From Elusimicrobiota bacterium (GTDB lineage Bacteria > Elusimicrobiota > Elusimicrobia > FEN-1173): a stretch of DNA of 52,686 bases. Below the pieces are notes generated by a model, which was not told the DNA's origin, ran no database searches, and saw nothing but the letters and a program-made list of their open reading frames with translations. Made by a program: the position numbers and the translations under genes. Positions 1 through 52,686 of the stretch are shown here, one piece after another. Location of the stretch: assembly GCA_016788905.1 (NCBI GenBank), contig JAEURZ010000004.1, forward strand, positions 100,630 to 153,315. Reading direction: 5' to 3'. Position 1 is the first letter of the stretch. The number at the start of each line of letters is the position of its first letter.

Positions 1-129
1 CGTTTGTAGGGTTTCATACCTGCCTATTTTAGCGCAGGTCTTCATATCTGCTTGGTGCAATGGCACTTTGAACTCACGATCCAGCATTTTTGTTGCGGGA
101 AAAGGGGTAATTTGATATTCTGTGACCCG

Positions 130-161
130 GTGGCTGATCTTGGCCACTTTTTTTATTTTTT
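130..161 (+). terminator. Terminator- or attenuator-like hairpin ahead of rimP
   Basis: A stem of GTGGC (130-134) and GCCAC (143-147) with an 8-base loop is followed directly by a T tract (148-161) broken by one A. This is the form of a rho-independent terminator, only 15 bases upstream of the rimP start. A weak promoter-like pair, TTGCGG (93-98) and TATTCT (116-121) with a 17-base spacer, lies just upstream, so the hairpin could attenuate the rimP-nusA operon. It could also end an upstream transcript that lies outside the window. The stem is short, so the call is tentative. Confidence 0.35.
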
Positions 162-175
162 GGGGGGCTGAGGCT

Positions 176-652
176 ATGGGGATTGCGGAAGAGATTGAGG
201 CACGGGCCCGTCCCCTTGTGGAATCCGCTGGCTTGGACCTGGTTCACGTTCAATTTCGGACAGAAGAAAATGGCTGGATTCTTCGGTGTTTTATCGATAA
301 GACGGGTGGGTTTGGTCTCAAAGATTGTGAAGAATGGAATGACCGGTTGGGACAGTTGGTGGAAGAGAGTGGCTTGATTTCTCATCCGTATTCGCTGGAA
401 GTGTCTTCCCCGGGATTGGATCGGCCCTTGAAAAAGAAAGAGGATTTTGAGCGTTTCAAGGGAATTGACGCTGTGGTGAAAACCGCTGTGCCGTTAAACA
501 ATCAACGAAATTTTCATGGTCGTATTGAAGGGTTGGATGGCGAGAAACTAGTCCTTTTGGATCGGACCAACGGGTTGGTCTGGATCCCCTTGGCTGACGT
601 CTCGTCCGCAAAGCTGGATCCATCGATCCCATTGGAGAGGTCAAACACGTGA
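176..652 (+). CDS. rimP: Ribosome maturation factor RimP
   Basis: Encodes 158 residues, close to the family norm. RimP binds the free 30S subunit in the cytoplasm and helps its late assembly. The N-terminal alpha/beta domain and the conserved SSPGLDRPL motif (about residues 77-85) are clear, followed by a small SH3-like beta domain that includes the FHGRIEGLDGEKLVLLD stretch. The frame extends upstream to 122, but those extra residues are hydrophobic and not RimP-like. The ATG at 176 is preceded by a G-rich tract (162-167) at ribosome-binding distance, so it is preferred. The stop overlaps the nusA start by 4 bases (GTGA), indicating translational coupling. rimP-nusA-infB is a classic bacterial order. 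Confidence 0.93.
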   Translation: MGIAEEIEARARPLVESAGLDLVHVQFRTEENGWILRCFIDKTGGFGLKDCEEWNDRLGQLVEESGLISHPYSLEVSSPGLDRPLKKKEDFERFKGIDAVVKTAVPLNNQRNFHGRIEGLDGEKLVLLDRTNGLVWIPLADVSSAKLDPSIPLERSNT

Positions 653-2013
653 GCAATGAACTGATTTCGGCGTTGGAACAAATTGAAAAAGACCAGGGGA
701 TTCCCAAGCAGGAAATCATTTCCATGGTGGAGCAGGCCCTCGTGTCCGCCTATCGAAAACACGCCGGCCAAATGGTCAATGTGGTGGCGACGATTGATAC
801 CGAGTCGGGGCAGATTTCCGCTCATGTGGTTAAGAGTATTGTGGAGACGGTGACCAATCCTTTGGTGGAGATCACCGCGGCGGAAGCCGCTCGGGTGAGC
901 AACGGGGTTGTGGAAGGGGGGGAGCTTCGGATTCCTGTGGACGCCAGGGATTTCGCCCGTATCGCGGCGCAGACCGCCAAACAAGTTTTGACTCAGAAAG
1001 TTCGCGAAACCCAGAGAGAAACCCTTTACACGGAATACAAACCAAAAGAAGGAACCATGATCAACGGAACCGTTCTCCGGTTCCTCAGCCGGAACATCGT
1101 GGTGGATTTGGGGCGGGGGTCCGAGGCGATTATGCCGGTGCGTGAACAAGTTCGTCGGGAACACTGGGCTGTGGCCGATCGGATTCGCGCCTTGATCCTC
1201 AAAGTCGAGCGGAGTCAGCGGGGACCAGAGATCATTCTTTCTCGCGCTCATCCTGATTTTGTCAAACGGCTTTTCGAACAAGAAGTACCGGAAATTTATG
1301 AGAAGACGGTGGAAGTGGTCACCGTGGTTCGCGAAGCGGGGTTCCGTTCCAAAGTGGTGGTGCGGAGCAACAACCCCAAGGTGGATCCCGTGGGGGCGTG
1401 TGTCGGAGTGAAGGGCTCCCGTGTTCGGCCGATCATCAATGAGTTGCAAGGGGAGCGGATTGACCTTGTCGCCCACACCTTGGACACTTCGACCTTTATC
1501 GGGAACGCCATGTCCCCGGTTAAGCCACTGATGGTTCAAATTTTGAGTCATGTGGAAAAACGGGCCGAAGTCTTGGTGGCGGACGATCAGTTGTCCTTGG
1601 CCATAGGAAAATCCGGTCAAAATGTGCGCTTGGCGAACAAATTGACCGGTTGGAGTTTGGACGTCCGATCGGAGGGCCAAAAACGAGAAGCCGCTCAGGC
1701 CAACGCTCAAGCCGCTGTGGACGGATTGTCCCAGTTGGAGGGAGTGGGTCCTAAAACGGCGGAAGCCCTGCAGAAAGGGGGGTGGGCGGATGTGGCCCGC
1801 TTGGCGAAGGCCAACCCAGACGATTTAACCGCGTTATCCGGGATTGGGGAGAAAAGCGCGGAGCGGATTATTGAGGCGGCCCAGGCGTTCCTGGCCAAGA
1901 AGTCCGAGGGAGTGGGGTCTCCTCCCGACGAGGACGTTCTTCCGGAGGCAGCGGACGCCCCTGTCCCTGTGAACGATGGAAATCCAGAACCCGAGGCGCG
2001 AGAAACCCTATGA
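649..2013 (+). CDS. nusA: Transcription termination/antitermination protein NusA
   Basis: Encodes 454 residues. NusA binds RNA polymerase and nascent RNA and controls pausing, termination and antitermination. In order: the N-terminal polymerase-binding domain (about 1-105), an S1 domain (about 108-180), two KH domains (about 190-330, with GVKGSRVRPI and LAIGKSGQNVRLA), then a helix-hairpin-helix pair (about 350-408, LEGVGPKTAEAL and LSGIGEKSAERI) and an acidic tail. The helix-hairpin-helix part stands where E. coli NusA has its acidic repeats. The start is GTG at 649, with GGAGAGG about 9 bases upstream, overlapping the rimP stop. The ATGA overlap with infB at the 3' end suggests coupled translation. 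Confidence 0.97.
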   Translation: MSNELISALEQIEKDQGIPKQEIISMVEQALVSAYRKHAGQMVNVVATIDTESGQISAHVVKSIVETVTNPLVEITAAEAARVSNGVVEGGELRIPVDARDFARIAAQTAKQVLTQKVRETQRETLYTEYKPKEGTMINGTVLRFLSRNIVVDLGRGSEAIMPVREQVRREHWAVADRIRALILKVERSQRGPEIILSRAHPDFVKRLFEQEVPEIYEKTVEVVTVVREAGFRSKVVVRSNNPKVDPVGACVGVKGSRVRPIINELQGERIDLVAHTLDTSTFIGNAMSPVKPLMVQILSHVEKRAEVLVADDQLSLAIGKSGQNVRLANKLTGWSLDVRSEGQKREAAQANAQAAVDGLSQLEGVGPKTAEALQKGGWADVARLAKANPDDLTALSGIGEKSAERIIEAAQAFLAKKSEGVGSPPDEDVLPEAADAPVPVNDGNPEPEARETL

Positions 2014-4145
2014 CCGAGACAAAGAAGAAGACAACCAAAACGCCCACAAAAACAGGTGTCAAGAAAGCCACGGACGAGAAGGTTCTTAAAGAGGGCGCCC
2101 CTGTCAAGAAAAAGGCCAAGACGGTTTCTTCCGTTCCAAAAACGAAACGCGTTTCGACGAAAGAAGGATCGACAGAAAAAAAACCTCGGTCGAAGAAAAA
2201 AACAGAAGGAGTCGTTGCCGTTTCCGCTCCGGATCTCACGGGGTCCCTTCCCGAAAAAGATTTGTCTCCTCTTCCTCTTGTTCCCCCGCCTCCCGTTCCG
2301 GTTAAAGTCGAAACGCCTGTGGCGCCGGTCCAGGCAAAGCCGCCCGTTGTTCCTGTGGTGCCCAAGCCAGTCTCCCCGGCGGTTCCGGTGGTGGCCCGGC
2401 AAAACATTTCGATTAACGAAGGGATTACGGTCAAAGAATTGGCCGAAAAAATGAGTGTGAAGATTCCGGACCTTTTAAAAAAGCTCATGAGCCTGGGGGT
2501 CATCGCAAATCTGAACCAACGGTTGGACACGGATACAGCGACTTTGGCGGCTGACGCCTTCCATTTTGATGTGGAAATTAAATCGTTGTTGGCGGATGAC
2601 GTTTTGGCTCCTGCGGACGATCCCGCCACGTTGGTTTCTCGACCGCCGGTTGTGACGGTGATGGGCCATGTGGATCACGGAAAAACATCTCTTTTGGACG
2701 CGATTCGATCGGCGCGCGTGGCCGAGAAAGAAGCCGGTGGGATTACTCAGCACATCGGGGCCTATCAGGTGGAAACGGGAAAAGGTGTCGTCACTTTCTT
2801 GGACACACCAGGTCACGAGGCGTTTACCGCTATGCGGGGACGGGGCGCTCAGGCCACGGACATTGTGGTGCTCGTGGTGGCCGCTGATGACGGTGTGATG
2901 CCTCAAACCGTCGAAGCGTTGGATCACGCCAAAGCGGCGGGGGTCCCCATTGTGGTGGCCATTAATAAATGTGATTTGCCCACGGCCAATTCCCAGAGGA
3001 TTAAGCAGGAGCTGGGTGGTTTGGGGCTTCAATCGGAAGATTGGGGTGGAAAAACGGTGATGGTTGAAGTTTCCGCTCGTCTGAAGACGAACATCGACAA
3101 ACTTCTCGAAATGATTCTCCTGGAAGCGGAATTACTGGAATTGAAGGCGAATCCCAATCGACCGGCTCAAGGGGTTGTGGTGGAAGCCAAATTGGATCCT
3201 CGTCGAGGACCTGTGGCCACGGTTTTGATTCAGAAAGGAACATTGCGGGTGGGGGATTCGTTTCTGTGCGGTGTGAAAGCGGGGAAAATCCGGGCGTTGC
3301 TAAACGATCGCGGTGAACGGGTGAAAGAAGCGGGGCCCGCGTTTCCCGTTGAGATTTTAGGTTTGGCGGGTACCCCCATGGCGGGAGAAAAGTTGATTGT
3401 TGTGGCTTCCGACCGTGAAGCACGCGAAATTGCGGAAAGGCGGCAGGTGATCGTGGATGCCGAAGCCCGGCGCGCGCGTCATCATCTTTCTTTAGAAGAA
3501 TTTCACAAGCAGGCAGAGTCCGGAAAGGTCAAATCCATGCCCATCATCTTGAAGGCCGATGTCCAAGGGTCTCTGGAAGCGGTCCGGGAATCTTTGTTGA
3601 AGCTCGGAAATGAAGAAATTGGGATTCGGGTGATTCACGCGGGGGTGGGGGGGATCAATAATTCCGATGTGGTACTCGCTGCCGCTTCCGATGCCATTAT
3701 CTTGGGGTTCAATGTTCGCCCGGATCCCTCTTCCGAAAACATGGCCCAAAGGGAAGGGATCGAAATTAAGACCTACCGCATTATTTATGAAATGGTGAAC
3801 GAGGTAAAAGCCGCCTTGGAAGGTCTGTTGGAGCCGGAAGAAAAAGAAACAACACAGGGCTGGGCCGAAGTTCGAAAAGTTTTCGTGGCACCGAAAATCG
3901 GGGCTGTGGCGGGGTGTATGGTGACGGACGGGAAGATCTCACGAACGGCCATGGCCCGATTGGTTCGCAATGGAGCCATTATTTTTGAGGGCGGTGTGGG
4001 AAGTTTAAGACGCTTTCGGGATGACGTAAAAGATGTGGAAAAGGGTTTCGAATGCGGTGTGTCCTTGGCCAATTATAAAGAAGTTAAAGTGGGGGATCGG
4101 TTGGAGTTCTATGTATTAGAAAAGGTTGCCCGGAAGCTCGCGTAA
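2010..4145 (+). CDS. infB: Translation initiation factor IF-2
   Basis: Encodes 711 residues. IF-2 is the GTPase that delivers initiator tRNA to the 30S subunit and promotes 50S joining. A Lys/Pro-rich, low-complexity N-terminal extension (about 1-130) is followed by an IF2_N domain (about 132-190). The G domain has G1 GHVDHGKT (219-226), a GGITQHIGAY switch I, G3 DTPGHEAF, G4 NKCD and a G5 VSA. Domains II, III and the C-terminal fMet-tRNA binding domain follow. The start overlaps the nusA stop as ATGA. The length is short relative to E. coli (890) because of a shorter N-terminal extension. Confidence 0.97.
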   Translation: MTETKKKTTKTPTKTGVKKATDEKVLKEGAPVKKKAKTVSSVPKTKRVSTKEGSTEKKPRSKKKTEGVVAVSAPDLTGSLPEKDLSPLPLVPPPPVPVKVETPVAPVQAKPPVVPVVPKPVSPAVPVVARQNISINEGITVKELAEKMSVKIPDLLKKLMSLGVIANLNQRLDTDTATLAADAFHFDVEIKSLLADDVLAPADDPATLVSRPPVVTVMGHVDHGKTSLLDAIRSARVAEKEAGGITQHIGAYQVETGKGVVTFLDTPGHEAFTAMRGRGAQATDIVVLVVAADDGVMPQTVEALDHAKAAGVPIVVAINKCDLPTANSQRIKQELGGLGLQSEDWGGKTVMVEVSARLKTNIDKLLEMILLEAELLELKANPNRPAQGVVVEAKLDPRRGPVATVLIQKGTLRVGDSFLCGVKAGKIRALLNDRGERVKEAGPAFPVEILGLAGTPMAGEKLIVVASDREAREIAERRQVIVDAEARRARHHLSLEEFHKQAESGKVKSMPIILKADVQGSLEAVRESLLKLGNEEIGIRVIHAGVGGINNSDVVLAAASDAIILGFNVRPDPSSENMAQREGIEIKTYRIIYEMVNEVKAALEGLLEPEEKETTQGWAEVRKVFVAPKIGAVAGCMVTDGKISRTAMARLVRNGAIIFEGGVGSLRRFRDDVKDVEKGFECGVSLANYKEVKVGDRLEFYVLEKVARKLA

Positions 4146-4166
4146 TTCGTCGCGATCGATCTTGCC

Positions 4167-4538
4167 ATGGCGCGCCGACTTGAACGGGTGAACGAACTTC
4201 TTCTTCAGGCCATTTCGACCTACGTTTTGGAGAACCAGCCTCCCGACACAGGGTTCTTGACTTTTATGGCCGTGGACACGACGGCCGATTTTATGGAAGC
4301 GAAGGTGTTTTATTCGGTTCTCGGTACGGCAGCGGAGAAAGCCCAGGCCGCCGAATCTTTGGACCGGATGCGTTCAGAATTGACCCGATCCATGCGGCGA
4401 CTTGAAAGCCTGAACCGTATTCCCCATTTCCATTTCATTTTTGACGACACGCCTTCCCGGGCCGCGCGGGTGCACGATTTGATCGAAAAGTCGCATAAAG
4501 AACCCCCTCTTTCGGATTCCCCTCCGCCGTCCCACTGA
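4167..4538 (+). CDS. rbfA: 30S ribosome-binding factor RbfA
   Basis: Encodes 123 residues. RbfA binds the 30S subunit near helix 1 of 16S rRNA and is needed for late maturation. The N-terminal RRLERVNELLLQAIS helix, the central beta strands (FMAVDTTADFMEAKVFYSVL) and the HFHFIFDDTPSRAARVHDLI ending match the single KH-type fold. A short Pro/Ser/His-rich tail follows. The start lies 21 bases after the infB stop. Its TGA shares one base with the ATG of the next gene (TGATG), indicating coupled translation in the rimP-ribF operon. Confidence 0.92.
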   Translation: MARRLERVNELLLQAISTYVLENQPPDTGFLTFMAVDTTADFMEAKVFYSVLGTAAEKAQAAESLDRMRSELTRSMRRLESLNRIPHFHFIFDDTPSRAARVHDLIEKSHKEPPLSDSPPPSH

Positions 4539-5548
4539 TGGCCATTCTTCCGTCTCTTTCTTCCCGCGCGCGACGAAACGTGAAAGCGATCGTGGAGCTT
4601 TTCCATAAAAAAAAGACTTTCTTTCTTACCGGTCACGAACAGCCCGATGGGGATACCGTGGGGTCCGAGCTGGCTCTGGCGGGATTTTTGAAAAGTCGAG
4701 GTAAGCGTGTGACGATCGCAAACCGAGGCCCGGTCCCCTCCTCTTGCCTTTTTTTGCCGGGTGTCCGATCCATTCGGACGGCGTCTCGCGTCCGCGGGCG
4801 TTTCGATGTGGCAGTGATCTTTGAATGTTCCGGCCCGGACCGAATGGGGAATATTATTGATTTGGATCATCAAGTGGAGACCGTGATCAACGTCGACCAT
4901 CACTTTCACCATGGTCTTTTCGGGCATATCAATTTGATTGACCCTGGGGCGTCCTCGAATTCCGAACAGCTCTGTCAGGTCTTTTCGATGGCGGGCCATT
5001 CGTTGTCCAAAGCGGAGGCCACGGCTCTCTACGTGGGGCTTGTAACGGACACGGGACGGTTTCAACAGGAAAATACCCGCCCCCAAAGCCACACGGTGGC
5101 CGCGCACTTGTTGGAAGCGGGAGTGGATGTGGCGGACGTGTATCGGCATATTTATGGGACACGGTCTGTGCCGGCCCTTAAACTGATGGCTCGGGCCATG
5201 GAAAGTCTTCGCTTGGTGGCCCAGAACCGAGTTTCTGTGATTCGGCTCACTCGGGCGGATTTTATTAAGACGGGGGCCCAAGAAGAGGATACGGAAGACG
5301 TGGTGAACCAGGGGTTGCTTCCCCCCACCGCGTTGGTCTCTCTTTTCCTGAAGGAAGTGGAGGGGGAGCGTCGGGTCAAAGTGAGCTTTCGCGGGAAGGG
5401 GCGGGTGGATCTTTGTCGGTTGGCGGTATCGTTGGGGGGCGGTGGGCACAAGAACGCCTCCGGTGTGACGTTGGAGGGGACGGTGGACCAAGTGGAAAAG
5501 AAGATTCTTCAGGCGATGATTCCTGTTTTACCGCGGGGAAATAATTAA
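4538..5548 (+). CDS. nrnA: DHH-family phosphoesterase, NrnA-like
   Basis: Encodes 336 residues. NrnA-type enzymes degrade short oligoribonucleotides (nanoRNA) and dephosphorylate pAp. Visible metal-binding motifs are HEQPDGDTVGS (H33, D37, D39), an acidic FECSGPDRMG strand in place of the usual D-x-D/S segment, the DHH signature (D120-H121-H122) and VTDTGRFQQENT. The C-terminal DHHA1 domain carries the GGGGHKNASG substrate-binding loop. Position between rbfA and truB is common for this family. It overlaps both neighbours by one base. Other members of the DHH/DHHA1 family, such as c-di-AMP phosphodiesterases, cannot be excluded, but the length and lack of PAS/GGDEF parts favour NrnA. Confidence 0.88.
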   Translation: MAILPSLSSRARRNVKAIVELFHKKKTFFLTGHEQPDGDTVGSELALAGFLKSRGKRVTIANRGPVPSSCLFLPGVRSIRTASRVRGRFDVAVIFECSGPDRMGNIIDLDHQVETVINVDHHFHHGLFGHINLIDPGASSNSEQLCQVFSMAGHSLSKAEATALYVGLVTDTGRFQQENTRPQSHTVAAHLLEAGVDVADVYRHIYGTRSVPALKLMARAMESLRLVAQNRVSVIRLTRADFIKTGAQEEDTEDVVNQGLLPPTALVSLFLKEVEGERRVKVSFRGKGRVDLCRLAVSLGGGGHKNASGVTLEGTVDQVEKKILQAMIPVLPRGNN

Positions 5549-6276
5549 TGGTTTCTTTTCTGGATCGGCGGGTTCTCTCCGGTCTGTTCCTTATGGACAA
5601 ACCCAAGGGACCCACCTCCCACGACGCCGTACTTTGGGCCCGGCGCGTGTTGAACACCGCCGACGTGGGGCATTGCGGGTCCTTGGACCCCATGGCCACG
5701 GGACTCATCCTTCTTGTGGTGGGGGAAGCCCGTTCTAAACAAAACCTTTTTATGGCGGAGCGGAAGTCCTATCACGGGATCATTCGGTTTGGTCTCGCCA
5801 CCACCACAGACGATTTGGATGGGGCTCCTTTGCCGAACACATTTTCCCGCAAACCGGAACAGATCACGACAGCCGAATTGGAAGTGGCGCTCGGATCTTT
5901 TCGGGGTCTCATTCAACAAGAAGTTCCTACTTATTCCGCGGTTAAATGGAAAGGCAAACCGTTGTATCATTGGGCCCGCAAAGGTGTTCCCGTGGAGCGG
6001 CCCACGAAATCCGTTCACGTGCACGCGTTGGAACTTGTGAGTTACACGCCGCCCGATTTTGGATTTCATGTGGATTCCTCTAAGGGTTTTTATGTTCGGT
6101 CCTTGGCCCGAGATTTGGGTGTGGCGTTGGGGGTAGGGGGAACCCTAGCCGCCTTGACCCGAGAGACCATTGGAACATACAAACGGAGCGACGCTTATCC
6201 CTGGGAAGACCGTTCCGAACTGAACAAAGAACTTTTTGAGCGTTCCTTTATTCCCATCGAGAAATTGCCCGACTAA
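5548..6276 (+). CDS. truB: tRNA pseudouridine(55) synthase TruB
   Basis: Encodes 242 residues. It isomerises U55 in the T loop of tRNAs. The N-terminal GLFLMDKPKGPTSHD motif and the catalytic motif GSLDPMATG (nucleophile D47) are present, as are the YHGIIRFG and GFYVRSLARDLG strands. The motif before the catalytic Asp reads VGHCGSLDP where VGHTGTLDP is usual. At 242 residues it lacks the C-terminal PUA-type domain found in E. coli TruB (314 residues); short TruB forms are known. The ATG shares one base with the previous stop (TAATG), and the stop abuts the ribF ATG with no gap. Confidence 0.94.
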   Translation: MVSFLDRRVLSGLFLMDKPKGPTSHDAVLWARRVLNTADVGHCGSLDPMATGLILLVVGEARSKQNLFMAERKSYHGIIRFGLATTTDDLDGAPLPNTFSRKPEQITTAELEVALGSFRGLIQQEVPTYSAVKWKGKPLYHWARKGVPVERPTKSVHVHALELVSYTPPDFGFHVDSSKGFYVRSLARDLGVALGVGGTLAALTRETIGTYKRSDAYPWEDRSELNKELFERSFIPIEKLPD

Positions 6277-7173
6277 ATGGTTGGTCGACCGGTGGTGTTG
6301 ACTCTCGGCACGTTTGATGGGCTTCATCTGGGCCACCAACGGCTTCTTTCCCTGGCGCGGCGCCGGGCGCGGTTCCTTAAAGGGCACGTCCGAGCGGTGG
6401 CTTTTAATCGCCCACCTCGCCTTTTTTTTTCTCCCGTTGATTCCGCTTACCTGTTGACCACTCCCCGCGAAAAAGAAGACCTCTTTTTTCACTATGGGGT
6501 GGACCAGGTGGAAACCCTTTCGTTTTCTCCAAAACTGGCCGGACTTTCCGCGGACGGTTTCATTGAAGACTATTTGATCCGCCGTTGGGGCGCTACCGAA
6601 ATTGTCGTTGGTTTTAACTTTTGTTTTGGGAAAGGGCGGGAGGGGGACGTGGGTTTCTTATCTCGCCGGGGAAAGGAACGGGGAATTCGGGTTCATTCTG
6701 TCCCCCCCGTGAAGGACCGGAAAGGAATCGTTTCGTCGGGTCGTATCCGGTCCCTCATAAAAGAGGGCCGTCTGACTGAAGCGCGACACCTATTGGGACA
6801 TGATTATACCCTTGAGGCGCCCGTCTTGAGCGGACGGGGGATGGGCCGGCGATTGGGGTTTCCGACCGCGAACCTGGAAGTGGGGGAAGATAAAATTTTA
6901 CCCCGGGGTGTTTTTGTTGTGACCGCTGTTCTCCCGACAGGTGTGGAAAGACGGGCTCTTTTGAATGTGGGGGTCCGACCCACGTTTCCGGAACAAAATC
7001 CGACCCGTTCGGTGGAAGTTCATCTCCTCGACTTTAGCGGTGATTTGCGGGGGAGATCCTTGCGAATTCGGTTTGTGAAAAAGTTACGCGATGAGAAAAA
7101 ATTCTCTTCCGTGAAGGCCCTCGTGACCCAGTTGTTAAAAGATGAGGCCGCCGCCCGTCGAATTCCTTTTTAG
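6277..7173 (+). CDS. ribF: Bifunctional riboflavin kinase / FAD synthetase RibF
   Basis: Encodes 298 residues. It phosphorylates riboflavin to FMN and adenylates FMN to FAD. The N-terminal FAD synthetase domain carries the nucleotidyltransferase motif GTFDGLHLGHQ (H17, H20) and VGFNFCFGKGREGD, with the ISS-type motif seen as VSSGRIRSLIKEG. The C-terminal kinase domain carries GRGMGRRLGFPTANLE and the NVGVRPTF strand. It starts directly after the truB stop and is the last gene of the rimP operon. A 6-bp inverted repeat (AATTCC/GGAATT, 7161-7178) covers the stop codon but has no T tract after it. The truB-ribF pair is conventional. Confidence 0.95.
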   Translation: MVGRPVVLTLGTFDGLHLGHQRLLSLARRRARFLKGHVRAVAFNRPPRLFFSPVDSAYLLTTPREKEDLFFHYGVDQVETLSFSPKLAGLSADGFIEDYLIRRWGATEIVVGFNFCFGKGREGDVGFLSRRGKERGIRVHSVPPVKDRKGIVSSGRIRSLIKEGRLTEARHLLGHDYTLEAPVLSGRGMGRRLGFPTANLEVGEDKILPRGVFVVTAVLPTGVERRALLNVGVRPTFPEQNPTRSVEVHLLDFSGDLRGRSLRIRFVKKLRDEKKFSSVKALVTQLLKDEAAARRIPF

Positions 7174-7182
7174 GAATTGCCC

Positions 7183-7211
7183 CTGACTTTATTGGGTTTT
7201 CGGGGTATACT
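7183..7211 (+). promoter_or_regulatory. Promoter for the 7218 metallopeptidase, leaderless type
   Basis: CTGACT (7183-7188) and TATACT (7206-7211) are separated by exactly 17 bases. Only 6 bases lie between the -10 box and the GTG start at 7218, so transcription would be expected to start on or next to the start codon. No ribosome binding site is visible in that gap. Confidence 0.6.
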
Positions 7212-7217
7212 TTCCTT

Positions 7218-8048
7218 GTGAGGCTATTCACCCGATCTTTCCGCCAGCCGTTCCTTTCGACCGCCTGGGTGGTCGGTGTTTTTTCCTTTGCCGTGGCTTC
7301 CCCGGTATGGGGTGGAGAAGCCGATATTTCTGTGTTCCCTTCCGAACGGGTGGTTCGGTCCACCCATTTCATTTTACACTTCGAAGACGTCTCGGTTCCC
7401 GCGGGCGTTTTGAACACGCTGGAAGGGCTTCACGCCAAACTCCTCTTGGATTTAGGTTGTTTTTCACCGTGGGCTTATCAAGAGTCGATTCGCGTTTACC
7501 TATACCGGGACGGGGAAAGTTATGCGTCTCGCACAGGAATGAACCCTTGGGCTTTGGCCCATATCAATATTGGGGCGAAAACAATTTACGCCCATTCGTC
7601 GTCGGACTTGCAACGTGTGTTTGCCCACGAATTGGGTCATCTTTTTTTCTCGCAGTTCTTTATCGCCAAATCCACTGTTCCGCCCCTCTGGTTAAACGAA
7701 GGGGTGGCGAGTCTCATGGAGTGGCAATACGGGTTGGAAAAAAATCTGAAAGCGATGGATCGGCAATTGATCCTGAAGGGGACGATCCCGTTTGATCAAT
7801 TTCTTTCTTACAACTACGCCCACGCCAACGCGGGGGATGGGGAGAGCGTTGGGCATTGGTACCTTCAAGCTCAAAGCGTGACGCGTTACTTGATGCGCGG
7901 TTTTTCCCAGGCCCAATTTGTCCAGTTGTGTGGGGAACTTCGCGCGGGGCGTACTCTGGATGAGGCCCTTCGGGCTGCCTATGGATTGGCCATCCCCAAC
8001 ACGGTCGCTCTTGAACGTTTGTGGCGAGAGACAATCACTTCTCCCTAG
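7218..8048 (+). CDS. Exported MA-clan (gluzincin-like) metallopeptidase
   Basis: Encodes 276 residues, starting with GTG. A signal peptide is visible (hydrophobic stretch at about 14-31, ending near VWGGEA), so the enzyme should act in the periplasm or outside. The zinc motif HELGH (H137, E138, H141) and the downstream glutamate of NEGVASLME (E161) are spaced as in peptidase MA-like gluzincins. The substrate is unknown. It has its own leaderless-type promoter after the rimP-ribF operon and ends against the minus-strand subtilase, with a shared hairpin terminator at 8085-8111. Confidence 0.8.
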   Translation: MRLFTRSFRQPFLSTAWVVGVFSFAVASPVWGGEADISVFPSERVVRSTHFILHFEDVSVPAGVLNTLEGLHAKLLLDLGCFSPWAYQESIRVYLYRDGESYASRTGMNPWALAHINIGAKTIYAHSSSDLQRVFAHELGHLFFSQFFIAKSTVPPLWLNEGVASLMEWQYGLEKNLKAMDRQLILKGTIPFDQFLSYNYAHANAGDGESVGHWYLQAQSVTRYLMRGFSQAQFVQLCGELRAGRTLDEALRAAYGLAIPNTVALERLWRETITSP

Positions 8049-8084
8049 ACCCGGGAGGTCGGGGGAGAAAGAGCTGGAAAACCC

Positions 8085-8111
8085 TCACCGTTTAAGCACG
8101 GTGACTTTTTT
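8085..8111 (+). terminator. Convergent terminator hairpin
   Basis: TCACCGT (8085-8091) pairs perfectly with ACGGTGA (8098-8104) around a 6-base loop, followed by C and six T (8106-8111). It serves the plus-strand metallopeptidase gene. The same stem overlaps the last codons and stop of the minus-strand subtilase; read on that strand it is followed by GGGTTTT, so it may work weakly in both directions. Confidence 0.75.
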
Positions 8112-10130
8112 AAAGGCGCGACCTCCAGGGTAACGAATTTCGCAATAATAGGCGCCGTTCCTGACGAAGGCCCCCTCGTCGTCTCTCCCATCCCATTCGT
8201 TTCCATCACCCAGATCCCGGACCAGTGTCCCTCCTAAATTGTAGACGCGCGCGTGAACGGGGTCCGTTTGCGCACTTTCCACCTCGATGACCATTTTTTC
8301 GTTGCGCGTGGGGTTGAACAGGTTGTTCTGGAGCGTGACAGTGGGGGTGACCGGGCTTTCTGTTGTGGTGAACGTTTGATCTGAAGACGCGGCACTGTTT
8401 TCGGCGATGTCTTTCGCTAGGATCCGGTAGTGATAAAGGGTTTCAGCGGTGAGACCGTAGAGATAGAGACTGTGGGAAGTGCCCCGGGGGGTGGTCAAGA
8501 CAGTCGTCGACCCATAGTCCGAGGTTCGTCCATATTCGATCTCGCTGGTCGCGGGTTCATCGGTCCTCCAGGTCAGGGTGGCGGCTGAGGAAGTGATGCG
8601 GGAGGGGGCAATGGCGGATAGGACGGGGGCTGTGGTATCGGGTTGGCTCAGCGTGACGAACGTCCGATTCGTTGAAGTGGTCCAATTTTCCGATGCGTCT
8701 TTCGATTTTACTCTGTAGTGGTAGCGCGTTTCAGGGGTGAGTCCCAGAAGTGTTTGGCTGTGGATGGTGGCCAAGGAGGCGTCCAGCGGGCTACTGGATC
8801 CATAGCCCTGGGTGAGTCCGTATTCAATTTGTGTTGTGGCGGGTTCATTGGTGGACCAGCTGATGGTGGCGCTGTCGGCGGTGATCCCGGTGGCCCCAAT
8901 GGAAGTGAGCAGGGGCGCGGTGGTGTCGATGGGACCGTTGATCGCTTGAAGGACAGCGGCGTTCGCATCGACTCGGCCGAACCCGTATCGATCGTCCCGG
9001 CCAGCGGCCCCGAGGTCGAGGGCGGTGGTAAAGAGGATGTTGTCCAACTCGTCGGATGTTAGGGCCGGGTTGACGGCAATCATGAGGGTATAAATCCCGG
9101 CTGTCAAAGGAGCCGAAAAAGACGTTCCACTTTGGGGACCGTACGTTCCTCCATCCAGAGTGGTCCAAAGACCCTCCCCAGGGGCGGCCACATCAACGGA
9201 TGGGCCGAAACTGGACCAGCTGGTTTGGTTGTCCAAATTGTTCGTGGCGGAGACACAGGTCAGCGCGGAACTGGGCGTGGCGGGGGTCACCGCTCCGGTG
9301 TTCCCTGCGCTCACGATAACCACACCTTTTTTCGTACGCATATACTGGGCGGCGGAAATAACGGCGCCCCCACTGCAGGAATCCCCGTAACTGATGTTCG
9401 CCACGCGCGCCCCGTTGTCCGCCGCAAAAATGATTCCAGAGGCCATGGTGCTCCAGAACGCATACCCGGCTTCATCGGAAATTCGCAGGGGCATGATCGA
9501 AGCGTTCCAGGCCACGCCCGTCACCCCCAACGCGTTATTTCCGATGGCCGCCGCCACACCGGCCACCGCTGTCCCATGTCCAAAAATGTCGGAGGTGTCG
9601 TTATTGTCATCATAGAAATTCCAACCGGCAACCAACCGCGAGGCCAGGTCGGGATGGTCGGGGTCAACCCCAGTGTCTAAGATGGCCACGGTCAGACCGG
9701 TTCCTGTTCCCATGTCCCAGGCGGCGGGGGCCCCAATGAGGGGCAGATGCCAAGAGTCTGTGTACCGTGAATCGTTGGGGAGGAACGTGGGGGCCGCACG
9801 ATAATCCGGTTCCGCAAATTCCACAGCGCCGGTGGCTTCCATTTGATCCGCCAGTGATTCTTCCCCGCGGGGAGGGAGGGTGAACTGTTCCAGTGTAAGA
9901 CCGGCACCCAAGTCCCGGCTGTTCTGAGGGGTGTGGAGCAGGCGTAGGGAATCAAATTGGGATTCTTGGGAAACCGAAACGCTCGGAGCGCGCTTATAAA
10001 TTAAGAATCCGGCCTGGCGTGTTTGATCACGCAAGCGGCCCCCTTTCGCCGGAAACGCGGCCTGGGCGAAAGAAGCGAAAACAAAAAAGAGAATAAGGGT
10101 TATCGGTAATTTAGGAGAAGCGAAAGACAC
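8085..10130 (-). CDS. Secreted subtilisin-like (S8) protease with two FN3-like domains and a C-terminal sorting-like domain
   Basis: Encodes 681 residues, starting with GTG, with AGGAGG a few bases upstream. A signal peptide (about 1-24, ending FAQA) is followed by a propeptide-like region and an S8 catalytic domain. The triad is D152 (AILDTGVD), H185 (FGHGTAVAG) and S337 (SGTSFSAP). Two tandem FN3-like domains (about 398-495 and 498-590) share the pattern W-x-T-[ND]-E-P-A-T-x-x-x-E-Y-G. The last 85 residues form a beta-rich domain with NNLFNPTRNEK, VYNLGGTLVRDL and NGAYYCEIRYPGG, resembling FlgD-like or type IX secretion C-terminal sorting domains. It lies 12 bases downstream of the PorV-like gene, so the two form an operon. 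The protease assignment is firm; the secretion route is inference. Confidence 0.9.
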   Translation of the reverse strand: MSFASPKLPITLILFFVFASFAQAAFPAKGGRLRDQTRQAGFLIYKRAPSVSVSQESQFDSLRLLHTPQNSRDLGAGLTLEQFTLPPRGEESLADQMEATGAVEFAEPDYRAAPTFLPNDSRYTDSWHLPLIGAPAAWDMGTGTGLTVAILDTGVDPDHPDLASRLVAGWNFYDDNNDTSDIFGHGTAVAGVAAAIGNNALGVTGVAWNASIMPLRISDEAGYAFWSTMASGIIFAADNGARVANISYGDSCSGGAVISAAQYMRTKKGVVIVSAGNTGAVTPATPSSALTCVSATNNLDNQTSWSSFGPSVDVAAPGEGLWTTLDGGTYGPQSGTSFSAPLTAGIYTLMIAVNPALTSDELDNILFTTALDLGAAGRDDRYGFGRVDANAAVLQAINGPIDTTAPLLTSIGATGITADSATISWSTNEPATTQIEYGLTQGYGSSSPLDASLATIHSQTLLGLTPETRYHYRVKSKDASENWTTSTNRTFVTLSQPDTTAPVLSAIAPSRITSSAATLTWRTDEPATSEIEYGRTSDYGSTTVLTTPRGTSHSLYLYGLTAETLYHYRILAKDIAENSAASSDQTFTTTESPVTPTVTLQNNLFNPTRNEKMVIEVESAQTDPVHARVYNLGGTLVRDLGDGNEWDGRDDEGAFVRNGAYYCEIRYPGGRAFKKVTVLKR

Positions 10131-10142
10131 GGGACCTCCTGT

Positions 10143-11162
10143 TCATTGCCGATCCCCGACAGTGTGGCGGTGGGGGGCGGATTTTTCTTTGGAGGGAAGC
10201 GGTCGGTGGGCGAGAGGGCTCCATCGCCAGGTTAAATCCATTCCATGCACGCCCCCCAGCGCACCGGCGGATCGGTAGGCGTAGTCGAGATCCATGCGGG
10301 TGGAGGCGAACGGGAGTCGGAACCCGAGCCCCGCGGCCCAGCGGTCTTGATTCTCGGTATCTCGAACGGCCATCCCCGTTCGGAAGATCAATAGTTTCCG
10401 AAATTCGTATTCCACTCCCAGGCGCGGACTCGTCTCTCCATTCGCCAGCCGGGCCAGGTCCACGGCAACAAGTCCCCGATGGGAATTTCGGCCCCGGAAG
10501 GTGTAGGCCGCTCCGGCACTCCACAGGCGGGGAAGATTTTCTGACCCGATCTGGCCCCCCCCGTTTTGAAAGGCGACCCCCAGGGAGACTCGATTTTTAA
10601 GGAATCGCCATTGCGCTCCCAAATCCACGGATTGGCCCACGTCCGTTCCCGACTCAGCCACCTCGGACAAAAAACACCGTGCCGCAACCCCCAAGGAGAG
10701 GGAAGGAAGGCGAGGGGAGAATCGTTGCACGTTTCCGCCCCAGGAACCGCTGATCACTGTTTCTGTTTGAGCGTCCAGGCTCCCCGTGGGAGAGCCCCCC
10801 AGCGGGAGGACCTCCATGGTTCCGGCGGTTGCTTTGTTGAGGTGAATTCCCCAGGTTCCCGTCCTCACGCTGGGCCACAAGAGACCCAATCCTGTGCCGC
10901 GAATTTCTTCAAATCCAACGAGGGATTGGGCCCGAACACTTCGTGACGCAATGTCGGCCAGGGCCGCGGGGTTATGGAAAACACCGTCTTCGTTAGCGGG
11001 GATGGCGGTGTCGGCGTTCGCCAGGGCGGATCGCCTCGCCCCAGGGGAAAGAGAGGACCACAGATCGTCGGCCCAGGAGAGGGGAGACGTCGCGAGCCAG
11101 GCGCTCATTAAGAAACCACATCGGATCCCCCCGCGTAGCGCGAGGGGGATGTTGACGGACAT
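10143..11162 (-). CDS. PorV/PorQ-like outer-membrane beta-barrel protein
   Basis: Encodes 339 residues. A hydrophobic segment (about 17-31, ending PLSWA) is a signal peptide. The mature N-terminus has the family-typical pattern GARRSALANADTAIPANED followed by VFHNPAAL. The rest is a series of alternating beta strands ending at DLDYAYRSAGALGGVHG, consistent with an FadL/PorV-type barrel. PorV-family proteins act as outer-membrane chaperones or shuttles for C-terminal-domain cargo in type IX secretion; others have unknown roles. GAGAGG lies 7 bases before the ATG. A promoter is seen at 11208-11236. The direct downstream subtilase could be its cargo (inference). Confidence 0.72.
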   Translation of the reverse strand: MSVNIPLALRGGIRCGFLMSAWLATSPLSWADDLWSSLSPGARRSALANADTAIPANEDGVFHNPAALADIASRSVRAQSLVGFEEIRGTGLGLLWPSVRTGTWGIHLNKATAGTMEVLPLGGSPTGSLDAQTETVISGSWGGNVQRFSPRLPSLSLGVAARCFLSEVAESGTDVGQSVDLGAQWRFLKNRVSLGVAFQNGGGQIGSENLPRLWSAGAAYTFRGRNSHRGLVAVDLARLANGETSPRLGVEYEFRKLLIFRTGMAVRDTENQDRWAAGLGFRLPFASTRMDLDYAYRSAGALGGVHGMDLTWRWSPLAHRPLPSKEKSAPHRHTVGDRQ

Positions 11163-11207
11163 TCACGTCCTCTCAAATAGGAAGCGTAACAGAAATTCGA
11201 TCCACCC

Positions 11208-11236
11208 AGTCTATGCCCAAGATGAATAGAATTCAA
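11208..11236 (-). promoter_or_regulatory. Minus-strand promoter of the PorV-like/subtilase operon
   Basis: Read on the minus strand, TTGAAT (complement of 11231-11236) and TAGACT (complement of 11208-11213) are separated by 17 bases. Transcription would start near 11201, giving a leader of about 40 bases with a GAGAGG ribosome binding site. Confidence 0.5.
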
Positions 11237-11256
11237 GGGCCGAAAAAAATTTAGTC

Positions 11257-11285
11257 TTTACTTTTTTCCAGAGCTTTGCTAGAAT
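11257..11285 (+). promoter_or_regulatory. Promoter of rpsO, leaderless type
   Basis: TTTACT (11257-11262) and TAGAAT (11280-11285) are separated by 17 bases. The rpsO ATG follows after only 7 bases, with no ribosome binding site. It is divergent from the promoter of the PorV-like operon. Confidence 0.6.
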
Positions 11286-11292
11286 TCCGCCC

Positions 11293-11559
11293 ATGTTAAC
11301 CAAAGAAAAATCACACGATATCGTTGGGAAGTTTGGCGCTTCACCCCGGGATACCGGGAACACCGCTGTCCAGATTGCTCTCTTAACCGAGCGAATCAAT
11401 GGCTTGGCGGGTCATTTCCAGAACGCACCGAAGGACCATGGGTCCCGGCGAGGTCTTCTGTTGATGGTGGGGCAACGACGACGTCTGTTGGCTCATTTGC
11501 GGACGGTTCAGCCCAAACGATACGTGGAACTTCTGAAGGAATTGAAACTCAGAAAATAG
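11293..11559 (+). CDS. rpsO: 30S ribosomal protein S15
   Basis: Encodes 88 residues, the usual length. S15 binds the 16S rRNA central domain early in 30S assembly. The conserved DTGNTAVQIALLTERI segment, the HGSRRGLL rRNA-binding motif and the RRRLLAHL helix are all present. The start lies 7 bases after a -10 box with no upstream ribosome binding site, so the mRNA is probably leaderless. It precedes pnp as in most bacteria, but a terminator-like hairpin stands between them. Confidence 0.97.
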   Translation: MLTKEKSHDIVGKFGASPRDTGNTAVQIALLTERINGLAGHFQNAPKDHGSRRGLLLMVGQRRRLLAHLRTVQPKRYVELLKELKLRK

Positions 11560-11569
11560 CGCGGCGTCC

Positions 11570-11598
11570 TTGGGGACCCGCTTCGTGGCTTGTATACG
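11570..11598 (+). promoter_or_regulatory. Possible pnp promoter
   Basis: TTGGGG (11570-11575) and TATACG (11593-11598) are spaced by 17 bases, just after the rpsO stop. The match to the consensus is partial. It would allow pnp to be transcribed separately from rpsO, with the hairpin at 11614-11637 in its leader. Confidence 0.35.
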
Positions 11599-11613
11599 CG
11601 TAGGGATGTAATG

Positions 11614-11637
11614 ATTCGACTCTTGGGTCGGATTTTT
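11614..11637 (+). terminator. Terminator or leader hairpin between rpsO and pnp
   Basis: ATTCGAC (11614-11620) pairs with GTCGGAT (11627-11633), one T-G wobble included, around the loop TCTTGG, and is followed by a short run of T (11633-11637). It can end the rpsO transcript. If the upstream promoter at 11570-11598 is real, it is also a leader hairpin of pnp, the position at which PNPase autoregulates in enterobacteria. Confidence 0.55.
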
Positions 11638-11708
11638 AAATCCCTCCTGTTCCTGCCCGAGCGCCCTCCAATAACGACGCGCCTTTTCTATTTATAGGAG
11701 AAACCCTT

Positions 11709-13967
11709 ATGTCCAATGTTGAAAAACTCGAAATTGAAATCGGCGACAAAAAAATCTCTTTTGAAGTGGGAGAAGTGGCCCGTCAGGCGGCGGGGGGATG
11801 TTTCGTTCGTATGGGGGACACCGTGGTGTTGGTGGCTGCCGCTCACGGGACCAAACCCCGTGAAGATCGGGATTTCTTTCCGTTAACGGTGGATTACCGT
11901 GAGCGGACGTATGCCGCGGGGCGTATCCCTGGGGGTTTCTTTAAACGGGAAGGGAAAGCCCGTGATGGCGAAATTTTGACCAGCCGTATCATTGATCGTT
12001 CTGTCCGACCCTTGTTCCCGGAATTTTTTCGTTTGGAAGTCCAATTGAGCGCGCTCACCCTGTCGCATGATGGGTTGCACGACACGGATATCCTTGCGGT
12101 TTTGGGCGCGTCGATTTCCCTCGGAATGTCGGCCCTGCCCTGGAACGGGCCCATTGGTGCCATCCGGATCGGGCGTGTGGACGAACGCTTCCTCTTGAAC
12201 CCCACTTTGGATGAACAAGAGCGCAGCACACTCGATCTCGTGGTGGCGGGAAAGAAGGGATCCATTTTGATGGTGGAAGCCGGAAGTTACGAGTTGTCCG
12301 AGGAAATGATGTTGGAAGCGCTGTCTATTGCCCAAGTGGAAATAGATCGTTTGTGTGATCTGCAAACGGAGTTGTTTCATCGGATCGGGAAGCCGAAAAT
12401 GGCGGCACCCATTCCCGCTGTTGATCTCGACCTCTCGCGCCAAGTGAACGAGATGGCACGGAATCGTTTTAAAGAGGCTGTCCGCACCGCCGACAAGGCC
12501 ACGCGCGAAAATATGATTTCTGCCATTAAAACCGAGGTAAAAGAAAAACTGGTGGTTGATTATCCGGACGCAGGTAATGTCGTGAACGGAATTTTTGAAG
12601 CCATTGAATATGAGGAAGCCCGCCGGTTGATCTTGGATGAGAGTCGACGGACGGACGGTCGTGGGTTTGAGGAAGTTCGGCAGATTACCATTCGGAACGG
12701 CGTTTTGCCACGCACCCATGGGTCCTCTTTGTTTACCCGAGGACAGACGCAGGCTCTTGCGGTAGCCACCCTGGGGTCTCCCGCGGACCAACAGATCATG
12801 GACGAGTTGGAGGGGGAATACAAAGAACGCTTCATGCTGCACTACAATTTTCCTGGGTTCTCAACGGGCGAACCCAAACCTGAACGTGGGCCTGGTCGGC
12901 GTGAAGTGGGGCACGGGGCGTTGGCTCGACGGGCGCTTTTGCCTCTCTTGCCGGACCCAGAAAACTTTCCTTACACGATGCGGGTGGTCTCCGATATCTT
13001 GGAATCCAACGGATCTTCGTCAATGGCCAGTGTCTGCGGAGGGTCTTTGGCGTTGTTTGATGCCGGGGTCCCCATGAAAAAAGCCTGTGCCGGGATGGCT
13101 ATGGGGCTGGTAAAGGAAGGGGAGCGATCCGCCGTCTTGACGGACATCATGGGAATGGAAGACCATTTGGGCGACATGGATTTTAAAGTGGCCGGAACCA
13201 CCGATGGCATCACGGCCCTTCAAATGGACATCAAAATTGAGGGGATCTCCATTGCGATCATGAAGCAAGCTCTGGAGCAGGCCAAGCGTGCCCGCCTGTT
13301 CGTCCTTGGGAAAATGAACGAGGTTCTGGCTGAACCGCGGGCGGAAATGTCGGCCTACGCCCCTCGCATGGAAGTGGTTCAGATTCCGGTGGCTAAAATT
13401 GGCGCTTTGATCGGACCTGGGGGTAAAAATATTCGGCGGATCATCGAGGAATCCGGGGCGCAGGTGGATGTGGAAGATGACGGGAAGGTCTATATCACCG
13501 CGTCGGACCGCTCTTCTTTAGAGACCGCCAAGCACCAGGTGGAGTCCTATTCCGCGGAAGTGGAATTGGGAAAGATTTATAAGGGCACTGTTGTTCGTAT
13601 CATGCCCAAACTGGGTGCTTTTGTGGAAGTGATGCCTGGAAAAGATGGCTTGGTCCACATATCCCAATTGGACGTTAACCGTGTGGAAAAAGTGGAAGAC
13701 GCCGTTAAAGTGGGCGATGAAATTGAAGTGAAGGTCATTGAAATTGACACTATGGGTCGGGTGAATTTATCCAGGAAGGCGGTGTTGAAGCCCGGTTCCG
13801 AGTTGGAAGGTGGCGGTTTGCCCTCTCAGCGCGGTGCAGGCCGTGGGGGTCCCGACAGTCGAGGTGGGCGGGACGGACGTGGTGGTCCTCCCCGGCGTGA
13901 ATTTCGGGGTGGCGGTGAGCGTCGCGGCGGTTCTGGCGACCGACCGGGCGGACGCGGTTATAATTAA
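11709..13967 (+). CDS. pnp: Polyribonucleotide nucleotidyltransferase (PNPase)
   Basis: Encodes 752 residues. PNPase degrades RNA 3' to 5' using phosphate and is a core enzyme of bacterial RNA turnover. Two RNase PH domains flank an all-helical domain; the second has the conserved FPYTMRVVSDILESNGSSSM and DHLGDMDFKVAGT active-site segments. A KH domain (IGPGGKNIRRII, near residue 566) and an S1 domain (about 620-690) follow. The last 50 residues form an unusual Gly/Arg-rich tail with repeated RGG and GGRD/GGGE motifs, not part of the conserved enzyme. AGGAGA lies at ribosome-binding distance before the ATG. Confidence 0.97.
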   Translation: MSNVEKLEIEIGDKKISFEVGEVARQAAGGCFVRMGDTVVLVAAAHGTKPREDRDFFPLTVDYRERTYAAGRIPGGFFKREGKARDGEILTSRIIDRSVRPLFPEFFRLEVQLSALTLSHDGLHDTDILAVLGASISLGMSALPWNGPIGAIRIGRVDERFLLNPTLDEQERSTLDLVVAGKKGSILMVEAGSYELSEEMMLEALSIAQVEIDRLCDLQTELFHRIGKPKMAAPIPAVDLDLSRQVNEMARNRFKEAVRTADKATRENMISAIKTEVKEKLVVDYPDAGNVVNGIFEAIEYEEARRLILDESRRTDGRGFEEVRQITIRNGVLPRTHGSSLFTRGQTQALAVATLGSPADQQIMDELEGEYKERFMLHYNFPGFSTGEPKPERGPGRREVGHGALARRALLPLLPDPENFPYTMRVVSDILESNGSSSMASVCGGSLALFDAGVPMKKACAGMAMGLVKEGERSAVLTDIMGMEDHLGDMDFKVAGTTDGITALQMDIKIEGISIAIMKQALEQAKRARLFVLGKMNEVLAEPRAEMSAYAPRMEVVQIPVAKIGALIGPGGKNIRRIIEESGAQVDVEDDGKVYITASDRSSLETAKHQVESYSAEVELGKIYKGTVVRIMPKLGAFVEVMPGKDGLVHISQLDVNRVEKVEDAVKVGDEIEVKVIEIDTMGRVNLSRKAVLKPGSELEGGGLPSQRGAGRGGPDSRGGRDGRGGPPRREFRGGGERRGGSGDRPGGRGYN

Positions 13968-14055
13968 CCGATAATTCCAGTCACCTCGTGGGGTCAAACG
14001 AAGGAAACCCGCACTTTTAAATTCAAAAGGTAAAGATCGTTTGTTGAATCCTAGG

Positions 14056-14083
14056 TTGAACTGGGTTTTGATGAAAGTATAAC
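14056..14083 (+). promoter_or_regulatory. Promoter upstream of accB
   Basis: TTGAAC (14056-14061) and TATAAC (14078-14083) are separated by 16 bases. The start at 14121 gives a leader of about 30 bases with the ribosome binding site GGAGAGGG. No clear pnp terminator is seen between 13968 and this site. Confidence 0.55.
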
Positions 14084-14120
14084 GGCAAATCTCTTAGGTA
14101 AGGACAGGAGAGGGACAGCG

Positions 14121-14591
14121 ATGGCCGAAATCGACGATACAATTCGAGAGAAAGAGCCTAAGGCGACGGGATCGAGCTTAGAGCGCTATTACGATGTGAT
14201 GCGATCCCATGACCTTACGGAACTGGAAATTAGGGAGGGGACGTTCTACGTTAAGTTATCCCGCGCGGTGGCCACTGCCGTTCCCGTGCCGGTAGCGGCT
14301 CCGGCTCCTGTGCTGGTGTCGAAAGCCTCTTCGATCTCGAAGAAGGACTACCACCCCGTGACCTCTCCCTTAGGGGGCATCTTTTATCGGTCCCCGGGAC
14401 CGAACACCGCTTCTTTTGTGAAAGAAGGGGACAAAGTGGCCTTTGGGGATGTCCTTTGCATAGTGGAAGCCATGAAAGTTATGAACGAAATTCGGTCGGA
14501 TCGACCGGGAATCATTCAAAAAATTGTGGCCGAAAACGGAAAACCTGTTTCTTCCGGTCAAGAATTGTTTCAGATCGAACCTCTTTCTTAA
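14121..14591 (+). CDS. accB: Biotin carboxyl carrier protein of acetyl-CoA carboxylase
   Basis: Encodes 156 residues. It carries the biotin that moves CO2 between biotin carboxylase and carboxyltransferase in the first step of fatty-acid synthesis. An N-terminal helical segment (LERYYDVMRSHDLTELEI) and an Ala/Pro/Val linker (about 52-72) precede a lipoyl/biotinyl domain. The biotinylation motif EAMKVMNEI places the acceptor at K119. The family-typical SPLGGIFYRSPGP entry to the domain is present. accC does not follow; a small winged-helix gene and uppP do. The start is set by the GGAGAGGG site. Confidence 0.93.
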   Translation: MAEIDDTIREKEPKATGSSLERYYDVMRSHDLTELEIREGTFYVKLSRAVATAVPVPVAAPAPVLVSKASSISKKDYHPVTSPLGGIFYRSPGPNTASFVKEGDKVAFGDVLCIVEAMKVMNEIRSDRPGIIQKIVAENGKPVSSGQELFQIEPLS

Positions 14592-14601
14592 CGTCCATAC
14601 C

Positions 14602-14802
14602 ATGCGGGATGAAATTGGCCTCACGGCAGGACAGGTGTGGGACTTTTTGGAATCCCGAGGCGAAACGTCGACCTTGCACATCCGATCGTCCCTCAAAATT
14701 ACTCAGACACTTCTTTACCTGGCTTTGGGATGGTTGGCCCGCGAGGGTAAAATTTCATTGTTGTACCGCGATCGCTGTTATTGGGTGAGCCTCCACCGAT
14801 GA
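14602..14802 (+). CDS. Small winged helix-turn-helix protein (DUF2582-like)
   Basis: Encodes 66 residues, all one winged-helix domain: GLTAGQVWDFLESRGE, then LHIRSSLKITQTLLYLALGWLAREGKI and a C-terminal wing strand. The phrase ALGWLAREGKI is typical of the small DUF2582/wHTH_10 family, whose function is not established; DNA binding is assumed from the fold. The frame is open upstream to 14524, but that part lies inside accB, so the ATG at 14602 is chosen. It ends in an ATGATG overlap with uppP, so the two are probably co-translated. Confidence 0.75.
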   Translation: MRDEIGLTAGQVWDFLESRGETSTLHIRSSLKITQTLLYLALGWLAREGKISLLYRDRCYWVSLHR

Positions 14803-15602
14803 TGGAGCTGGCCCAGGCTTGCCTGTTGGGTGTTGTTCAAGGTCTCACCGAATTCCTTCCGGTTTCCTCCGATGGCCATCTCACTTTGTTTCACGCGGCC
14901 TTGGGAACTCACGAGAACGCTCTTGCGATGGATGTGGTGTTGCATGTGGGGACTCTTTTAGCGATGGTCCTTTATTTCCGTCGGGATTTGGCGACTTTGA
15001 TTCGCGGGGTCTTCGCTCCAAATATTTTGGGTCGTGAAGAGAGGCGTCGGTTGGGGTTGATCGGGGCGGCGACGGTTGTCACGGGGATCATCGGCCTGAG
15101 CCTGAAAAGCAGTGTGGAACAGTTTGCGGCTTCTTACCGTGCGGCGGGTATCGGGTTCCTTCTCACCGCCGCGGTTCTCCTCTTTGGTGAAAATCGTTCC
15201 AAGCGAACGGTGGGGGCGGGCCTGACGCCTGTGTCGGCCCCCGTGTGGCACGCGCTTTTCATTGGGGTGGTTCAGGGGGCGGCGGTTTGGCCCGGTCTTT
15301 CCCGGAGCGCGTCGACCATTGCTCTTTCGGTGGCCTTAGGCTGGTCCTGGCAAGAGGCCGGTCGTTTCAGTTTTTTGGTGGCCATGCCCGCGATTGTCGG
15401 AGCCACCTTCTTGACGGCCCGGGAAATTCAAACGCTTCCGTTAGGCCCTTCCCTGGTGGGGGTTTTGGTCAGTTTTTTGACTGGGATGTTGGCCTTGGGC
15501 CTCCTGATGCGGTTTCTTCGGGCACGTCGTTTGTGGCCATTTGCGCTCTATACCCTGGGTTTAGGCCTTTTTTCTCTCCTCAAATCTTTCTGGACTGTGT
15601 AG
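14799..15602 (+). CDS. uppP: Undecaprenyl-diphosphatase UppP (BacA family)
   Basis: Encodes about 267 residues of an integral inner-membrane protein with about eight hydrophobic segments. It dephosphorylates undecaprenyl pyrophosphate to recycle the lipid carrier for peptidoglycan synthesis. The two family signatures are present: QGLTEFLPVSSDGHL near the N-terminus and WPGLSRSASTIALS in the middle. A GTG at 14781 would add six residues, but the ATG pair at 14799/14802 overlapping the previous stop fits the coupling pattern of this region. Confers bacitracin tolerance in other bacteria when overproduced (family knowledge). Confidence 0.93.
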   Translation: MMELAQACLLGVVQGLTEFLPVSSDGHLTLFHAALGTHENALAMDVVLHVGTLLAMVLYFRRDLATLIRGVFAPNILGREERRRLGLIGAATVVTGIIGLSLKSSVEQFAASYRAAGIGFLLTAAVLLFGENRSKRTVGAGLTPVSAPVWHALFIGVVQGAAVWPGLSRSASTIALSVALGWSWQEAGRFSFLVAMPAIVGATFLTAREIQTLPLGPSLVGVLVSFLTGMLALGLLMRFLRARRLWPFALYTLGLGLFSLLKSFWTV

Positions 15603-15614
15603 AATAGGGGTTCC

Positions 15615-17855
15615 ATGAGCAGCTTCTTCGCCCGTTATCGATCGTCCTCCCGAACACGCAAGAAGACCACCTCGCCGTTTCCTGCCGCGGGGGTTTTTCT
15701 GTTGTCCCTTTCTGCCGTGGCGTTTTATTGCGTGTTGTTCCCTTCTGGTTTGTGGGGAAAACCCATTAAAGGGTTTCTGGCGACGGCTTTTGGGTTTGGT
15801 CGCTATTTCTTTCCATTGCTTTCAGGTTACGTGGGATTGCGTCTGGCACTCTCTCGGCCCTGGGCCCATGGGTTTCTTCGGACAACCCTTTGGCTTTCTC
15901 TTTTTACCTTCGGGGTGAGCTTCGTCAGTCTCTTTAGTCAGGTGGCCTATCACGTGAATGCCGGGGGCGTTTTGGGGTTGGCCGGGTCAGCCTTTTTAGA
16001 GCGATTGTTCGGAACGGCCGGGGCCTGGTTGGTGACTCTTCTCGGATCCGGTCTCACCGTTGCGGCGCTGGCGCGCGTTTCCCCAGTTCACGTGGCCGAA
16101 CGATTGGTGGCGCGGTTGCGATCGGACTGGAACGAATGGAAGTCCGCGCGTTTGGAAGTTCGAACGCCTCGAGGGTCGGTGGTGAAGCCCCGTCCCTTGG
16201 TGACGGAAACGACGCCTGCCCCGCGTTCCACACCGGCCGTGGTTCAGTCCGTGCCTTCCCGTGCTGTCTTCGTTGAGGAACCCAAACCGCCATCAAAAAA
16301 TTTTTCTCGACCTCCCGTGGAACCCCGCCCTTCAACGTCTCAATCAGAGTCTTTAGGGGACGCGCCAGCGCCCGCTCCTTACCGGCTCCCTCCCTTGGAT
16401 TTATTGAGCGATCCTCCCCATCGAACGGTCAATCTCTCGGAGTCCGAGTTGGTGGAGAAATCGCGGGTGCTGGAACAAACACTGGCTAATTTTGGTGTCG
16501 AGGCGCGAACAACCGATATTCATCCGGGCCCCGTGATCACCCGATTCGATTTGGAGCCGGCTCCGGGCGTTAAGATCAGTTCCATTGTGAACCTCTCCAA
16601 CGATATTGCGCTGGCCATGAAGGCCACGCGTGTGCGGGTGTTGGCCCCGATTCCAGGAAAGGGGGCTGTGGGGGTTGAGATCCCTAATCCCGAAATGGTG
16701 ACAGTCACTTTAAAAGAGATTTTGGCCGATTCACGGTTTCAGAGCAGCACGTCCCCCTTGTCGGTGGTTTTGGGAAAGACAAGTTCGGGAGAACCCTCCG
16801 TGACGGATTTAGCGCCCATGCCGCACTTGTTGGTGGCCGGCGCCACGGGGACGGGAAAATCCGTTTGTGTGCACACGTTGATCGTGTCCATTCTGATGCG
16901 CGCCCATCCGGATCGAGTTAAATTCGTTTTGATCGATCCCAAGCGTCTGGAACTTCCCATGTATGAAGGGATGCCTCATCTCTACGATCCGCGTTCGGGA
17001 CCCGACGAGGCGCAAGTCATCACCCAACCGAAAGAAGCGGCGAAGGCGTTGGCGCGGATGGTAAAAGTCATGGAATTTCGGTATGAACTGTTTGCAAAAG
17101 CCAATGTGCGGAATATCGAGGGCTACAACGAAAAACGTGTGGCCCAGGGGTTGCCCCCTGAATATTACATCGTCGTGATTATTGATGAATTGGCGGACCT
17201 GATGCTCATTTCCGCCCGAGATGTTGAAGATTGTATTCAGCGGTTGGCCCAGATGGCGCGGGCGGTCGGGATCCATTTGGTTCTGGCCACACAACGGCCA
17301 TCGGTGGACGTTATTACGGGCGTTATTAAGGCGAACCTCCCCGCGCGGATCGCCCTGCGTGTGGCCTCTCAGACGGACAGTCGCGTGATTTTAGATACGC
17401 CGGGCGCTGAATCGTTGGTGGGCCGGGGGGACATGCTTTTCCTTCCCGCGGGTGCTCCAGCGCCCATTCGCCTTCAAGGGGCCTTCGTCTCGGAGAAAGA
17501 GGTGGAAGCTGTTGTCTCGTTTGTGAAGGGCCAAGGGGGCCCCCGCTATGTGGATATTTTTGCGGAGATCGCTGCCTCCCAGGCCGCCAACGAAGACGTG
17601 GAAACCCGCCAGGAATTGGACCAGGCTCTGCGCCTGATCATCGAACGGCGCCGGGTGTCCCAGGACTTGTTGAAATCCCATTTCGGATCATCGTCCCGGG
17701 CCAGCAATGTCCTTTCGCTCTTGGAAGTGAAGGGGTATATTCGCAAGCCCGAAGGAACCAATAAGTGGGACATCAATTTTGATAAAATAGAGGATCTTTT
17801 TCGGACGGGGAACTCTTCAGTCTCCACCGGTTCTTCTCGATCGGAGGTCGTATGA
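15615..17855 (+). CDS. ftsK: DNA translocase FtsK
   Basis: Encodes 746 residues. FtsK couples division to chromosome segregation, pumping DNA at the septum and activating Xer recombination at dif. The N-terminus has about four membrane segments (about 25-165), then a Pro-rich linker (about 190-260). The motor has a Walker A GATGTGKS (409-416), the IDPKRLELP segment and a Walker B IIDELADL. The C-terminal gamma winged helix (about 665-735, RRRVSQDLLKSHFGSSSRA, GYIRKPEGTNKW) reads polar DNA sequences. The linker is short compared with E. coli. A xer gene lies 5 kb downstream. The last bases overlap lolA as ATGA. Confidence 0.95.
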   Translation: MSSFFARYRSSSRTRKKTTSPFPAAGVFLLSLSAVAFYCVLFPSGLWGKPIKGFLATAFGFGRYFFPLLSGYVGLRLALSRPWAHGFLRTTLWLSLFTFGVSFVSLFSQVAYHVNAGGVLGLAGSAFLERLFGTAGAWLVTLLGSGLTVAALARVSPVHVAERLVARLRSDWNEWKSARLEVRTPRGSVVKPRPLVTETTPAPRSTPAVVQSVPSRAVFVEEPKPPSKNFSRPPVEPRPSTSQSESLGDAPAPAPYRLPPLDLLSDPPHRTVNLSESELVEKSRVLEQTLANFGVEARTTDIHPGPVITRFDLEPAPGVKISSIVNLSNDIALAMKATRVRVLAPIPGKGAVGVEIPNPEMVTVTLKEILADSRFQSSTSPLSVVLGKTSSGEPSVTDLAPMPHLLVAGATGTGKSVCVHTLIVSILMRAHPDRVKFVLIDPKRLELPMYEGMPHLYDPRSGPDEAQVITQPKEAAKALARMVKVMEFRYELFAKANVRNIEGYNEKRVAQGLPPEYYIVVIIDELADLMLISARDVEDCIQRLAQMARAVGIHLVLATQRPSVDVITGVIKANLPARIALRVASQTDSRVILDTPGAESLVGRGDMLFLPAGAPAPIRLQGAFVSEKEVEAVVSFVKGQGGPRYVDIFAEIAASQAANEDVETRQELDQALRLIIERRRVSQDLLKSHFGSSSRASNVLSLLEVKGYIRKPEGTNKWDINFDKIEDLFRTGNSSVSTGSSRSEVV

Positions 17856-18502
17856 AATTAGGAAGCATTGTCTTAGGATTAGGCCTGTGTCTGCTTGGTG
17901 TGGCTCGCGCCGCAACAGTGGAGGAGGTCCTCTCCCGATTGGAACGCGCGGAAAAGGAGATTTCAACTCTCCAGTTTGATTTTACACAAGAAACGACTGT
18001 GTCGATCGGAGGACGGGGTTCGGAAACTCGGGGGACGGCCATTTTTCAGAGGCCGAACCGCTTTCGAGTCAATCAAACAGCTCCGGAAGCCCAGGCCTTT
18101 GTGTCGAATGGAAAACAGTTTTGGGTTCATTTGATTGATCGCGGTCAGGTGTTGAAAGATTCCATGGACAACTGGGCCCGATTCGCGGGGTTTCCCCAAG
18201 GGTTGACCCCCTTTCAAATGAGCGTGAATCAAATGAAAAAGAAATACGCCTTTTCGTTGGTTGACGTTGAGGGGGAAAAGGTTCTCTCCCTCACGCCTAA
18301 GACGGCAACTGATTTTTCGTACACTCTTCGGTTGTGGGTGGATATGGAAACGGGCGTGGCCAAGAAAACAGAATTGGCATCGGAAAATGTGACCGCTGTC
18401 GTTTCGGTTCGTGATGTTAAAATCAATCCCCGCGTTGACGCTGGGGCGTTCCGGTTTGTCCCTCCCGAAGGGACAGAAGTTTTAGAAATGCCTCTCCACT
18501 AA
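17852..18502 (+). CDS. lolA: Outer-membrane lipoprotein carrier protein LolA-like
   Basis: Encodes 216 residues. LolA receives lipoproteins from the inner-membrane LolCDE complex and carries them across the periplasm. A signal peptide (about 1-20, ending VARA) is followed by the typical start VEEVLSRLERAEKEISTLQFDFTQE, then the half-barrel strands (GTAIFQRPNRFRVNQ, FVSNGKQFWVHL). The C-terminal part ends FRFVPPEGTEVLEMP, which matches the family end. It overlaps ftsK by 4 bases. Its presence supports an outer membrane. Confidence 0.88.
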   Translation: MKLGSIVLGLGLCLLGVARAATVEEVLSRLERAEKEISTLQFDFTQETTVSIGGRGSETRGTAIFQRPNRFRVNQTAPEAQAFVSNGKQFWVHLIDRGQVLKDSMDNWARFAGFPQGLTPFQMSVNQMKKKYAFSLVDVEGEKVLSLTPKTATDFSYTLRLWVDMETGVAKKTELASENVTAVVSVRDVKINPRVDAGAFRFVPPEGTEVLEMPLH

Positions 18503-18526
18503 CACTTCTCTTTAAGGACATCATCT

Positions 18527-19384
18527 ATGACAGATTCCAGTCCCGGGGCCATCGGGCAAACACTTCGAAATCGACGTCTTCAAAAGGGGTTGACCCTGGA
18601 CGATGTTTATGTGGCCCTTCGTATTCAAAGCCGTTTTTTAAAAGCGCTTGAAGAAGAGCGGTGGGACGAACTTCCGGCTCCTGTCTTTTTGGAAGGGTTT
18701 CTAGTCAAATACGCCGAGCACCTCGGGCTGGAGGGGGAAGTCCTTCGAACCCAAGTCCGGGAACAATTGGGTCAGACGAATAAACCCGCGGCCATTCATC
18801 CGGCCACCGTGTCTGAATCCACCGCCAATGAATCGCTGATCCCACTTCGGTTGTTTCTTTTTGGATTGGCGGTCATGTTGGCGGTGGGGGGCGGGTTCCT
18901 TTATTTCCGTCGTCAGGAGACCGGAATGAAACGTCTCATGAGACCCTTAAGTCAGGTGACTGAATCTGAACCCGTTTTTTCCTCCACCGCTCCTCTCCAT
19001 GTCCCCCTTCTGGCGGGCAATCCTTCCACGGAACCCACCTCAGCCCATACGGTTCTTATCCGAATCAAAGAGTCTGTTTGGCTTCGGATCCGATTGGACG
19101 GCTCGGTTCGATTTGAGGGTACGTTGCCGGCTGGGGAAGTGCGAAGTTTTCCCTTTGATTCGACTCTCCGCTTACGGGCCGGAAATTTGTCTCGGGTCGC
19201 GGTTTCCGTTGATGGGAAGACCATGGCGGAATCTACCGTGGCCACGGCGGGGGATGTCCTTTGGCCACCTCGTCCTGCAAATCGAAATCCACCGTCGACC
19301 GCCCCGGATTCGCTTCCGTCGCAAAGTTCGCCTTCACGGAGCCCGGTTCCGACGTCTACCTCTACGGAACCGGCGTTCCGCTAA
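18527..19384 (+). CDS. RodZ-like helix-turn-helix membrane protein (DUF4115)
   Basis: Encodes 285 residues. An N-terminal Xre-type helix-turn-helix (about 8-75, IGQTLRNRRLQKGLTLDDV and FLEGFLVKYAEHLGL) is followed by one membrane helix (about 104-124), and outside it a C-terminal DUF4115-like beta domain (about 178-245, IKESVWLRIRLDG, LRLRAGNLSRVAVSVDG). RodZ links the MreB cytoskeleton to the cell-wall elongation machinery in rods. No mreB is in the window. The last base overlaps the rimO ATG (TAATG), so rimO is translationally coupled. A Ser/Pro/Thr-rich tail (about 250-285) is extra. Confidence 0.82.
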   Translation: MTDSSPGAIGQTLRNRRLQKGLTLDDVYVALRIQSRFLKALEEERWDELPAPVFLEGFLVKYAEHLGLEGEVLRTQVREQLGQTNKPAAIHPATVSESTANESLIPLRLFLFGLAVMLAVGGGFLYFRRQETGMKRLMRPLSQVTESEPVFSSTAPLHVPLLAGNPSTEPTSAHTVLIRIKESVWLRIRLDGSVRFEGTLPAGEVRSFPFDSTLRLRAGNLSRVAVSVDGKTMAESTVATAGDVLWPPRPANRNPPSTAPDSLPSQSSPSRSPVPTSTSTEPAFR

Positions 19385-20733
19385 TGCCCCGAGGTCGCGT
19401 GGCCTTTGTGGTTCTTGGCTGCGCCAAAAACCAAGTGGAGGCCGAAAGCATGTCTTCCCGGCTGGCCCGGGAAGGGTGGGACATGACGGCGGATATTCCC
19501 AACGCGGATCTTGTGGTCGTCCATTCTTGTGGTTTTTTAGAAGCGGCCCGGGAAGAGGCTCGGGAAACATTGGGCCATGTTCGTCGTGCGGCTCCCCGCG
19601 CTTTTCTGGTTCTCACCGGTTGTTTCGCACAGTTTTTAAAGAAGAATTCCCTTCCCGGGGTGGACGCTGTTTTGGGAACGGGGCAATTGGACCGGCTTCC
19701 GGACGTTCTGGCCCAGCGTTCCGCTTCGGCGGGGATGACGCGACCGACTCTCACCCCATCGGGGTATCATGACGCGAACACCCCGCGGCCTCTTTGGGAC
19801 GGGCAGTTGTCGACTTATTTACGCCTTTCGGAAGGGTGCAACCATCGGTGCACCTTTTGCATCATTCCCCAATTGCGTGGTTCCTTGAAGAGTCGCCCTC
19901 CTGGGGACATTCTGAAAGAAGGCGAAAGCCTGGTCCAGCGCGGGGTGCGCGAACTGGTTTTGATTTCGCAGGACACGACGGATTATGGGTCCGATCGGAA
20001 AGGCCTGGGGTTGGTCCCCCTGGTTAAAAGGATGGCGGTCTGGACGGACCTGCGGTGGATCCGTCTCTTGTACGCGTACCCTTCTGAAGTGGATAAGCCC
20101 CTGATGGATTTATTGGCCAATGAGCCGAAATTGTGTGGGTATCTCGACATGCCTCTCCAACATATGTCTGATCGCATCCTCAAGTCCATGGGACGGGAGT
20201 GGGGCCACGGGAAAACCCGGTCACTCTTGGACCGGTTGCGTAACCAAGTGACCGGGCTGGCTCTTCGAACCACCTTCATTGTCGGGTTTCCTGGGGAGAC
20301 GGAAGCGGATTTCAATCAGGTCCTTTCTGTGGTTCAGGATGGTTATTTTGAACACGTGGGGGTGTTTCCCTATTCCTTTGAGACCCGATCCCCTTCCGCG
20401 CGGTTGCCAGGTCTTGTCCCGCCGGAAGTGGTTACGGAACGGTGGCAACGCCTCTTGGAGGCGCACCGGATCGTGAAAACAAAAAAAGATCGGTCTCGGA
20501 TGGGGCAGACTGTCGATGTCTTAGTGGAACGGGAACCTGGGGGCGGTTGGTCCGCTCGGGCCGCTCATCAAGCTCCGGAAGTGGATGGGGGGGTAAAGCT
20601 GAAGAGTCATCCGACCACACCGGGATTTTATTCTTGCCGTATCACGGGAGTGGAGGGAATTCATTTGAAGGGAGAACTTCTCCCTCGCAAGAGCGGGAAG
20701 TCCTCCTCCCGACGGTTGGTCCTTGTCCCATGA
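19384..20733 (+). CDS. rimO: Ribosomal protein S12 methylthiotransferase RimO
   Basis: Encodes 449 residues. RimO is a radical SAM enzyme that adds a methylthio group to an Asp of ribosomal protein S12. The N-terminal UPF0004 domain holds cluster cysteines in VVLGCAKNQVEAE (C13), VVHSCGFLEAAREEA and LTGCFAQFL. The radical SAM motif C152-x3-C156-x2-C159 (EGCNHRCTFCIIPQLRG) follows, with a TRAM-like C-terminal part. SCGFLEAAREE is typical of RimO rather than MiaB. The frame opens at 19261, but 19384 gives the normal start and a one-base overlap with the previous gene. It ends in an ATGA overlap with pgsA. Confidence 0.93.
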   Translation: MPRGRVAFVVLGCAKNQVEAESMSSRLAREGWDMTADIPNADLVVVHSCGFLEAAREEARETLGHVRRAAPRAFLVLTGCFAQFLKKNSLPGVDAVLGTGQLDRLPDVLAQRSASAGMTRPTLTPSGYHDANTPRPLWDGQLSTYLRLSEGCNHRCTFCIIPQLRGSLKSRPPGDILKEGESLVQRGVRELVLISQDTTDYGSDRKGLGLVPLVKRMAVWTDLRWIRLLYAYPSEVDKPLMDLLANEPKLCGYLDMPLQHMSDRILKSMGREWGHGKTRSLLDRLRNQVTGLALRTTFIVGFPGETEADFNQVLSVVQDGYFEHVGVFPYSFETRSPSARLPGLVPPEVVTERWQRLLEAHRIVKTKKDRSRMGQTVDVLVEREPGGGWSARAAHQAPEVDGGVKLKSHPTTPGFYSCRITGVEGIHLKGELLPRKSGKSSSRRLVLVP

Positions 20734-21350
20734 ATCTTCCCAACCGACTCAGTGTGGCCCGGTTGCTGTCCGTTCCGTTCTTTATGGTGTTCACCTATGT
20801 GGACAACGTCTACGCTCGCGTGGCGGCCCTTCTCATCTTTGTGGGGGCGGGAGTGACGGATTTGGTGGACGGTTATATCGCCCGAAAGCGGAACTTGGTG
20901 ACGTCTTTGGGCATTTTTTTGGATCCCCTGGCCGACAAACTGATCATTACCTCGGCGTTCATCCTTTTCGTTGAAATTCGAGAGTTGCACATTTCGTCCT
21001 GGATGGTGGTGGCGATTGTGGGGCGAGAATTTCTGATTACGGGTCTTCGGGGGGTGGCGGCCAGTCGGGGAACATTGGTCCCGGCGGACGAAGGGGGGAA
21101 ATTCAAAACCTCTGTTCAGAACACCGCCATTATTACGATTTTGTTGACACTGATCATCACCTCGGGTTTGGAACGATTTGGAGGGTATTCCTTGGTGGGT
21201 CTCTTACAACACGGAGGCTGGCGGGGCGAAGCGGCGAGCCTTTTGGCGTGGACCCCCTATTGGATGGTTTTTGCGGCCACCGCCATCTCGATCGTGACCG
21301 GTGTAAATTACCTTTGGCGACATCGGGGCCTTTTGCAGGAGGAAACATGA
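20730..21350 (+). CDS. pgsA: CDP-diacylglycerol--glycerol-3-phosphate 3-phosphatidyltransferase
   Basis: Encodes 206 residues of an inner-membrane enzyme making phosphatidylglycerol phosphate. The CDP-alcohol phosphotransferase signature D-x2-D-G-x2-A-R-x8-G-x3-D-x3-D is complete (TDLVDGYIAR, then GIFLDPLADK). It opens with NLPNRLSVARLLSVPFFM, the usual PgsA N-terminus. The frame is open further upstream, but the ATG at 20730 overlaps the rimO stop as ATGA and matches the family start. The next gene, pgpA, encodes the following step of the same pathway and overlaps by 4 bases. Confidence 0.93.
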   Translation: MNLPNRLSVARLLSVPFFMVFTYVDNVYARVAALLIFVGAGVTDLVDGYIARKRNLVTSLGIFLDPLADKLIITSAFILFVEIRELHISSWMVVAIVGREFLITGLRGVAASRGTLVPADEGGKFKTSVQNTAIITILLTLIITSGLERFGGYSLVGLLQHGGWRGEAASLLAWTPYWMVFAATAISIVTGVNYLWRHRGLLQEET

Positions 21351-21838
21351 ACGTGAAACGTTGGGGCGAGCCTCTCGGGCGTTGGGGCATCTTGTGTTTA
21401 GCCACGGTTGGTTTTGTGGGATGGGCCCCGTATCATCTCATCCCCTTTCGCAAAATGAAGGGCGGTGGGTTCTTGGGAACCTTGGTGGGGTGGGGGTTGG
21501 TTTGGTTTCTCCCTACGGGGTCGTGGTTTCTTCTTCTGACGTTGCTTATGATTGCGTTGGCGATCGGTGTCAGTGATCGGGCGGAACGGTGGATGACCCA
21601 CGATGATCCGCGGATCGTTATTGATGAGGTGGCCGGGGTTTGGGTGGCGGTTATCGGTTTGTCCCGGGATCCTGTTTCGTTGGTCACCGCGTTTGTGGCG
21701 TTTCGGTTTTTTGATGTTTTGAAGGGGCCCTGGGGTCGGGCCGCGGCCCGACTGCCGGGCGGATGGGGCATTGTGGCCGACGACCTGGTGGCGGGGGTCC
21801 TGGCCAACGTCCTGACGCGGTTGTTGTTGCGGTTCTGA
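21347..21838 (+). CDS. pgpA: Phosphatidylglycerophosphatase A
   Basis: Encodes 163 residues. PgpA removes the phosphate from phosphatidylglycerol phosphate, the product of the gene just upstream. Family hallmarks are IVIDEVAGVWVAV, FRFFDVLKGPWGRAA and GWGIVADDLVAGV, together with several membrane segments. The ATG at 21347 overlaps the pgsA stop as ATGA, with an AGGAGG site inside the pgsA end. The segment HLIPFRKMKGGGFLGTLVG matches the usual GxxPxAPGTxGSLVA start only loosely, but the Asp/Glu motifs are intact. Confidence 0.9.
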   Translation: MNVKRWGEPLGRWGILCLATVGFVGWAPYHLIPFRKMKGGGFLGTLVGWGLVWFLPTGSWFLLLTLLMIALAIGVSDRAERWMTHDDPRIVIDEVAGVWVAVIGLSRDPVSLVTAFVAFRFFDVLKGPWGRAAARLPGGWGIVADDLVAGVLANVLTRLLLRF

Positions 21839-21854
21839 AATCCCTTGTTTTTCG

Positions 21855-21882
21855 TTTGACCTTCCGTCGACGATGTTATAGC
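21855..21882 (+). promoter_or_regulatory. recA promoter
   Basis: TTTGACC (21855-21861) and TATAGC (21877-21882) are spaced by 15-16 bases. The recA start at 21920 follows a leader of about 30 bases with GGAGG about 6 bases before the ATG. I found no recognisable LexA operator here. Confidence 0.5.
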
Positions 21883-21919
21883 ATGGTCTTTTCCTGACCG
21901 ACTGCCCTGGAGGCAATTT

Positions 21920-22999
21920 ATGAATATGAAAGAAGAAAAAGGTAAAGCACTGTCCTTGGCTCTGGCCACGATTGAAAAGCAGCATGGGAAGGAAGCCATC
22001 ATGAAGTTGGGGGAAAAGACAGGCCGCGTGCACGTGGAAGTCATTCCCACTGGGGCCCTTCCCTTGGATGTGGCGCTGGGAATTGGTGGTTTTCCGCGGG
22101 GCCGCGTGGTGGAAGTGTATGGCCCTGAATCTTCCGGAAAAACGACACTTTGTCTTCAAGTGGTGGCTCAAGCCCAAAAATCGGGAGGTACCGCGGCTTA
22201 CATTGACGCCGAGCACGCCATGGATCCCGACTACGCCAAAAAATTGGGCGTGGACACCGAAAACCTTCTCATTTCACAACCCGATTCCGGTGAACAGGCT
22301 TTGGAAATTACCGATCAACTGGTCCGGAGCGGGGCTCTCGACATCGTGGTGGTGGACTCGGTGGCGGCTTTGGTTCCCCGGGCGGAAATCGAAGGGGAAA
22401 TGGGCGATTCTCACGTGGGACTCCAGGCCCGGCTGATGAGTCAGGCGCTTCGTAAATTGACCGCCAATATTGCCCGGTCTAAAACCTGCGTTGTTTTCAT
22501 TAATCAGTTGCGGATGAAAATCGGGGTGATGTACGGTAATCCCGAAACGACAACCGGGGGCATGGCGCTCAAGTTTTATTCAAGCGTTCGGTTGGATATC
22601 CGACGAGTGGAATCCATTAAGGTTGGGGATAAAGTCGTTGGAAATCGGGTGCGCATTAAAGTGGTCAAGAATAAATTGGCGGCTCCGTTTCAACAGGCCG
22701 AGTGCGACATGATTTTTGGCGAAGGGATCGCCCGAGAAAATTGTTTATTGGATATGGGTGTGACCGCCGGCGTTTTGGAAAAAGCGGGAACGTGGTTTCT
22801 CTACAACACGGATCGCTTGGGTCAAGGCCGTGAGCAATCCCGGAACTTTCTGAAAGAAAACCCCCTGGTGGCCGATCAAATTGAGAAAGCGGTACGGGTA
22901 AAACTGTTGGGCGATTCCACCGAACCTCCTGTCGCTGAGACCAAACCCGTTTCCAAAGAAAAAGAAACCGTAAAGTCTCCCCGGACCGTCAAAGCCTAA
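21920..22999 (+). CDS. recA: Recombinase RecA
   Basis: Encodes 359 residues. RecA forms filaments on single-stranded DNA and drives homologous recombination and the SOS response. The Walker [10 protein letters not shown] (G68-T76), the [16 protein letters not shown] segment, the L2-region [20 protein letters not shown] and the [20 protein letters not shown] stretch are all standard. The tail (about 335-359) is Lys/Pro/Glu-rich. It has its own promoter and ribosome binding site and ends 3 bases before the xer gene, so the two are probably cotranscribed. Confidence 0.98.
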
Positions 23000-23002
23000 C
23001 CT

Positions 23003-23899
23003 ATGGGGAGTTCGGTGGGGACGGACGTCCCGCCGATTTTGCGGGAATTTTTGGATCATTTGCGGGTGGAACGAAAGCTGGCGCGGAACACCGTGTCGGC
23101 TTATGGGTCGGATCTTCGTCCCTATTTTATTTTTTTAGAAGGGCGGGGTGTCCCTGTTTCCGATGTCACTCCCGGCGACTTGTCTGATTTCCTCTGGAAA
23201 AGAAGGGCCGCACCGCTTAAATCGTCCAGCCTCTATCGACTTTCAGAATCCCTCCGGCAGTTCCATCGATTTTTGCAGGTGGAGGGACATTCCATTTCTG
23301 ACCCTACGGTTCAACTTTCCACTCCCAAAACCTCGGAACGCCTCCCGAAAGTTCTGTCGGTGGACGACGTTTCTCGGCTGCTGGGGTATTCTCCGAAAAT
23401 CACAGTAAAAACCCTTCGATTTAAAGCCATGTTGGAGTTGTTGTACGCCGCCGGATTGCGAGTGAGCGAACTGGTGGGGTTGACGGTGGAAGGCATTGAT
23501 CTTGAGGTTGGTTTTGTGCGAGTGTTTGGAAAGGGGGGGAAAGAACGGGTGGTCCCGATCAACCGACGGGCGATTCACTCGGTACGAATTTACCGTGAAG
23601 CCCTTGAGGTTAAGAACACGGCAGGCCCTCTTTTTGTGGGGCGCGGCGATCGTCCGCTCACCCGAACAGCTTTTTGGTATGAACTTCGGAACTGGGCGCG
23701 TGACGCGGGGGTCCGGAAACCAATCAGTCCCCATGTTCTTCGTCATTCTTTTGCCACCCATTTGTTAAAGGGAGGGGCCGATCTTCGCGTGGTCCAGGAA
23801 ATGTTGGGCCATTCGGATATCTCCACCACCCAAATCTACACCCACCTCGATAGGGACGCCATTAAAAAAGCCCATAAGAAGTTTCATCCCCGAGGATAA
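23003..23899 (+). CDS. xerD: Tyrosine recombinase XerC/XerD
   Basis: Encodes 298 residues, the usual length. Xer recombinases resolve chromosome dimers at dif with FtsK. The N-terminal SAM-like domain (FLDHLRVERKLARNTVSAY) and the catalytic domain are complete: R153 (AAGLRVSEL), the Lys region VFGKGGKERVVP, HVLRHSFATHLL, LGHSDIST and the nucleophile Y279 (QIYTH). XerC and XerD cannot be separated safely from one sequence; a single-recombinase system is possible. It follows recA after 3 bases. Confidence 0.92.
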   Translation: MGSSVGTDVPPILREFLDHLRVERKLARNTVSAYGSDLRPYFIFLEGRGVPVSDVTPGDLSDFLWKRRAAPLKSSSLYRLSESLRQFHRFLQVEGHSISDPTVQLSTPKTSERLPKVLSVDDVSRLLGYSPKITVKTLRFKAMLELLYAAGLRVSELVGLTVEGIDLEVGFVRVFGKGGKERVVPINRRAIHSVRIYREALEVKNTAGPLFVGRGDRPLTRTAFWYELRNWARDAGVRKPISPHVLRHSFATHLLKGGADLRVVQEMLGHSDISTTQIYTHLDRDAIKKAHKKFHPRG

Positions 23900-23911
23900 G
23901 AGAGGAGACCC

Positions 23912-24085
23912 ATGACATTATCACGAGAGTTACTGGATATTTTGGCTTGCCCCAAATGCAAAGGGGGAGTGAATTACAAAGAAAAGGAAAATCGTCTTCA
24001 CTGTGTTAAATGCAACCTTTCCTACGAGGTTAAAGAAGACATTCCCGTCATGCTCGTGGATCAGGCAACAACCATCGTCTCTTAG
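23912..24085 (+). CDS. Small Trm112-like zinc-ribbon protein (UPF0434/YcaR)
   Basis: Encodes 57 residues. Four cysteines form a zinc-ribbon: LACPKCKGGV and LHCVKCNLSYEV, followed by the family ending DIPVML. Trm112 proteins in eukaryotes and archaea activate methyltransferases; the bacterial YcaR relatives have no firmly known role. GAGAGGAG lies at ribosome-binding distance before the ATG, 12 bases after the xer stop. It closes the recA-xer transcription unit. Confidence 0.88.
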   Translation: MTLSRELLDILACPKCKGGVNYKEKENRLHCVKCNLSYEVKEDIPVMLVDQATTIVS

Positions 24086-24495
24086 CATATACCCCTAGCC
24101 CAATATCCCCAGTTGGATCACGGGATTCGACAAAAAAATCGGGCCTTTTTCCATCCCAAAAAAGTTTGTCCGTAGTCCCCGCGACCGCGCGAGCGGAAGT
24201 GTGACGGCGCTAGCCAGGAATGCCAAGGGGGAATGGCCCGCGTGGGAGCGGCCTACGACCTGCACTTTTTTGTTCGTAAAAAAGCCCGCTTTTTCCGTCT
24301 CGCATCAGCGGCTCTGCTGACCGCGCTAGCGGAAATGTCGCGTGGGAGCGACCGCCTCAGGTGCCAGGCTCTCTGAGCCTGGCCGGTCCTCGCGCTCAAC
24401 TGGGGATTCCGGGCTGGGGAATGTCTTCACACTGGTGGAATCGGTTTGTCAAAGGCAACCGCCTGTGGAACAAGTTTCTTACGTCCTTTTTGTTT
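24086..24495 (+). repeat. Non-coding spacer with degenerate palindromic repeats
   Basis: No gene is evident in these 410 bases. A 20-base unit occurs twice with 18 identical positions, at 24183-24202 and 24319-24338 (GACCGCGC[GT]AGCGGAA[AG]TGT). A second motif, GCGTGGGAGCG, occurs at 24240-24250 and 24340-24350; the second copy can form a hairpin with stem GTCGC/GCGAC (24337-24352). A perfect 9-bp hairpin with a 3-base loop covers 24363-24383 (GCCAGGCTC/GAGCCTGGC). A-rich and T-rich runs lie between. The composition suggests a REP-like or miniature mobile element remnant; identity is unknown. It lies between convergent gene ends, so the hairpins may also stop transcription. Confidence 0.5.
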
Positions 24496-25851
24496 TTATG
24501 TTCCGAACTTTTTTAGGATCATGGCGCCGCCTAGTCCTCCGGAGGCGCAGGCGGCGGCCATGCCTAGGTGGGAGTTGGGGTCTTCTTTCATGGAATAGAC
24601 CAGGTTGAGGAGGAGGCGTGCTCCTGTGGCCGCTAAGGGATGCCCTAGGGACAAGGTTCCGCCGTTGGGGTTCACGATGCCTTGGTCGTAGGCGGACTCC
24701 CAGTTTTGTCGGTATTTTTCTTTTCCGACGCGGAAAATGGACAGGCAGGTGGCGGCAAAGGCTTCGTGGAGTTCGATGTGATCCAGTTCGGAAAAACGGA
24801 CTCCGGCTCGCTCCAGGGCGAGCCCCGCCGCAAACACGGGAGAGATCCCCATATACGCGGGATTGGATCCCCAAAAACCCCAGGAGTGGATCTCCGCTAA
24901 AATTTCGAGACCCAAGGTCCGGGCCCTTTCTTCCGACGTCACAATGAGGACGGCGGCCCCGTCGGATCGGGAGCAGGCGTTGAACAGGCTGACGGTCCCC
25001 TTCGTCTTCTCTTCTTCAAACATTTTCCCAAGGATGAACGCTCCGTTATCCTGATAAAACTTTTTAATGGGATAGGCGGCGTTGTCGAAAAGAGTTGGAG
25101 CCTTCTCCATCATCCGTGGTTTTTCCACTAAACTTTGCCGTAAAAATGGATTCTCGTCGCGGCTGAGAACAAGGGTATTCCCTTTTTTGACCGGAGTCAC
25201 GTGGGTGTCGTAGAAACCCCGTTTTTCCGCCTCCAGGCCTTTCCTGTAACTGTCCAGGGCATATCGGTCTTGGGCCTCCCGTGAAATGGAATAGATTTGG
25301 GCGCATATCTCTGCCGTGGCCGCCATGTTGATTTTGTGGATGGGATCGGTGAGGCCTTCTTCCGTGGTGTCGGTGATGGTAATCTCCGGGTCGTTCCAAA
25401 GTTCGGCCCAATGGGTTTTAACGGTTTCGAGTGAGCGAAGTTTTTTATGGTCCCGGGGGCCACGGATGGCGTAGGGGAAATTGGACATGGATTCCGTTCC
25501 GCCGGCCAAGTAGAGGTCGCCGTCTCCCATGATAATGTGGCGGTAGGCGCTCGCGACAGTTTCCAGGCTGGAAATACAATTTTGTTGGATGGTGTAGGCT
25601 TGGACTTTTTCAGGAAGACCCGCTTTCAGCGCGGAGACCCGGGCGATGTTTGGGGCGTGGGATCCCTGGCCCACCCACCCCACCAGAACACCATCAACGG
25701 CGTGGGGATAGAGAGACGTCCGCTGGATGATCTCCCGAATAGCCATTTCCATCAGGTCTTCGGGGAGGAATCCGGCGAGGCTTTTTCCCAAATGCCCGAT
25801 AGGGGTTCGGACGCCCCCGCAGATGACCACTTTTTTTTGAGTTGGTTTCAT
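24496..25851 (-). CDS. Thiolase (acetyl-CoA C-acyltransferase family)
   Basis: Encodes about 451 residues. Thiolases either cleave 3-ketoacyl-CoA in beta-oxidation or condense two acetyl-CoA. The acylation cysteine is C92 (QQNCISSLE), and the remaining catalytic motifs are ELHEAFAA, LSLGHPLAATGARL and the second cysteine in AAACASGGLGGAM. At about 450 residues it is longer than biosynthetic AtoB-type enzymes (about 390) and closer to FadI/trifunctional-beta-like forms. No other fatty-acid degradation gene is nearby, so direction of reaction is undecided. The frame extends to 25881, but the ATG at 25851 follows an AAGAGGCG site and matches family starts. It has a divergent promoter pair with miaB. 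Confidence 0.88.
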   Translation of the reverse strand: MKPTQKKVVICGGVRTPIGHLGKSLAGFLPEDLMEMAIREIIQRTSLYPHAVDGVLVGWVGQGSHAPNIARVSALKAGLPEKVQAYTIQQNCISSLETVASAYRHIIMGDGDLYLAGGTESMSNFPYAIRGPRDHKKLRSLETVKTHWAELWNDPEITITDTTEEGLTDPIHKINMAATAEICAQIYSISREAQDRYALDSYRKGLEAEKRGFYDTHVTPVKKGNTLVLSRDENPFLRQSLVEKPRMMEKAPTLFDNAAYPIKKFYQDNGAFILGKMFEEEKTKGTVSLFNACSRSDGAAVLIVTSEERARTLGLEILAEIHSWGFWGSNPAYMGISPVFAAGLALERAGVRFSELDHIELHEAFAATCLSIFRVGKEKYRQNWESAYDQGIVNPNGGTLSLGHPLAATGARLLLNLVYSMKEDPNSHLGMAAACASGGLGGAMILKKFGT

Positions 25852-25868
25852 GGTTCGCCTCTTGTTTA

Positions 25869-25897
25869 AACCTACCCCCAAGTAATGACTTTGTCAA
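25869..25897 (-). promoter_or_regulatory. Minus-strand promoter of the thiolase gene
   Basis: On the minus strand a perfect TTGACA (complement of 25892-25897) is followed after 17 bases by TAGGTT (complement of 25869-25874). The -10 is weak. The thiolase ATG at 25851 follows, with AAGAGGCG as ribosome binding site. Confidence 0.5.
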
Positions 25898-25919
25898 CGG
25901 GAAAACCTTGCAAGAGTTG

Positions 25920-25925
25920 TATAAT
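25920..25925 (+). promoter_or_regulatory. miaB -10 box, leaderless type
   Basis: A perfect TATAAT lies 6 bases before the miaB ATG at 25932, with no ribosome binding site between. A good -35 box at 17 bases is not seen; TTGTCA (25891-25896) is 23 bases away, too far for a normal spacer. The placement still matches the other leaderless-type starts in this window. Confidence 0.5.
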
Positions 25926-25931
25926 GCCGCC

Positions 25932-27296
25932 ATGCGTTTTTACGTAGAGACATTTGGGTGTCAGATGAATGTTGCCGATAGTCTAGAGATGGGGCGACGA
26001 CTTCGGGCACGGGGGTACCGGTCCACGCGGGAGTTGGGTCGGGCGGATATTGTGTTGGTCAACAGCTGTACCGTGCGGGATCACGCGGAACACAAGGCCC
26101 TCTCGTATTTAGGACGTTTGGCCGATTGGAAAGAGGCGGTGCCGGGTCGGTTGTTGATTTTCGCCGGATGCGCGGCGGAACGATTGAAAGATAAATTAGG
26201 CCATCGGTTCCCCCAAGTGGGGTTGGTGGTGGGGGCGAAGTCCATCGCGGATTTTGATCAATTGTTGGAGGATCATTTGCCGGCCCCTTCCTTTGATGGG
26301 AAGCAGGAATGGACCGATGCGTGGGGGTGGGCCCCCGGTTTAGGCGCTCTGGGGTTGCCGGGGGAGGGAACCACCGCTTTCGTGACGACCATGCGGGGCT
26401 GCAATTACGTTTGCACCTATTGTGTGGTCCCCTCGGTGCGAGGGCGGGAACTTTACCGTCCGGCGGCCAGTGTCTTGGCGGAGGTGGCGGAACGGTCGGC
26501 CCAGGGGCAGCCGGAAATCCTTTTGCTCGGCCAAACGGTCAATTCGTACCGACCAACGGGTGAAAACGCGGATTCGACGGGACGGGACATCCGAAACTTT
26601 TCGGATTTGCTGGAAGCGGTCGACCGGGTGCCGGGGGTTCGCCGGATCCGATTTATGAGCCCGCACCCCCATTACGTGGATGAAGATTTCGCACGGAGAA
26701 TGGGGACGACTCAGCGGGTGTGCCCGCATATTCATTTGCCGGTCCAATCGGGGTCGGACCCGGTGTTGGCCCGGATGCGACGAACTTACACCCGGGACGA
26801 ATTTGTTCAAAAAGTGGAGACTTTGCGGCGGCACGTTCCAGGAATTGCGGTGACCACGGATTTTATTGTGGGGTTTCCTGGGGAAACGGAAGAGGATTTT
26901 CAAGCCACGCTTCGGTTGGTGCGGGAGGCGGATTTTGATGGGGCTTACACCTTTAAATATTCGCCGCGCCCGGGGACGGGGTCAGCGAAAGAAACAGATG
27001 ACGTATCGGAATGGGTGAAAGACGAACGTTTGGCGCGGCTGATGGATGAAACGGATTCCCGTTCACGAAAAAAACTGGCCGCGTTGGCCGGACAGAACCA
27101 GAACATTCTGGTGGAGGCGGTTCAATCTCTGGAGGACGGGTTTGAATTGGACGGGCGCACGGAACACTGTCGGAAAATGTTTGTGACCTCGGACCATCAT
27201 CCCGGGGTAGGGGCTGTGGTAAGGGCCCGTGTTGACCGAGTGGAAGGGAAAACGCTTTATGGACGCGTCCTTGAAGAGAGGCGTGGATTGCCATGA
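25932..27296 (+). CDS. miaB: tRNA-2-methylthio-N6-dimethylallyladenosine synthase MiaB
   Basis: Encodes 454 residues. MiaB is a radical SAM methylthiotransferase acting on i6A37 of tRNAs. The N-terminal UPF0004 domain has YVETFGCQMNVADSLEM, NSCTVRDHAEHKAL and FAGCAAERL. The radical SAM cysteines are C157, C161 and C164 (RGCNYVCTYCVVPSVRGRE), and a TRAM domain ends the protein. The open frame begins at 25842, but those residues overlap the start of the divergent thiolase gene; ATG 25932 gives the standard MiaB N-terminus and sits 6 bases after TATAAT. It ends in an ATGA overlap with the lytic transglycosylase. Confidence 0.95.
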   Translation: MRFYVETFGCQMNVADSLEMGRRLRARGYRSTRELGRADIVLVNSCTVRDHAEHKALSYLGRLADWKEAVPGRLLIFAGCAAERLKDKLGHRFPQVGLVVGAKSIADFDQLLEDHLPAPSFDGKQEWTDAWGWAPGLGALGLPGEGTTAFVTTMRGCNYVCTYCVVPSVRGRELYRPAASVLAEVAERSAQGQPEILLLGQTVNSYRPTGENADSTGRDIRNFSDLLEAVDRVPGVRRIRFMSPHPHYVDEDFARRMGTTQRVCPHIHLPVQSGSDPVLARMRRTYTRDEFVQKVETLRRHVPGIAVTTDFIVGFPGETEEDFQATLRLVREADFDGAYTFKYSPRPGTGSAKETDDVSEWVKDERLARLMDETDSRSRKKLAALAGQNQNILVEAVQSLEDGFELDGRTEHCRKMFVTSDHHPGVGAVVRARVDRVEGKTLYGRVLEERRGLP

Positions 27297-27871
27297 GGAT
27301 TACGGGGCGGCGGTTGAACCCGCGAAGGCGGGGGAAATTTATCGGGGTGATTTTTTTGTGTGGGGTGGTGGTGTTCCTTGGAGTTCAGCTGGTCTGGCGG
27401 GCCGCCCGCCCGCTCATGCACATGGACCTGATTGAGACCTACGCCACGGCCGAAAACTTTGATCCGTTTTTTGTCCTGGCGCTGGTGCGGGTGGAATCCG
27501 GATTTTCAAAGACGGCCAAGTCCCATCGAGGGGCCGTGGGGTTGATGCAGCTCATGCCTGAAACAGGAAAAGAAATGGCGATGCGATTGGGAATGGATCC
27601 CGCCCAGACGAATTTGGCCGATCCGGAAACGAATATTCGCTTGGGGGTCCATTACCTCGGGGTCTTGCGCCAGGAGTTTGGAGAGGATCCCGTGGCCCTT
27701 TTGGCCGCCTACAATGGCGGCCCGAGAAATGTGCGCAAATGGATCAAAAACGGACCCCTGACGATTCAGGATATTCCTTTTTCAGAAACCCGAACATTTG
27801 TGACCCGGGTATTGGCCACGGAGAAATCCATCCGACGGCTTCAACAGGTAAAGGGGTTCTTTCATGACTGA
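27293..27871 (+). CDS. Membrane-anchored lytic transglycosylase (SLT family)
   Basis: Encodes 192 residues. One N-terminal hydrophobic helix (about 16-35) anchors the protein or serves as signal; the rest is a lysozyme-like SLT domain that cleaves the glycan strands of peptidoglycan. Visible motifs are the catalytic glutamate in ALVRVESGF, GAVGLMQLMPETG, the NIRLGVHYL helix and LLAAYNGGPRNVRKW. It overlaps miaB by 4 bases and mutS by 8 bases, so it is part of the miaB-mutS transcription unit despite unrelated function. Confidence 0.9.
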   Translation: MRITGRRLNPRRRGKFIGVIFLCGVVVFLGVQLVWRAARPLMHMDLIETYATAENFDPFFVLALVRVESGFSKTAKSHRGAVGLMQLMPETGKEMAMRLGMDPAQTNLADPETNIRLGVHYLGVLRQEFGEDPVALLAAYNGGPRNVRKWIKNGPLTIQDIPFSETRTFVTRVLATEKSIRRLQQVKGFFHD

Positions 27872-30494
27872 ACCATCCGTTCCTTCCGTTAACCTCACGC
27901 CGGTGATGCGGCAATACCGAAATTTGAAATCCAAGAACCCTGACGCGCTCCTGTTTTTTCGGTTGGGCGATTTTTATGAGTTGTTTGAAGAAGACGCCCG
28001 GCGTGCGGCCCCTATTTTGGAACTGGTGTTGACCCAGCGGCAGGGGGTTCCTATGTGTGGGTTTCCCCATCACGCTTTCTCGGGTTATCTTGGGAAACTC
28101 TTGAAACAGGGGTTGCGGGTGGCGGTGGCGGAACAGATGGAAGACCCTTCCGCCGCGAAAGGGATGGTGGCCCGGGATGTGGTTCGGATCGTTTCCCCGG
28201 GGACGGTGTTGGAGGAAGAACTCCTGTCGGCGAAAGAAAATAATTTTTTAGCGGCGGTCTGGCCCTCTCAGGAAAAAAGGGGGGCCGGTTTGGCTTGGGC
28301 GGATATGTCCACAGGGGAATTCCGCTACGCCCGTTTTGGAGAAGGGGACTCTGCGGTTCGACGGTTGGCGGATGAATTGGGTCGGATCTCGCCTCGTGAA
28401 ATCCTTTGGCCCGAAGGGGTGGTGGCTCCCCTGGGTCGGACAGTGACCTCCGTCCCCTCGCTTCTCTTTATGGACGAGGGGTTAGATCGACGGGCGGAAA
28501 CTCTTTTCAGGGTTTCGGGGATGGCCGGGTTTGGGCTGGCGGTGGGGCATCCGGCGCGACCGGCGGTGGCGGCATTGCTTTCCTATGTAGAAAAGAACCA
28601 AGCTTCGGCGTTGGGCGCTCTCCGCCCTCCCCAGGTTTTCAACCTCGATGAGTTCATGGTGTTGGATGAGGGAGCGATTCGGCGATTGGATCTTTTGCCC
28701 GAGCCGGGGGCCCGGCCCACCGGGGTTCCCACCTGCCTATGGAATTTGATTGACATCACCGCCACGGCCATGGGAGGCCGGCGGTTGAACGCCTGGTTGC
28801 TCCGTCCTTTGATGGATCGGAAGGCCATTGGGGAACGACAGGATCGCGTGGAATATTTTTTTAACGCCCGACGGGAACGGAAGGAGCTTCAAACACTCCT
28901 CCGGGAGACCGCGGATTTAGAACGGATTTTATCACGTTTAACGGCCGGAACCGTGACCGGCCGGGATTTGAGCGCGCTCCGGCGAACGATTCGGTTGGCG
29001 CCTGAAGCGGGAAGCATTTTAAGTGAATCGGTGACTCTCACGGGAGACCATCCGTTGGGGGCCCTGTCGGAGGCGTTCCATGTCCCTCCGGAACTCCGGG
29101 ACCTCTTAGAGTCGGCCTTAGCGGACGCCCCTCCCATGCGTTTGGCGGAGGGGGGAGTGATTCGGGAGGGTTATTCGGCGGCGTTGGATGAATTGAGGGC
29201 CTTGGCTTCCCAGGGGCGAGGATGGATCTCGGGGTTAGAAGCGGAAGAGCGGGAGAAGACCAGCATCGGTTCATTGAAGATCGGGTTCACTTCTGTTTTT
29301 GGGTATTACCTGGAAGTGTCGAAATCCAATTTGGGGAAGGTCCCTTCCCACTGGATTCGGAAACAAACATTGGTAAACGCGGAACGGTATGTCACACCGG
29401 AACTGAAGGCCCAAGAAGAAAAAATTCTGGGGGCAGATGAGAAAGCTCTGGCGTTGGAGCGCGAACTTTTAGCGGAATTGCGGGACCGGGTTTTGGCTCA
29501 TCGGGAATCTCTTTTCCGTTTGGCTGAAGCGTTGGGGCAATCGGACGCGTTGGCGGCCTTGGCAGAAAGCGCCGAACGGGGTCGCTGGGTTCGCCCGGAA
29601 ATCACCGACGCCGATGTGTTTGTTGCCGATCAATCGCGGCACCCCGTGGTGGAGCGGGTGTTGGAATCGCGAGGCGGCGGGGCTTTCGTTCCGAACGATA
29701 TTTATTTGGATGATCAGGAGGAACGTCTTCTCCTGGTGACCGGCCCGAACATGGGGGGGAAATCCACCTATCTTCGACAGGCGGCCTTGACAGCGGTTTT
29801 GGCCCAAATGGGATCTTTTGTTCCCGCCGCAAAAGCTCGTTTGGGATTGGTGGATCGGATTTTTACCCGGATTGGGGCGGGGGATGATTTAGCGGGCGGG
29901 GCCTCCACCTTCATGGTCGAAATGCGTGAAGTGGCGGACATCCTGTTGAACGCGACCTCCCGAAGTTTGGTGATCTTGGACGAAGTGGGGCGGGGGACCT
30001 CGACCTACGACGGTTTAGCGGTGGCGTGGGCCACGGCTGAGTGGTTGGCGGGCACCCCGGAACGGCTGGGGCCTAAGGTTCTTTTTGCGACCCATTATTT
30101 CGAATTGACAGAATTGGCCCATCTTCTGCCGCGGGTGAAGAACCATCACGCGGCGGTGCGCGAATGGACCCGGCCGGACGGAAAAAGTGAGCTGGTGTTC
30201 CTTCACCAGATTCTTTCGGGGCCGGCGGATCGGTCCTACGGGGTTCATGTGGCCCAAATGGCGGGGCTTCCAGCGGGCGTGGTCACCCGGGCAAGAGAAT
30301 TGTTGAAGGGATTTGAAGCGGGGCGGCGAATCGAACACCGGCAAGCGCCGAAAGGACAGCGGGATCTTTTTTCCGATCATCCGGCGATCGAAGCGCTCCG
30401 TGCCCTTAACCCCAACGGATTAACTCCTTTGGCGGCGCTCCAAGCGTTGGATGAGTTGAAACGAAAACTGGAGGGGGACGTCCGGGGAGCGTAA
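27864..30494 (+). CDS. mutS: DNA mismatch repair protein MutS
   Basis: Encodes 876 residues. MutS recognises mismatches and starts repair with MutL. The mismatch-wedge motif is F37-Y38-E39 (GDFYELFEE). The connector, lever and clamp domains follow. The ATPase has Walker A GPNMGGKST (from residue 627), the STFMVEMREVADIL segment, Walker B LVILDEVGRGTSTYDG and ATHYFELTEL. The C-terminal helix-turn-helix region ends LQALDELKRKLEG. The length and the FYE motif indicate true MutS1, not MutS2. mutL follows downstream, separated by a PilZ gene. Confidence 0.97.
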   Translation: MTEPSVPSVNLTPVMRQYRNLKSKNPDALLFFRLGDFYELFEEDARRAAPILELVLTQRQGVPMCGFPHHAFSGYLGKLLKQGLRVAVAEQMEDPSAAKGMVARDVVRIVSPGTVLEEELLSAKENNFLAAVWPSQEKRGAGLAWADMSTGEFRYARFGEGDSAVRRLADELGRISPREILWPEGVVAPLGRTVTSVPSLLFMDEGLDRRAETLFRVSGMAGFGLAVGHPARPAVAALLSYVEKNQASALGALRPPQVFNLDEFMVLDEGAIRRLDLLPEPGARPTGVPTCLWNLIDITATAMGGRRLNAWLLRPLMDRKAIGERQDRVEYFFNARRERKELQTLLRETADLERILSRLTAGTVTGRDLSALRRTIRLAPEAGSILSESVTLTGDHPLGALSEAFHVPPELRDLLESALADAPPMRLAEGGVIREGYSAALDELRALASQGRGWISGLEAEEREKTSIGSLKIGFTSVFGYYLEVSKSNLGKVPSHWIRKQTLVNAERYVTPELKAQEEKILGADEKALALERELLAELRDRVLAHRESLFRLAEALGQSDALAALAESAERGRWVRPEITDADVFVADQSRHPVVERVLESRGGGAFVPNDIYLDDQEERLLLVTGPNMGGKSTYLRQAALTAVLAQMGSFVPAAKARLGLVDRIFTRIGAGDDLAGGASTFMVEMREVADILLNATSRSLVILDEVGRGTSTYDGLAVAWATAEWLAGTPERLGPKVLFATHYFELTELAHLLPRVKNHHAAVREWTRPDGKSELVFLHQILSGPADRSYGVHVAQMAGLPAGVVTRARELLKGFEAGRRIEHRQAPKGQRDLFSDHPAIEALRALNPNGLTPLAALQALDELKRKLEGDVRGA

Positions 30495-30500
30495 AAATCT

Positions 30501-30528
30501 TTTCGATTGGTGTGGTCTTTGTTATGAT
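30501..30528 (+). promoter_or_regulatory. Possible promoter of the PilZ-mutL unit
   Basis: TTTCGA (30501-30506) and TATGAT (30523-30528) are spaced by 16 bases. The -35 match is weak. The PilZ ATG at 30567 has GGGAGGG (30556-30562) as ribosome binding site, so this transcript would have an ordinary leader. Confidence 0.4.
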
Positions 30529-30566
30529 GAGCGCGGTGCTCACATGGTTGGTCCTGGGAGGGATTC

Positions 30567-31001
30567 ATGCTGAAGGCAGAAAAACGTAGTCACAAGCGGT
30601 TTCCAGTATTGAAAGATATTGCGGAGCCGGTGGACTTGTTTGTGATGGATCCTACCGTGCGAGAAGTCCCGGCGGTGTTGACCAACTTATCCGCGGGGGG
30701 AATGGCGTTGATCGTGTTCGCCCATGTGTCTGGAAACGCCAAACTCAAAATGCTCTTGGACGTCCCCGGTTTGGAAGGGGTCGAACTGCTGGGCCGCGTG
30801 GCCTGGATCGCGCCGAAAGGGGATACGACCGGCGTGGGGGTTAAGTTTGATCACTTGAAAAAAGAAACAGTTGATAAGATTAACGCGATGGCGGAAGACT
30901 TTCAAGATTGTGAATTGAAACTTTCTTTCGGTGTGAAAGATGTGTGTTTCCGAAAATGCGGTTATTTCTCCCTGTGCGCGAAACCGGTCAAACTGAAATA
31001 A
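30567..31001 (+). CDS. PilZ-domain protein with C-terminal cysteine cluster
   Basis: Encodes 144 residues. PilZ domains bind cyclic di-GMP. The N-terminal RSHKR gives the R-x3-R motif and NLSAGGMAL gives the [DN]-x-S-x2-G motif, so the nucleotide-binding residues look intact. After the beta-barrel (GRVAWIAPKGDTTGVGVKF) and a helix, the last 25 residues hold four cysteines (QDCELKL, then DVCFRKCGYFSLC). This cluster is unusual for a PilZ protein and could bind metal or report redox state. The stop is followed directly by the mutL GTG, so the two genes are coupled. Confidence 0.82.
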   Translation: MLKAEKRSHKRFPVLKDIAEPVDLFVMDPTVREVPAVLTNLSAGGMALIVFAHVSGNAKLKMLLDVPGLEGVELLGRVAWIAPKGDTTGVGVKFDHLKKETVDKINAMAEDFQDCELKLSFGVKDVCFRKCGYFSLCAKPVKLK

Positions 31002-32819
31002 GTGGCCCACGTCCTTAAATTGAACGAAGACATCATCCGCGGGATTGCCGCGGGTGAGGTGGTGGAACGTCCGGCGTCCGTTCTGAAAGAATTGATGGAA
31101 AATTCTCTCGACGCGGGGGCCGGACGGATAGATGTGGAATGGCGAGAAGCCGGGCGGAAACGGTTGCGTGTTTCCGATGATGGGGAAGGCATGACGCCCG
31201 AGGACGCTCGTCTGTCCCTGGAACGGCACGCTACCTCCAAAATCCGCAATTTAGATGATTTGGAGCGGGTGGGCACCTTCGGGTTTCGCGGGGAGGCGTT
31301 GCCTTCCATCATGGCTGTTTCTCGGTTTGAATTACTCACCCGGCGGGCTGACGCTCCTGAAGCGTGGGCCCTTCGCGCGGAGGCCGGACGTGTGACGTTT
31401 GACGGTCCCGCTGGCGCGCCGGGAGGGACCTCGGTGACCGCCGACGACTTGTTCTTCGCCGTACCCGCCCGATTGAAATTCCTCAAATCCGATCCCACCG
31501 AACGATCGCTCCTCTTCCGTGCGGTTGAAGACGCCGCTTGGGCGGCTCCGCGGACGGCTTTTCGCGTAATTTCTGAAGGGAAAGCGACGTTGTCTCTTCC
31601 CGCACTGGGAGGCGAAGAGACCGGGATGATGGAGCGGTTGGAATCCCTGTGGGGAGTGGATCGTGCCCAATCGTTAAAACCAGTGGACGAATCGGGACGG
31701 TTTATGCGGGTGCGGGGGTGGGTGTCGGACGTGAACGCGCCCCAGTCCACCGCCCGGTATCAACGCTTTTTTGTCAACCAACGGGTGGTGACCAGCCGGC
31801 GGCTCTCGCACGCTCTCTACGACGGGTACCGGGGCCGCCTCTTGGTGGGGCGGCACCCCGCCGCGCTGCTCTTTATCGAAGTGGACCCGACCCTGGTGGA
31901 CGTCAATGTCCATCCCGCGAAAAGGGAGGTTCGGCTTTCCCACGAAAGCGAAGTCCATGATTTTCTCAGTCGTGCGATTCAAAAGGCGCTTGGCCGAAGC
32001 GTTCAGCCCCGGACCGTGTTTGGGGCTCCGAGGGCCGATCTCGACGTTCCACCGGAATTTTCACCTCTTCCCACTGGGATTTCCTCCGGAGTGGGCCGGG
32101 GGTCGTTTGCCGCGCCAAAATTTCAACGGGGCCCCTCAACGGCGGAAGTCCAAGCTGCCTTTGCTGTTCAATCACCCCTAAGTTTTTTCCCAGGTCCGGG
32201 GGGGGATCGGTTGGAGTCCTCCCAAGAACTGACCCCGGAATACTTTCGCGAAGCGAAGTTTGAGCCCGTGGCTCAACTCTACGCCACGTATATTTTAGCC
32301 CGCGTGGAAGAAAACTATTTTCTCTTTGATCAACACGCTGCCGCGGAGCGGGTCTTGTATGAAGTCTTATCGGAAAAGGCCGCCACGGGCATCCCGGCGA
32401 AACAATCGCTCTTACTGCCCTGGGTTTGGGAACCGTCCCCGGAAGCCTCCGCTGTTGTTCTCGCCCAAAAGATGGATTTTGAACGTCTGGGGTATTCCCT
32501 TGAGCCGTTTGGGGGGAACGCTTGGCGTATTCTGGCTGTGCCGGCCGCGTTGGCGGAGGGGGACAAGGTCCGATCTTTGCTGGAGGGGTTAGTGGATGAT
32601 ATTTTAGCGGGGCGCATCCCGCGCGGGTGGGACGCCCTCGTGACCCGAGCGGCCTGTCGAGGATCCGTGAAGGCGGGGGATCCCTTAGCGCTCCCGGAAA
32701 TGGGGCATCTCATTCAGGAACTTCAGCGGGCGCCACGGCCCTGGACGTGTCCCCACGGTCGGCCAGCTTTTCTCCGTTTTTCTGACGATGATTTGGCGAA
32801 ACGATTTCACCGTGTGTAG
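31002..32819 (+). CDS. mutL: DNA mismatch repair protein MutL (endonuclease type)
   Basis: Encodes 605 residues, starting with GTG directly after the PilZ stop. The GHKL ATPase motifs are complete: GEVVERPASVLKELMENSLDAGA, DDGEGM, RHATSKI and GFRGEALPSI. The linker is Pro/Ser-rich (about 335-400). The C-terminal domain keeps the metal-binding endonuclease motif DQHA-x2-E-x4-E (from residue 443), with ACRGSVKAGD and CPHGRPAF near the end. It is therefore predicted to nick the error strand itself, as in bacteria without MutH. Confidence 0.96.
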   Translation: MAHVLKLNEDIIRGIAAGEVVERPASVLKELMENSLDAGAGRIDVEWREAGRKRLRVSDDGEGMTPEDARLSLERHATSKIRNLDDLERVGTFGFRGEALPSIMAVSRFELLTRRADAPEAWALRAEAGRVTFDGPAGAPGGTSVTADDLFFAVPARLKFLKSDPTERSLLFRAVEDAAWAAPRTAFRVISEGKATLSLPALGGEETGMMERLESLWGVDRAQSLKPVDESGRFMRVRGWVSDVNAPQSTARYQRFFVNQRVVTSRRLSHALYDGYRGRLLVGRHPAALLFIEVDPTLVDVNVHPAKREVRLSHESEVHDFLSRAIQKALGRSVQPRTVFGAPRADLDVPPEFSPLPTGISSGVGRGSFAAPKFQRGPSTAEVQAAFAVQSPLSFFPGPGGDRLESSQELTPEYFREAKFEPVAQLYATYILARVEENYFLFDQHAAAERVLYEVLSEKAATGIPAKQSLLLPWVWEPSPEASAVVLAQKMDFERLGYSLEPFGGNAWRILAVPAALAEGDKVRSLLEGLVDDILAGRIPRGWDALVTRAACRGSVKAGDPLALPEMGHLIQELQRAPRPWTCPHGRPAFLRFSDDDLAKRFHRV

Positions 32820-32825
32820 AATTCA

Positions 32826-32854
32826 TTGACAAAAGGCCTTATTTCCATTAAATT
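32826..32854 (+). promoter_or_regulatory. Promoter of the envelope gene cluster, leaderless type
   Basis: A perfect TTGACA (32826-32831) and TAAATT (32849-32854) are separated by 17 bases. The ATG at 32861 follows after 6 bases with no ribosome binding site. It lies just after the mutL stop and can drive the genes from 32861. Confidence 0.6.
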
Positions 32855-32860
32855 CCTACT

Positions 32861-33715
32861 ATGAGGGACTTCTTTAGAACGTATATAGAAATGCAGGACA
32901 TGGAGTTTACCGTTTATGTAGCGGCCTTCATGTTCGGCTTCATTCTGTTGATCGGGTTGGTGGGGAAATTGATCAAAACGAAACCCGACTCGGTGTCGAC
33001 CGCAAAAAAGGCGGAAAAAAAGGATCCGATCGTCCCGTCCGTGTCCATTGTGGAGCCTTCTGTTCAGGGGCCGATCGATGTTTCCGTCCCTGAAGTTGAT
33101 GGCATGATGATGTGGGAAGGAGACGACGGGAAAAAGAAGAAAAAACCAAAACGGATCCCGGTGGTCCAAGCCTCCCCCTCGTCCGAAAAAGTGATGAAGA
33201 AACCGGTGCCTGTTTTACCCCAAGAACCGATCACCCCCATTCCCCCGGAAGAAAAGACCGTTGTCATTCCTCCTCAAGAAGGTAAAGGGCCAGACCCGGT
33301 GGTTCTTCCTGTTTCTGCTGTTCCTTCTCCGGGGCCAAATTCGGAAGAGGTCTCCCCGTTGCCACCACCCCCCGGTCCTGTCCCCGTGGCGAGCCCTCCC
33401 CCCGTAGAAGAAAAATCTGTGGTCGATTTCCATATGTACGAAACATTGGTCCGGCGCATTGCGGGATTAGAAGCAGAGGTAAAGCGAGAACCCTTGTATT
33501 TGGATCCCCTCCTTAAACGGGTGGGGAATTCGGAAAAACGCTTGGATGAATTGGTCACGGGGGGGGCCCCGGGAGCTAAAGCGGGTCCCGCCGTTCCTGC
33601 CATTGAGGACGAGAAGGGAAACACGCTTGAAACAGAAGTCAAGGAACTCCGGGAGAAAGTGGGAAAACTCCAGAAGCTATTAGAGACACTTTCTGAGGGA
33701 CCGACGGCCCCATGA
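32861..33715 (+). CDS. Membrane-anchored Pro-rich protein with C-terminal coiled coil, function unknown
   Basis: Encodes 284 residues; I do not recognise a family. One membrane helix (about 17-37, VYVAAFMFGFILLIGLVGKL) is followed by a Lys-rich stretch, a long Pro/Val/Glu-rich low-complexity region (about 90-185), and a charged C-terminal region with heptad-like patterns (about 190-225 and 255-280, LETEVKELREKVGKLQKLLETL). The arrangement suggests an inner-membrane protein with a long periplasmic or cytoplasmic spacer. It is the first gene of the cluster, has a leaderless-type promoter and overlaps the next gene as ATGA. The internal ATGs at residues 11 and 14 are alternative starts. Confidence 0.7.
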   Translation: MRDFFRTYIEMQDMEFTVYVAAFMFGFILLIGLVGKLIKTKPDSVSTAKKAEKKDPIVPSVSIVEPSVQGPIDVSVPEVDGMMMWEGDDGKKKKKPKRIPVVQASPSSEKVMKKPVPVLPQEPITPIPPEEKTVVIPPQEGKGPDPVVLPVSAVPSPGPNSEEVSPLPPPPGPVPVASPPPVEEKSVVDFHMYETLVRRIAGLEAEVKREPLYLDPLLKRVGNSEKRLDELVTGGAPGAKAGPAVPAIEDEKGNTLETEVKELREKVGKLQKLLETLSEGPTAP

Positions 33716-34227
33716 ACAGGAAAACCATTGCCGTCTTAATTCTTCTTAATTTAGGTTTTTTGGCCGCGGCCGGTCATTTGGCTTGGAACCGGTATCAGGG
33801 TCTCAAATCCGTTGCCCCCGCCATAGGACGTTCTGCGATAGACAGCGAACCGGTGTTGGCGCCCCTTCCCAGGGAAGAAATTGAGCCCGGATTGGACCTC
33901 CCCGTCCCTGAAAATAACGCCTCGAGTCTTCACACTTCCCCAGAACCCGAAGAGGTCTCCCTTTCCTCCTCGGTGGCCAAGGCAATTTATCGTCGCACCT
34001 TTTCTTATGACAATTCGACCGCAAAGTCCGTTCAATTGGTGGGGGATTTTAACCAATGGGTGCCCCAAGCCTATCGAAAAAACAACACCAGTCAATGGAG
34101 TCTAACTCTTTCTTTGGCCACGGGGGATTACGCGTACAATATCATCGTGGACGGGAAAACCATTCGGGATCCCAATCAACGGCGTTCGGATGAAAAGGGG
34201 CGTTCTCTTTTATCTGTCACCCCCTGA
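33712..34227 (+). CDS. Membrane-anchored protein with glycogen-binding-like (AMPK/CBM48) domain
   Basis: Encodes 171 residues. An N-terminal hydrophobic helix (about 5-23) is a signal anchor. A Pro/Glu-rich spacer (about 40-85) is followed by a C-terminal domain with the pattern of isoamylase early-set/AMPK glycogen-binding folds: VQLVGDFNQW, WSLTLSLATGDYAYNIIVDG, then DPNQRRSDEKG. Such domains bind alpha-glucans in enzymes of glycogen metabolism, but no catalytic domain is attached here. It overlaps the previous gene as ATGA. Binding to an envelope glycan is conceivable but not shown. Confidence 0.72.
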   Translation: MNRKTIAVLILLNLGFLAAAGHLAWNRYQGLKSVAPAIGRSAIDSEPVLAPLPREEIEPGLDLPVPENNASSLHTSPEPEEVSLSSSVAKAIYRRTFSYDNSTAKSVQLVGDFNQWVPQAYRKNNTSQWSLTLSLATGDYAYNIIVDGKTIRDPNQRRSDEKGRSLLSVTP

Positions 34228-34419
34228 CCATTCGCTTTATTGAACTTTCCCCTCGTTGGCCATTGTGTTGCAATCGAATTAATTAAGGAATAACATTTAG
34301 GTTATTTTGTAAATTTTAAAGCAGGATGTTCGTCAAATCCCGTGCTCCAACTGAAAATTCCGGGCTAAGTCTGAATTTGGACTTATTTGCACACAAAATC
34401 TTTTGTTTACATTTTTTTT
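34228..34419 (+). promoter_or_regulatory. AT-rich spacer with possible promoter
   Basis: This 192-base gap is markedly AT-rich and holds no gene. TTGCAA and TAACAT with a 17-base spacer (within about 34270-34300) form a possible promoter for the TPR gene and the exb cluster. No terminator hairpin was found, so read-through from 32861 is also possible. Confidence 0.35.
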
Positions 34420-37400
34420 ATGAAATTTAGATTATACCGAACAGCGGGTTGTATTCCCTGTATTTTAAGAGGCCGGAAATCGGTAGGAAATCGATTTGTC
34501 TTGGGAGCTCTACTTTTTGTTCTTTCGGGTTCGGCGTCTCTTGGGGCGGCTCCAAAGAAAAAAGATTCTCGGGTTGATCCGATCCGGACGTTTCAATTCA
34601 AATACCAACAAAATGAATTAGACCAAGCGGTGCGCAATTATTTAGGTTTTTTGCACAAGGTCGCCCCGGGATTGGAAGAAGTGGGATCCCAATACGCGGT
34701 GGCGGATATGCTGATGGACCGAAAGAATTTCGAAGAAGCGACCCGCCTCCTCAAACTTTTATCGGAAGTTCCTTCCAAAGACATCTATTTCCGCCAATCC
34801 GTTCGGTTACGGATGGCCACGTCGCTTATGCGCCAAAGCCGATACAACGAAGCCGCGGGATATTATCGGGAGGTGACCGAAGGTCCGGTTAAGGCGCTTG
34901 TTCCTGAGGCCATGATTGGGTGGGCCTTGGCGACCTTGTCGGCCGGTGATTTTGAAGGGGCCTACGAACGATTTCGAGAAATTACAGCTCTTTATCCCGC
35001 TTACAAAACACACCCGCGCTACATGCTTCCCCTGGGTCTCATCCAGTGGCAAATGCGCAAATACCCAAGCGCGTTGGCTTATTTTCTTCGCGATGATCGA
35101 AACCCGGCCAGTCAATATTTTGCGGGGCTTAGTTTCCGTCAAATGGGACGCTATCCGGAAGCCAGCGGAATGTTCCGCCGCATTACCCAATCGTATCCCG
35201 ATTCGGTATGGGCCGACCGAGCCCGGTTTGAGTTGGGGGAAACGTTTTACGTCCAGGGGGATTTCTTGCTCGCGGCGCACACCTTTGAAGATATCTATTT
35301 GTCCCATCGATCGGAGACCTGGGACAATCTGGCGCTTTATCGGTTGGCTTGTTGTTGGGTGCGGATGAAAGAATTCGCGAAAGCGGAAGCGGGTTTAGAA
35401 AAACTCAATCGAAAGAAATTAGAGCCGGCCTTGGCGGCGAACGTCAACTACCTCTTGATTGAATCTCTCGCGGCTCAGGACAGTATTAAAAAGATCATTC
35501 GGTTGTTGCGGAAAGGATCGGCCAAAAACCGGACCATGGAAAACAATTACCGGCTGGTCTGGGCCCGCGCCGCTGAAGGGAAATACGAAAAAGCCGTGGA
35601 ACTTGCCAATGATTTCATAAAAAAGGGGGAGGACCCGGAACTGACGCCTCGAACCCTTTTGGTCCAAGCCTATGCTTTTGAACGGATGGAAAAAAAAGCG
35701 GAAGCTTTTGCCACCTACCAGCTGGTGGCCGAACATTTTTCTTCAACGCCTTACGCCGCTAAGGCGGCCGAACTTTCGTGCATGAACTTTTTTCGCGCGG
35801 GGGAATATAAATCCATTTCCACCCAGGTCAGCAGTTTGTGGCGTCGTGTCGATCCTGAAGTTCAAAAAAAGTTCCCTGAAACGGTGTATTGGATGGGGCA
35901 CTCGGCCATGAAACTTCGGGATTTTGCCCAGGCGCATAAATATTTTAATGAATTTGTTCTTTTGGCGCCCACGGACCATCCCTGGCGGACGGAATCTCTC
36001 CGTGCCCAGGCCTTGGCATACGCCATGGACAAAAGCGTGAAAGACGCGTTGCCGGTTCTTCAACGGGCGTATCAAAGCGCGCAACAAACGGAAAACAAAG
36101 GGCTCATGGCAAAACTGACCATGGATATGGGGAACATTGCTTTTAATTCCCGGAAATATGAAGAAGCTGTTTCCTACTATCGGAGATTGGAACTCATTGA
36201 CCCCAAAAACACGATGATTCCCTTTTCCCTTTACCAGCAGGCGCTCAGTCTTTACAGGGCGGAATACTACAACGAAGCCGCGGACACCTGGGAGAAGATA
36301 TCGGTTCAGTTTCCCAGGGACAGTCGCGCCGCGGAATCTTTGTTTCGCGCGTCCCGAACCCGTTTTGAATTGGGCAAGTATTTGGAAGCCGTGGTGGGGT
36401 ACGAAACCTTGGTGCGTAATTTCCCCAAATCCCCGCTCGTGCGAGACGCGCGTTTTCAGATTGGACAATCTTATTTCAACGCGAAAGAATGGGCCAAAGC
36501 GATTGAGAGCTATTTGAGTTTTAAGGGGCATTTCCCAACCGATCCCGAGTTGAATCAGGTGAGCAACTACATTCAATTGGCTTCTTACAATTCGGGAATG
36601 ACGGTCGCCGAGATGGAAACCGCTTTCCGAGGGGAAACGAAGACACCCGTTTTGGCGGATGTGTATTGGCGCGAAGGAGCCAAGAATTTCAACGAAAAGA
36701 ATTACGATGCGGCGCGAAATAATTTTCAAAAGATTTTGTATGAATTCCCCAGTTCTTCCTGGGCGTCTCAGGCGTCGTATTATCGGGCTGAATCTTTGTT
36801 CCTGCAAGAAAACTACAAAGACGCGGTGGCCTCTTACGAAAGTTTCCTTCAAGGCTTTCCGGGCAATGCCAATAGCGCTCCCGCTCAGTTTCATTTGGCG
36901 GTGTCGTATTTTAGTTTGAATAACTTTGATCGAAGTGCCGCTGTTTTCGAGGAATTCAGTAAGACGTTCCCAAATGATGACCTGTCCAGGAGCGCGGTGT
37001 TGAACGCCGCTATTTCATACGCGCGTTTGGGTGATGTGGAAAAAACCACCCGGGGCTATCTTCGCTACGCGGAACTTTTTCCGGAGGCCGAGGACGTCGG
37101 GGTGGCTTTTATTCAACTGGGGCAGTTTTTGGAAAAAGTCGGTCAAGAATCGCGGGCGGTCGAAGCTTACCGGCGGGTTCCCTCGAAACGGAAAGAGTAT
37201 CCCCAGGCCCTATACCTGCTGGCGCGCCTTCATAAAACTCTTTCGGAACCCGTGGGTGAACGTCGATCCTACGAAGCGCTCTTAACCGTTGGTGCGAAAG
37301 GGGATCCCTATCGGATCGCGGGACTCTTGGCTTTGGCGGACCTCCATTTGGCCGCCAACGACGCCGAAAAAGCTTTATCGGTGTATGGGGATGTATTGAA

Positions 37401-37506
37401 AAATGCCACCGATGACCCGAGCCGAATTTTGGCTCAGACCCAAATTTCGGCCATTCGCGCCGCGATCGAGTCTCAAACGCCGGCGCAAGGGGCAACGAAA
37501 AAATGA
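34420..37506 (+). CDS. Large exported tetratricopeptide-repeat protein
   Basis: Encodes 1,028 residues from the ATG at 34420. A long basic N-region is followed by a signal segment (about 32-48, FVLGALLFVLSGSASLGA), so the protein should be periplasmic. The rest is almost entirely TPR-type helical hairpins, with recurrent Y-x-E-A/Y-x-x-A patterns such as RQSRYNEAAGYYREV, NSRKYEEAVSYYRRL and QENYKDAVASYESFL. Similar repeats occur in YbgF/CpoB, BamD and gliding-motility scaffold proteins. It lies directly upstream of exbB-exbD-exbD-tonB, suggesting a scaffold for that system. The frame opens at 34387 (TTG), but 34420 is the first ATG; neither has a clear ribosome binding site. Confidence 0.82.
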   Translation: MKFRLYRTAGCIPCILRGRKSVGNRFVLGALLFVLSGSASLGAAPKKKDSRVDPIRTFQFKYQQNELDQAVRNYLGFLHKVAPGLEEVGSQYAVADMLMDRKNFEEATRLLKLLSEVPSKDIYFRQSVRLRMATSLMRQSRYNEAAGYYREVTEGPVKALVPEAMIGWALATLSAGDFEGAYERFREITALYPAYKTHPRYMLPLGLIQWQMRKYPSALAYFLRDDRNPASQYFAGLSFRQMGRYPEASGMFRRITQSYPDSVWADRARFELGETFYVQGDFLLAAHTFEDIYLSHRSETWDNLALYRLACCWVRMKEFAKAEAGLEKLNRKKLEPALAANVNYLLIESLAAQDSIKKIIRLLRKGSAKNRTMENNYRLVWARAAEGKYEKAVELANDFIKKGEDPELTPRTLLVQAYAFERMEKKAEAFATYQLVAEHFSSTPYAAKAAELSCMNFFRAGEYKSISTQVSSLWRRVDPEVQKKFPETVYWMGHSAMKLRDFAQAHKYFNEFVLLAPTDHPWRTESLRAQALAYAMDKSVKDALPVLQRAYQSAQQTENKGLMAKLTMDMGNIAFNSRKYEEAVSYYRRLELIDPKNTMIPFSLYQQALSLYRAEYYNEAADTWEKISVQFPRDSRAAESLFRASRTRFELGKYLEAVVGYETLVRNFPKSPLVRDARFQIGQSYFNAKEWAKAIESYLSFKGHFPTDPELNQVSNYIQLASYNSGMTVAEMETAFRGETKTPVLADVYWREGAKNFNEKNYDAARNNFQKILYEFPSSSWASQASYYRAESLFLQENYKDAVASYESFLQGFPGNANSAPAQFHLAVSYFSLNNFDRSAAVFEEFSKTFPNDDLSRSAVLNAAISYARLGDVEKTTRGYLRYAELFPEAEDVGVAFIQLGQFLEKVGQESRAVEAYRRVPSKRKEYPQALYLLARLHKTLSEPVGERRSYEALLTVGAKGDPYRIAGLLALADLHLAANDAEKALSVYGDVLKNATDDPSRILAQTQISAIRAAIESQTPAQGATKK

Positions 37507-37534
37507 CAGGGGAATACACGCTTAGGGGGAATCC

Positions 37535-38161
37535 ATGCACGAGTTGAGTTTTTGGGGCATATTGAAAATCAGTTTGGTCATGCCGGTGTTGTTGTTTCTG
37601 TCGGTCATTATGGTGGGTGTCTTTATTGAGCGGGTCCTGTTCTTTGCCCGTATGGGAAACATCGATCCCTTTTTGTTCAAGAGTTTGAAAGAATATGTGG
37701 TGGCCGGGAAGCTGAAAGAGGCTCAGGTTCTGGCGGGGCAGGGAAATGGATTGATTGCGGAGGCGTTGGAAGCGGTGTTGGCCGCGTCTCATTCGCGGGA
37801 GCGAACGGAAATGGACCATGTGTTGACGCTCTACTTTCAACGAACACAGGCTCTCTTGAGTCGGCGACTGGGGCTGTTTGGGACCTTGAGTTTTATCTCG
37901 CCTCTTTTGGGGTTGTTGGGGACCGTGCTGGGGGTGATGGCCGCCTTTCGTGACCTGGCCATGACCGGATCCGGCGGGCCTGGGGTGGTGGCGGCGGGTA
38001 TTTCAGAAGCGTTATACGCGACCGCGGCGGGTATTGTCGTTGCGGTGACCGCCGCGCTCATCTACAACTATTTCAATTTCAAATTGAAACATATTTTAAA
38101 TAGTTTGAATATTTTCGGGCAAGAGATTGCGCTGATTGTTTCCTTAGGGCGGGATGTTTAA
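37535..38161 (+). CDS. exbB: MotA/TolQ/ExbB proton channel family protein
   Basis: Encodes 208 residues with three membrane helices (about 10-35, 113-138 and 148-176). ExbB/TolQ subunits form a pentameric inner-membrane channel that turns the proton gradient into mechanical work through ExbD/TolR. The LGLFGTLSFISPLLGLLGTVLGVM and GISEALYATAAGIVVAVTAAL helices match the family. It stands 28 bases after the TPR gene with a GGGGG site before the ATG. Two exbD genes follow. ExbB, TolQ and AglR cannot be told apart by sequence alone here. Confidence 0.9.
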   Translation: MHELSFWGILKISLVMPVLLFLSVIMVGVFIERVLFFARMGNIDPFLFKSLKEYVVAGKLKEAQVLAGQGNGLIAEALEAVLAASHSRERTEMDHVLTLYFQRTQALLSRRLGLFGTLSFISPLLGLLGTVLGVMAAFRDLAMTGSGGPGVVAAGISEALYATAAGIVVAVTAALIYNYFNFKLKHILNSLNIFGQEIALIVSLGRDV

Positions 38162-38223
38162 TTTAACAGGCGGGAACAAGACGGGCGAAACCGTGTCTCA
38201 TCTTCTGGAGGGGGACCTCGCAC

Positions 38224-38664
38224 TTGAATGATCTCATGAACGAAGACGATATGGCTGAAACCGAGAAAATCAACGTGGTTCCCTTGGCGGACTTAACGTT
38301 GGTGTTGTTGATTATTTTGATGGTTCTCTCTCCCATGATCAGTCAGTCCATGATCCGGGTGGCGACGCCTCAAGTGGCGTCTTCCGGCCAAGAGGGACAG
38401 GCTGGTCCGGAAGAGAAGATTCCGCTTCTGATCGCTATTTCTGACGAAGGCTATCGGCTGAATAATATGCCCTTTGAGAACCTGAATGTGTTGTTCACCA
38501 GTCTCCATGAGCGGTTGGCGGCCGATCGGGAACGGCCGGTTCTGGTGAGCGCGGCCGATGATGTTTTTGTGGGGAAAGTGGTCGAGGTGTTGGACGGGGT
38601 CAAACAGATGGGTGCGGGGGAAGTTTCTCTCGTCAAAAATGTGGTTCCGGGGAAAAAGAAATGA
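38224..38664 (+). CDS. exbD: ExbD/TolR family protein, first copy
   Basis: Encodes 146 residues. One membrane helix (about 18-38) carries the essential aspartate D23 in INVVPLADLTLVLL, and a periplasmic ExbD-like domain follows. ExbD/TolR sits inside the ExbB pentamer and transmits force to the envelope. The TTG at 38224 lies about 11 bases after GGAGGGGG; the ATG at 38236 is the alternative. It overlaps the second exbD gene as ATGA. Confidence 0.86.
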   Translation: MNDLMNEDDMAETEKINVVPLADLTLVLLIILMVLSPMISQSMIRVATPQVASSGQEGQAGPEEKIPLLIAISDEGYRLNNMPFENLNVLFTSLHERLAADRERPVLVSAADDVFVGKVVEVLDGVKQMGAGEVSLVKNVVPGKKK

Positions 38665-39125
38665 ACGATGTCCGGCGGCGGATCACCATCGATGGGGCGA
38701 TCGGAGGCGTGAATATTGTGCCTGTGATCGATCTCTGTTTGGTGCTCTTGGTGATCCTCTTGATTCTATCGCCGATCATGGACAAGGCCCCTGTGGAAGT
38801 CACTTTACCGAAAGCGCACGTGTCGAAAGAAGATTTGGAAAACAATATTTCCATAACCGTTGATCCCGAAGGACGCCTCGCGGTGAACACGACCGAGGTC
38901 GCCCTATCCGATTTGGGGGCAGAGATTAACCGTCAACTTCGGACGCACGCCACCGATGTTTTCGTCATTATTCGCGCCGACGAAAAAGTGACGTATGGTG
39001 GGCTCACAGACTTGATTAAAATTGCCAAAGAGGCGGGGGCCCGTTATGTGGCTGTGGGGACTCGCGAATTTAATGAAGATGAAAAGAAAGTTGCGAAAAA
39101 CCTTCGAGGGACAAACCCGTGGTGA
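38661..39125 (+). CDS. exbD: ExbD/TolR family protein, second copy
   Basis: Encodes 154 residues. The membrane helix (about 18-40) has the conserved aspartate D24 in NIVPVIDLCLVLL. The periplasmic part ends with YGGLTDLIKIAKEAGARYVAVGT, typical of ExbD/TolR. It differs strongly from the first copy, so this is an old pair of paralogues, not a recent duplication. Paired TolR-type subunits with one TolQ-type subunit occur in the Agl motor of Myxococcus. Its stop overlaps the start of the next gene as GTGA. Confidence 0.88.
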   Translation: MNDVRRRITIDGAIGGVNIVPVIDLCLVLLVILLILSPIMDKAPVEVTLPKAHVSKEDLENNISITVDPEGRLAVNTTEVALSDLGAEINRQLRTHATDVFVIIRADEKVTYGGLTDLIKIAKEAGARYVAVGTREFNEDEKKVAKNLRGTNPW

Positions 39126-40195
39126 CACGTTCGTGGGAGTTGGTGTATGGGCGACAGCCGGTTTCCCGTGACACCTTCTTATTCCTGGTGGCGCTGGTCC
39201 TTCATTTGCCCTTATTTATGATGGAGGTCAAGGCCCCTCTTAAGGGGAACGTGAGGAATCCCCTGATTGTCATTCAAATGCGAGAGGCGGCTATCGATCG
39301 TGTGGTGGCCCAAGGTATGGTTGTTCCGCCACCGGTTCTAGGGAAGGTGACGAAGACCATTGACCTTTCCCACCTGATTAAACCTCCGGTAAGTCTTCCG
39401 ACCCCGACGGGGACGACGTCTCCGAAGCTCCCGGACATTAATAGAATCTTGGCTCCGGCGATTCCTGCCCCCCTGGTGGCGGGGGGAGTGACACCCCTTC
39501 AGGTGAATTCTGATTCGAAACCCCTTTCCACTTCTGGCGTAAACATTGAGAAAATTATTGATCGGGGGCAATTTTTGGTGGCTAAAAACACGATTGGTTC
39601 TATTGAAACCGGTGGGGGACACTCGATCTCTGTCGATAAAACCCAAACGATTGTGGTACCCTCGGGGGCTTCCCCGCGGGGGGAACTGGGCCTTGTCGCG
39701 CCTTCGGTCAAATCGGGGAAGATCCTTTTGGCACCGCCGCCTTCATCTGAACCGGCGCTGCCAACCTCTGGGCTCAAAAAAGACACACACGCCGGGGCCC
39801 CCATTACTTTTGCGGAAACGAATAAAAATAAGGACGTTTTGGATTTCCCTGCCATTCAGGCCAAACCAAGGGACTTAACCAAAGAACAAAGACTGAAGGA
39901 GTTATTCCCCGTGAGAGGTGAACTGAAAGACCGGGGTATTGATTATCAAGAAATACCCGAATATCCGGAATGGGCCCGGAAAAAGGGGATTGAAGCTTCC
40001 GTTCAATTTCAATTTTGGGTTACACCCGATGGCCGGGTGAAGGAGAACATCAATTTGATCCGAACCTCGGGATATCCCGAACTGGACGAATTGGCTCAGG
40101 CCGCTTTATCGCGCTGGGTTTTTAAAAAACTTCCGAGCAAAAAAGGGAATATCGTTGAGGAAGGGTCCATCGAATTCCGGTTCTCTCTCAAATGA
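39122..40195 (+). CDS. TonB-like energy-transducing protein
   Basis: Encodes about 357 residues. An N-terminal membrane helix (about 17-34, FLFLVALVLHLPLFM) contains a histidine, as in TonB. A long Pro/Thr/Gly-rich spacer (about 70-260) could cross the periplasm. The C-terminal domain (about 280-357) has IPEYPEWARKKGIEASVQF, WVTPDGRVKENINLIRTSGY and ALSRWVFKKLP, the TonB-C pattern. It should link the ExbB/ExbD motor to an outer-membrane partner. GTG 39122 overlaps the exbD stop; GTG 39119 is also possible. The stop overlaps the next gene as ATGA. Confidence 0.86.
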   Translation: MTRSWELVYGRQPVSRDTFLFLVALVLHLPLFMMEVKAPLKGNVRNPLIVIQMREAAIDRVVAQGMVVPPPVLGKVTKTIDLSHLIKPPVSLPTPTGTTSPKLPDINRILAPAIPAPLVAGGVTPLQVNSDSKPLSTSGVNIEKIIDRGQFLVAKNTIGSIETGGGHSISVDKTQTIVVPSGASPRGELGLVAPSVKSGKILLAPPPSSEPALPTSGLKKDTHAGAPITFAETNKNKDVLDFPAIQAKPRDLTKEQRLKELFPVRGELKDRGIDYQEIPEYPEWARKKGIEASVQFQFWVTPDGRVKENINLIRTSGYPELDELAQAALSRWVFKKLPSKKGNIVEEGSIEFRFSLK

Positions 40196-41229
40196 AAAAT
40201 CCATGGGGTTTTTCCCTTTGCATGCTTCTCCTTTTCCTGGGAGGGCCCTTTTTATTCGCAAACGAATCCGCTCCTGTGGTTTCTAAGACAGCTCCCCGAT
40301 TGGAATCCGTAACTCCGGAATCGTCTCAGGGGCAATTGGACGCAGGGGGGCGGGGGGCGGCAGCCCTTCCTACACCCGACACCGCCCGTTCCTCCACAGG
40401 GACAGTGGAATCCATGAGTCAAAATATTGAGGTCGGCGCCCGGGACGAGGTGCCCATTGTTCTGGACCCTCCGTCGTTCAACCTTCCCTTTAAAGAAGTA
40501 GTGGGGTTTTCCCGACCTGGCCAAACGGAAAAAGTTTTAACCGGCCCGGTCGACCACTTACCGGGAAATGAAGTCCTTAATTTGTCGGTTTTGGACCCGC
40601 GGCAAGCCATGAGCCCTTTCCCGGTTCGGATTCCTGAACCGCCGTTCATTCGGATGGAGATCCCCGCGGGTTATGATTCGTCCAATTGGTCGTTTCAAGT
40701 GGAGGGGCCCCTAAGTCAAATCGTGTATCAGGTGGCTGGTCTCATCCTTCCCCAGGATCTCGTGGTCTGGGATGGGTTTAAAGATGGCGAAATGGTTTTA
40801 CTTGCGGGTGAAGTGTACCTCCCTATCTTGCGATTGACCGATGGACGTGGTATTCCGCAACAGTATTTTGGTTACCCCATTCAATTGGACGTCCTTCAGT
40901 ACACCCGCTTAGGTGTCCTCCACGTGGAATTCAAAAACAGTGTTTTGTTTCAGCGCGACTCTGCGGAGATCTCGCCTCAGGTCCTCCCATTGGTGAGGGC
41001 CTTATTGAACCGAATGCGGCGCTACGCGGGCAACCCCTACAGGATTACGGTGTATGAGGATGAAGGAGGAAAACCCCTGGCTTTGAAGCGCGTGAATGCC
41101 CTTAAAAACTTTTTCGAGGATGCCTTAATTCTGGATGGCGATCGGTTTGTTTTTTATGCAGAACCCGCTGGGCCTCGGGGGTCAGTGACATCTATTTTGA
41201 TTTCGTTGCCGGTGGACCAAGGGTCATGA
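40192..41229 (+). CDS. Exported protein with degenerate OmpA-like C-terminal domain
   Basis: Encodes 345 residues. A signal peptide (about 1-23, ending LFA) is followed by a low-complexity region and a beta-rich central domain. The last 100 residues resemble a decayed OmpA/Pal fold: VLFQRDSAEISPQVLPLVRA, then ITVYEDEGGKPLALKRVNAL and KNFF. OmpA-like domains usually bind peptidoglycan through an Asp and an Arg; here the Asp/Arg motif is only partly kept. Position after exbB-exbD-exbD-tonB mirrors Pal after tolQ-tolR-tolA-tolB. No lipobox cysteine is seen, unlike Pal. It overlaps both neighbours as ATGA. Confidence 0.65.
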   Translation: MKNPWGFSLCMLLLFLGGPFLFANESAPVVSKTAPRLESVTPESSQGQLDAGGRGAAALPTPDTARSSTGTVESMSQNIEVGARDEVPIVLDPPSFNLPFKEVVGFSRPGQTEKVLTGPVDHLPGNEVLNLSVLDPRQAMSPFPVRIPEPPFIRMEIPAGYDSSNWSFQVEGPLSQIVYQVAGLILPQDLVVWDGFKDGEMVLLAGEVYLPILRLTDGRGIPQQYFGYPIQLDVLQYTRLGVLHVEFKNSVLFQRDSAEISPQVLPLVRALLNRMRRYAGNPYRITVYEDEGGKPLALKRVNALKNFFEDALILDGDRFVFYAEPAGPRGSVTSILISLPVDQGS

Positions 41230-42050
41230 ACCGCCGTTCCCTCTTGTTGTGGGTGAGCAGGGGATTGCTCCTCGTTTTTTTCGCGACGACGGGTCAATCC
41301 CTTGCAGCCGCGGATATCACCAAATTAACGGACCAAGGGGTTCGGTTGTTTGAAAAAGGGGAATTTGATAAGGCGCTTCGAATTTTCCTGAAGGTAAAAA
41401 AAGAAGAGCCCACCCATCCTTTAGCCAAGGAGTATATTCATCGTTGCACTGCAAAAATTGTGGAAGCTGAAAAAGATGTCCGGTTGAGAAGAGCCATTCG
41501 AAAGGGGGAATCTTCCTCGGCAACAATTCTCCCGAAAGATCCCGCTCCCGCGTGGAGCGTTTCGCCTTCCCGTCAACGGCAGAGCAAATCGAGCCGATCA
41601 AAAAAGAGCAAACAGGCCGCAAAGACGGTCCTCCCCTATTCGAACTATGAACAACGACGGACAGGAGCAAGTTTTATTGATAAACGGAACCAATTAGCCG
41701 ACGGGTATAAAAATAAAATATTGGAAGGCCCCGCCATCGAGGTTGTTCGGAAGGGGAAAAATGTTGAAGTTGTGGCTTTTATGAACAGACTGTTTTTGCC
41801 ATTTTCGGATTCTCTGGCACCGGACGCGGTTCCGTCGATCGTTGACGTCGCTAATGAATTGCAGTCCCAACCCGGGAAGTCAACGGTGTTGAGGGCTGTG
41901 GATTCCTTGACTCCCGCCGTTCGTCATCAAATGTTAGACTTACCTGCACGGCGAGTTTCCATTCTTTTCAGTCTCCTGATGCAAGCTTCCACGGGGGATG
42001 AAACCAATGAAGGGAAGAAGGTGTTTAGCGCCGCTGATCTGGACGACTAG
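41226..42050 (+). CDS. Exported TPR protein with OmpA-like end, function unknown
   Basis: Encodes 274 residues. A signal peptide (about 1-28, ending SLAAA) precedes two TPR-like helices (ITKLTDQGVRLFEKGEFDKAL). A basic Ser/Lys-rich linker (about 95-140) follows. The C-terminal part (about 175-255) has FLPFSDSLAPDAVPSIVDVA and LDLPARRVSILFSLL, which recall the start and the last helix of OmpA-like domains in a degenerate form. No enzyme motif is seen. It overlaps the previous gene as ATGA and precedes the barrel gene by 73 bases. Confidence 0.6.
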   Translation: MNRRSLLLWVSRGLLLVFFATTGQSLAAADITKLTDQGVRLFEKGEFDKALRIFLKVKKEEPTHPLAKEYIHRCTAKIVEAEKDVRLRRAIRKGESSSATILPKDPAPAWSVSPSRQRQSKSSRSKKSKQAAKTVLPYSNYEQRRTGASFIDKRNQLADGYKNKILEGPAIEVVRKGKNVEVVAFMNRLFLPFSDSLAPDAVPSIVDVANELQSQPGKSTVLRAVDSLTPAVRHQMLDLPARRVSILFSLLMQASTGDETNEGKKVFSAADLDD

Positions 42051-42123
42051 ACGGGGATTCGTTTTAGAGTCGTCCTTCAGGGAGTCAATGCATCATCCTA
42101 TAAATCGATCAAAAGGTGAAAAC

Positions 42124-42915
42124 ATGAAATCCATTTCTGTTCGTATTTTACTTTCCGTTGGATTGATCGGGTCTTCTGTTTGTGGGTGGGCACGCGTGAA
42201 TGTGCTGGATCCTTGGGCACCCGGATTCGATGCTGTCCTGTCGGATAAAAAATGGGATGTTTCGCCGCACCTGCGAATTGGAAGTGGTGGGGCTGGCGGG
42301 ACGGATTTGACTGAAATTGGTGCCACGGTTACGATGCCTTTAAAAAATGAATGGGAAATGGGGGCAGTTTGGGGATTTCAAACTTTAGATTCGTCCGGGG
42401 TGCGGGACGATTCCGGTGTGTCGGATATTGCCTTTGCGGTAAAACATCGATTGCCTGGTAATTTATTCCCCGATCCCCTCAAGGCTGTGGGAGAGTTTGG
42501 TGTGTCACTCCCAACGGGAGATTCGGATCATGGGCTCGGGGCTGGTGGGATTGGCCTTTTGGGAAACGCGGGTTTAACTCTCCCACTTCGGGCGGTTCGC
42601 GGGTATGCGCAGATTGGTCTAAAGCTTTATTCCGAGGGGCGGGACACGCGGTGGGGAAATGCATTGAGCTACTCGGCTGGGGCCATGTACCCCCTTTCAG
42701 AAGAAGTGATGTTGTCGGCGGATTTTCGTGTGATTAATCATGGTCGTGATAAAATTGACGGTGTGAAACTTCCCAACACCGCGCAGGAGGCCTACCTGAC
42801 TTCAGGGGGGGTATGGAAACCCGTCAATGGAACAATGGAGGCTCAAGGGCTTCTTCTCCTCGGATTGACGGGAGACGCCTACGATTTTGGCCTACAGCTT
42901 GGCTTGAAATTTTAA
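42124..42915 (+). CDS. Predicted outer-membrane beta-barrel protein
   Basis: Encodes 263 residues. A signal peptide (about 1-22, ending VCGWA) is followed by alternating hydrophobic strands with Gly-rich turns. Phrases such as GEFGVSLPTGDSDHGLG, GYAQIGLKLYSEG and the C-terminal DAYDFGLQLGLKF, ending in phenylalanine, are typical of barrel proteins of the transporter/MetA-pathway-like type. The frame opens at 41998, but the ATG at 42124 gives the signal peptide and has AAAGGTGA upstream. As the last gene of the cluster it is the natural outer-membrane partner of the TonB-like protein (inference). Confidence 0.7.
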   Translation: MKSISVRILLSVGLIGSSVCGWARVNVLDPWAPGFDAVLSDKKWDVSPHLRIGSGGAGGTDLTEIGATVTMPLKNEWEMGAVWGFQTLDSSGVRDDSGVSDIAFAVKHRLPGNLFPDPLKAVGEFGVSLPTGDSDHGLGAGGIGLLGNAGLTLPLRAVRGYAQIGLKLYSEGRDTRWGNALSYSAGAMYPLSEEVMLSADFRVINHGRDKIDGVKLPNTAQEAYLTSGGVWKPVNGTMEAQGLLLLGLTGDAYDFGLQLGLKF

Positions 42916-43094
42916 TCCTTTCCATTCTTTTTTTCTGCACGAACATGTTATCTGACGTATTCCTGAAATAAATGGGCAATGCGTTGGGTCGAAGCTATTC
43001 CCTTATTCCGACTCTAAAAACATTAAAAACATACGTCTTTGCTTCATCTTGGATTAATTTCGGCGATGCGACAGCGGCAACTTTAGTTGATTAG

Positions 43095-43703
43095 TTGAGA
43101 ACGTCCCCTTTTCCTCGCAATGTGACGCCGGGGGTGGGGCAATCGACCTCCGTGGTGGTGGGACTCATTCAGCCCTGGTATTTCGTGATTTGGACGAAAG
43201 ATGAGGTGGACAACTGGTCGGTCATATCGGCCACGGTGTCGGTGGTGCCGTTCGTGACGGTGCGCTCGGTGAGCATTACGAGCGGTGGGGCTCAGGATTG
43301 GGGAGAGGTGATGATGGGGTCAACGGTGGCGGGGTCCACGGGGACGGTGCTCTTAAACGATGGGAATGTGGCCAACACCTACAGTTTCACAGCATCGACC
43401 CAAACGGTGGGGAGCCCCTGGAGCGTCAAGAGTTCCCCGCCGGCGGGGCCTGACCAATTGGTGATTTACGGGGCGTTCCACGGGACAGCGCCGGTGTCGG
43501 GGGATTATGGGGTGGAAGATGTGATGTATGGGACAGGGCAATCCAGCTCGGGGACGGTCTTTACGGTGGACGGGTCTGCCACGGGGGCCTCTGTGCCCGA
43601 TGGGGAGAGTCGAACCTTATGGATTCGGATGGATTTCCCCACAACCACCACGACCGTGGATCAACAAACCATAAAAGTCCAGGTGACGGCACAAGCGCCT
43701 TGA
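43095..43703 (+). pseudogene. 5'-truncated remnant of a large FN3/NHL-type surface protein
   Basis: The open frame (202 codons from TTG) begins in the middle of an FN3-like domain. Its bases from about 43122 (GTGACGCCGGGG) equal the FN3 module of the giant gene at 47692, and NVTPGVGQSTSVVV and WYFVIWTKDEVDNWSVIS parallel SVTPGSMQTKVITG and YYFVLWSEDSANNWSGIS there. No signal peptide or plausible start exists, and stop codons precede it. The following 140 residues (ITSGGAQDWGEV to KVQVTAQAP) form a beta-rich C-terminal domain with VPDGESRTLWIRMDFPTTT. It therefore looks like the 3' end of a lost paralogue. The 179-base gap before it holds nothing I recognise. Confidence 0.62.
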
Positions 43704-43791
43704 TCAAAAACCCACCTAATTGTCGCTAAATTAACGATAAGTCCGCCATGGGTTGGGCTTAAAAACCTTCGTATTTTAATGAAATAAACGC

Positions 43792-43820
43792 TTGAAATTC
43801 ATTTGATCTCGATACATACT
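43792..43820 (+). promoter_or_regulatory. Promoter of the giant repeat protein, leaderless type
   Basis: TTGAAA (43792-43797) and CATACT (43815-43820) are separated by 17 bases. The ATG at 43827 follows after 6 bases (CAAGTT), with no ribosome binding site. Confidence 0.5.
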
Positions 43821-43826
43821 CAAGTT

Positions 43827-46403
43827 ATGAAATTCCGATGGTTATTTGGTGTGGGGAGTTGGGTGTTGGGGGCACTCTTTCTAGGGGGGGCTACTTCCTG
43901 GGCGGCGAGTATTACCAGAACCGCTACCGTTGCCAGCAACACCTCCGGGTGGACGAATTGGACCACCACTCGGCTTGGGTCGTCTGATAATTCCCTGGCC
44001 GATACGGGGACCAGCGCTTCCGCCACAGGGGTTTTGTATGGGTTTGATTTTTCCTCCATCCCCGTTGGTTCAACGATTGTTGGGATTGAAGTCATGATTG
44101 AAGCAAAGGAAACCAATGCGGCGGTAGACGGATACACCCAAACGTCTGTTTCCTGGAATAGCGGAACCAATTATTCCTCCACACAACGTTCACCGGGTTC
44201 CGGCGAATTTACCTTATCCGACGCCAATTACACCGTGGGTGGGCCAACGGATTCCTGGGGTCGCTCGTGGAGCCTGGCGGAGATCACCAGCACCTTCCGC
44301 GTTAAAATAGTCGCTACCGACGCTTCGTCAACCGTTGGCCGTCATGTGACGGTGGATTATGTGACTGTGACGATCTATTACGATGAGCCTGTGGTGGATA
44401 CGGTAACCCTTTCAGAGGCCGTGGGTCAGGCGGGATGGATGGGGCGGGGAGAGACCCAGCGGATTTTGGGAACGGCTCAGGTGGTTTTTAACTCCGGGGC
44501 TGGGGTGACCATTTCGTCCGTGGCGGTGCAGGCGAGTGGGTATACGGCAGATGGAAACCTGACGAATGTGGAGGTGTGGGTCAGCTCCAGCGGCTATATT
44601 GATGCCAACGCCATTCGACTGGAAGAGACGGCGAAGGCTTTTTCCAGCAACGTGGCGTTGTTTATGCAAGATGTGTTTATCAGTTCAACTCCCCTGTATT
44701 TTATTGCTCGGAGCGACGTCAGCGGATCCGCCACGGAAGGAACGTTCGACATCGCACTTCAGGTTTACAGCACAGCAAATACGGCCAATAACCCCATCGC
44801 GTTCACGAACGCCACAGACGTGGTGGCTCCGCCCAGCGGGAGCCCGTCAAGCTTGAATGCTACGGCCTCCAGCAACCTTCTTCGGGTTACCTTATCTTGG
44901 GGGGCGGCAACGGGCAGCGATAGCTATACGATCTTTCGAGCCACCCATTCGGGGGTGACCACCACGGACTATATAGTGGGAATGACCAGCGGAACCAGTC
45001 ACATAGACGATTATATCCCTCCCGCCCAGCAGATGTATTACAAGGTTCTTGCAACCAATCGGGCCGGATCCACCCTCAGCAGTCCCGCCAACGCGACTTC
45101 CGTTAATACCTCAGGACTAACAACGTCCAACATCTATGTGCGGGGTGGCCGACCAAGCAATCTCGGAAATGGAAATATGGCTTATACCGAAACGTTAAGC
45201 TACCCAAACACGACGAGTATCGATTTTTCTGGGAACGTCTATATTGCCGACAGAAATCGCACGGCCATCCGATTAATTCCAAAAAAAGGGGGGACGTATT
45301 TCGGGCAATCGATGATGGCGAATTGTTCCTATACGATTGCGGGGAACGGTACGAATGGCTATCTGGCGGATAATGTGGCCGCCACGTCAACACGAATTAA
45401 CCAGCCCTATGGAGTGAGCGTGGACGTGGGGGGGAATGTCTATATTGCTGACACGAATAACAATCGCATTCGGTTTATCCCTAAAAATGGGGGGACATAT
45501 TTCGGGCAGTCGATGACGGCAAATTACATCTATACGATCGCGGGCACCGGAACGGCGGGGTATGTGGCGGACAACGTGCCAGCAACGTCAACGCAGATTA
45601 ACGCCCCGAACGGCGTCAATGTGGACGCGGCGGGGAATGTCTATATTGGTGACACGAATAACCATCGCATTCGGTTTATCCCTAAAAGTGGGGGATCCTA
45701 TTTCGGGCAGACGATGACGGCGAACTACATCTATACGATCGCGGGAACCGGGACAGGGGGCTATGTGGAAGATAACGTGGTCGCCACGTCAACGCCGATC
45801 AACAAACCCAATGGTGTGAGCGTGGATGCCGGAGGAAATGTCTACATTGCGGATTATCAAAACCATCGCATCCGATTTATCCCCAAGGGAGGGGGGGCCT
45901 ATTTCGGGCAGACGATGATGGCGAACTCTATTTACACGATCGCAGGAACCGGCCAAGCTGGATATTGGGACAATAGATCTGCCACTACCGCGTGGATATA
46001 TTGTCCCTCTGGTGTGAGCGTGGACTCCGGTGGGAATGTTTACATAGCGGACAATCTGAATCATCGTATCCGGTTCGTTCCGAAGACCGGGGGAACGTAT
46101 TTCGGACAGTCGATGACGGCGAACTACATCTACACGATTGCGGGAAATGGCTCAACAGGTTATTTGTCGGACAATGTGGCACCTACTTCTACGCGGCTAG
46201 ATAATCCCGCTGGGGTCTCCGTGGACGCTGGTGGGAATGTTTATATTGCCGACACCGATAACTATCGGATTCGGTTTATCCCCAAGAGTGGGGGAGTGTA
46301 TTTCGGGCAGATGATGACGGCGAACTACATCTATACGATTACTGGGATTATCCCATATATATATATATGGCAGATAATGCGGTCGCTACGGCCACGACGA
46401 TGA
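43827..46403 (+). CDS. Giant secreted NHL/FN3 repeat protein, N-terminal part up to the frameshift
   Basis: Encodes 858 residues before a premature stop. A signal peptide (about 1-27, ending SWAA) is followed by a jelly-roll-like domain (about 30-185), then a first 'EAVGQAGWMG' module of about 140 residues of unknown family, an FN3-like domain (PPSGSPSSLNATASS to SPANATSV) and the first NHL array. NHL units read GNVYIADTNNNRIRFIPKNG and continue with GGTYFGQSMTANYIYTIAG, 67 residues each; blades form beta-propellers. After six units the frame breaks at an (AT)7 tract (46355-46368) and ends at 46401-46403. The repeat reading continues in another frame from there. TTG 43803 is an earlier possible start, but ATG 43827 fits the promoter and the signal peptide. 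Confidence 0.85.
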   Translation: MKFRWLFGVGSWVLGALFLGGATSWAASITRTATVASNTSGWTNWTTTRLGSSDNSLADTGTSASATGVLYGFDFSSIPVGSTIVGIEVMIEAKETNAAVDGYTQTSVSWNSGTNYSSTQRSPGSGEFTLSDANYTVGGPTDSWGRSWSLAEITSTFRVKIVATDASSTVGRHVTVDYVTVTIYYDEPVVDTVTLSEAVGQAGWMGRGETQRILGTAQVVFNSGAGVTISSVAVQASGYTADGNLTNVEVWVSSSGYIDANAIRLEETAKAFSSNVALFMQDVFISSTPLYFIARSDVSGSATEGTFDIALQVYSTANTANNPIAFTNATDVVAPPSGSPSSLNATASSNLLRVTLSWGAATGSDSYTIFRATHSGVTTTDYIVGMTSGTSHIDDYIPPAQQMYYKVLATNRAGSTLSSPANATSVNTSGLTTSNIYVRGGRPSNLGNGNMAYTETLSYPNTTSIDFSGNVYIADRNRTAIRLIPKKGGTYFGQSMMANCSYTIAGNGTNGYLADNVAATSTRINQPYGVSVDVGGNVYIADTNNNRIRFIPKNGGTYFGQSMTANYIYTIAGTGTAGYVADNVPATSTQINAPNGVNVDAAGNVYIGDTNNHRIRFIPKSGGSYFGQTMTANYIYTIAGTGTGGYVEDNVVATSTPINKPNGVSVDAGGNVYIADYQNHRIRFIPKGGGAYFGQTMMANSIYTIAGTGQAGYWDNRSATTAWIYCPSGVSVDSGGNVYIADNLNHRIRFVPKTGGTYFGQSMTANYIYTIAGNGSTGYLSDNVAPTSTRLDNPAGVSVDAGGNVYIADTDNYRIRFIPKSGGVYFGQMMTANYIYTITGIIPYIYIWQIMRSLRPRR

Positions 46404-47490
46404 GTAGTGGAGGATTGCATGTAGATGACGATGGTAACATCTATTTTGCGGATCAGATTAATCATCGCATTCGCTTCATTCCCAACGTGGGGGGAATCTA
46501 TTTCGGCCAGTCAATGACGGCGAACTGTATATACACAATTGCGGGAACTGGGCTATCAAGTAACGGGGGAGACAATGTGTTAGCCACGTCTTGTGGGATC
46601 AGCAGTCCCCCGGATGTCAGCGTGGACGCTGGTGGGAATATATATATAGCGGATGAGGGCAATAACGTCATCCGGTTTGTTCCTAAAATTTCAGGTACGT
46701 ATTTCGGTCGGTCAATGACTGCAAACTACAGCTATAGGATTGCGGGGAACAACGTGGGTGGATATTTAGCGGACAACGTAAATGCGACGTCGACCAGAAT
46801 TAACCAGCCCTACGGGGTGAGCGTGGATTCGGGGGGGAATCTCTATATTGCTGACAAGAATAATCATCGCGTCCGATTCGTCCCCCTAAGTGGGGGAACG
46901 TATTTCGGACAGTCGATGACGGCGAACTACATCTATACGATTGTGGGAAACGGAACGGGGGGGTATTTGGCGGACAATGTGGCGGCCACCAGCACGCAGA
47001 TTAATTCCCCCTATGATGTAAGAGTTGATGTTGATGGCAACGTTTATGTCGTGGACAGCGTAAACCAACGCATACGATTCATGCCCAAGACAAGTGGGAC
47101 TTATTATGGACAATCCATGACGGCCACTTACCTCTATACCATTGCGGGGAACGGAACGGGGGGGTATTCGGCGGACAATGTGGCGGCTACGTCCACCCGC
47201 ATTAACTATCCCGAAGGGATCAGTGTGGACGTGGGCGGGAACGTCTACATTGCTGATAAATATAACAATCGCATTCGATTTGTTCCCAAGAGCGAGGGAA
47301 CATATTTCGGGCAGTCCATGATCGCTACCTACATTTACACCATTGGGGGATCAGGAAATCAAATTAATGACGGGGGAAATGCACTGGCCACGAGCAAAAG
47401 TATCTTCTGGCCGGTTGATGTATTTGCAGGACCGGGGAGCATGGTGTATTTGAGCGATGCAAACTATAAAATCCGAATGATCGCTGGGGA
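45210..47490 (+). repeat. NHL repeat array 1 (201-bp units)
   Basis: The codon for the tyrosine of the TYFGQ motif recurs at 45297, 45498, 45699, 45900, 46098, 46299, 46499, 46700, 46901, 47102 and 47303: a spacing of 201 bases, with one 198 and one 200 (the latter is the (AT)7 interval). Twelve VYIAD-type blade strands are present, the last one without the TYFGQ part. Twelve blades fit two six-bladed propellers. Confidence 0.9.
46355..46368 (+). repeat. (AT)7 dinucleotide tract at the frameshift point
   Basis: Seven AT units lie inside the coding sequence. Upstream repeats read in one frame and downstream repeats in another, needing a loss of 2 or a gain of 1 base. Removing one AT gives TITGIIPYIYMADNAVAT, which has the same nine residues between YTI and ADN as the intact units (for example YTIAGTGTAGYVADN). 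Confidence 0.85.
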
Positions 47491-50400
47491 CGATACGATT
47501 GCCCCGTCCACTTCAACACTTACAGCAACGGCGGGGGGGGGGCGTGTGACTTTAGATTGGAACTCGGCCGGGAACGACGGGATGATCGGGACCTTGACGG
47601 GAAATTACAGGATCCAATTCGCCACCTATACCGCCACCTGGAGCACAAGCACCACGCCCACCAACGCCACCACGGTGACCATTGCCACCACCAGCGTGAC
47701 GCCGGGGTCGATGCAAACAAAGGTGATCACGGGGTTGACCAGTGGCATAACCTATTATTTTGTTTTGTGGTCGGAAGACTCGGCTAACAACTGGTCTGGT
47801 ATTTCGAATAGCACATCGGCGGTCCCTTCCGTTCCGAATCCGACCGTTACCTTAACGGAAGCCGTGGGCCAGGCGGGTTGGATGGGGCAGGGGGAGACGC
47901 AGAGGATTTTGGGGACGGCGGAAGTGGTGTCGGATTCGGCGTCCGGGGTGACGATTTCGTCTGTGGCGGTGCAGGCGAGCGGGTATACAGCGGATGGAAA
48001 CCTCACGAATGTGGAAGTGTGGGTCAGTTCCAGCGGCTATATCGATGCGAACGCGGTTCGGCTAGACGGGACGGCTAAGGCGTTTTCGAGCAACGCGGCG
48101 GTATTTGATCAGGATGTGGTTGTGAGCACCACCCCCCTCTATTTCATTGCCCGCAGTGATGTTAGCGGATCAGCCACAGAAGGGACGTTTGATATTGCCT
48201 TGCAGGTTTATACGACGGTTACGACATTGAATAACCCGATCGCGTTCAGTAACGCGACGGACGTGGTGGCGCCCCCCAGCGGGACGCCTTCGGGACTGAC
48301 CGCAACGCCGTCTAGCAACCTCCTGAAAGTGAGCCTAAACTGGAGCGGGGCGACGGGGGCGGATAGTTATTCCATCTTTCACGCCACCCATTCCGGAGTG
48401 ACGACATCAGACTATTTCCTGGGGACAACCACGGCCACCAGTCTAAGCGATGACTTAATGATTCCCAATCAGTTGAGGAATTACATTGTGGTGGGCAACA
48501 ATCGTGCGGGAAGCTCGAGTCCCAGTGCGGTGGCCTCGGCGACCACTGTGGATGTCCCTGCTCTGACCCGAAACTACATCTACTTGCGTGCTGGGTTGCC
48601 CGCCTATGTCCCCGGTGATGGAATTGTCGCGACGAACGGAAACCTGAATTCACCCGTTTCCTGTTTTGTGGACCACGAAGGAAATCTCTATATTGCTGAC
48701 GAAAGCAATAAGCGGATCCGGTTTGTTCCGAAAAAATCCGGGACCTTTTTTGGCCAATCCATGGTGGCAAACTCAATTTATTCGATTGCTGGGACTGGAA
48801 CCTCGGCGTATAACGGGGATGGCGCAATGGCTACATCAAGAAATATTTATTATCCAGAAGGGGTTGCTGTGGATGCGGGGGGCAACGTTTACATCGCTGA
48901 TAAAGGAAATAACCGTATTCGATTTATACCGAAAACGGGGGGAACCTATTTTGGGCAGTCGATGACGGCAAATTATATTTATACGATCGCGGGGAATGGA
49001 TCTAGCAGTTATGGGGCGGACAATGTGGCGGCGACCAGCACGGGCCTGAAACTCCCTTCGGGAGTCAGCCTCGATGGGGCTGGAAATGTTTACATTGCGG
49101 ATACGGACAACTACAGGATCCGGTTTGTTCCCCAAGTGACGGGAACCTATTTTGGGCAGTCGATGACGGCAAGCTATATCTACACGATTGCCGGCAACGG
49201 AACCTCCGGTTTTCTGGCAGACGATGTGGCCGCGACCAGCACGAGGATCAGCAGCGTGACGGGTATTGCCGTTGATGCTGGCGGAAACGTATACATGACG
49301 GACGGGTTTACTTATCGAATTCGCTTCATGCCCAAGGCCGGGGGGACCTATTTTGGCCAAACCATGACGGCCAATTACCTATACACCATTGCCGGTAACG
49401 GCACAAGCGGTTACCTGGCGGATAATGTGGCCGCCACCAGCACTCGAATCAATATATCGAAAGGTCTCTCTCTTGATCAAAGCGGAAATATTTATATTGC
49501 GGATACCTACAGCTATCGAATCCGTTTTATCCCCAGGGCTGGGGGGACGTACTTTGGGCAAAGCATGACGGCAAATTACATCTATACGATTGCGGGGAAC
49601 GGAACGGGCGGGTACCTAGCGGACGATGTGGCCGCCACCAGTACGCGTATTGAATTAGCTTATGGAGTCACTGTCGACCGAAGTGGAAACGTCTATATTT
49701 CGGATACCATCAATAACCGGGTTCGATTTGTTCCAAAAACAAGTGGAACCTATTTTGGAAAAAATGTGACGGGTTCATTTATCTATACCATTGCTGGGGC
49801 AGGGAATACGCCTTATGGGGGAGATAATCGCATCGCTAACAGCAAAAACGTCAGCGACCGCGTTCTCATCACTGGCGACTCCAGTGGGAATCTATATGTT
49901 GCGGATTACAATGACTCTCGGGTCCGTTTTGTTCCGAAAACGGGGGGGACATATTTCGGTCAAACGATGACGGCGAACCACATTTATACGATTGCGGGGA
50001 ACGGAACGGCCGGGTATCTCGCGGATGATGTGGCCGCCACCAGCACGCGCCTATTCGATCCTCAGGGAGTTGCGGTGGACACGAGCGGGAATCTCTATAT
50101 TGCGGACACCACCAGCAACCGGGTTCGTTTCGTGCCCACAACAGGAGGGACGTATTTTGGTCAAACGATGACGGCCAATTATATCTATACGATTGCGGGG
50201 AACGGGACGCCTGGTTATCTTGCGGACGATGTGGCGGCTACGAGCACACGCCTAGATTCCCCGACCGGTGTCACGATTGATTCGACGGGGAACGTTTACA
50301 TCGCGGATTGGAGCAACCATCGCATTCGCTTTGTGCCCAAAACGGGAGGGACGTATTTTGGCCAGACGATGACAGCGAACTATATCTATACCATCGCGGG

Positions 50401-52686
50401 GAACGGAACAGCGGGTTATCTGGCGGATAATGTGAGCGCGACCAGCACGCGAATCAGTTATCCTAAAAGTGTGCCCGTGGATAGTAATGGGAATATTTAT
50501 ATATCCGACTCGGCGAACCATCGTATTCGCTTCGTACCCAAAACGGGAGGGACGTATTTTGGCCAGGCGATGACGGCCAATTACATTTACACCATAGCGG
50601 GGAATGGAACGTCTGGCTATTTAGCCGACGATGTGAGTGCGACCAGCACAAGAATTAATTCGCCGCTAAACGTCAATGTGGATGGGGCTGGCAACGTGTA
50701 TATCGCGGATACGAACAACAACCGGATTCGTTTCGTCGCGAAAGCAGGGGGTACCAATTTCGGTCAATCCATGACAGCCAATTACATTTACACAATTGGA
50801 GGAACGGGGGGGACAACATACAATGGGGAAAACGCTCTCGCCACGAACCAGGCCATTTCTGGCCCTGAAGGGCTATATGTTGATGCCGACAAACTGGCTT
50901 ATGTGGCAGATGCCAATCAAGTCGTCCGCATGATTGCGGGGGGGGACCCAGATGTTGTTTCGCCTTCCACGTCGACCCTGGCCGCGGTGACGGGATCTGT
51001 GGATGGCACTGTGGACCTGTCGTGGGCGTCCGCGGGGGACGATGGCATGATAGGGAATTTAACGGGGAATTACCGGATTCAATATGCAACCTATACGGCG
51101 AGCTGGAGCACTTCAACGACTCCCACCAACGCCACCACGGTAACCATTGCAACGACCAGTGTGACACCGGGATCGTCTCGAAGTAGAACCATGACAGGCT
51201 TACCCGGCGGAATGACCCATTATTTCGTTCTTTGGACGCAGGATGAATCCAGCAATTGGTCCGGTATTTCAAATACGACCTCCGCTGTCTCTGGAGCATC
51301 GACCGTCACCTTGGCGGAGGCCGTGGGCCAGGCGGGGTGGATGGGGCGGGGGGAGACGCAACGGATCTTAGGGACGGCGCAGGTGGTGTCGGATTCTGCG
51401 GCGGGGGTGACGATTTCGTCGGTGGCGGTGCAGGCGAGCGGGTATACGGCGGACGGGAACTTAACGAACGTTGAGGTGTGGGTCAGTTCCAGCGGATACA
51501 TTGATGCTACTGCTATTCGGTTGCAAAACACCTCGAAACCCTTTTCAAGTAATACAGCGGTATTTACACAGAATGTGGTGGTCAGCACGACACCGCTTTA
51601 CTTCATTGCGCGGAGCGACGTGGGTGGATCGGCCACGGAAGGGACATTTGAACTGGCCTTACAGGTGTATACGACAGCTTCGAGTGTGAATAACCCGATC
51701 GCGTTCAGTAACGCAACCGACGTGGTGGCGCCCCCCAGCGGAACGCCGTCGGGTTTAACGGCGACGGCGGCCGGTAACCTCTTGCAGGTGAATTTAAGCT
51801 GGAGCGGAGCGACGGGGGCGGACAGCTATACCATTTATCGCGCGACCCATTCGGGAGTGACGACCACAGACTTTATTCTGGGCATGACCAACAGCACCAG
51901 TTTCGCGGACGACACGATCCCTCCCAACCAGTTGATGTATTACAAAGTCGTCGGCCAGAACCGGGCGGGGTCCACCAGCCTGAGCAATGTCGCGTCGGAT
52001 ACCTCGGTGGATGTGCCGGCACTCACGACGTCCAACATCTACTTGAGGGCGGGGGTCCCCTCGGGGTATGGAAACGGAGGGGTGGCCTATTGGGATTCAC
52101 TTTCCCCCTTGGGAACAATGATTGATCGGGCTGGAAATCTATACGCGACGGATACCGTTTCGCGAATTAAATTTACCCCAAAAGTGGATGGGACCTATTT
52201 TGGTCAATCCATGACGGCCCATCGGATCTATACAATAGCGGGAACGGGGACGACTTCCTACAATGGGGATGGTGTGTTGGCAACCACGGCTCACCTCAAT
52301 ATTCCTCGAACCCTGGCGATCGATGCGGGGGGAAACGTTTATATCGCCGACCAAAGTAATCATCGGATCCGATTTGTTCCCAAAACCGGGGGTACGTATT
52401 TCGGTCAAACCATGACCGCCAACTATATCTATACCATCGCGGGCACGGGCACGGGATCTTACGGCGGTGACGGTGGTGCGGCCACATCAACACCCTTAAA
52501 TAATCCCTACGGGGTAAGCGTTGACCCCTGGGGGAACGTGGCGATTGCGGATTATTCGAACCATCGCATTCGGTTTATTGCCAAGACAAGCGGGACGTAT
52601 TTCGGCCAGTCCATGACGGCCAATAACATATACACAATTGCGGGGGATGGAACCGGGGCCTACAATGGAGATAATGTTGTGGCCAC
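46400..52686 (+). CDS. Giant NHL/FN3 repeat protein, continuation, incomplete at window end
   Basis: The frame is open without a stop from the (AT)7 tract to the window end (about 2,095 codons). The ATG at 46400 overlaps the stop of the upstream part as ATGA, so a second start is formally possible, but the product would lack a signal peptide. Order: the rest of NHL array 1 (to about 47490), an FN3-like domain (about 47500-47840), the second EAVGQAGWMG module and its FN3-like domain (47846-48590), NHL array 2 (about 48660-50946), FN3 (about 50950-51300), the third module plus FN3 (51305-52050), and the first units of array 3. It is best read as the continuation of the 43827 gene. Function unknown; a surface adhesin or scaffold is plausible. 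No catalytic domain was seen. Confidence 0.85.
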   Translation, partial: MSSGGLHVDDDGNIYFADQINHRIRFIPNVGGIYFGQSMTANCIYTIAGTGLSSNGGDNVLATSCGISSPPDVSVDAGGNIYIADEGNNVIRFVPKISGTYFGRSMTANYSYRIAGNNVGGYLADNVNATSTRINQPYGVSVDSGGNLYIADKNNHRVRFVPLSGGTYFGQSMTANYIYTIVGNGTGGYLADNVAATSTQINSPYDVRVDVDGNVYVVDSVNQRIRFMPKTSGTYYGQSMTATYLYTIAGNGTGGYSADNVAATSTRINYPEGISVDVGGNVYIADKYNNRIRFVPKSEGTYFGQSMIATYIYTIGGSGNQINDGGNALATSKSIFWPVDVFAGPGSMVYLSDANYKIRMIAGDDTIAPSTSTLTATAGGGRVTLDWNSAGNDGMIGTLTGNYRIQFATYTATWSTSTTPTNATTVTIATTSVTPGSMQTKVITGLTSGITYYFVLWSEDSANNWSGISNSTSAVPSVPNPTVTLTEAVGQAGWMGQGETQRILGTAEVVSDSASGVTISSVAVQASGYTADGNLTNVEVWVSSSGYIDANAVRLDGTAKAFSSNAAVFDQDVVVSTTPLYFIARSDVSGSATEGTFDIALQVYTTVTTLNNPIAFSNATDVVAPPSGTPSGLTATPSSNLLKVSLNWSGATGADSYSIFHATHSGVTTSDYFLGTTTATSLSDDLMIPNQLRNYIVVGNNRAGSSSPSAVASATTVDVPALTRNYIYLRAGLPAYVPGDGIVATNGNLNSPVSCFVDHEGNLYIADESNKRIRFVPKKSGTFFGQSMVANSIYSIAGTGTSAYNGDGAMATSRNIYYPEGVAVDAGGNVYIADKGNNRIRFIPKTGGTYFGQSMTANYIYTIAGNGSSSYGADNVAATSTGLKLPSGVSLDGAGNVYIADTDNYRIRFVPQVTGTYFGQSMTASYIYTIAGNGTSGFLADDVAATSTRISSVTGIAVDAGGNVYMTDGFTYRIRFMPKAGGTYFGQTMTANYLYTIAGNGTSGYLADNVAATSTRINISKGLSLDQSGNIYIADTYSYRIRFIPRAGGTYFGQSMTANYIYTIAGNGTGGYLADDVAATSTRIELAYGVTVDRSGNVYISDTINNRVRFVPKTSGTYFGKNVTGSFIYTIAGAGNTPYGGDNRIANSKNVSDRVLITGDSSGNLYVADYNDSRVRFVPKTGGTYFGQTMTANHIYTIAGNGTAGYLADDVAATSTRLFDPQGVAVDTSGNLYIADTTSNRVRFVPTTGGTYFGQTMTANYIYTIAGNGTPGYLADDVAATSTRLDSPTGVTIDSTGNVYIADWSNHRIRFVPKTGGTYFGQTMTANYIYTIAGNGTAGYLADNVSATSTRISYPKSVPVDSNGNIYISDSANHRIRFVPKTGGTYFGQAMTANYIYTIAGNGTSGYLADDVSATSTRINSPLNVNVDGAGNVYIADTNNNRIRFVAKAGGTNFGQSMTANYIYTIGGTGGTTYNGENALATNQAISGPEGLYVDADKLAYVADANQVVRMIAGGDPDVVSPSTSTLAAVTGSVDGTVDLSWASAGDDGMIGNLTGNYRIQYATYTASWSTSTTPTNATTVTIATTSVTPGSSRSRTMTGLPGGMTHYFVLWTQDESSNWSGISNTTSAVSGASTVTLAEAVGQAGWMGRGETQRILGTAQVVSDSAAGVTISSVAVQASGYTADGNLTNVEVWVSSSGYIDATAIRLQNTSKPFSSNTAVFTQNVVVSTTPLYFIARSDVGGSATEGTFELALQVYTTASSVNNPIAFSNATDVVAPPSGTPSGLTATAAGNLLQVNLSWSGATGADSYTIYRATHSGVTTTDFILGMTNSTSFADDTIPPNQLMYYKVVGQNRAGSTSLSNVASDTSVDVPALTTSNIYLRAGVPSGYGNGGVAYWDSLSPLGTMIDRAGNLYATDTVSRIKFTPKVDGTYFGQSMTAHRIYTIAGTGTTSYNGDGVLATTAHLNIPRTLAIDAGGNVYIADQSNHRIRFVPKTGGTYFGQTMTANYIYTIAGTGTGSYGGDGGAATSTPLNNPYGVSVDPWGNVAIADYSNHRIRFIAKTSGTYFGQSMTANNIYTIAGDGTGAYNGDNVVA
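48660..50946 (+). repeat. NHL repeat array 2 (201-bp units)
   Basis: The position equivalent to TYFGQ tyrosine occurs at 48746, 48947, 49148, 49349, 49550, 49751, 49952, 50153, 50354, 50555 and 50756, always 201 bases apart. As in array 1 there are eleven full units and a twelfth VYIAD-type strand (KLAYVADAN). All units are in one frame. Confidence 0.92.
52110..52686 (+). repeat. NHL repeat array 3, cut by the window end
   Basis: Three units are visible with TYFGQ tyrosines at 52196, 52397 and 52598, again 201 bases apart. By comparison with arrays 1 and 2, about nine further units are expected beyond the window. Confidence 0.85.

What the first reader, a model, noticed from the sequence alone, without database searches (positions are those of the whole stretch)
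8085..11162. PorV-like protein and a subtilase with C-terminal sorting-like domain in one operon
In type IX secretion, PorV shuttles cargo carrying a C-terminal beta-sandwich domain. Here a PorV-family barrel is followed after 12 bases by an S8 protease whose last 85 residues look like such a domain. This suggests a dedicated carrier-cargo pair, possibly a type IX-like route outside Bacteroidota.
Basis: inference. Interest (0 to 1): 0.55.

Follow-up and report, generated by a model that had tools for sequence, protein, structure and literature searches.

The report
Type IX-like carrier and cargo pair
This bacterium of the phylum Elusimicrobiota seems to export many surface enzymes by a route like the type IX secretion system, with a carrier gene placed beside most of the exported proteins; that system was thought to be confined to Bacteroidota and close relatives.

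Summary
Observation confirmed: a PorV-family barrel (10143-11162, -) lies 12 bases upstream of an S8 subtilase (8085-10130, -) whose last ~85 residues form a terminal beta-sandwich. The interpretation also holds up. The genome belongs to Elusimicrobiota and encodes a Sov/SprA homologue, as do 165 of 198 sampled genomes of the phylum. Of 21 PorV-family genes here (a 22nd is FadL), 18 adjoin a gene for a protein with such a tail, and carriers and tails co-vary (Mantel p about 0.004). The modelled tail matches solved type IX signal domains best, tied with Ig-like domains of streptococcal proteases; by sequence it also resembles FlgD. PorU's catalytic region and GldL were not found in this genome; C25 peptidases occur in 1 of 60 genomes; GldM was not seen in 60, without a positive control. 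I read the pair as cargo plus dedicated carrier of a SprA-based, type IX-like route, not a canonical T9SS. An M6 metalloprotease/PorV pair beside SprA in part of the phylum is a candidate substitute for PorU. Five paper searches found no report of this in Elusimicrobiota. New variant of a known kind; nothing was tested experimentally.

The parts
10143..11162 (-). PorV-family outer-membrane barrel, 339 aa; proposed dedicated carrier
   Evidence: ORF; PorV_fam 80.1 bits (cut-off 90); model's best matches are F. johnsoniae PorV, Z 18.2 and 18.1, within 1 of the FadL-type CymD at 17.5
10230..11054 (-). stretch of the carrier aligned to the PorV_fam profile (aa 37-311)
10131..10142 (-). 12-base gap holding AGGAGG, ribosome-binding-like, before the GTG of the subtilase
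   Evidence: read directly
8085..10130 (-). S8 subtilase cargo, 681 aa, GTG start; hydrophobic N-terminus read by eye as a signal peptide
8976..9704 (-). Peptidase_S8 domain (aa 143-385), Asp/His/Ser motifs intact by eye
8652..8900 (-). first fn3 / purple-phosphatase-N-like repeat (about aa 411-493)
8367..8609 (-). second fn3-like repeat (about aa 508-588)
   Evidence: two stretches each of PF16656 and PF00041; bounds from the weak Arylsulfotran_N match 508-588
8088..8345 (-). C-terminal signal-like beta-sandwich (last 86 aa)
   Evidence: alignments A1/A7; AF2 pLDDT 92.7; PDB matches

Best explanation
The pair is one of about 18 carrier-cargo units of a SprA-based, type IX-like secretion route in an Elusimicrobiota bacterium. 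Proposed course: the subtilase reaches the periplasm by Sec (inferred from its N-terminus); its C-terminal beta-sandwich is bound inside the SprA barrel by the loops of its own PorV-family partner docked at SprA's lateral gate; the partner carries it out and keeps it on, or releases it from, the cell surface. Shown here by computation: the two genes and their order, the tail fold, the SprA homologue, the repeated pairing across the genome and phylum, and sequence co-variation of carrier and tail. Inferred: that secretion takes place, that the partner is the specific carrier, the localisation, and the energy source. No PorU-type sortase or GldL was recognised, so anchoring and powering either differ from the Bacteroidota system or have diverged beyond recognition.
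For: SprA homologue of 1816 aa, found in 165 of 198 genomes of the phylum. PorV profile from 16 genes of this genome: F. johnsoniae PorV E 2.1e-28, next FadL-type 1.9e-5. 14 of 22 PorV_fam genes have a tail gene directly upstream within 300 bp on the same strand; 4 more have it downstream (window, C13, C15, C3:41360); one of the 22 is FadL. Check with a model not built from this genome: NCBIfam's PorU model hits 15 places here, only with its C-terminal domain, and 9 of these are direct neighbours of PorV genes. In 20 regions of relatives 15 of 26 PorV genes adjoin a terminal-tail gene. Mantel on 16 pairs of this genome r 0.35, p 0.004; on 14 pairs of relatives r 0.56, p 0.0004. Tail genes go with SprA: 157 of 165 SprA+ genomes, 4 of 33 SprA-. 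The tail's first three Foldseek matches in the PDB are PorZ, the NucA signal domain in the type IX translocon, and PorU.
Against: No catalytic part of PorU and no GldL in this genome; C25 in 1 of 60 genomes; GldM in 0 of 60, no positive control. The window's PorV and tail are both below curated cut-offs. The tail profile scores FlgD above type IX domains, and streptococcal Ig-like domains tie with them in fold. The PorV model has mean pLDDT 63.4 and ties with FadL types. 8 SprA+ genomes had no tail by this profile and 7 SprA- genomes kept 1-2 PorV-family genes without tails; all SprA- genomes lie in one family, so independent losses are few. The tail profile was built from genes near PorV, which favours finding pairs. 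The own-genome Mantel falls to p 0.078 when three of the closest paralogues are dropped.
Confidence: 0.74

Rival explanations
1. SprA-based export is real but carriers are not dedicated: any PorV-family protein can take any tail, and neighbouring genes only reflect duplication of a cargo-carrier cassette.
For: Tails share one consensus; some tail genes have no PorV neighbour (e.g. C22:26206); in Bacteroidota all Type A tails share PorV (PMC12618676, abstract and passages). Joint duplication alone would also give correlated distances.
Against: 21 diverged PorV paralogues are kept and 18 stay beside a tail gene, where one shared carrier would do; SprF shows cognate pairing in a related system.
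Confidence: 0.3
2. The tail is a FlgD-like Ig domain used for surface or matrix assembly, and the PorV-like barrel is an ordinary FadL/porin-type channel; there is no type IX-like transport.
For: Best sequence matches of the tail profile in the PDB are FlgD (2.3e-10); FadL types and PorV tie in fold; FlgD-like domains also occur inside proteins here (L035:4296-5747 with OmpA, L036:7642-9216 fused to PorV).
Against: 20 of 23 such domains found near PorV genes lie at the very C-terminus, as in type IX cargo; the PorV profile is far closer to PorV than to FadL; a SprA homologue is present and goes with the tails; the fold search puts type IX domains first.
Confidence: 0.1
3. A full type IX system is present, with motor and sortase too diverged for the profiles used. 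(Compatible with the best explanation on the pair itself.)
For: SprA itself falls below its curated cut-off (140.5 of 200 bits); the GldM search had no positive control; GldK, GldN, PorT, PorW/SprE, PorX/PorY were not tested.
Against: No GldL hit at E<=1 in a 99.85% complete genome; no C25 catalytic domain in 59 of 60 genomes.
Confidence: 0.3

Closest known systems
Type IX secretion system, Type A branch (SprA/Sov, PorV, TIGR04183 tails) of Bacteroidota
   Same: SprA homologue, PorV-family barrels, terminal beta-sandwich tails on enzymes such as proteases and glycan-binding proteins
   Different: about 20 PorV-family genes, most beside a cargo gene, instead of one PorV; no PorU catalytic region or GldL recognised; another phylum
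Type B tails with cognate PorP/SprF shuttles in F. johnsoniae (PMC12618676, abstract and passages)
   Same: cargo gene followed by its own carrier gene; that order in 14 of 18 pairs here
   Different: carriers here are PorV-family; the window tail's best fold matches are Type A-like domains, PorZ and PorU; the window pair has the order carrier then cargo
FlgD Ig-like domain (PF13860)
   Same: W-D-G and G-x-Y motifs
   Different: the domains here end the protein, and the matches to FlgD stop before the last strand (profile 18-73 or so of 85)
FadL/TodX family
   Same: barrel fold and an NPA motif near the N-terminus (that FadL shares it is recalled)
   Different: the profile of these genes is closer to PorV by over 70 bits; the one FadL-like gene of this genome scores FadL first

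Membership tests
Type IX secretion system | Sov/SprA outer-membrane translocon | tested here: met
   TIGR04189 E 3.7e-41 over 4 stretches, 140.5 bits, below the equivalog cut-off of 200; profile finds only SprA in the PDB, 2.4e-34
Type IX secretion system | PorV-family carrier | tested here: met
   9 places over the PorV_fam cut-off in the genome, the window protein just under it (80.1 of 90 bits); PDB PorV 2.1e-28. The narrower PorV equivalog NF033710 is far below cut-off
Type IX secretion system | C-terminal signal domain (TIGR04183, Type A) | tested here: inconclusive
   window tail 12.3 bits of 23; fold matches type IX domains best but tied with Ig-like domains; FlgD best by sequence
Type IX secretion system | PorU (C25) sortase | tested here: not met
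   PorU profile hits only with its C-terminal domain in this genome; PF01364 in 1 of 60 genomes
Type IX secretion system | GldL/PorL motor subunit | tested here: not met
   no match at E<=1 in the own genome, 7 candidates scored; a strongly diverged GldL could be missed
Type IX secretion system | GldM/PorM | tested here: inconclusive
   0 of 60 genomes, but nothing rang in the controls either
Type IX secretion system | GldK/PorK, GldN/PorN, PorT, PorW/SprE, PorX/PorY | not tested
FlgD Ig-like domain | PF13860 above gathering score | tested here: not met
   window 15.8 bits of 27; several sister cargoes do pass, e.g. 50.7 bits
PorP/SprF carriers with Type B tails | carrier of the PorP family | not tested
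   no PorP/SprF model among the 5 families listed for the window carrier at E<=10; no dedicated test
FadL/TodX | Toluene_X PF03349 above gathering score | tested here: not met
   10.4 bits of 29.7

The most novel reading that the evidence does not exclude
A type IX-like system outside the FCB group in which each cargo has its own PorV-family carrier, no PorLM motor and no PorU exist, and a tail-bearing M6 metalloprotease with its own PorV partner, encoded beside SprA in part of the phylum, does the processing that PorU does in Bacteroidota.
Probability: 0.2. Interest if true: 0.85.

Novelty: new variant of a known kind. Interest (0 to 1): 0.66.

Why it matters
A 2024 paper states that type IX genes are absent from phyla outside the FCB group (PMC11285876, passage read). 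A SprA/PorV/tail set in most sampled Elusimicrobiota would move the origin or spread of this system, show which parts form the minimal core, and give many natural carrier-tail pairs for learning how a carrier recognises its cargo. It also predicts which Elusimicrobiota enzymes are at the cell surface.

Tried and rejected
Tried and set aside: (1) tblastn of the subtilase against plasmids only found subtilases under 60% identity, none over 80% of the query. (2) A gene first counted as PorV (C16:60982) was dropped as FadL. (3) Own SprA as a single sequence against the PDB found nothing (best E 0.94); the alignment was needed. (4) The idea that M6/PorV beside SprA is universal was rejected: the M6 profile matches 36 of 99 genomes; the close form (E below 1e-90) is in 22, with SprA on the same contig within about 10 kb in 17 of the 22 and on another contig in 5 (compare). 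(5) Two gene families downstream of SprA, first guessed to be pilus genes, are GAPDH and phosphoglycerate kinase. (6) Orthologues of the window carrier were sought in 119 genomes: matches in other genomes show 22-33% identity, so no clear orthologue. (7) FlgD was absent from the listed fold matches; that is not evidence against FlgD. (8) Mantel on 15 relative pairs gave 0 of 20,000 permutations but included a truncated gene; the 14-pair value is quoted. (9) The listings (10 of 1,159 papers; 15 of 295; 12 of 197) show only the top rows.

Full report
What is there. On the minus strand a 339-aa PorV-family protein (10143-11162) is followed after 12 bases by a 681-aa subtilase (8085-10130). The gap carries AGGAGG four bases before the GTG, so the two are very likely co-translated. 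The subtilase has an S8 domain (143-385), fn3-like repeats and a final ~85-residue domain that scores weakly with CHU_C, FlgD_ig and TIGR04183, each under its cut-off. A Peptidase_MA-like gene (7218-8048, +) converges on the subtilase and a pnp-like gene (11709-13967, +; named from recall) lies on the other side.

Which organism. The window is G000:C4:100630-153315 of a 2.51 Mb, 99.85% complete genome. An alignment of SprA from this genome and relatives found 214 loci in named genomes, 80 kept; nearly all are titled Elusimicrobia, Elusimicrobiota, Endomicrobia or the like, the rest 'bacterium' and one 'Clostridia' MAG. The same-order relative G122 has its SprA on a contig of 253,936 bases, the length of a named Elusimicrobia contig in that list. 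So the phylum is Elusimicrobiota.

SprA. TIGR04189 gave four pieces in one 1816-aa frame, E 3.7e-41 as a whole protein, 140.5 bits against a cut-off of 200. A profile of 18 homologues found in the PDB only F. johnsoniae SprA (E 2.4e-34), with three significant stretches in the same order; the next entry has E 0.98. SprA is in 165 of 198 genomes drawn from the phylum.

PorV family. NF033709 gave 24 matches in the genome, which I merge to 22 genes. One (C16:60982) is better called FadL (E 3.6e-37 against 1.2e-10), leaving 21. A profile of 16 of them matches PorV of the type IX translocon at 2.1e-28, and FadL-type proteins at 1.9e-5 or worse. The model of the window protein (mean pLDDT 63.4, barrel mostly 63-89) has PorV as top match in Foldseek (1.0e-6) and Z 18.2, but CymD and FadL follow at 17.5 and 17.2, so fold alone does not decide.

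The tail. A profile started from the window tail found 23 proteins among 384 ORFs fetched around PorV genes; in 20 the domain ends within 13 residues of the C-terminus, three carry it inside. Its marks are a G, W-D-G and G-x-Y. Genome-wide it gives 27 matches at E<=0.01. Against the PDB it scores FlgD highest (2.3e-10 to 5e-7, stopping at position 68-76 of 85) and then type IX domains, reaching position 82-85 with PorZ (6.5e-6), PorU and RgpB. The AF2 model (pLDDT 92.7) has PorZ, the NucA signal domain bound to the type IX translocon, and PorU as its first three Foldseek matches. By Z the NucA domain (10.2), streptococcal protease domains (9.9), PorU (9.6) and a mirolase tail (9.2) are tied; PorZ has 9.1.

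Pairing. 14 of 22 PorV_fam genes have a tail gene directly upstream within 300 bp on the same strand. In four more (window, C13 beside SprA, C15, C3:41360) the carrier comes first. Two have no such neighbour (C1, C7) and one (C26) adjoins a truncated remnant; the 22nd is the FadL. The cargoes include two S8 and one M6 protease, a glucoamylase-like protein, and carbohydrate-binding, NHL, FG-GAP and fn3-rich proteins. Because the tail profile came from genes near PorV, I compared with a model not built from this genome: NCBIfam's PorU model hits 15 places here, all with its own C-terminal domain, and 9 of them are in genes next to PorV genes. In 20 regions of relatives that I chose for their PorV matches, 15 of 26 PorV genes adjoin a terminal-tail gene, 11 of them with the carrier after the cargo.

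Co-variation. Distances among carriers and among their tails correlate: 16 own pairs (of 18; two with a broken or weak member left out) r 0.35, p 0.004 of 20,000 permutations, p 0.078 after dropping three of the closest paralogues; 14 pairs of relatives r 0.56, p 0.0004, where shared genomes may add signal. The window tail is nearest to that of the C15 S8 cargo, and the SprA-side M6 tail is nearest to the window's: these three are protease pairs with the carrier first.

Co-loss. Of 165 SprA+ genomes 157 have a tail match; of 33 SprA- genomes 4 do, three of them assemblies of 180-280 contigs. The listed SprA- genomes are all in one family with many reduced genomes, so this is a small number of independent losses.

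What is missing. GldL: no match at E<=1 in the own genome. PorU: only its tail region; C25 peptidase in 1 of 60 genomes. GldM: 0 of 60, without a positive control. GldK, GldN, PorT, PorW, PorX/Y were not tested. Since defining features were tested and not met, I do not file this as a canonical T9SS; it works like its translocon-carrier step.

A candidate for the missing sortase. An M6 metalloprotease with a tail lies in 10 of 21 SprA neighbourhoods, in most with a PorV-like gene beside it and lptF/lptG on the opposite strand before SprA; in the named set in 10 of 80, many with short flanks. HE-x-GH is invariant in the 10 aligned M6 proteins. The close form is in 22 of 99 genomes and on the SprA contig within about 10 kb in 17 of these. 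It is not universal, so SprA must work without it in much of the phylum. Its role is a guess.

Mechanism and literature. In F. johnsoniae the tail binds inside SprA, held by PorV loops at the lateral opening, and PorV is thought to leave with the substrate (PMC10994853, passages). Type A tails all use PorV, while Type B tails use cognate PorP/SprF carriers often encoded next to them (PMC12618676, abstract and passages). The Elusimicrobiota arrangement combines PorV-family carriers with Type B-like pairing. In Bacteroidota the motor pulls loaded carriers off SprA (PMC12635249, passages), so the power source here is the largest open question. A 2024 paper says type IX genes are absent outside FCB phyla (PMC11285876, passage); others call the system Bacteroidetes-specific or rare outside (PMC7323717, PMC5837995, passages). 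Searches for Elusimicrobia with type IX terms listed no report of it; of the five papers holding both terms I read passages of four, none of which claims it; PMC8026616 I saw only in the listing. The library lacks most subscription journals and preprints.

Noticed in passing
L029:14131-16283; loci: LptF/LptG-like genes lie divergently beside SprA: in 20 of 21 SprA neighbourhoods and 53 of 80 named ones. Meaning unknown; possible link to lipopolysaccharide handling.
   Followed up: partly
L033:4605-8957, L037:7342-11197, L039:4459-9483: Three carrier-cargo units continue into a TPR gene (or a carrier with fused TPRs), a histidine kinase and a response regulator, as if each had its own regulation.
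   Followed up: partly
L034:8358-10313, L037:7342-9135: PorV-family barrels with C-terminal TPR extensions.
   Followed up: no
L036:7642-9216 and L035:4296-5747: A PorV barrel fused to a FlgD-like domain, and a FlgD-like plus OmpA protein next to a carrier gene: possible wall anchoring.
   Followed up: no
L046:212-6307 and L047:5610-7895: Closely similar carriers in two places, one beside a 1380-aa cargo and one beside a 110-aa remnant with the same last residues; looks like recombination or an assembly effect.
   Followed up: no
G157, G012: Some relatives show about 100 tail candidates in the first look (116 and 96; only 27 scored), so the route may serve a large share of the surface proteome.
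   Followed up: no
window 7218-8048 (+): Peptidase_MA_2 protein convergent with the subtilase.
   Followed up: no

Follow-up and report, generated by a model that had tools for sequence, protein, structure and literature searches.

A probable remnant of a second giant NHL/FN3-type gene beside a transposase-element end, and the C-terminal domain that it preserves in Elusimicrobia

A gene fragment upstream of a giant NHL/FN3 gene

The stretch of DNA analysed here, hereafter the window, comprises 52,686 bp of an Elusimicrobiota genome (assembly GCA_016788905.1, contig JAEURZ010000004.1, referred to as C4; G000:C4:100630-153315), and its last base is also the last base of the contig. The right-hand part of the window is occupied by a giant NHL/FN3 gene on the plus strand. 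Its first part (43827-46403) opens with an ATG at 43827 and encodes a signal-peptide-like N-terminus, as judged by eye; the gene then continues in another frame (46367-52684, plus strand), which is open to the contig end and leaves the window there. The frame is interrupted at an (AT)7 tract (46355-46368), the longest dinucleotide tract of the window. Two homopolymer runs, G10 at 47533 and G8 at 50938, also fall within the giant ORF, and the three tracts are either candidates for slippage (phase variation) or sequencing errors. The propeller repeats of the giant protein match the Pfam NHL model with 258 bits and the ScyD/ScyE model with 86.7 bits (cut-off 80), and the score obtained with the ScyF model is 148 bits, against 350.

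Upstream of this gene and on the same strand lies a much shorter frame of 202 amino acids, open from a TTG codon at 43095 to a stop at 43701-43703. A sequence-only reading had described this frame as starting within an FN3 domain homologous to that of the giant gene, and as ending with a complete C-terminal domain and a stop codon; both descriptions hold. Residues 8-76 match one FN3 region of the giant ORF (41%, E 2.4e-6) and residues 8-69 match a second one (42%, E 2.2e-4), the partial FN3 domain having its approximate limits at 43119-43244 when aligned with these regions (41-42%) and with the copy on contig C22 described below. It is followed by a domain hereafter called domain X (43296-43691, plus strand), which covers positions 2-132 of a 132-position model (E 7e-44) grown from the fragment (43109-43703) plus its relatives. 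The beginning of the frame fares less well: it is indeed open from 43095, but positions 43095-43108, including the TTG, belong to a mobile-element end (43078-43108), and similarity to the C22 copy starts at 43118 in BLAST comparisons, from where it runs to 10 nt beyond the stop. Positions 43109-43117 pair with C22 only when a global alignment is forced, at the cost of a 2-base gap, and the alignments place the resumption of the gene 0-9 bases beyond the element end at 43108. The feature at 43109-43703 (plus strand) is, on paralogue alignment, a giant-type gene truncated to its 3' end, i.e., a partial FN3 domain, then domain X and a stop, in which homology to a longer gene begins mid-domain and is preceded by unrelated DNA.

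No signal peptide was seen by eye in the frame of the fragment. The only promoter-like match within 42900-43900 (0.8 expected) lies downstream of the fragment, at 43792-43820; no terminator-like site was seen in the same interval (1.4 expected), and no Rfam family reached its gathering score within 42800-44000. The DNA that separates the element end from the upstream ORF (41998-42915), at 42916-43077, is unique according to an own-genome DNA search: besides self, the element end and C22:317-335, only weak matches (E 2 to 7) were returned for 42880-43140.

Searched as a protein against its own genome, the frame 43095-43703 matches seven places at E <= 10, itself included. The best of the paralogous ends is found at the start of contig C22, where C22:315-899 matches residues 8-202 (89% at the amino acid level, E 5.4e-110); at the DNA level, 530 of the 596 bases of C22:317-912 are identical to the fragment from 43118 onwards, ungapped. 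C22 starts with a 299-aa open frame made up of the end of an NHL region, a full FN3 domain, a C-terminal domain X and a stop, and the first 153 residues of this frame align with the giant ORF at an NHL-FN3 junction (BLOSUM62 score 425). Judging from these alignments, this order is probably what the C-terminus of the giant protein looks like. In addition, C24:1-87 matches the last 29 residues of the fragment at 97%, from the first base of its contig, and more distant matches are present on C36 (37%, E 1.3e-13, within a 1383-aa frame) and on C2 (30%, E 2.1e-11, in a 214-aa frame). The earlier proposal that the fragment previews the C-terminus of the giant protein is thus strengthened by C22 and C24, which carry the same C-terminus, and comparison with these genomic paralogues reveals ends that are alike, not unrelated. 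However, the end of C4 shares no exact overlap of at least 15 bases with the starts of C22, C24, C35, C36 or C39, so that C22 represents the same kind of end, not necessarily the giant gene's own.

The first 77 bp of C24 are found exactly in C22, which may correspond to the word length of the assembler. The two ends (L009, 813-902, on C22 and L011, 1-90, on C24) agree at every base over 77 bp before diverging in their last codons and 3' flank, and the point of divergence is either a recombination boundary or merely the assembler's word overlap. The 3' flank of the fragment (43706-43740, plus strand) resembles that of the C24 copy with a score of 25, reached by none of 500 shuffles, although by a margin of one point only (shuffle maximum 24); the score against the C22 flank is 14, which 253 of 500 shuffles reached. 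Additional NHL-type protein genes lie at the ends of C36 (L010) and C39 (L057).

A mobile-element end at the truncation point

The 31 bp that immediately precede the fragment (43078-43108, plus strand) are the right-end remnant of a tyrosine-transposase element flanked by terminal inverted repeats (TIRs), with its outer end towards the truncated gene (96.8% over 31 bp). The 24-bp TIR at 43085-43108 is an exact match to the right end of an intact 1071-bp element, C22:45483-46553, which displays perfect 24-bp inverted ends and a 338-aa transposase frame (Pfam Y1_Tnp, E 8.9e-13), and is thus a Y1 (HUH) transposase gene located between inverted ends. The same transposase matches the NCBIfam family REP_Tyr_transpos (NF047646.1) with an E of 9.7e-22; as the score of 77.4 bits is below the curated 80-bit cut-off, it is referred to here as REP-associated-type.

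The element end recurs at eight further places in the genome, according to an own-genome DNA search. Its core, GTTGAGAACGTCC, has exactly nine occurrences in 2.51 Mb, and 17 when one mismatch is allowed, versus 1 for the reversed control. Because there are only nine exact copies in 2.51 Mb, chance is an unlikely reason for the presence of this core next to the breakpoint; the probability of finding it within about 10 bases is about 7e-5 by our own arithmetic, done post hoc. Some of these ends are solo, i.e., without a full element, at C39:600 and C17:33387, with shorter ones at C4:3107 and C24:36863, and the NHL-type gene of C39 has a solo end upstream of its start. Two ORFs, on C35 (L055, 126-149) and C37 (L056, 7813-7835), run into the same element end and terminate within a few codons (...DVLN), which indicates that the element inserts within coding sequences or at their ends. 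When a 22-base end was searched for in 60 genomes with up to two mismatches, it was found in two of them, the present one included, with 7 places here and 11 in a relative, G028. In the latter, a genome of the same class, two ends in opposite orientation lie 34 bp apart (G028:C58:18961-19016), in a REPIN- or MITE-pair-like arrangement.

To the left of 43078, neither the element body nor a 5' remnant of the gene was recognised by an own-genome DNA search and a shuffle test; comparison of 42916-43084 with the element body gave a score of 18, matched by 217 of 300 shuffles.

Possible histories of the fragment

Over the 194 codons that can be compared, the fragment differs from C22 with a dS of 0.307 and a dN of 0.062 (dN/dS 0.20), with neither a stop nor a gap, and 41 of the 64 differences fall at third positions. 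With such a ratio and an intact frame, most of the divergence took place under constraint, so that either the truncation is a late event or the frame remains in use; in terms of relative age, these sequences suggest either a truncation that is recent relative to the duplication or a frame that is still constrained. It had also been suggested that the fragment could serve as a recombination donor. This receives no support: the longest identical run shared with C22 is 44 nt, a length that random placement of the differences attains in 29.5% of cases (p 0.295), and it gives no sign of gene conversion between the two.

The history that we favour, and regard as probable, is that the fragment is what remains, at the 3' end, of a second giant gene for a secreted protein of the NHL/FN3 type, cut by insertion of a transposase element and by deletion. 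A second giant gene, whose full-length state we infer, would have stood head-to-tail upstream of the surviving one. A TIR-flanked element carrying a REP-associated-type tyrosine transposase would then have inserted into its FN3-coding region, and a later deletion would have taken the element body, sparing only 31 bp at the right end, along with the 5' side of the gene. Insertion before deletion is the order that we propose, and the fragment, deprived of start and signal peptide, would now be inert. The earlier claim that a paralogue was lost by deletion is supported as far as the loss of the 5' part is concerned, with a transposon end adjoining it, and the full-length gene at this place belongs to the reconstruction. 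Several observations speak against this history: the solo ends elsewhere in the genome, the occurrence of the TIR family in only two of the 60 genomes, the transposase score below the REP_Tyr_transpos cut-off, and the failure to recognise a 5' remnant or a second NHL body. Head-to-tail genes with a common domain X C-terminus do exist in a relative: contig C138 of G001, a genome of the same family, carries a 5'-open 241-aa frame (2-727) and then a 966-aa frame (849-3749), both of which end in domain X. By eye, both proteins bear FN3 domains, not NHL repeats.

Among the alternatives, the one that survives best, while still unlikely, is a partial duplication in which the 3' end alone was copied to this place, for example beside a transposon end, and no full second gene ever existed. 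This would fit with the lack of any 5' trace of a second giant gene in the window, and with the results of a genome-wide NHL search, which revealed no second NHL body in the assembly. This search gave 30 NHL matches, 22 on C4, 6 on C36 and 2 on C8, those on C36 and C8 being at E 2.5e-7 or weaker; the body of a second giant gene is thus missing from the assembly, was lost, or never existed. However, a dN/dS of 0.20 with no stops or gaps at a dS of 0.31 is unexpected for a copy that was dead on arrival, and in a neutral simulation 0.15 change per site left no stop in only 6.4% of runs (37.6% for 0.05). A late partial copy of another paralogue, itself lost or unassembled, would nonetheless be compatible with these numbers.

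The position of the element end bears on another scenario, in which an unrelated deletion came first and a solo end inserted later, at or near the breakpoint. The solo ends found elsewhere in the genome make such a late insertion at an older breakpoint possible. On the other hand, only 0-9 bases separate the end from the gene, towards which its outer side points, and two independent events are less economical than one history linking them; we therefore hold this sequence of events to be unlikely as well, and place it after the partial duplication.

It is improbable that the frame is a still working short gene, producing a domain X protein from an internal start. Short domain X proteins are encountered in relatives and on C2, and the clean frame and the low pairwise dN/dS are in line with such a function, but half an FN3 domain stands ahead of domain X, the frame begins in transposon sequence, no signal peptide is apparent by eye and the sole promoter-like match is on the wrong side, downstream of the fragment. 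Finally, an assembly artefact, in which the upstream contig was erroneously connected to a giant-gene end, is very improbable: the assembly does consist of 78 contigs with breaks inside giant-type genes, and C24 does begin with 77 bp exact in C22, but the sequence shared at the junction would be too short if the word length was 77, as we presume, with a best element-end match of 39 query bases at 90% and a longest identical run to C22 of 44 nt. If the favoured history of insertion followed by deletion is correct, it provides one concrete route, via a small tyrosine-transposase element, by which giant genes may be lost.

Domain X, its neighbourhood and comparison with known systems

Even though the remnant is ordinary, the fragment retains the C-terminal domain found in giant proteins of Elusimicrobia, a region that contig breaks tend to hide, and it is the domain X module that carries the interest. 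The domain X model matches many frames among the genomes of relatives. In 45 distinct frames with a complete 3' end, the domain is followed by at most 16 residues in 44 cases and by 340 in the last one; the longest frame, of 5915 aa in G018, also has the domain at its end (L018). The fragment itself has matches in 28 of 60 genomes, its own included, some of them to FN3 and not to domain X, and a scan of genome contigs returned a single locus (L120), on the 4482-bp contig JANQER010000104.1 of an Elusimicrobia MAG. Short proteins with domain X also exist, in relatives and on C2 here; their stop-to-stop frames span about 200-290 aa, and a signal-peptide-like N-terminus, as seen by eye, directly precedes the domain. 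In profile searches, the best match to PDB had an E of 0.49; with NCBIfam it was choice_anch_D (E 0.0013), in 2 of 22 members, and with Pfam the best E was 0.0045, in 1 of 22 members, the window's own member matching no Pfam or NCBIfam family. An AlphaFold2 model built from a three-row alignment had a mean pLDDT of 40, too poor for fold comparison. As far as these profile searches and a limited literature search on Elusimicrobia go, domain X appears to be undescribed.

A second family, with two Ig-like domains, accompanies domain X genes on the same strand in 11 of the 17 stretches examined in relatives, and is absent from the remaining six; in the present genome, it is found beside the short domain X gene of C2. 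A large domain X gene, a two-Ig-like partner and a small domain X gene occur together at several loci (L104-L109, L111-L113, L116, L119, L012), and the modules of relatives are often followed by genes for proteins with a CHU_C/FlgD-like C-terminus. Over 60 genomes, matches to the fragment and to the partner are both present in 27 and both absent in 29, with one genome having only the former and three only the latter (Fisher p 2.4e-12, uncorrected for kinship). In eight partners that were scanned, the Ig-type Pfam matches are weak and mostly below cut-off, with no match in three; FixG_C passes its cut-off in one of the eight (31.7 versus 25.6 bits), and WxLIP_PGBD is seen in three of the eight, at E 0.09-0.31 only, which is below cut-off. 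Among 22 complete entries, some of which are one gene counted twice, hydropathy over 19-residue segments of the last 70 residues peaks at 1.32 and thus reveals no C-terminal membrane helix.

The intact giant protein would start with a signal peptide and display its NHL propellers and FN3 domains outward, with domain X holding its C-terminus to the envelope. From the gene neighbourhood, and by analogy with WxL proteins, it is conceivable, with the balance tilting slightly against it, that domain X holds the giant protein at the cell surface together with the two-Ig-like partner. Neither the window nor the C22 stretch contains a partner gene, which weakens this docking model for the giant protein, whose locus lacks a partner in the stretches examined.

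Compared with known systems, the fragment shares with ordinary pseudogene remnants of element-truncated genes the loss of the 5' part, a frame that begins in the element end and an intact 3' part, and is unusual only by the length of the parent gene and the abbreviated, 31-bp element remnant. As for the element, tyrosine transposase genes flanked by terminal inverted repeats are a known kind according to the excerpts available of PMC3733652, and the C22 element resembles the TIRtrons and REP/RAYT systems treated there, with a Y1-type transposase between TIRs and scattered solo ends. It differs from the REP/RAYT systems of these excerpts in scoring just below the NCBIfam RAYT cut-off and in having no GTAG tag; its end carries CGTC, and repeats with CGTC are described in the same excerpts with an 8-9 bp stem (PMC3733652). 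The giant protein shares its propeller repeats with the NHL-repeat proteins ScyD/ScyE and ScyF, but is far larger, with several NHL blocks separated by FN3 and another domain.

The closest parallel for the domain X module is the WxL system of Firmicutes. WxL clusters, as portrayed in parts of PMC10599100 and PMC9772566, encode a large protein with a C-terminal domain, small proteins and a two-Ig-like partner, and the surroundings of domain X recall this layout, in that large proteins end in the domain, small ones consist of it alone, and the two-Ig-like family is encoded alongside in 11 of the 17 stretches of relatives. Domain X is nonetheless set apart from WxL: it belongs to another phylum, and defining features fail, as it has no Pfam WxL match and at least two WxL motifs are found in the domain tails of only 3 of 45 frames (at least one in 22 of 45). 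Similarly, the WxL partner combines DUF916-DUF3324 with a C-terminal membrane helix, a combination that the partners scanned here do not show. By analogy, the domain X module may thus work like a WxL system, without being one. We tentatively propose that it could be an undescribed Elusimicrobia surface-display module, in which a C-terminal domain X would dock giant secreted proteins onto the envelope with the help of a two-Ig-like partner and small X-only proteins, and which would serve giant genes subject to duplication, to disruption by small tyrosine-transposase elements and possibly to switching through slippage tracts. If domain X is such a surface-docking device, it would offer a sequence handle on how Elusimicrobia display very large proteins, and a counterpart, in an unrelated phylum, of the Firmicutes WxL system.
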